A DNA stretch of 21,539 nucleotides from IMG/VR virus record IMGVR_UViG_3300044675_001084, positions 1 to 21,539 of that record; one strand, 5' to 3'. The notes beneath the pieces were generated by a model, which was not told the DNA's origin, made no database searches, and worked only from the letters and a program-made list of their open reading frames with translations. Numbering within the stretch: position 1 is the first letter of the stretch; each line of letters begins with the position of its first letter. The stretch comes from a virus. Positions 1 to 21,539 of the stretch are shown here, in pieces. The position numbers and the translations under genes are program-made.

Positions 1-69
1 AAGAAAAAGGTATATATATAGATATGTGCATATGTGCCCATGTATTCTGGCCGCGACTGAAAACAGGCC

Positions 70-258
70 GCCAAACACGCCAATCCGCCAAGAAACACTT
101 TTGTGTGCGACGCGCACCAGGCGCGCATCCTTGGCGTTCTGGGTCATGACATAACTAGTCGGCTAGCAACTTGCTATGTCATAGCCAAGACCGCCAAGAA
201 ATGACCGCGCAAGCTGGCGCGCCCGTCGGCATGGTGTTTTGTCGCCAAGATCGCCAAG
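70..258 (+). repeat. iteron-like GCCAAG repeats in three clusters
   Basis: GCCAA-type hexamers begin at 70, 79 and 87, then 184 and 193, then 244 and 253. Spacing within clusters is 9 nt, except one of 8. The last two clusters are 60 nt apart and each is followed by ATGACCGCGC, so a composite unit occurs twice (184-210 and 244-277). One inverted copy, CTTGGC, is at 130-135. Regular spacing near one helical turn suggests a DNA-binding protein array, but the binding factor is unknown. Confidence 0.5.
146..182. repeat. nested inverted repeat, operator-like
   Basis: ATGACATA at 146-153 and TATGTCAT at 175-182 form an 8-bp perfect inverted repeat. Inside it, CTAG at 155-158 and CTAG at 163-166 form a second small dyad. 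It could be an operator or part of a hairpin. No regulator gene is present in the window to link to it. Confidence 0.45.
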
Positions 259-350
259 CCAGGGCAAATGACCGCGCGCAATCCTGCACGCGCACGCGGT
301 TGCGGGTGTCTGGCAGCGTGGGTAGGGGGGGGTGGGGGCCGACGGGCGCG
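218..350. repeat. 13-bp perfect inverted repeat with 107-nt loop
   Basis: CGCGCCCGTCGGC at 218-230 is exactly complementary to GCCGACGGGCGCG at 338-350. The loop holds the second GCCAAG pair, the second ATGACCGCGC copy, a smaller dyad (ACCGCG 271-276 with CGCGGT 295-300) and a G-run. Thirteen uninterrupted GC-rich pairs are unlikely by chance over this distance. The arms could form a long stem-loop in single-stranded DNA or RNA, or serve as paired protein-binding sites. Confidence 0.6.
320..338 (+). other. G-run with quadruplex potential
   Basis: On the + strand the tract reads GGG, TA, eight G, T, five G. This gives at least four runs of three G with loops of one or two bases, meeting the usual G-quadruplex motif. 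It sits just inside the right arm of the 218-350 inverted repeat. Whether it folds in DNA or RNA is unknown. Confidence 0.45.
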
Positions 351-361
351 TGACTGTCACG
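349..361. promoter_or_regulatory. 13-nt palindrome (CGTGACTGTCACG)
   Basis: This is a perfect 6+1+6 dyad directly abutting the right arm of the long inverted repeat, about 100 nt before the terS start. The size and symmetry fit a dimeric repressor or activator site. An AT-rich stretch with a TATAAC-like hexamer near 396-401 follows, but no convincing -35 partner was found, so no promoter is called. Confidence 0.35.
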
Positions 362-462
362 GGCAGGGTTCGCAAACAATTTTTATTTTTTTTGATATAA
401 CCCCACGCACACAATTTTTTGCATATTGCCCACGCACCCCGCAACGGTTACTGTCGCGCACC

Positions 463-969
463 ATGAGTTTCTACTCTCTGCCCTTTACACCTGAACGGCC
501 CGAGGCAACCGAGGCGCGGTTGGAAGCCATATACGCAGCCGCGCGCTATGGCCTGAAGGGCGACAGCCTAGCGATGGCCGCTGGCCTGACACCCAGCCAG
601 TACCGACGCCTTCAGGAGTTTGACCCGCTGGTCGAGATGGCCGAGATGAAGGGCCGCTCCGAGGGTGAGTTCAACGCCGCCAAGACGCTGTACGACGCCG
701 CCGCCGCGGGCGACGCCAAGGCCGCGCTTGACATCCTCAAGCATCAGCATGGTTGGGTAGCCAAGCAGCAGATCGACGTAAACATCGACCAGCAGATATC
801 TGTGATTGCGGCTTTGGAAAAAGCTGAATTACGTGTTATAGAAGGTCTCTATACGGAAGTGGAGGACGCACCAACGTCCTCCACGTTCCTGACCAACCAA
901 CAAGAGGACATTGTTGATGGCTACCAAACTGATAACGCAAGAGAGGCTGAAAAGTCTACTAGCGTATGA
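463..969 (+). CDS. terS: terminase small subunit (TerS)
   Basis: Predicted DNA-recognition subunit of the packaging motor: it would bind the packaging site and present DNA to TerL. The 168-residue length is close to P22 gp3 (162). Residues 15-52 look like a small helix-turn-helix region (ARYGLKGDSLAMAAGL then a Tyr/Arg-rich helix). A central acidic helical part (about 55-95) is followed by an IDVNIDQQISVIAALEKAE segment (104-122) that I associate with phage small terminases. The frame is open back to 268, but the upstream part is low-complexity, so ATG 463 was chosen; its ribosome site is weak. The last ~18 codons overlap the HNH gene, and the 3' end is AT-richer than the body, so the C-terminal tail may have been replaced when the endonuclease inserted. 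Family assignment is by sequence character plus position before terL. Confidence 0.75.
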   Translation: MSFYSLPFTPERPEATEARLEAIYAAARYGLKGDSLAMAAGLTPSQYRRLQEFDPLVEMAEMKGRSEGEFNAAKTLYDAAAAGDAKAALDILKHQHGWVAKQQIDVNIDQQISVIAALEKAELRVIEGLYTEVEDAPTSSTFLTNQQEDIVDGYQTDNAREAEKSTSV

Positions 970-1426
970 CCCCGACACAGGCGTTTTTTGCTGGCGTACA
1001 CAAACATCAAGCCGAACGCCTGTCGGCGCGCCCGCGGGGTGCTTAGACCACTACGGGTATGTTGTAATCCGTATCGATAAGATACTGTACAAGGCACATC
1101 GTTTAGCATGGCTGTACACGCACGGTGAATGGCCGATTAAAAACATCGACCATATAAATCAAACCCCCGGCGACAACCGGCTATGCAACTTGCGCGAGGC
1201 TAGCCAACATGAAAACAATCAAAACCGAAAATTGCAGCGCAATTCAACTTCTGGCGTTACGGGCGTAACCCTTCACAAAGCTACGCAAAGGTGGCACGCT
1301 CGCATACATACGAGCAATGGGTGTCGTAGTTTAGGGTACTACGACACCAAAGAAGCCGCGGCCAAGGTAAGGCGCGCGGCAGAACGGGAAATTTACCCTT
1401 TTAGGACGCAATATGCAGACGCCTAA
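917..1426 (+). CDS. HNH endonuclease with C-terminal AP2 domain (homing type)
   Basis: A 169-residue HNH nuclease of the HNH_3/AP2 type common as free-standing homing endonucleases in phages. The HNH core runs from about residue 45 to 104: KAHRLAWLYTHG with H61, the IDHIN motif (D78, H79, N81), then N87 and NL at 91-92. Residues 109-165 form an AP2-like DNA-binding domain (SGVTGV, W126, the GYYDTKEAA stretch). ATG 917 was preferred over TTG 911 because AGAGG at 904-908 is well spaced from it. The gene starts 53 nt inside terS and ends 14 nt inside terL, an unusually tight embedding. Its GC content (about 40% in a sampled 60-nt line) is far below the core packaging genes, suggesting recent transfer. 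It probably spreads the element into phages lacking it and need not act in packaging. Confidence 0.85.
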   Translation: MATKLITQERLKSLLAYDPDTGVFCWRTQTSSRTPVGAPAGCLDHYGYVVIRIDKILYKAHRLAWLYTHGEWPIKNIDHINQTPGDNRLCNLREASQHENNQNRKLQRNSTSGVTGVTLHKATQRWHARIHTSNGCRSLGYYDTKEAAAKVRRAAEREIYPFRTQYADA

Positions 1427-2939
1427 ATATAGTGCCACAGACGAAGTAGAGTTGATGAGTCGGCTGTGGGCGCCTAGCATCAAAAACGATCCTTTGGCGT
1501 TTGTGTTGACGGCGTACCCATGGGGCGAGGCAGGTTCGCCGCTAGAACACCATGTAGGCCCGCGTAAGTGGCAACGTCAGATACTGACCGATCTGCGCGA
1601 TCATATCCGCGAAAACAACGGCAAAGTTGATTTTGACACCTTTCGTATGGCAGTGGCGTCAGGCCGTGGAATTGGCAAGTCGGCGCTGGTTAGTTGGCTT
1701 GTAATTTGGATGATGACTACCCGCATTGGCGGGTCTGTTATTGTGTCTGCTAACTCTGAAGCGCAGTTGCGATCAGTGACATGGGCAGAAATTACTAAAT
1801 GGATGGCCATGTCAATTAACAGCCATTGGTTTGAAATAGCTGCTACTCGGATAATGCCCGCTAAATGGCTTACAGAAATTGTCGAACGAGAACTTCGCAA
1901 AGGCACGCGGTATTGGTCGTGCGAAGGACGCTTATGGTCTGAAGAAAACCCAGATGCATACGCAGGGTTGCACAATCACGATGGCGTGATGCTGATCTTT
2001 GACGAAGCGTCCGGTATCCCCGACAGCATCTGGTCGGTCAGTGACGGGTTCTTCACGGAGAACACGCCGCACCGCTTTCATATCGCGTTTTCCAACCCGC
2101 GGCGCAACACCGGGTACTTCTACGAAGCGTTCAACAGCAAGCGTGCGTTCTGGCGCACAAGCAACATCGACGCGCGGGATGTCGAGGGAACCGACAAGAA
2201 CCTGTACCAGCGCATACTCGACGAGTACGGCGCGGATAGCTACCAGGCCAACGTAGAAGTCTATGGTCAGTTCCCGTCAGAAGGCGACGATCAGTTTATC
2301 CCGGTCAATCTCATCGACGACGCCATGAAGCGGCCACGGCAGAAAGACGAAACTGCGCCCATCGTCATCGGCGTCGATCCAGCACGCTTTGGATCGGATG
2401 CTACCGTCATCGCGGTGCGGCAGGGCCGGGACATCATCGACATCAAGCGGCTGCGCGGCGCGGACACGATGGAAGTCGTCGGTCACGTCATCGACGCCAT
2501 AGAGGAGTACAAGCCTGCGCTAACCGTCATCGACGAGGGCGGCCTGGGCGCGGGCGTCGTGGATCGGCTGAAGGAACAGCGGTACAAGATCAGGGGCGTC
2601 AACTTCGGCAGTAAGGCCAAGAACCAGATCATGTGGGGCAACAAGCGCGCCGAGATGTGGGGCGCGATGCGTGACTGGCTCAAGACAGGCAGCGTGCCAG
2701 CGGACAGGTTTCTGAAGTCTGACCTAATCGGGCCTAAGACGAAGCCAGACAGCAAGGGTACGCTGTTCCTTGAGTCCAAGAAAGATATGCGCTCGCGCGG
2801 GCTGGCGTCGCCAGATGCCGCCGACGCTATCGCGGTGACGTTCGCGTTCCCTGTAGCGTCACGCGAAGGGCGCGTTGACAAGAAGCGCACGCACGCGTAT
2901 TCTCCCGGCGGAGTTATCAATTCTTGGATGGGATCATAA
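1413..2939 (+). CDS. terL: terminase large subunit (TerL)
   Basis: The packaging ATPase and DNA-cleaving nuclease, 508 residues against 499 in P22 gp2. The ATPase domain shows Walker A SGRGIGKS (83-90), Walker B VMLIFDEAS (192-200, with D197 and E198) and a coupling-type SNP (227-229). The C-terminal RNase H-like nuclease shows GVDPAR (D322), VIDEGG (D374) and SPDAADA (D468, D471). All expected catalytic groups are present, so it should be active. AGGA at 1403-1406 precedes ATG 1413, which lies inside the HNH gene. Codons 1 to about 190 are clearly AT-richer (43-52% GC in sampled lines) than the rest (58-70%), with a switch near 1985, just before the Walker B strand. That fits a conversion tract linked to the neighbouring endonuclease. 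Confidence 0.95.
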   Translation: MQTPKYSATDEVELMSRLWAPSIKNDPLAFVLTAYPWGEAGSPLEHHVGPRKWQRQILTDLRDHIRENNGKVDFDTFRMAVASGRGIGKSALVSWLVIWMMTTRIGGSVIVSANSEAQLRSVTWAEITKWMAMSINSHWFEIAATRIMPAKWLTEIVERELRKGTRYWSCEGRLWSEENPDAYAGLHNHDGVMLIFDEASGIPDSIWSVSDGFFTENTPHRFHIAFSNPRRNTGYFYEAFNSKRAFWRTSNIDARDVEGTDKNLYQRILDEYGADSYQANVEVYGQFPSEGDDQFIPVNLIDDAMKRPRQKDETAPIVIGVDPARFGSDATVIAVRQGRDIIDIKRLRGADTMEVVGHVIDAIEEYKPALTVIDEGGLGAGVVDRLKEQRYKIRGVNFGSKAKNQIMWGNKRAEMWGAMRDWLKTGSVPADRFLKSDLIGPKTKPDSKGTLFLESKKDMRSRGLASPDAADAIAVTFAFPVASREGRVDKKRTHAYSPGGVINSWMGS

Positions 2940-2944
2940 TTCAA

Positions 2945-3115
2945 ATGGCTAAGATGCCCACCATGAAAATGCCGATGGGGCCAAAGATGCCCAAGCCCAA
3001 GGCCGAGATGGACGCCATCCCGCTGGCGCGCAAGCCTGTGCCGACTTCTGGCGGCAAGGACATCATCAGCATCACCACGCGGATGCGTGAGACGCCCATG
3101 AAGAAGGGCAAGTAA
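2945..3115 (+). CDS. 56-aa Met/Pro/Lys-rich mini-protein, unknown function
   Basis: A short frame starting five bases after the terL stop and ending just before the next mini-gene. The N-terminal half is a run of Met, Pro and Lys (repeated KMPM/PKMPKPK motifs); the rest, with RKPVPTSGGKDI and a basic KKGK end, looks extended. It is strongly basic with no membrane segment. No defined domain is recognised. Tight packing between terL and the following basic gene, and normal coding composition, support translation. A role in packaging or portal assembly is possible from position only. Confidence 0.6.
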   Translation: MAKMPTMKMPMGPKMPKPKAEMDAIPLARKPVPTSGGKDIISITTRMRETPMKKGK

Positions 3116-3116
3116 G

Positions 3117-3257
3117 ATGCCTTTGGTCAAGTCGGCTGGCAAAGAAGCGTTCCGCAAGAACATCAAGGCGGAAGTAAACGCTGGTAAGCCGATCAAACAG
3201 GCTGTAGCGATTGCGTATTCGACGAAGCGCGCTGCGGCTAAAAAGGGTCAGAAGTAA
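3117..3257 (+). CDS. 46-aa basic mini-protein (DUF6496-like)
   Basis: The frame begins at ATG 3117, one base after the preceding stop, and ends five bases before the portal start. The product starts MPLVKSAGKEAFRKNIKAEV and contains NAGKPIKQAVAIAYSTKR, then a Lys/Ala tail. This arrangement (short basic helix, GKP-x-KQAVAIAYS-x-KR core) recurs in small phage and bacterial proteins annotated as DUF6496-like. It is about one quarter Lys/Arg, predicted helical, and may bind DNA. Its place immediately before the portal suggests a packaging-associated role, but function is unknown. Confidence 0.7.
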   Translation: MPLVKSAGKEAFRKNIKAEVNAGKPIKQAVAIAYSTKRAAAKKGQK

Positions 3258-3261
3258 CAAT

Positions 3262-5505
3262 ATGGCTGATCCTACAGGCATGGTAGCGGCTGGAAAAGTC
3301 GCAAACGTAGGGTCTAACCCGGCAAAGTCGTCGAAGGACGACGACAACAAGATGGCCACCATGCGCCATCGCCTCCAGATGGCGCAGTCGGCGTACTCGG
3401 ACAGCCGCGAGGATGAACTGGACGATCTGCGCTTTATGGCCGGGTCGCCAGACAACCAGTGGCAGTGGCCCGCCGACGTGTTGGCCACCCGCGGCGCGGT
3501 GCAGGGCCAGACGATCAACGCTCGCCCGTGCCTGACAATCAACAAGCTGCCGCAGCACGTCCGTCAGGTGACGAACGAGCAGCGCCAGAACCGCCCCAGC
3601 GGCAAGGTCATCCCGGCGGATGACAACGCCGACGTTCAGGTTGCGGAGATTTTCAATGGCGTCGTGCGGCACATTGAGTATATGTCGGACGCCGACGTGG
3701 CCTACGACACTGCCTGCGACAACCAGGTGACCTACGGCGAGGGCTACATCCGCCTGCTGACGGAATACTGCAACGACGAGACGTTCGATCAGGACATCCG
3801 CATTGAGCGGGTGCGCAACTCGTTCAGCGTCTATATGGATCCGACGATCCAAGACCCGTGCGGCGCGGACGCTGAGTGGTGTTTTGTCACCGAGGACATC
3901 CTGCGCGACGAATACGAGCGTATGTTTCCCGACGCATCGCCGATTAGCACGCTGTACAGCCAAGGCGTCGGCAACGATGGTCTGTCGTCGTGGCTTCAAG
4001 AAGACACGATCCGCATCGCGGAATACTTCTACAACACCTACGAAAAAGCCACGCTGCACCTTTACCCAGACAACCAGACTGCGTTCAGCGGCACGCCGCA
4101 GGACAAGCAGCTTACGGCGATGTTTGGCAAACCTATCCGCACCCGCATCGTTGACCGCAAGAAGGTCATGTGGATGAAGACCAACGGGTTCGACATTCTT
4201 GACGAGCGTGAGTGGGCGGGCAAGTGGATTCCCGTCGTCCGCGTCATCGGCAACGAGTGGGAAGTCGAAGGACGCCTGCACATCTCTGGCCTTGTGCGTA
4301 ACGCCAAGGACGCGCAGCGGATGTACAACTACTGGACAAGCCAGGAAGCCGAGATGCTGGCTTTGGCTCCAAAGGCACCTTTCATTGGCTATGGTGGCCA
4401 GTTTGAAGGGTACGAGATGCAGTGGAAGACTGCCAATACGACCAATTGGCCGTATCTGGAAGTCAATCCCGACGTGACGGACGGCGCTGGCTCAGTTCTC
4501 CCCCTGCCTCAGCGCGCACCTCCTCCGTTGCCTCAGACCGGCTTGATCCAGGCCAAGATGGGGGCTGCTGACGACATCAAGGGGACGACGGGGCAGTATG
4601 ACGCCTCGTTGGGCATGGCAGGCAACGAACGCTCTGGAAAGGCCATCCTTGCCCGCGAAAAGCAGGGTGACGTTGGCACTTACCACTACGTCGATAACCT
4701 TGCCCGCGCGATCCGCCACATTACCCGGCAGATCGTCGATATGATCCCCAAGATTTACGACACGCAGCGCATCGCCCGTATCATCGGCGTTGACGGCGAA
4801 GTCAGCATGGTCAAGTTCAATCCGGCCCAGCCGGAGCCGGTCAAGGAAATCCGCGACCAGAACGGCGGAATGATTGAGAAAATCTACAACCCCAGCGTTG
4901 GCACTTACGACGTTATGGTGACGACCGGCCCGGGCTACATGACCAAGCGTCAAGAAGCCTTGGATGCCATGAGCCAGATTTTGCAGACCAACCCGCAGCT
5001 TTGGTCGGTTGCTGGCGATCTGTTCATCAAGAACATGGATTGGCCAGGCGCTCAGGAAATGGCCGAGCGGTTCAAGAAGATTCTTGACCCGAAGGTTTTG
5101 TCGGAAGGCGACCAGTCGCCCGAGATGGCTGCTGCTGCACAGCAGATGGAAGCCATGACGCAGGAGATGAACCGCATGACGGACATCATCCAGAACGTGC
5201 AGGACAGCGTTGCCCAGCGCGAGGTGGACATCAAGGAGTACAAGGCTCAGGTAGACGCCTACGATGCCGAGACGAAGCGTATCAGCGCCGTGCAGAACAG
5301 CATGTCGCCCGAGCAAATCCAAGATATTGTCATGGGAACCATCGCCGCGGCTATGGATACCGGCGATTTGATCGGCGGAGCGCCCGAGATGCGCGAAATG
5401 CCCGACATGGAGCAGCCTAAACCCGCAGAAATGCCCGAAATGGGGGCTATGGAGCCTCAAATGCCCGAAATGGCACCTGAACAACCCCCCGAAGGAATGA
5501 TGTAA
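3262..5505 (+). CDS. P22-like portal protein
   Basis: Predicted dodecameric portal forming the DNA channel at one capsid vertex and docking both TerL and the tail factors. At 747 residues it is close to P22 gp1 (725). The N-terminal quarter has features typical of this family: DELDDLRFMAGSPDNQWQW, the NARPCLTINKLPQHVRQVTN stretch and QVTYGEGYIRLL. Later parts include a Gly-rich ATGQYDASLGMAGNERSGKA-like region (NERSGKAIL is clear) and a long helical crown region. The last ~50 residues are Met/Pro/Glu-rich repeats (PEMxEMPxME) and probably disordered. ATG 3262 was chosen over an in-frame start at 3211 because 3211 lies inside the preceding mini-gene and the residues before MADPTGM look non-native. 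The stop overlaps the next start (TAATG). Confidence 0.92.
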   Translation: MADPTGMVAAGKVANVGSNPAKSSKDDDNKMATMRHRLQMAQSAYSDSREDELDDLRFMAGSPDNQWQWPADVLATRGAVQGQTINARPCLTINKLPQHVRQVTNEQRQNRPSGKVIPADDNADVQVAEIFNGVVRHIEYMSDADVAYDTACDNQVTYGEGYIRLLTEYCNDETFDQDIRIERVRNSFSVYMDPTIQDPCGADAEWCFVTEDILRDEYERMFPDASPISTLYSQGVGNDGLSSWLQEDTIRIAEYFYNTYEKATLHLYPDNQTAFSGTPQDKQLTAMFGKPIRTRIVDRKKVMWMKTNGFDILDEREWAGKWIPVVRVIGNEWEVEGRLHISGLVRNAKDAQRMYNYWTSQEAEMLALAPKAPFIGYGGQFEGYEMQWKTANTTNWPYLEVNPDVTDGAGSVLPLPQRAPPPLPQTGLIQAKMGAADDIKGTTGQYDASLGMAGNERSGKAILAREKQGDVGTYHYVDNLARAIRHITRQIVDMIPKIYDTQRIARIIGVDGEVSMVKFNPAQPEPVKEIRDQNGGMIEKIYNPSVGTYDVMVTTGPGYMTKRQEALDAMSQILQTNPQLWSVAGDLFIKNMDWPGAQEMAERFKKILDPKVLSEGDQSPEMAAAAQQMEAMTQEMNRMTDIIQNVQDSVAQREVDIKEYKAQVDAYDAETKRISAVQNSMSPEQIQDIVMGTIAAAMDTGDLIGGAPEMREMPDMEQPKPAEMPEMGAMEPQMPEMAPEQPPEGMM

Positions 5506-5870
5506 TGGCTGGCTGCGCCGATTTTGTAGGTATGCTGTTTCTGGCGCGGGATGTAGCCCATTCTGCGCACTTGAACACACGCAGCTACGCCAAACACATC
5601 GCTTTGAACGAGTTTTACGACGGTGTTATTGACCTGGCGGACAAGTTTGCAGAAGCCTATCAGGGCAAATACGGGCTGATTGGTCCTATCTCACTCATGT
5701 CGGCTAAAAAGACCAACAACGTGGTTGAGTTTTTGGAAGGCCAAGTGGACGACCTTGACGAAATGCGTTACAAGGTTGTCGATAAGGATTGTACCCCGAT
5801 CCAGAACATCATCGACGAGATTTTTGGGTTGTATTATTCAACGCTCTACAAACTGAAATTCTTGGCGTAA
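5505..5870 (+). CDS. DUF5856-like protein, unknown function
   Basis: A 121-residue, mostly helical protein. The segment LFLARDVAHSAHLNTRSYAKH, then ALNEFYDGVIDLADKFAEAYQGKYG, resembles the DUF5856 family found in tailed-phage genomes. The helical pattern with spaced His and Glu (H18, H21, H31, E36, E49) recalls ferritin/Dps-like bundles, but I cannot confirm a metal site. It begins on the portal stop codon (TAATG), so it is translationally coupled and probably made in proportion to portal. Its role in the virion or in the infected cell is unknown. Confidence 0.75.
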   Translation: MAGCADFVGMLFLARDVAHSAHLNTRSYAKHIALNEFYDGVIDLADKFAEAYQGKYGLIGPISLMSAKKTNNVVEFLEGQVDDLDEMRYKVVDKDCTPIQNIIDEIFGLYYSTLYKLKFLA

Positions 5871-5880
5871 GGACTATTAA

Positions 5881-7470
5881 ATGGCGGTCACGGTAAACCA
5901 TTCGACGGCGGCAGATGGCACTTTTACCGCTACAGGTGCGGTTGCCTGGGACGCTAACCATACACTAGCCGGTACGCTTGAGGTAAGCAACGGCGGCACA
6001 GGCGCGACAACGCTTACAGCTAACGCTGTCGTTATCGGCAACGGTACGTCGGCAGTCACGACGGTTTCTCCCGGTACGACAGGGAATGTCCTGACCAGCA
6101 ATGGTACGACATGGGCGAGTACGGCTGCACCGTCGAGCGTGGTGCAGTACCCGCAGAACAGCCAGTCAGCTGACTACACGTTGGTGCTGGATGATGCAGG
6201 CAAGCAGATATTTCACCCGGTAAGTGACACAAAGTTTCGCACGTTTACAATCCCAGCTAACGCCAGCGTAGCTTTTCCAATTGGGACAGTTGTGCTGTTT
6301 ACGGTTGAAAATAGTGGAACACCTATAACCGTAGCAATTACAAGCGACACACTGGTGTTTGGCAACAACACAACCGGGCCAATTTTAGTTCCAGCTAATC
6401 AAACACTTATGGCTATTAAAGTTACATCAACTAAATGGATGGCTAATTATTTTTACCAAACTGGCGTTCCAACGTCGCAATTTATAGCGGTAACATCAGA
6501 CGGCTCGCCATTCGTCACGGCCTACCCTTGGAGCAGTTCGGGTTTTGGTTTGAAGGTTACTAACCCGGTTACGCTTCCTACAGGCCAAAGTGAAAGCGTG
6601 GCCTTTAGCCCGTCAGGTAATGCCATTGCTGTAGGACACTTTTCAAGCCCCTACGTCTCGGCCTACCCGTGGTCTGGTTCTGGCTTTGGAACAAAGTTCA
6701 CTAACCCAGCTACATTGCCCGCAGGTAGCTTTGGCTACGGAGTTGCATTTACCTCGGCAGGCGACGCTATCGCCGTAGCAAGCAGCGCTTCACCATTTAT
6801 TACCGCCTATCCGTGGAGCGGCAGCGGCTTCGGCACGAAGTTCAGTGACCCCGGTACGTTGCCTATATCCATAGGAACTTCCGTAGCCTTTAGTCCTGCG
6901 GGCAATGCCATCGCCGTAGGTCACGGTGGCTCACCATATATTTTTGCGTACCAGTGGAGCGGTTCTGGCTTTGGCTCAACGTTTGCTAATCCGGCTACCC
7001 TGCCCCCAAGCCAAGTTAAAGGCGTAGCCTTTAGTCCGGCGGGTAATGCTCTTGCAGTAGCACACTTTGCAAGCCCTTTTGTTTCAGCATACCCATGGTC
7101 TGGCTCTGGCTTTGGAACAAAGTTTGCCAATCCGGCCACTCTACCCGGCAGCACTTGTCGCGGCGTAGCCTTTAGCCCTGCGAGCGACGCTATCGCGGTA
7201 GCGCACGATAACAGCCCCTACATTAGCGCCTATCCGTGGAGTGTCAGCGGTTTTGGCACAAAGTTTGCCAACCCAGCGACGCTGCCTGCGGATAGTGGTA
7301 ACAGCGTCGCCTTCAGCCCTGCCGGTAACGCCATTGCCGTAGCGCACTTTACAACGCCCTTTATCACCGCCTACCCGTGGAGTGGCAGCGGCTTTGGGAC
7401 AAAATTTGCCAACCCTGCTACGTTGCCCGGTGGTGATGCCAAAAGTGTAGCGTTTACAATTGCCACATAG
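5881..7470 (+). CDS. virion-associated seven-bladed beta-propeller protein
   Basis: A 529-residue protein in three parts. Residues 1-80 are Thr/Gly/Ala-rich with NGGTGATTLT, a motif frequent in phage fibre and tail-surface proteins. Residues 85-200 are a beta-rich domain. From residue 209 there are seven repeats of 47-48 residues, beginning at 209, 256, 304, 351, 398, 445 and 492. Each reads roughly SPFITAYPWSGSGFGTKF, NPATLP, then VAFSPAGNAIAVAH. The last repeat stops after VAFTIAT, while a matching strand (QFIAVTSDG) sits just before repeat 1, as expected for Velcro closure of a seven-blade propeller. No secretion signal. A ribosome site AAGGA (5869-5873) precedes ATG 5881. A receptor- or glycan-binding role is inferred from fold and from neighbouring tail genes. 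Confidence 0.8.
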   Translation: MAVTVNHSTAADGTFTATGAVAWDANHTLAGTLEVSNGGTGATTLTANAVVIGNGTSAVTTVSPGTTGNVLTSNGTTWASTAAPSSVVQYPQNSQSADYTLVLDDAGKQIFHPVSDTKFRTFTIPANASVAFPIGTVVLFTVENSGTPITVAITSDTLVFGNNTTGPILVPANQTLMAIKVTSTKWMANYFYQTGVPTSQFIAVTSDGSPFVTAYPWSSSGFGLKVTNPVTLPTGQSESVAFSPSGNAIAVGHFSSPYVSAYPWSGSGFGTKFTNPATLPAGSFGYGVAFTSAGDAIAVASSASPFITAYPWSGSGFGTKFSDPGTLPISIGTSVAFSPAGNAIAVGHGGSPYIFAYQWSGSGFGSTFANPATLPPSQVKGVAFSPAGNALAVAHFASPFVSAYPWSGSGFGTKFANPATLPGSTCRGVAFSPASDAIAVAHDNSPYISAYPWSVSGFGTKFANPATLPADSGNSVAFSPAGNAIAVAHFTTPFITAYPWSGSGFGTKFANPATLPGGDAKSVAFTIAT

Positions 7471-7483
7471 AAGGGGACGACCT

Positions 7484-7789
7484 GTGCAATACGAACAACT
7501 TCCTACTACCTACAAATACGACACTCTTGCGGATGCTATCTATGCCCGCGAGGTAGAGTATTTTCATTATGACTTTGACTACACCAACTTCAAACATTTG
7601 CTGGCCAACGCTACGGACAATGAGTTTGCGGCTAATGTTGCGGAACGTCTGGACGCCACCCGCAAGCAGATGGCCAACGTCGAGGCTGTGATGGCCGCGC
7701 TACACGCCCAGATTGACGATCAAACAGAATACGAGGCGGCGGTGGTTCGCGTCACTGCCAAGCGCAAAGCAAAGGAAGCTGAGGGATGA
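7484..7789 (+). CDS. conserved-looking phage protein, 101 aa, unknown function
   Basis: GTG 7484 was chosen because AAGGGG (7471-7476) lies seven bases upstream; an earlier TTG at 7460 overlaps the propeller gene and lacks a site. The product has an N-terminal block rich in Tyr and Asp (LPTTYKYDTLADAIYAREVEYFHYDFDY) and a charged helical C-terminal half (VAERLDATRKQMANVEAVM, ending KAKEAEG) that may form a coiled coil. It ends in an ATGA overlap with the Phage_tail_APC-like gene, so the two are coupled. A small tail-assembly role is plausible from this pairing but unproven. Confidence 0.7.
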   Translation: MQYEQLPTTYKYDTLADAIYAREVEYFHYDFDYTNFKHLLANATDNEFAANVAERLDATRKQMANVEAVMAALHAQIDDQTEYEAAVVRVTAKRKAKEAEG

Positions 7790-8250
7790 ACCTTTATTAC
7801 ATCCAAGCCGATGGCAACGCTTTTATTCGGCACATCCATGATGTTGAGCCAACGCGCTGGGACGAAGATAACTTCTGCCGCGTGGTCAAGCTGACGCCTG
7901 AGCAGGTTGTGCAGTTCGGGGTTTACCAACTCAAACTGGTCACGCCGCCTTACTTTGATCCCGCCACCCAGAAGCGCGAGCATGGCGCTGCCCTGCTGAT
8001 CGACGGCGTGTGGACGCAGAATTACATCGTCAGCGATTTACCTACCGACGAAGCCACAGCCAAAGCCGACGCACAATGGAACATCATCCGCGCCGAGCGA
8101 GACGCTAAGCTCGCATCTTGCGACTGGACGCAGGTTTCCGACGCCCCGGTAGACGCAGCCGCATGGGCTGTTTATCGCCAAACCCTGCGCGACCTGCCGC
8201 AGACACAGACCGATCCGTTCAACGTTGTTTGGCCGTCAACCCCCGCATGA
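7786..8250 (+). CDS. phage tail assembly chaperone-like protein (Phage_tail_APC type)
   Basis: A 154-residue protein. Its C-terminal third carries the signature of the Phage_tail_APC family (PF16778): RAERDAKLASCDWTQ, then AAWAVYRQTLRDLPQ and a terminal NVVWP. The N-terminal half (YYIQADGNAFIRHI, then a beta-rich stretch with GVWTQNYIV) resembles the variable part seen in proteins next to tail fibre genes. The start overlaps the previous stop as ATGA with GAGGG just upstream. In a podovirus a tape-measure chaperone makes little sense, so it more likely helps fold or attach the neighbouring fibres. That reading is inference from context. Confidence 0.75.
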   Translation: MNLYYIQADGNAFIRHIHDVEPTRWDEDNFCRVVKLTPEQVVQFGVYQLKLVTPPYFDPATQKREHGAALLIDGVWTQNYIVSDLPTDEATAKADAQWNIIRAERDAKLASCDWTQVSDAPVDAAAWAVYRQTLRDLPQTQTDPFNVVWPSTPA

Positions 8251-8429
8251 TCGCGCTAGGATAAACACATGAGAAACCAAATTAAAACAACGCGCAAAAC
8301 GAGTTTGTAGGTCATGGGGCCTTTTTTTAACGGAACTTTCTTTTCTGGCGGGTTTTTTGGGGCTATAGTATCCTCTGCACAAGACCTGTTTGTTAAAATT
8401 CGCTCATTTACCGAGCGCAGGAGATTTTG
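8251..8429. other. AT-rich intergenic stretch with a mini-ORF
   Basis: The 179 bases between the tail_APC-like gene and the 102-aa gene have long T runs and no clear terminator hairpin. They contain a 13-codon frame (8269-8310) too short to support and the Phe/Gly-rich frame listed separately. Confidence 0.4.
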
Positions 8430-8430
8430 A
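8314..8430 (+). CDS. 38-aa Phe/Gly-rich mini-protein, tentative
   Basis: The frame from ATG 8314 encodes MGPFFNGTFFSGGFFGAIV followed by a polar, then basic tail (KIRSFTERRRF). Three FF pairs alternate with Gly/Ser/Thr, giving a repeated [P/T/G]FF-xG pattern. The stop overlaps the next gene's start (TGATG), which suggests translational coupling. The ribosome site is weak (AGG close to the start) and the T runs could by themselves produce Phe codons, so the call is tentative. The hydrophobic first half might be membrane- or virion-associated. Confidence 0.4.
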   Translation: MGPFFNGTFFSGGFFGAIVSSAQDLFVKIRSFTERRRF

Positions 8431-8738
8431 TGGCTATAAATCTTAAAGCAATCACAAGCTGCATGGGCTACCAGCAGATTTCAACTCTTAGTTCTGCTCA
8501 GAGTTTGACCGTACCAGAAACCAACCCGGTTACGGGCTTGAAAGTCATGCCTACCATTGCGCTTATTACGCCCGAAACCAACGGCGTTAGGTGGCGCGAT
8601 GACGGCGTAGCGCCCACGGCTTCCGTGGGTATGCCTCTTGCTGCTGGCGTTTCGCTTCAGTATGATGGCGATCTCAAAAATATTAAGTTTATCGAGCAAA
8701 CTGCATCGGCTAAAATCAACATCAGCTACTACGTTTAA
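8430..8738 (+). CDS. small beta-rich phage structural protein, 102 aa
   Basis: Starts at ATG 8430 with AGGAG at 8419-8423; the TTG three bases earlier is less likely. The product reads as a small beta-sandwich: hydrophobic strands alternate with the NGVRWRDDGVAPTASVGMP core, then SLQYDGDLKNIKFIEQTASAKINISYY. The core W-R-D-D-G-x-A-P-T-A-S-x-G-M and the closing Y-D-G-D-L ... F-I-E recur in small proteins of tailed phages, sometimes several copies per genome. The function is not established; a decoration or tail-surface role is inferred from its place among fibre genes. Confidence 0.75.
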   Translation: MAINLKAITSCMGYQQISTLSSAQSLTVPETNPVTGLKVMPTIALITPETNGVRWRDDGVAPTASVGMPLAAGVSLQYDGDLKNIKFIEQTASAKINISYYV

Positions 8739-8797
8739 AGGCCCGCGTGTAAGCGTTTCAGAATAAAGTTGCGGTAATTAACGCATAAGGACGCGAT

Positions 8798-10636
8798 ATG
8801 GTTTCTCTTTCCCCCCTTGCTGGCGCTGGCTGGCAAATTTTTAACAATAACGGCGTTCCGCTTGCGGGGGGTAAGCTGTATACCTATGCGGCAGGAACCA
8901 CCACGCCAACCACAACTTACACCAGTAGTGATGGGTCTATACCCAACGCAAATCCTATTATCCTAGACAGCGCGGGGCGCGTTAGTGAACAAGTTTGGCT
9001 AGATTCAACTGCCAGCTACAAATTTACGCTTGCCACATCGTTAGACGTTACGCTGTGGACTAAGGATAATATCAGCGGGATCGTGACGTTTGCCGATCTA
9101 GCTAACTATGTCACGATCATTGAGTTGGATGACCTTACCGTCAATAGCATCGCGGAACTGCGCACGGTTCCTATTGCCGATCTTGTGCAAGTGACCGGAT
9201 ATTATACGCCTGGCGACGGCGGCGGCGGTGCATTTTGCTGGGACGCTGCTTCAACTGCGGCTGATGACGGCGGCATCTACATTTTGCCAACAGGCCATGT
9301 TGGTGCTGGACGGTGGAAGCGTCTTATTGACGGGCTGGTAAGTATTTTGGCCTTTGGAGCCAAGCGCGACGGCGTGACCGACAATACGGCAATTTATGTC
9401 ACGGCGTTGGCCGCTGAAGTGCCGCTTCTGTTTCCTTCGGGAACGTACATAGGCAATATGGTCATTAAGCGTGACTTTGCGCAGATCGAGGGTGAGCAAT
9501 ATCGCGATACCATTTTGTCGCCGCAGACAGCCGCAAACCCTGTTATTTTGATTGATGGGGATGCAACTGGCTATGGCCGTCCGTTGCAAAAAACATATTT
9601 GACTAACTTCTCTATTGTTGGAAGTGCTAACGCTGGCGACGGCATTAAAATCAACGGAACATCAAACACTAACGGTTGCGACTATATGAACTGGTCGCAA
9701 CTTTTTATCTTTGATTGCCGTTACGGTATCAATATTGCGGGCCGTTCAATTTGGAACAGGTTTGATGACATTGAATGTTATGGTAATATAGATGGTTTTC
9801 ATGCTGAGACAGATCAAGCGTGTAATGCTTGGTCTGTAACTGCATTGCGCACAGAATCAAATAAACGTCACGGTGTGTTCATAAAAAGCATTGATACACT
9901 TTTTGGTGGATTTTTTGCTTTTTCGTTTGATATGTTGGAGAGCGGTTTCAACGGAACTGACATTACGCAAGCGGTATCTTACGGCGTATATTTAGAAAAC
10001 GCCGACGAAGTTAGTATTGGATCGCTTTATGTTGAAGCCAATGGCGCGGCGCTGACTTCCGGCAACGGTTATGGTATGCGCTTGGCCGGTGACCATGTGC
10101 GCGGGCTTACCATTGGCACAATTATTGCTCTCGACCACAAATATCCATTTTACGCTGATGGGTTTAAGAAAACTGGTTTTATCAATTTTATACGTTCCAA
10201 CGTCATCAACGGCGGCGTGGCTGGCGTAACGCTAGATACATCTTTTGAGGCAACCGATGGGCGTATAGATTTTGGCACCGTATATGGAGCGCCTATTAGC
10301 CGACTTTTTGATGCAAACGGAAATTATGGCTCTGGGCGAACAATTATTTCGCCGCCAAATTACCTCACAGCCGCCGCCGCAACGTCTAGCGGCTTAGACT
10401 TTTCTTTCATTGACCGTATTACCGTTAATACTGCGGCAGGCGCGGCCACACCAGCAACCATTTCAGGGATACAGCCGGGATCGCAAATATCAATTTTTGC
10501 ACTTGGGGCCAACACTGTCACGGTTCCGGCAGCGGCAATGCTGTTTGGCGTTGCCAATGTCATACCCGCGAACACTTTGCGCAAGTTTGAAGCGTCAGGG
10601 TTTCCAACACCAGGCAAGTTAATTCCTTTTGGGTAA
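8798..10636 (+). CDS. tailspike with pectate-lyase-like beta-helix
   Basis: A 612-residue tailspike candidate. Residues 8-95 (WQIFNNNGVPLAGGKLYTYAAG, then IILDSAGRVSEQVWL and LWTKDNISG) resemble the N-terminal particle-binding domains of podoviral spikes. A linker (118-180) with GDGGGGAFCWD leads into SILAFGAKRDGVTDNTA (182-198), the usual opening of a Pectate_lyase_3 right-handed beta-helix, which runs to about 520. The last ~90 residues are a separate beta-rich tip. Such spikes bind and often cleave surface polysaccharide; catalytic residues cannot be assigned here. A clear AAGGA site precedes ATG 8798. The beta-helix part is AT-richer (about 40% GC in a sampled line) than the virion core genes, typical of swapped host-range modules. 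Confidence 0.85.
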   Translation: MVSLSPLAGAGWQIFNNNGVPLAGGKLYTYAAGTTTPTTTYTSSDGSIPNANPIILDSAGRVSEQVWLDSTASYKFTLATSLDVTLWTKDNISGIVTFADLANYVTIIELDDLTVNSIAELRTVPIADLVQVTGYYTPGDGGGGAFCWDAASTAADDGGIYILPTGHVGAGRWKRLIDGLVSILAFGAKRDGVTDNTAIYVTALAAEVPLLFPSGTYIGNMVIKRDFAQIEGEQYRDTILSPQTAANPVILIDGDATGYGRPLQKTYLTNFSIVGSANAGDGIKINGTSNTNGCDYMNWSQLFIFDCRYGINIAGRSIWNRFDDIECYGNIDGFHAETDQACNAWSVTALRTESNKRHGVFIKSIDTLFGGFFAFSFDMLESGFNGTDITQAVSYGVYLENADEVSIGSLYVEANGAALTSGNGYGMRLAGDHVRGLTIGTIIALDHKYPFYADGFKKTGFINFIRSNVINGGVAGVTLDTSFEATDGRIDFGTVYGAPISRLFDANGNYGSGRTIISPPNYLTAAAATSSGLDFSFIDRITVNTAAGAATPATISGIQPGSQISIFALGANTVTVPAAAMLFGVANVIPANTLRKFEASGFPTPGKLIPFG

Positions 10637-10677
10637 GCAGAAAAGCACAACTTTGGCGAATCAAAAAGGTTCTATAT

Positions 10678-12120
10678 ATGGCTGACCAGAAAATTTCTGA
10701 ACTTACCAACGCGGCAACGCCGCTTGCGGGTACTGAAGTTTTGCCCATTGTCCAGAGCGCAGCGACCGTAAAAGTAACTGTAGCAGCGCTTACATCTGGG
10801 CGCGCGGTAAGCGCGGCTAGTTTGGCTTTAACGACTGCATTGCCTGTTACGAGCGGCGGCACAGGAGCCACGACAGCTACTGGAACTGGTTCCGTGGTGC
10901 TGGCTACGTCGCCGTCGCTTACCACACCGACCCTTGGGGTTGCCAGCGCGACTCTCATCGCCGCCGGTCTAGGTGCGGTTAGCACTCCTGCGTACACATT
11001 CACGGGCGACCTTAACACTGGAATGTGGTCGCCTGCTGCGGACACGATTGCCTTCAGCGAAGGCGGCGCAGAGGTCATGCGTATTGACAGTTCAAGCAAT
11101 GTTGGGATTGGAACAACGTCGCCCGGCGTAAAACTGCATGTATCCGCCAATGGCCCCTGCATTAAAACCGATGGGACTAATTCTAGTGCTATTATAGCCG
11201 ATGTGCAGATTACCAGATCGTCTTCTGGCACTGCCGTACAAAGCGGCCCAAACATTACGTTTACGGACGGCACGGCTAACAACAATATAGCCATTCAAAA
11301 CAGCCAAGGAAATCTTGCTTTCTGGAATTTTGGAAGTGCTACGTGGTTAGAGCGTATGCGTATCGCTAGTACCGGCAACGTTGGGATCGGCACAAACGCG
11401 CCTAGTGTAAAGCTACACGTTTCAAATAATGGCGCTGCCATTAAGACCGATGGAACTGACTCTACCAATATTTCACCCGATGTGCAGATCGCCAGATCGT
11501 CATCTGGCACCGCTATTCAAAGCGGCCCAAACATTACGTTTGCCGATGGTACCGATAACAACACCGTAGCTATTCAAAACAGCCAAGGAAACTTAGGTTT
11601 CTGGAATTATGGGAGTGCAACATGGCTGGAGCGCGTGCGTATAGGCGCGCTCGGCAGCGTTGGAATTGGAACAAGCACTTTAACTGCAAAGTTAAATGTA
11701 TCGACTGATGGGTCTGCAATTAAGACAGATGGGGCTAGTTCTGCTAATATCGTGGCAGATGTGCAGATCGCCAGATCGTCATCTGGCACCGCTATTCAAA
11801 GCGGCCCAAACATTACGTTTACGGACGGCACGGCTAATAACACTGTATCCATTCAAAACAGCCAAGGAAACTTAGGTTTTTGGAACTTTGGAAGCGCAAC
11901 TTGGTTAGAGCGTATGCGTATCGACGCGCTTGGAAACGTATCTGCCGGAGTTGCATCTCTCGCCACTACAGCTACCAATGGCTTTTTATATATTTCAGCT
12001 TGCGCAGGTATTCCTACAGGAACGCCGACATCTAAAACTGGTTTTGCTCCAATGGTCGTCGATAGCACCAACAACAAGTTGTATGTTTACATCGGCGGCG
12101 CTTGGCGCGTGATGAACTGA
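10678..12120 (+). CDS. tail fibre-like protein with three 93-residue repeats
   Basis: A 480-residue protein. Residues 1-80 (MADQKISELTNAATPLAGTE, then SGGTGATTAT) resemble N-terminal parts of phage surface proteins. Residues 132-410 are three tandem 93-residue repeats. Each begins with MRI-x5-NVGIGT, continues with KLHVS and AIKTDG, and ends QNSQGNLGFWNFGSATWLER. A fourth repeat begins at 411 (ERMRIDALGNVSAG) but breaks off. The C-terminal ~60 residues (APMVVDSTNNKLYVYIGGAWRVM) form a separate cap. NVGIGT motifs often precede an S74 intramolecular chaperone in phage fibres; none is present here. Probably a trimeric adhesin or fibre shaft; the receptor is unknown. AAAAAGG upstream serves as ribosome site. 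Confidence 0.75.
   Translation: MADQKISELTNAATPLAGTEVLPIVQSAATVKVTVAALTSGRAVSAASLALTTALPVTSGGTGATTATGTGSVVLATSPSLTTPTLGVASATLIAAGLGAVSTPAYTFTGDLNTGMWSPAADTIAFSEGGAEVMRIDSSSNVGIGTTSPGVKLHVSANGPCIKTDGTNSSAIIADVQITRSSSGTAVQSGPNITFTDGTANNNIAIQNSQGNLAFWNFGSATWLERMRIASTGNVGIGTNAPSVKLHVSNNGAAIKTDGTDSTNISPDVQIARSSSGTAIQSGPNITFADGTDNNTVAIQNSQGNLGFWNYGSATWLERVRIGALGSVGIGTSTLTAKLNVSTDGSAIKTDGASSANIVADVQIARSSSGTAIQSGPNITFTDGTANNTVSIQNSQGNLGFWNFGSATWLERMRIDALGNVSAGVASLATTATNGFLYISACAGIPTGTPTSKTGFAPMVVDSTNNKLYVYIGGAWRVMN
11071..11909 (+). repeat. three tandem 279-nt coding repeats
   Basis: Units begin at 11071, 11350 and 11629, exactly 279 nt apart, with a broken fourth beginning at 11908. Units 2 and 3 share a 63-nt exact match (11479-11541 and 11758-11820). 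High base identity, including silent positions, indicates recent duplication or ongoing gene conversion inside the fibre gene. Confidence 0.85.
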
Positions 12121-12168
12121 TATTGTTGCCAAGCTGCAACGTATGCTGTAGTTTGGCCGATAACCGTA

Positions 12169-12185
12169 CTGGTGAGGCTCACCAG
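12169..12185 (+). promoter_or_regulatory. perfect dyad in the scaffold gene leader
   Basis: CTGGTGAG at 12169-12176 and CTCACCAG at 12178-12185 flank a single G. As RNA it would form a short hairpin ending eight bases before the TAGGAG ribosome site (12193-12198). There is no T-tract, so it is not a terminator. It may stabilise the scaffold/coat mRNA, mark a processing site, or bind a protein. Confidence 0.4.
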
Positions 12186-12204
12186 GAACTCTTAGGAGTT
12201 ACAC

Positions 12205-12996
12205 ATGGACGAAAATGTTCCTGACGTAGCGGATGCCTCCGCGCCAGAACTGGAAGCCACGGCAGCACTCCAGCCTGTAGAAAACACGACGCCGGAAACG
12301 CCTGCCGAGCAGGAAGCATCCAAGACTTTCTCGCAAGAGGAACTTGATGCAATTGTCGGTAAGCGACTTGCAAGAGAACAGCGCAAGTGGGAACGCGAGC
12401 AAGCCCAAAAGCTGGAAACGGTTCAAGCGCAGAAACCAGCGGCAACGCCTTCTGATCTTAGCCCAGACCAGTTCAACACCTACGAAGATTATGCTGACGC
12501 TTTGGCGGAGTATAAAGCGGAGGAGTTGCTGGCAAAACGGGAAACCGCCAGGCAGCATCAGGATTTGCTCTCGCAATACCACGACCGTGAGGAATCAGCG
12601 CGGGATCGGTACGACGACTTTGAACAGGTCGCCTACAACCCCAAGCTATCCATTACGGAAGCAATGGCGCAAAGCATCCAAGCCTCGGACAACGGCCCAG
12701 ACGTACTCTATTATCTCGGCTCGAACCCCAAGGAAGCGGATCGCATTGCCCGACTGCCGCCTATCTTGCAGGCAAAAGAGATCGGAAAACTTGAAGCCGG
12801 TATGGCCTCAAGCCCGCCGGTTAGAAAGACTTCAACCGCCCCGGCACCGATTGCACCTGTCACTGCCCGCGCTGCTAACGCGCCCACATACGATACAACC
12901 GACCCTCGTTCGACAAAGTCAATGAGTACATCGGAATGGATCGAAGCGGAACGGCGGCGGCAGATCAAGAAGTACGAGGCACAACGCAACCGCTAA
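12205..12996 (+). CDS. capsid scaffolding protein
   Basis: Predicted internal scaffold that guides coat assembly and then leaves the procapsid. The 263-residue protein is highly charged and helical without Cys. An acidic, disordered N-terminus (1-40) leads to a Glu/Lys/Gln-rich coiled coil (about 42-75, EELDAIVGKRLAREQRKWER), a helical middle (90-200) and a basic C-terminal helix (STSEWIEAERRRQIKKYEAQ) like the coat-binding end of P22 scaffold. It lies directly before the coat gene, the normal position. TAGGAG gives a strong start at 12205. Sequence alone does not prove the family; position and composition make it likely. Confidence 0.85.
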   Translation: MDENVPDVADASAPELEATAALQPVENTTPETPAEQEASKTFSQEELDAIVGKRLAREQRKWEREQAQKLETVQAQKPAATPSDLSPDQFNTYEDYADALAEYKAEELLAKRETARQHQDLLSQYHDREESARDRYDDFEQVAYNPKLSITEAMAQSIQASDNGPDVLYYLGSNPKEADRIARLPPILQAKEIGKLEAGMASSPPVRKTSTAPAPIAPVTARAANAPTYDTTDPRSTKSMSTSEWIEAERRRQIKKYEAQRNR

Positions 12997-13011
12997 CTTA
13001 GGAATACATCT

Positions 13012-14211
13012 ATGTCTAACTCGATCCTTACTATCGACATGATCACGCGGAAGGCTCTGGAAATTCTGGAGAACAACCTCGTGCTTACCCGCAACGTCAA
13101 CCGCCAGTACGACGACAGCTTTGCTGTTGAAGGCGCGAAGATCGGCTCCACCCTCCGCATCCGTCTGCCGGATCGCGCCCTCGTCACGGACGGCGCTGCC
13201 CTTCAGGTGCAGGATGACAACGAGCAGTTCACCACGCTGACGGTTGCCAACCAGAAGCACATCGGCGTGAACTTCACGACCGCTGAACTGACGATGCAGC
13301 TTGACGATTTCGCCGAGCGCGTTCTCAAGCCGCGTATCTCGCAGCTTGCTTCGAGCATCGACGCTGACGTTGCCAATTCGTTCAAGACCATCGGTAACTC
13401 GGTTGGCACCCCCGGCACGACCCCAGCCACGTCGCTGGTGTTGCTCCAGGCCCAGCAGAAGCTGAACGAGAACGCTGCTGTCATGTCGCCGCGTTATGCT
13501 ACCGTCAACCCAGCAGCTAACGCTGGCCTGGTTGAAGGCATGAAGGGTCTGTTTAATCCGACCGACACCATCAGCAAGCAGTTCAAGAACGGCATGATGG
13601 GTACGGGCGTGCTTGGCTACGACGAAATCAACATGTCGCAGTCGATCAAGCAGTTCACCACCGGCACCCGCGCCGCTACAGGCACGGTTACCGGCGCTGC
13701 TGTAACGTCGGAAGGTGCTACCACGCTGACGCTGACTGTCGGTTCGGGTGAAACCATCGTCCCCGGCGATGTGTTCACGATTGCTGACTGCTTTGCCGTC
13801 AACCCGCAGACCCGTGAAAGCACCGGCTCGCTGTTCCAGTTCGTTGCGCTGTCGTCTTCGACCGCGACCACGACTGCTACCGTGACCGTGGCTGCTATCT
13901 ACTCGGCTGCTCATGCACTCGCCACTGTCAGCACTCTGCCTGCTAACGCTAAGGCAGTCGTGTTTGTCGGCGCGGCTTCGTCGCAGTACGCCCAGAACCT
14001 TGTGTACCACAAGGACGCGATTACTTTCGCCACCGCCGATCTTCTGCTTCCGCAGGGCGTCGATATGGCATCGCGTCAGGTTCACAACGGCATCAGCCTG
14101 CGCATTGTTCGTCAGTACGACATCAACAATGACCGTATGCCCTGCCGTATTGACGTTCTGTACGGCTACAGCACGATTCGTCCGCAGATGGCTTGCCGCG
14201 TCTGGGGCTAA
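13012..14211 (+). CDS. major capsid protein, P22 coat family
   Basis: Predicted HK97-fold shell protein, 399 residues against 430 in P22 gp5. The N-terminus (NSILTIDMITRKALEILENN, then FAVEGAKIGSTLRIRLP) and the segment VNFTTAELTMQLDDFAERVLKP are characteristic of the P22 coat family (PF11651). Residues about 222-310 are a Thr/Val/Ala-rich beta domain (from GTVTGAAVTSEGATT to TATVTVAAIYSAA) in the place of the P22 insertion (I) domain, which aids folding and size control. The C-terminus returns to the conserved fold (GISLRIVRQYDINNDRMP, then RIDVLYGYSTIRP). A good TTAGGA site precedes ATG 13012. A strong UUCG hairpin follows the stop. Codon use is GC-rich with many C-ending codons, as expected for the most abundant phage protein. 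Confidence 0.93.
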   Translation: MSNSILTIDMITRKALEILENNLVLTRNVNRQYDDSFAVEGAKIGSTLRIRLPDRALVTDGAALQVQDDNEQFTTLTVANQKHIGVNFTTAELTMQLDDFAERVLKPRISQLASSIDADVANSFKTIGNSVGTPGTTPATSLVLLQAQQKLNENAAVMSPRYATVNPAANAGLVEGMKGLFNPTDTISKQFKNGMMGTGVLGYDEINMSQSIKQFTTGTRAATGTVTGAAVTSEGATTLTLTVGSGETIVPGDVFTIADCFAVNPQTRESTGSLFQFVALSSSTATTTATVTVAAIYSAAHALATVSTLPANAKAVVFVGAASSQYAQNLVYHKDAITFATADLLLPQGVDMASRQVHNGISLRIVRQYDINNDRMPCRIDVLYGYSTIRPQMACRVWG

Positions 14212-14218
14212 CCTAATC

Positions 14219-14240
14219 GGCCCCCGGTTCGCCGGGGGCC
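14219..14240 (+). terminator. UUCG-loop hairpin after the coat gene
   Basis: GGCCCCCGG (14219-14227), TTCG loop, CCGGGGGCC (14232-14240): nine perfect GC-only pairs, then a weak T tail (ATTTTG). It is probably a partial terminator or an mRNA stabiliser protecting the coat transcript 3' end. The next gene starts only 24 bases later and belongs to the same direction. Confidence 0.7.
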
Positions 14241-14263
14241 ACTCATTTTGAAAGGAATATACT

Positions 14264-14659
14264 ATGGCAATTCCCAATGGCGCTGGCGGTTATCAGGTCG
14301 GCGATGGCAACGCTAATGAAATCCTGTTTGCGCCTTCGGCTATCCCGACCGCGTACACTGCTGGTGTGACCCTGACGACGCTTGATCTGGCCGGTGGCCT
14401 GATTGTCTACACGTCGGCAAGCACTGCCAACCTTGTGCTGCCAACGGCTGCGCTTACGGACGCTGATTTCAGCAGCGCCCGCGTTGGCTCGTCGTTTGAC
14501 ATCTCGCTGATTGCAACCAGCACGGGCGTCCCGACCATTACGGTTGGTACGGGTTGGACGCTGGTCGGCGTCGGTACGGGCGTTGCATCGCGCAGCGTTC
14601 TGTTCCGCGCGGTCAAGACTGGCGACGCAACGTACAATCTGTACCGCATCGCTGGCTAA
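14264..14659 (+). CDS. small virion surface protein, possible head decoration, 131 aa
   Basis: The product is beta-rich and Thr/Ala/Gly-rich (MAIPNGAGGYQVGDGNANEI; then TPTITVGTGW-like strands and a SVLFRAVKTGD end). No Cys, no membrane segment and no catalytic motif. It sits between two UUCG hairpins directly after the coat gene, a place where decoration or head-fibre proteins are often found, and shares coat-like codon use, which suggests high expression. AAAGGA at 14251-14256 supports the start. I do not recognise a named family; the decoration role is inferred. Confidence 0.75.
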   Translation: MAIPNGAGGYQVGDGNANEILFAPSAIPTAYTAGVTLTTLDLAGGLIVYTSASTANLVLPTAALTDADFSSARVGSSFDISLIATSTGVPTITVGTGWTLVGVGTGVASRSVLFRAVKTGDATYNLYRIAG

Positions 14660-14664
14660 TCGGT

Positions 14665-14696
14665 TTGCCCCGGCTTCGGTCGGGGCAACCTTTTTT
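14665..14696 (+). terminator. rho-independent-like terminator with UUCG loop
   Basis: TTGCCCCGGC (14665-14674), TTCG, GTCGGGGCAA (14679-14688), with one G-U pair, then CC and six T (14691-14696). This is the best terminator of the three in the series. The T run is followed at once by the GGAGG ribosome site of the next gene. Confidence 0.8.
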
Positions 14697-14706
14697 GGAG
14701 GTTATT

Positions 14707-14991
14707 ATGCCAAATACAAAGGCTGTCGGCGTAGCTTACGCCGATCCTGAGTTCGAAAGCGTTTCCGTTACAGGCACGATGAGCGCCGCCTCGGTTGTTT
14801 CAACAAACAGCGGCGGCGCGGTTGCATCTAACGCCAGTGCGGGCGTTTACGTTCTCAGCACGGCAATCACTGCCAACACGACCACCACTTCGGCCCCTGT
14901 TGGTTCGTTGGGTATCACCACGAACGCTACGGGCAAGGGCAAGCTGTTCTACGCAGACGGCACCAAGTGGCAGTTCATGGCAATCAGCTAA
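14707..14991 (+). CDS. small beta-rich structural protein, 94 aa
   Basis: GGAGG at 14697-14701 fixes ATG 14707; the frame is open further upstream through the terminator, but that part is not coding. The product is Ser/Thr/Ala-rich (SVTGTMSAASVVSTNSGGAVASNASAG in two blocks) and ends GKGKLFYADGTKWQFMAIS, an ending like the cap strands of small phage surface proteins. It is probably a second head-surface or fibre-like subunit, as it lies between two hairpins in the post-coat series. No enzymatic motif is seen. Confidence 0.75.
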   Translation: MPNTKAVGVAYADPEFESVSVTGTMSAASVVSTNSGGAVASNASAGVYVLSTAITANTTTTSAPVGSLGITTNATGKGKLFYADGTKWQFMAIS

Positions 14992-14995
14992 TATG

Positions 14996-15019
14996 ATGGA
15001 CGGCCTTCGGGCCGTCCAT
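14996..15019 (+). terminator. third UUCG-loop hairpin
   Basis: ATGGACGGCC (14996-15005), TTCG, GGCCGTCCAT (15010-15019): ten perfect pairs, with a short T tail (TTTT at 15019-15022). With the two before it, it makes a regularly placed series after each small gene. Confidence 0.75.
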
Positions 15020-15033
15020 TTTACGAGGGTTTT

Positions 15034-15240
15034 ATGTCTGTCATTTACATGGTTCACCCGTCGCACGGGGCAAAAGTCGCTATTTCAGATGAAGAAGCGA
15101 ATTATGATGCAATGAGCGGCTGGCAGCGGTATGATGTCGACACGTCAACCATATTGACGGACGATGACGACGACGAGTCTGTCAACGAGATGGCGGCACC
15201 TAAGCGGCGTGGACGCCCCCGCGCGAAGCAGGAAGGCTAA
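15034..15240 (+). CDS. 68-aa protein with C-terminal AT-hook-like motif
   Basis: The N-terminal half (MSVIYMVHPSHGAKVAISDEEA, then GWQRYDVD) is compact. An acidic run (DDDDDE) follows, and the end is KRRGRPRAKQEG, matching the AT-hook core (R-G-R-P flanked by basic residues). Similar small proteins with GRP tails occur between coat and head-completion genes of podoviruses. It could touch packaged DNA or the inner portal-tail junction; no experiment is implied. GAGGG lies upstream of ATG 15034, and the gene ends three bases before the gp4-like gene. Confidence 0.75.
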   Translation: MSVIYMVHPSHGAKVAISDEEANYDAMSGWQRYDVDTSTILTDDDDDESVNEMAAPKRRGRPRAKQEG

Positions 15241-15243
15241 CCA

Positions 15244-15954
15244 ATGACGACTGCCGGAGACATCATCAACGGGTCGCTGCGACTTCTGGGTGTTCTGGCA
15301 GAAGGCGAAGTGCCGTCTGCGGAAACGTCGCAGGACGCGCTGAACGCGATGAACCAGATGATTGATAGCTGGAACACTGAACGGTTGTCGGTGTTCTCCA
15401 CACAGGATCAGGTGTTCACATGGCCATCGGGAATACTGTCGCGCACGCTGGGGCCGTCTGGCGACTTCATCGGCAACCGCCCTGTGCTGCTCGACGATAG
15501 CACCTATTTTAAAGACCCCGGCACGGGCGTCAGCTACGGCATCAAGTTTATCAACCAGCAGCAGTACAATGGCATTGCGGTCAAGACGGTTACCTCGACC
15601 TTCCCGCAAGTCATTTTTGTCAACATGACGTTCCCCGACATTGAGATGTACATCTACCCGCGCCCCACGCGCGATCTGGAATGGCACTTCATCTCTGTCG
15701 AAGAACTGACGCAGCCTGCAACGCTGGCCACCACGCTGCATTTCCCACCAGGGTATCTGCGCGCCTTCCGGTACAATCTTGCTACGGAGATGTCGCCTGA
15801 GTTTGGTATGGAACCATCCTCACAGGTTATGCGCATTGCCATGACCAGCAAGCGCAACCTCAAGCGCATCAATAACCCCGACGACATCATGTCCATGCCC
15901 TACAGCCTTGTGGCGTCGCGGCAACGGTTCAACATCTACGCAGGCAACTACTGA
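15244..15954 (+). CDS. P22 gp4-like head completion / tail accessory factor
   Basis: Predicted to bind the portal ring after packaging and make the platform for the next tail factor. The N-terminus TTAGDIINGSLRLLGVLAEGE with SQDALNAMNQMIDSWNTERL is typical of the P22 tail accessory factor family (PF11650). The middle is beta-rich (VIFVNMTFPDIEMYIYPRP). The C-terminal part (PPGYLRAFRYNLATEMSPEFG, then RNLKRINN) is helical. At 236 residues it is longer than P22 gp4 (166). P22 gp4 also has muramidase activity; no such site can be assigned here. Its stop overlaps the next start (TGATG), as fits partners made together. Confidence 0.85.
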   Translation: MTTAGDIINGSLRLLGVLAEGEVPSAETSQDALNAMNQMIDSWNTERLSVFSTQDQVFTWPSGILSRTLGPSGDFIGNRPVLLDDSTYFKDPGTGVSYGIKFINQQQYNGIAVKTVTSTFPQVIFVNMTFPDIEMYIYPRPTRDLEWHFISVEELTQPATLATTLHFPPGYLRAFRYNLATEMSPEFGMEPSSQVMRIAMTSKRNLKRINNPDDIMSMPYSLVASRQRFNIYAGNY

Positions 15955-17486
15955 TGAAAACGCCGATCTTAGGGTCGGCGTATGTCGCTCGAAGCGTCAA
16001 CGCCGCAGACAACCGCATGGTCAACCTCTTTCCGGAAGTCGTTCCGGAAGGCGGCAAGGAGCCTGCGTTTCTTCAGCGTGCGCCTGGCCTCAACTTCTTG
16101 CAGACAGTTGGCACCGGCCCTATCCGCGGGCTGTGGGCGCACCAAACCAACGGCGCGGACTTTTACGTCGCGTCAGGTAGCGGGTTCTATAAGCTGACTG
16201 GCCTCACGGCTACTCCAGAATTTCTTGGCGCAATTAGCGGCACTGGCCCCGTGTCCATTGCAGACAACGGCACGCAGATTTTTATTGCCTGCAATCCTGA
16301 CAGCTACATCTACAACGAAAGCACGGGCGCGTTTGGGCCAATCACTGACCCTGACTTCCCCGGCGCGGTTACGGTGTCGTATCTGGACGGCTACTTTGTG
16401 TTCAACGAGCCAAACAGCCAGAAAATCTGGGTGACGCAGTTGCTGGACGGCACCAGCATTGACCCGCTGGACTTTGCCAGCGCCGAAGGTTCGCCTGACG
16501 GCGTTGTCGCGGTGCTAACCGATCACCGCGAACTGTGGGTGTTCGGCACCGACACAACTGAAGTCTGGTACAACGCTGGCTTGTTGGACTTCCCGCTGGC
16601 TCGCATCCAAGGCGCGTTTAACGAACTCGGTTGCGCGGCCCCGTATTCTGTCGCGAAGATGGACAACCAGATTTACTGGCTGGGTAAGGACGCCCGTGGT
16701 CAGGGTATGGTCTATCGCGCGTCGGGCTACATTGGCCAGCGCGTCTCGACGCACGCTATCGAATGGCAGCTTCAGCAGTACAGTAACATCTCAGATGCCA
16801 CCGGCTACACATACCAGCAGGATGGCCATAGCTTTTATGTGCTGAACTTTCCCAGCGCCGACACGACATGGGTGTTTGACGTAGCGACGGGCGCTTGGCA
16901 TGAGCGCGCGGCGTTTGCCGATGGCGTATTCTACCGTCACCGCGCCGATAATATGTGCAACTTTGGTGGCAACATCATCGTCGGCGACTATGAGAACGGC
17001 AACATCTACACGTTTGATTTGGACGTATACGCCGACAACGGCCAGCCGCAGAAATGGCTGCGGTCGTGGCGGGCGCTGCCAACTGGCGCTAACAACCTGA
17101 CCCGTACCATTCAGCACGCCATGCAGCTTGACTGCGAGACAGGCGTTGGCCTTACCGGGCAACGCCCTGAAACAGGGCTTCTGTTAGCAGAGAATGACGA
17201 CTTCTTGCTAACCGAAGATGGCAAGTATATTGCGCTGTCGTTTAATGTTGTGCAGGGCAGTGACCCACAGGCCATGTTACGCTGGTCGGATGACGGTGGC
17301 CATACATGGTCAAACGAACACTGGAAGCCGATGGGCATGATTGGCCAGTTTGGCTACCGCACGATCTGGCGGCGTCTCGGCGCTACCATGAAGATTCGCG
17401 ACCGGGTGTATGAAATATCGGGTACTGATCCGGTGCGCGTCTACATCATGGGCGCTGAGTTGATACTGAGCGGGACGCGGGCCTGA
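15954..17486 (+). CDS. P22 gp10-like packaged-DNA stabilisation protein (tail hub)
   Basis: Predicted hexameric tail hub that plugs the portal after gp4 and carries the spikes. The 510 residues compare with 472 in P22 gp10. The start MKTPILGSAYVARSVNAADN with RMVNLFPEVVPEGGKEPAFL and PGLNFLQTVGTGPIRGLW is the family's (PF11134) opening. Repeating beta-strand units through the centre (for example DGVVAVLTDHRELWVFGTDT and YWLGKDARGQGMVY) fit its propeller-like body. A C-terminal stretch (LRWSDDGGHTWSNEHWKPMG) contains an Asp-box-like S-x-D-x-G-x-T-W motif. It is coupled by TGATG on both sides. Confidence 0.9.
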   Translation: MKTPILGSAYVARSVNAADNRMVNLFPEVVPEGGKEPAFLQRAPGLNFLQTVGTGPIRGLWAHQTNGADFYVASGSGFYKLTGLTATPEFLGAISGTGPVSIADNGTQIFIACNPDSYIYNESTGAFGPITDPDFPGAVTVSYLDGYFVFNEPNSQKIWVTQLLDGTSIDPLDFASAEGSPDGVVAVLTDHRELWVFGTDTTEVWYNAGLLDFPLARIQGAFNELGCAAPYSVAKMDNQIYWLGKDARGQGMVYRASGYIGQRVSTHAIEWQLQQYSNISDATGYTYQQDGHSFYVLNFPSADTTWVFDVATGAWHERAAFADGVFYRHRADNMCNFGGNIIVGDYENGNIYTFDLDVYADNGQPQKWLRSWRALPTGANNLTRTIQHAMQLDCETGVGLTGQRPETGLLLAENDDFLLTEDGKYIALSFNVVQGSDPQAMLRWSDDGGHTWSNEHWKPMGMIGQFGYRTIWRRLGATMKIRDRVYEISGTDPVRVYIMGAELILSGTRA

Positions 17487-18778
17487 TGGTTGCCCCAATC
17501 AACCCTACGCAGCTTACGCCGCCGCGCGTCGCGTTGATCGACGACCGCAGCGGTGCGATCAGCCGTGAATGGTATCGGTTCTTTTTGTCGCTGTTGACGG
17601 CTACGCAAAACAACCAGGCCGAAACTGAACTCTCGCCAGACACTTCATCGCTGTTGGCGTCCTATGACGCCATGCTGGCCAAGCTTGCGCAAACGACAGA
17701 GACGCAGCCAGATGCAAACGCCGCCGCGGCGTCGCTCACGGCTGAATTGCAAGCATTGAACCAGACAACTTTGACCGCGCCCGCGATCCAAAACTCCAAC
17801 ACGCTGCGCACCAACTATTTAGATTGGGAGCAAGACGCGCCGTACGTAAACCGCATTGCTCGCGCAGGATGGAACAGTTTTGACCAGACCCTCAACATCG
17901 GCATGGAGTATGATGTTGTTCAGCAGGTGGGGCTGGAGCAATATGCTAGGGTCGCAAACTTTACCGGCGTGACAATCCCCAATGGCACGGTTGTCGGCTT
18001 CACAGGGGCTGTGCCTGACAGCGCCCTGTCAGTCTCCCCCTACCTCGCCAACGGCGCAACAAACACGCTGTATGTCGTTGGCGTCATGACGCACGATTTG
18101 CCCGATAGCGGGGATAGGGGCTACTGCACCACATTCGGCTTTGTGCGCGACGTAAACACCAGCGCGTTTGCTCTAGGTGACGTTCTCTACGCTTCACCAA
18201 CAGTCGCGGGGGCGTTTACCAACGTGAAGCCGACCGCGCCTGATAATGTGGTGCCGGTGGCGGCGGTGTTGCAGGTCGGCACCACTGACGGCGTGATCTT
18301 CGTGCGCCCGACAATTGAGCAGCAGATTTATTACGGCGAGTTTACCAAACTCAACACGCAATCGCCCGCAGCGGCTAACACGGCGTATGCGTTGGTTTTT
18401 ACCAACACCGAGATTGCCAACGACGTTTCTTTGGGTACGCCTGCGTCCCGCGTTGTTATCGCCAACGCCGGTCTCTACAACATTTCGGTGTCGGTGCAGA
18501 TCACTTCCACCAATTCATCCCAAAAATCTGTTTGGGTCTGGCTACGCAAGAACAATACCACTGACATTCCCAACTCAGCCCGCGTCGCGTCGATCACGCT
18601 CAACAACGGTTATCTGGTGGTATCACTCAACGAAGTAGTATCGCTGCTGGCAGGCGACTTTATCGAAGTCATGTACGCGGCGGATAGCACTAACGTCAGC
18701 ATCGCAACCGTTGCTGCGACGGCCTTTGCACCAGCAGCCCCTGCTGTTATATTGGCCGTTACGCAGACTGAGCAGTAG
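17486..18778 (+). CDS. needle-like tail protein with C1q/TNF-like tip
   Basis: A 430-residue protein in the place of P22 gene 26 (tail needle), right after gp10. Residues 3-38 (PINPTQLTPPRVALIDDRSG, then REWYRFFLSLL) would be the hub-binding end. Residues 45-95 are helical and probably coiled-coil. Residues 150-276 are a beta domain (ATIP-like VTIPNGTVVGFTG, then TTFGFVRDVNTSAFALGDVLY, ending GVIFVRPT) common in phage fibres. Residues 284-430 look like a C1q/TNF-type jelly roll (NTAYALVFTN, AGLYNISVSVQIT, VWVWLRKN, LLAGDFIEVMY). The Sf6 needle tip also has a TNF-like knob. It could be a needle, a fibre or a fusion of both; the position favours a needle-type role. Confidence 0.7.
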   Translation: MVAPINPTQLTPPRVALIDDRSGAISREWYRFFLSLLTATQNNQAETELSPDTSSLLASYDAMLAKLAQTTETQPDANAAAASLTAELQALNQTTLTAPAIQNSNTLRTNYLDWEQDAPYVNRIARAGWNSFDQTLNIGMEYDVVQQVGLEQYARVANFTGVTIPNGTVVGFTGAVPDSALSVSPYLANGATNTLYVVGVMTHDLPDSGDRGYCTTFGFVRDVNTSAFALGDVLYASPTVAGAFTNVKPTAPDNVVPVAAVLQVGTTDGVIFVRPTIEQQIYYGEFTKLNTQSPAAANTAYALVFTNTEIANDVSLGTPASRVVIANAGLYNISVSVQITSTNSSQKSVWVWLRKNNTTDIPNSARVASITLNNGYLVVSLNEVVSLLAGDFIEVMYAADSTNVSIATVAATAFAPAAPAVILAVTQTEQ

Positions 18779-18786
18779 GAACAGGT

Positions 18787-19122
18787 ATGGCCGTATCTAT
18801 CAGCAACATCATTCCCGCCAAGACAGCGGAGAACACGCAAGTCACGCAGTACACGTCGAATGGCGTGCAGACGATCATCGACAAGTTCACGGCGACAAAC
18901 TACAGCGCCGTACCGGCAACGATCAGCGTCAACCTGGTCACGGCTGCTGGCAGCGCGGGCAATGACAACTTGATCGTCAAGACCAAGACGCTTCAGGCTG
19001 GCGAGACGTACACTTTCCCGGAACTGGTCGGCCACGTCCTGCCTAACAATGGCTTCATCTCCACAATCGCAGGCACGGCGTCGGCCATCAACATCCGCGC
19101 CTCGGGGCGTCTGGTTAGCTGA
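18787..19122 (+). CDS. small beta-sandwich phage protein, 111 aa, unknown function
   Basis: The product begins MAVSISNIIPAKTAENTQVT and continues as alternating strands (TIIDKFTATNYSAVPATISV, then NLIVKTKTLQAGETYTFPEL and GFISTIAGTASAINIRASGR). The N-terminal Q-x-T-x-Y-T, the central NYS and the C-terminal I-N-I-R-A-S-G-R pattern suggest a small virion beta domain rather than an enzyme. The ribosome site AGGAACAGG overlaps the previous stop, and the gene ends in TGATG overlap with the next one. It lies between needle-like and gp14-like genes; its job there is unknown. Confidence 0.75.
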   Translation: MAVSISNIIPAKTAENTQVTQYTSNGVQTIIDKFTATNYSAVPATISVNLVTAAGSAGNDNLIVKTKTLQAGETYTFPELVGHVLPNNGFISTIAGTASAINIRASGRLVS

Positions 19123-19550
19123 TGTTAGAGCGGTCTTTTGATACGGCGCGCATCAACGAGGTGGTAAACCACCCCTCGGTGCGCCCGTATGTTGGGCCGG
19201 GCGACTCTTTTGCGGATGTAACGCCGCTGGTCGAGGACACGGATAACTGGTTTTTGATGGGTGAACACGGCGGGTTTGGGCTTACCCAGACGGTGCCGGG
19301 TGTTCATGAAATCCATACGTTTATATTGCCGGAGGGCCGCGGCGCATGGGCGCGCGATGCTGCACAAGCGTTGCTTGATTTTGCGCGCGAGAACGGCGAC
19401 AATAGAGTATGGACTAAAGTTCCGTCGGATCAGAAGAACGTCGAGGTTTATACGCGCCGCGCGGGTCTGAAGCCGACAGGTGAAGAAGTAGAGCTATTTG
19501 GAAAACCATACAAGATTTTTGGTTTGGAGTTTAGTCAATGCCTATCTTAG
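19122..19550 (+). CDS. gp14-like / DUF2824-type protein (GNAT-like fold)
   Basis: A 142-residue protein in the position of P22 gene 14, between needle and gp7-type genes. The sequence reads like a degenerate GNAT acetyltransferase: N-terminal helix with NHPSVRPYVG, strands NWFLMGEHGGFGLTQ and VHEIHTFILPEGRGAWARDA (the last resembling the acetyl-CoA loop), then a helix AAQALLDFAREN and VYTRRAGLKPTGEEVE. P22 gp14 is a head-assembly/ejection-related protein that I recall being grouped with DUF2824; this link is from memory. Whether acetyl transfer occurs is unknown; it may be a structural reuse of the fold. The end overlaps the next gene by 13 bases. Confidence 0.65.
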   Translation: MLERSFDTARINEVVNHPSVRPYVGPGDSFADVTPLVEDTDNWFLMGEHGGFGLTQTVPGVHEIHTFILPEGRGAWARDAAQALLDFARENGDNRVWTKVPSDQKNVEVYTRRAGLKPTGEEVELFGKPYKIFGLEFSQCLS

Positions 19551-20365
19551 CACCTATCGCAGCTTTTGCGGCCACTTCGGCAGGCGCGGCGACTATCGGA
19601 GCAGGGATCGGCGCAGCCGGTGCTATTGGAGGCGGGCTTCTCGCGTCAAGCGGCGCTAAGAAAGCCGCCGCAACACAAGAGCAAGCCTCGCGGGAAGCGC
19701 AGGCATCTAACGAACGAATGCTGGAGCGGCAGATCGGGCTGCAAGAGCCGTTCCGTCAAGCTGGGCTTACCGCGCAAGAGCAGATCATGCAGTTACTGGG
19801 TATCGGCGGCGACAAGACCGCTGAAGGCTACGGCAGTCTGGCCAAGCCGTTTGGTACTGATCAGTTCCAGCAAGACCCAGGCTACGCTTTCCGCCAGTCG
19901 GAGGGTATGAAGGCGTTGGAGCGGTCGGCAGCAGCGCGGGGTGGTCTGCTGTCAGGCGGCACGCTGAAGGGCATCCAGCGGTTCGGACAGGACTTGGCCA
20001 GCCAAGAGTATGGCAACGCCTTTAACCGCTATCAGGTTGAACGATCTGCGCGGCTGAACCCGCTCCAGTCGTTGATGGGTTCTGGTCAGTCTGCAACTAA
20101 TATGCAGACCGGCAATATTGGTCAGTCGAGCCAGAATGAGCAAGCTAATCTGATGAACGCAGGGCAGGCCCGCGCGTCGGGTTACGTCGGCAGCGCCAAC
20201 GCGCTAGGCGGCGCATTGAGCAGCATCGGGCAGGCGGCGTCGTCGTACCCGCTGTATCAAGCGCAAATTGACTATCTAAAGCGCGCGCCAGCAGGTAGTT
20301 TGGGCGGCAGCGGTAACAATATGCTGCCGGGTACAAACGCGTTCAATATACGTCTTCCTGGATAA
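19538..20365 (+). CDS. gp7-like DNA ejection (internal virion) protein
   Basis: A 275-residue protein with an Ala/Gly-rich hydrophobic N-terminus (about 4-38, glycine-zipper style: GAGIGAAGAIGGGLL) that could enter a membrane. A charged, Gln-rich helix follows (42-80). The central block DPGYAFRQSEGMKALERSAAARGGLLSGG then QEYGNAFNRYQ is one I associate with phage injected or DNA-transfer proteins. The tail is Ser/Gly/Asn-rich. In P22, gp7, gp20 and gp16 are stored in the head and expelled to help DNA cross the envelope. Position after the gp14-like gene and before another Gln/Ala-rich gene supports this role. Confidence 0.75.
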   Translation: MPILAPIAAFAATSAGAATIGAGIGAAGAIGGGLLASSGAKKAAATQEQASREAQASNERMLERQIGLQEPFRQAGLTAQEQIMQLLGIGGDKTAEGYGSLAKPFGTDQFQQDPGYAFRQSEGMKALERSAAARGGLLSGGTLKGIQRFGQDLASQEYGNAFNRYQVERSARLNPLQSLMGSGQSATNMQTGNIGQSSQNEQANLMNAGQARASGYVGSANALGGALSSIGQAASSYPLYQAQIDYLKRAPAGSLGGSGNNMLPGTNAFNIRLPG

Positions 20366-20377
20366 TAAGGACGGACA

Positions 20378-21539
20378 ATGGCTAATCAAGCAATCGCCCT
20401 TCAGGCCCGCGCACCGCAGCAGGGTAACTTCTTGGCCCCGGCTATGCAGCAGGCTGGCCAAATGGCTAACCGCATGGCCCAGCAGCAGGCGTTGGATCGC
20501 CAGACTGCGACAGCGGAGCAGGCTTTAAAAGTTTCGCAGGCGGGCGAAGCACGGGAAGCGGCTAAAGCGCCATTTATACAAACCAAAACAGAAGCCGATG
20601 CAACCGCCGCGCAAATGGATCGCGATTCTAAGGCGGCTTCCGTGCTCAAGAATGACTTGGGTATGGTTGAGTCCGGTAATATTAACGCGGCAACTGCATG
20701 GCGCGCTAGGGCCGCGCAACTACTTCCTGATTGGGCAGCATATTTGCCGTCTGCGGAAAAGATAGCTGGGGATAGACAGACCCAGCTTATGTTGGCCGGA
20801 ACTGTTGAACAGATCATCAATAAGACTATCCCCACCCCATCGACTGTTTTGAACTTTGCCCCCGGCGGCAAAGCTTTTGCAATCACGACGGGGGGCGTCA
20901 ACGCTCCCCGCGCCGACGAGGTTACTACAGGCAGTATAGCTGGCGCGCCGCCCGTAGCACCAACGACCATGACCTTGCCGCCTGCGGCAAGTGTGCAGCC
21001 AATGGCCGCGCCACGGACGCCGACAGGGGGTATGTTTCGGCCTATCTCGGCTACCGGCGGTCAGCCGCAGGGCGCAGACCCGCAGGCTGCGCTGCTGGCG
21101 TCGTTGACGGAAGCAAAGCAGACAGGTCAGATTGGCGCGGATGTTGTCGAGCAGCTTCGCCAGCTAGACCCTCGAATCACGCCCGACGCCCTCGACGCGA
21201 TCCTTGCGCAGAACGGCATCAAGGTTGCACCGGGCGGTGGTATGCGTAGCGCCGTGTATCGCCCTGACGGCAACGCTATGGCACCGCAGCAGATCGCTAA
21301 CAGAGTTGGCACGCAGTATGTTGGACGTGACCCAACGCAGTCACCGTTGCCGGGGTCGGCAATGGTGCCTCTGCCGCGTGTCGCTGCTGAAGCGCGCGCT
21401 GGTCGGCAAACGCCGGAGGAAGCCGCCGCGGTGGCGTCGGCTACCGCAACAGCTACGAAAGCCGCGGAACTTAAAGCTGAACAAGCTAAGAAAATACCCG
21501 CCAAGCGACAGGTAGATACGCTGCTGACAAAAATCCGCA
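20378..21539 (+). CDS. gp20-like internal virion / ejection protein, partial (cut by window end)
   Basis: AAGGA at 20367-20371 precedes ATG 20378, and the frame stays open for 387 codons to the right edge, so the gene continues outside. The N-terminal part (MANQAIALQARAPQQGNFL, then MQQAGQMANRMAQQQALDRQ) is Gln/Ala-rich and helical to about residue 150. Then come a Pro/Ala/Thr-rich linker (180-235), a small helical block with QIGADVVEQLRQLDPRITPD, and a second Ala/Lys helix at the visible end (EEAAAVASATATATKAAELK). Low complexity, long helices and position behind the gp7-like gene match injected virion proteins. No lytic transglycosylase motif is in the visible part. The exact P22 counterpart (gp20 or gp16) cannot be fixed from this fragment. 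Confidence 0.7.
   Translation, partial: MANQAIALQARAPQQGNFLAPAMQQAGQMANRMAQQQALDRQTATAEQALKVSQAGEAREAAKAPFIQTKTEADATAAQMDRDSKAASVLKNDLGMVESGNINAATAWRARAAQLLPDWAAYLPSAEKIAGDRQTQLMLAGTVEQIINKTIPTPSTVLNFAPGGKAFAITTGGVNAPRADEVTTGSIAGAPPVAPTTMTLPPAASVQPMAAPRTPTGGMFRPISATGGQPQGADPQAALLASLTEAKQTGQIGADVVEQLRQLDPRITPDALDAILAQNGIKVAPGGGMRSAVYRPDGNAMAPQQIANRVGTQYVGRDPTQSPLPGSAMVPLPRVAAEARAGRQTPEEAAAVASATATATKAAELKAEQAKKIPAKRQVDTLLTKIR

Follow-up and report, generated by a model that had tools for sequence, protein, structure and literature searches.

A putative iteron-type replication origin before terS in a group of podoviruses and its covariation with a phage primase-helicase

The initiator helicase of PICI/SaPI elements, which is sometimes fused to a primase, reads iterons by means of its C-terminal domain, and the iteron sequences differ among these elements (PMC6092414, PMC7581432). 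For SaPI Rep and its relative Cch2, it is the C-terminal domain that does the binding (PMC7581432). The locus described here resembles this arrangement in that relatives of the phage carry two iteron sets flanking an AT-rich region, and in that covariation and a predicted fold point to a cognate initiator with a C-terminal recognition domain. However, PICIs have their ori immediately 3' of the initiator gene, whereas the array described here is several kb off, before terS, in a phage that encodes capsid and packaging proteins of its own. Another close system is the P4 alpha protein, a primase-helicase fusion whose C-terminal winged helix binds origin repeats (PMC4234260), as is proposed for the present initiator; the primase of alpha is nonetheless of the Toprim type (PMC4234260), whereas a weak Pfam match suggests a RepB-like/AEP-type primase here. 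ORF904 of pRN1 is likewise a primase-helicase with a C-terminal winged helix, but its putative origin is a stem-loop without iterons (PMC4234260). The NrS-1 primase-polymerase shares a DUF5906-type helicase region, preceded in NrS-1 by an N-terminal primase, but no iteron origin is described for it in PMC7102993, which mentions two copies of an 8-nt recognition sequence. Geminivirus Rep and its iterons, which belong to circular single-stranded DNA viruses and involve an unrelated protein, offer an analogy only.

Origins of uncultured phages can rarely be located from sequence. In the case considered here, natural diversity points to an origin, names its initiator and suggests which residues read which bases, offering predictions for the bench as well as a means of typing and finding origins in phages known from metagenomes. 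Positions 1-392 of the window, i.e., of the whole 21,539-base stretch that was analysed, are best read, with a probability of about 0.82, as belonging to a P22-like podovirus and forming the right half of its iteron-type replication origin, in which the iterons would be read by the phage primase-helicase and followed by a constant element and the terS promoter. What is new is the placement of the putative origin before terS in this podovirus group and a code linking wing residues to iteron words. We found no published wing-iteron code for phages in the open-access literature, which does not prove its absence, nor a wing-residue-to-base code described for PICIs.

Repeats and iteron arrays before terS

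The window is an IMG/VR virus fragment from a phage described as freshwater, and its + strand carries terL, portal, coat and tail genes. The repeat region lies at the left end, before a putative terS (Table 1) whose product has no family match of its own. The conserved terS start is at 463. Relatives keep the order terS-terL, and OR003940 annotates a small subunit at the same place. Relatives are plentiful in IMG/VR and rare among GenBank phages, where only MW202483 and OR003940, both distant, were found. Distant initiator genes also occur on two MAG contigs, one of them labelled Rhodoferax, which hints at a Burkholderiales host.

Table 1. Features in the left part of the window (positions in the 21,539-base stretch)
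Feature	Position	Strand	Evidence
AT-rich tract GGTATATATATAGATATGTGCATATGTGCCCATGTAT	8-45		sequence; relatives reaching further left run into inverted-orientation sites
Iteron cluster A: CGCCAAA, CGCCAAT, CGCCAAG, 8-9 nt apart	68-93	+	sequence; repeats in relatives in excess at a lag of 9 nt
Inverted iteron CTTGGCG (CGCCAAG on the - strand)	130-136	-	retained in clade members, at about -332 relative to terS
Imperfect dyad, arms 130-159 / 169-198 (80%), bracketing facing iterons	130-198		
Iteron pair B GCCAAGACCGCCAAG	183-199	+	
AAATGACCGCGC copy 1, clade-level repeat after iteron pair	199-210	+	also in L023 and L024
Iteron pair C CGCCAAGATCGCCAAG	243-259	+	
AAATGACCGCGC copy 2	266-277	+	
G tract ending in GGGCCG	323-341	+	pattern in 90/106 non-redundant relatives; GGGCCG invariant in 23 aligned
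Constant element GCGCGTGACTGTCACGGGCAGGGTTCGCAAACAATTTTTATTTTTTT	346-392 (also taken as 336-392)		near invariant in 23 diverse relatives
Sigma-70-type promoter TTGCCC - 17 nt - TACTGT	426-454	+	-10 ends 8 nt before terS ATG
Putative terminase small subunit (terS)	463-969	+	first gene of late block; named from its place before terL

All the repeats listed in the initial annotation are present in the sequence. The seven GCCAA words on the + strand begin at 70, 79, 87, 184, 193, 244 and 253, with neighbours 8-9 nt apart, and an additional one occurs on the - strand at 131. The composite unit does occur twice, as GCCAAGACCGCCAAG at 184-198 and 244-258 (93% identity) followed by AAATGACCGCGC (100%), and the nested dyad was found inside the imperfect arms listed in Table 1. 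The G tract (about 323-338), the palindrome CGTGACTGTCACG (349-361), the 9-nt direct repeat (402-410 / 429-437) and the perfect 13-bp inverted repeat (218-230 / 338-350) are also there. As had been supposed, the region contains no conserved gene, and the ORF at 268-969 merely extends terS upstream. Compared with 400 dinucleotide shuffles of 70-437, GCCAAG is strongly enriched (6 copies on both strands vs. a shuffle mean of 0.36; reached in 0/400), as is the length of the perfect inverted repeat (13 vs. a mean of 8.25; 0/400); the longest direct repeat, 12, was reached in 5 of the 400 shuffles.

The iterons, the G tract with GGGCCG and the palindrome recur in relatives. The 13-bp inverted repeat was set aside because it is present at the same place in just 1 of 95 relatives. 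The expectation that its arms would show compensatory changes was therefore not borne out, and an alignment of 273-462 with relatives gave no compensatory change in any of the eight predicted pairs, so that an RNA structure in the constant element was rejected as well. Similarly, Rfam gave no match at gathering score, and the compensatory base changes expected of a structured RNA or terminator were not found.

The layout is kept in about 100 non-redundant relatives, in which iterons with a period of about 9 nt occur in both orientations around an AT-richer tract. Within the 950 nt before terS in 86 loci, 6-mers repeat at a lag of 9 in 442 instances vs. 24 in shuffled sequence. To the left of about -450 from terS, both strands carry array sites, whereas to the right nearly all sites are on the + strand, and AT content peaks at about -500 to -450 (67 loci). 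An array can comprise as many as about 20 sites spread over some 600 nt, and its centre is AT-rich. The word itself is lineage-specific, being CCAAG in the clade of the window and CCCAG, CCCAC, CCTAG, CCTAC or TGACGTC elsewhere, and these different words occupy comparable positions and orientations among genomes. In strong-word genomes, most genome-wide copies fall in the array (e.g., 14/15 in G001 and 8/8 in G014), and in 11 of 23 genomes no other repeated 7-mer in the entire record is as dense as the array word. Clades like those of G007 and L246 have weak words; automatic PWM extraction took up GC-rich background in such clades and was rejected. The window holds only the right iteron set and the edge of the AT tract, since its contig begins in the putative origin region; it contains neither the left half of the array nor the initiator gene. 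The tract at 8-45 is a candidate melting site between the right array and a left array past the contig end.

Several genomes carry other repeats in this region. L009 has an expanded 12-nt tandem array, CGGATCGGCACG, between iterons at about -310 to -245 from terS, and L269 and L224 have other GATCG-rich arrays. A second repeat set, GTCATGA (with GACCACGCA), spaced 14-19 nt apart at about -340 to -255 from terS, occurs in several CCTAG-type genomes (L078, L066, L063 and similar), and TAACACA repeats (GTGTTAACACACTAACACA) lie in the right half of the region in many TGACGTC-type genomes (L059, L107 and L137). In L109 and L013, a small ORF before the G tract (about 80 aa, ending ...RIWR(I/V)E) takes the place of much of the array. 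In the distant L158 (MW202483), both the word, ATGTAAAC, with up to 23 sites, and the wing, MCFAPELSTKRH, are different; the sites are found some 1 kb ahead of the terS homologue, where small leftward genes are annotated.

The primase-helicase and the residues that track the iteron word

Long relatives carry a primase-helicase gene to the left of the array, past small leftward genes. About 4-10 kb separate the array from the C-terminus of this initiator, and in window-like clades the C-terminus is inverted. The initiator is predicted to comprise a RepB-like primase, a DUF5906/VapE-like helicase and a winged-helix C-terminus. The DUF5906 helicase domain (PF19263) scored above the cut-off in three relatives, and RepB_primase gave a weak Pfam match just below threshold (21.8 bits vs. 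a cut-off of 24.3). By sequence, the only solved structure matched was that of NrS-1 (PDB 6k9c/6k9e), over the helicase (E = 2.5e-6). An AlphaFold run on 54 aligned C-termini yielded a model with helices and a wing, with a block pLDDT of 88-94 there, in which a conserved helix (114-124) precedes a predicted wing between strands 127-132 and 141-145. Since a Foldseek search with this model gave no significant match, the role of the wing is a prediction.

The first clue to a reader of the word was that close initiators with different words differ in one C-terminal hairpin, GRIGSTELPTKKH vs. GRINSKEYQNKKH. This hairpin had been spotted by eye, and the test was therefore made column-blind: across 66 loci, each of 308 variable initiator columns was compared with word similarity after overall identity had been regressed out. 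Ranks 1, 2 and 3 went to hairpin residues 4, 6 and 10, and the best column reached r 0.39, against a maximum of 0.123 in 200 permutations of origins among loci, which ignore the tree. In the model, these residues (p4, p6 and p10) are 133, 135 and 139, placed in the wing. Likewise, the primase-helicase came first of 72 ORF families for residues tracking the word in 25 genomes, with a smaller margin (0.46 vs. 0.37), and its two top columns, two residues apart, were hairpin residues 4 and 6. When initiators sharing 88% identity or more were compared, word similarity was 0.35 when p4 and p6 were the same and 0.08 when they differed. An alternative ranking of families by same-word minus different-word identity favoured late-region proteins with linked ancestry; it was rejected and replaced by the column tests, which remove overall identity.

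Counted within the wing motif GR-x-[GNAH]-S-[TKVSAR]-x-x-x-[TN]-K, p6 shares 1.18 bits with the last base of the word and p4 0.77 bits with the middle base, values reached in none of 5000 permutations (tree ignored). Where p4 is H or A and p6 is V or I, the word is mostly CCCAG; pairing H or K with R gives CCCAC, and A at both positions gives CCCAT. When p4 is G, T, S or V at p6 goes with CCTAG or CCTAA, and K with CCTAC (2/3). An N-S-K wing goes with TGACGTC in most cases, and four N-class loci lack ACGTC. These rules were checked in 28 further loci outside the set from which they were built: G at p4 went with CCTA in 10/10 and N with ACGTC in 3/3, S at p6 went with A in 6/6 and V with G in 2/5. 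A at p4 mostly failed, CCAAA being seen where CCCAA was predicted, so that p4 = A is taken to be permissive and the code to be partial. The code would cover the 3' half of the word, and part of it held in the further loci. A distant locus in the Rhodoferax MAG combines a KSR wing with 12 TGTCCACA-type sites, which lie 3 kb from the gene and again end in CCAC. Judging from these alignments, the DNA-reading key of an initiator can be deduced from sequence, as the word changes together with two to three residues of the primase-helicase.

In the clade of the window, L240 joins a CCAAG origin to the first 489 aligned residues of the initiator (the N-terminus), and L289, colinear with L240 over 4,945 nt at 95%, carries the rest, with wing ASVEHQT. 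CCAAG sites accompanied by a few of CCCAG, together with an A-S-V wing, fit the permissive A class.

Constant element and terS promoter

Downstream of the iterons lies a constant element of 50-60 bp comprising GGGCCG, GTGACTGTCACGG and CGCAAACAATTTTT, whose conservation is independent of the iteron word. A CAAACAATTTTT-like core was found in 86 of 106 relatives, with one copy of the element per locus at 71 to 316 nt from terS. This element may be a priming site, a host-factor site or a packaging site.

With regard to the late-operon switch suggested in the initial annotation, a late-operon promoter is present (Table 1). Its hexamers have the spacing of 16-18 nt and the fixed distance to the gene that characterize sigma-70 promoters: the -10 ends 6-8 nt from the terS ATG in 101 of the 106 relatives, vs. 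8.3 in shuffles, and the spacing is 17 in 93. Because the -10 of the window ends so close to the ATG, the terS mRNA is probably leaderless, starting at or beside the ATG; a Shine-Dalgarno-like word precedes terS in 2/106 relatives. At least two promoter cores, TTGCGT...TATTGT and TTGCAA...TATAGT, occur in the last 45 nt or so before terS; genomes that are otherwise close have swapped one for the other without a change in position or spacing.

The proposed origin and its rivals

In the mechanism that we infer, the 9-nt iterons (CGCCAAG in the window) would be sites for the C-terminal winged-helix domain of the primase-helicase encoded beyond the small leftward genes. If it acts as PICI/SaPI initiators do, this protein would bind both arrays, open the AT-richer tract between them, load itself as helicase and prime. 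Its recognition helix is nearly constant, and the alternating wing residues p4, p6 and p10 would read the 3' half of the word; wing and iterons would therefore change together, and related phages would carry different origin types. The constant element, its role likewise conjectural, would come next, followed by the sigma-70 promoter of a probably leaderless terS mRNA. More broadly, there is an even chance that these phages form a large aquatic podovirus group with typed origins, in which wing residues set the iteron word by a readable residue-to-base code and types have switched repeatedly, perhaps against cross-replication or parasitism by co-infecting relatives and satellites. If such types are real, the question of why close relatives keep changing origin specificity becomes testable.

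Of the three roles envisaged in the initial annotation (a packaging site, a replication origin or a late-operon switch), the origin is thus best supported, by iterons, an array on both strands and covariation with a phage primase-helicase, and the late promoter coexists with it. An unlikely alternative is that the iterons serve as operators for the control of early and late transcription by the primase-helicase, or by a regulator of the same specificity, while replication starts elsewhere. The array does separate a leftward gene block from the late genes, which run rightward, and has a strong promoter beside it, and minima and maxima of GC skew do not fall at it, thus giving no support to an origin there. 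However, the covarying protein is a primase-helicase and not of a regulator type, and the number of sites, their extent and the AT-rich centre exceed what a simple operator would need. That the region is instead a pac/cos site read by TerS, with origin function elsewhere, is very unlikely: TerS and TerL were rejected as readers of the word, their best columns reaching r 0.13, inside the permutation range, whereas the primase-helicase tracks it, and the constant element can lie as far as 316 nt from terS. Such a role is nevertheless suggested by the place before terS, by the near invariance of the constant element (336-392) alongside a conserved TerS, and by long contigs whose ends vary in their position relative to terS, as would suit permuted, headful-packaged DNA; the constant element alone could serve in packaging.

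Covariation could also reflect nothing other than shared ancestry, word and wing differing between lineages without any contact between them. The loci are indeed related, and the permutations do not take the tree into account, but this explanation is barely credible given that near-identical initiators with different wings have different words. Specifically, L319 and L308 are 97.6% identical outside the hairpin, differ in their wings and have a word similarity of 0.05. Conversely, pairs below 75% identity remain more alike in word when they share a wing (0.154 vs. 0.073), and the signal falls on two alternating residues among the 308 variable columns. The arrays, their layout, this covariation and the promoter pattern are direct outcomes of the computation, and it is from them that an iteron-type origin, with binding and melting by the primase-helicase, is deduced.

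Additional observations concern the surroundings of terS. An HNH endonuclease gene (911-1426, + strand; phrog_99, E = 2.6e-65), possibly a homing insertion, lies between terS and terL and overlaps the terS end; in MW202483 a homing endonuclease instead directly precedes the terS homologue. Three further contigs (L003, L004 and L006), from the same or nearly the same phage as the left end of the window, have terS beginning at 394, 134 and 258, respectively. Like the window, they stop inside or near the repeat region, as if assemblies broke in the variable origin.
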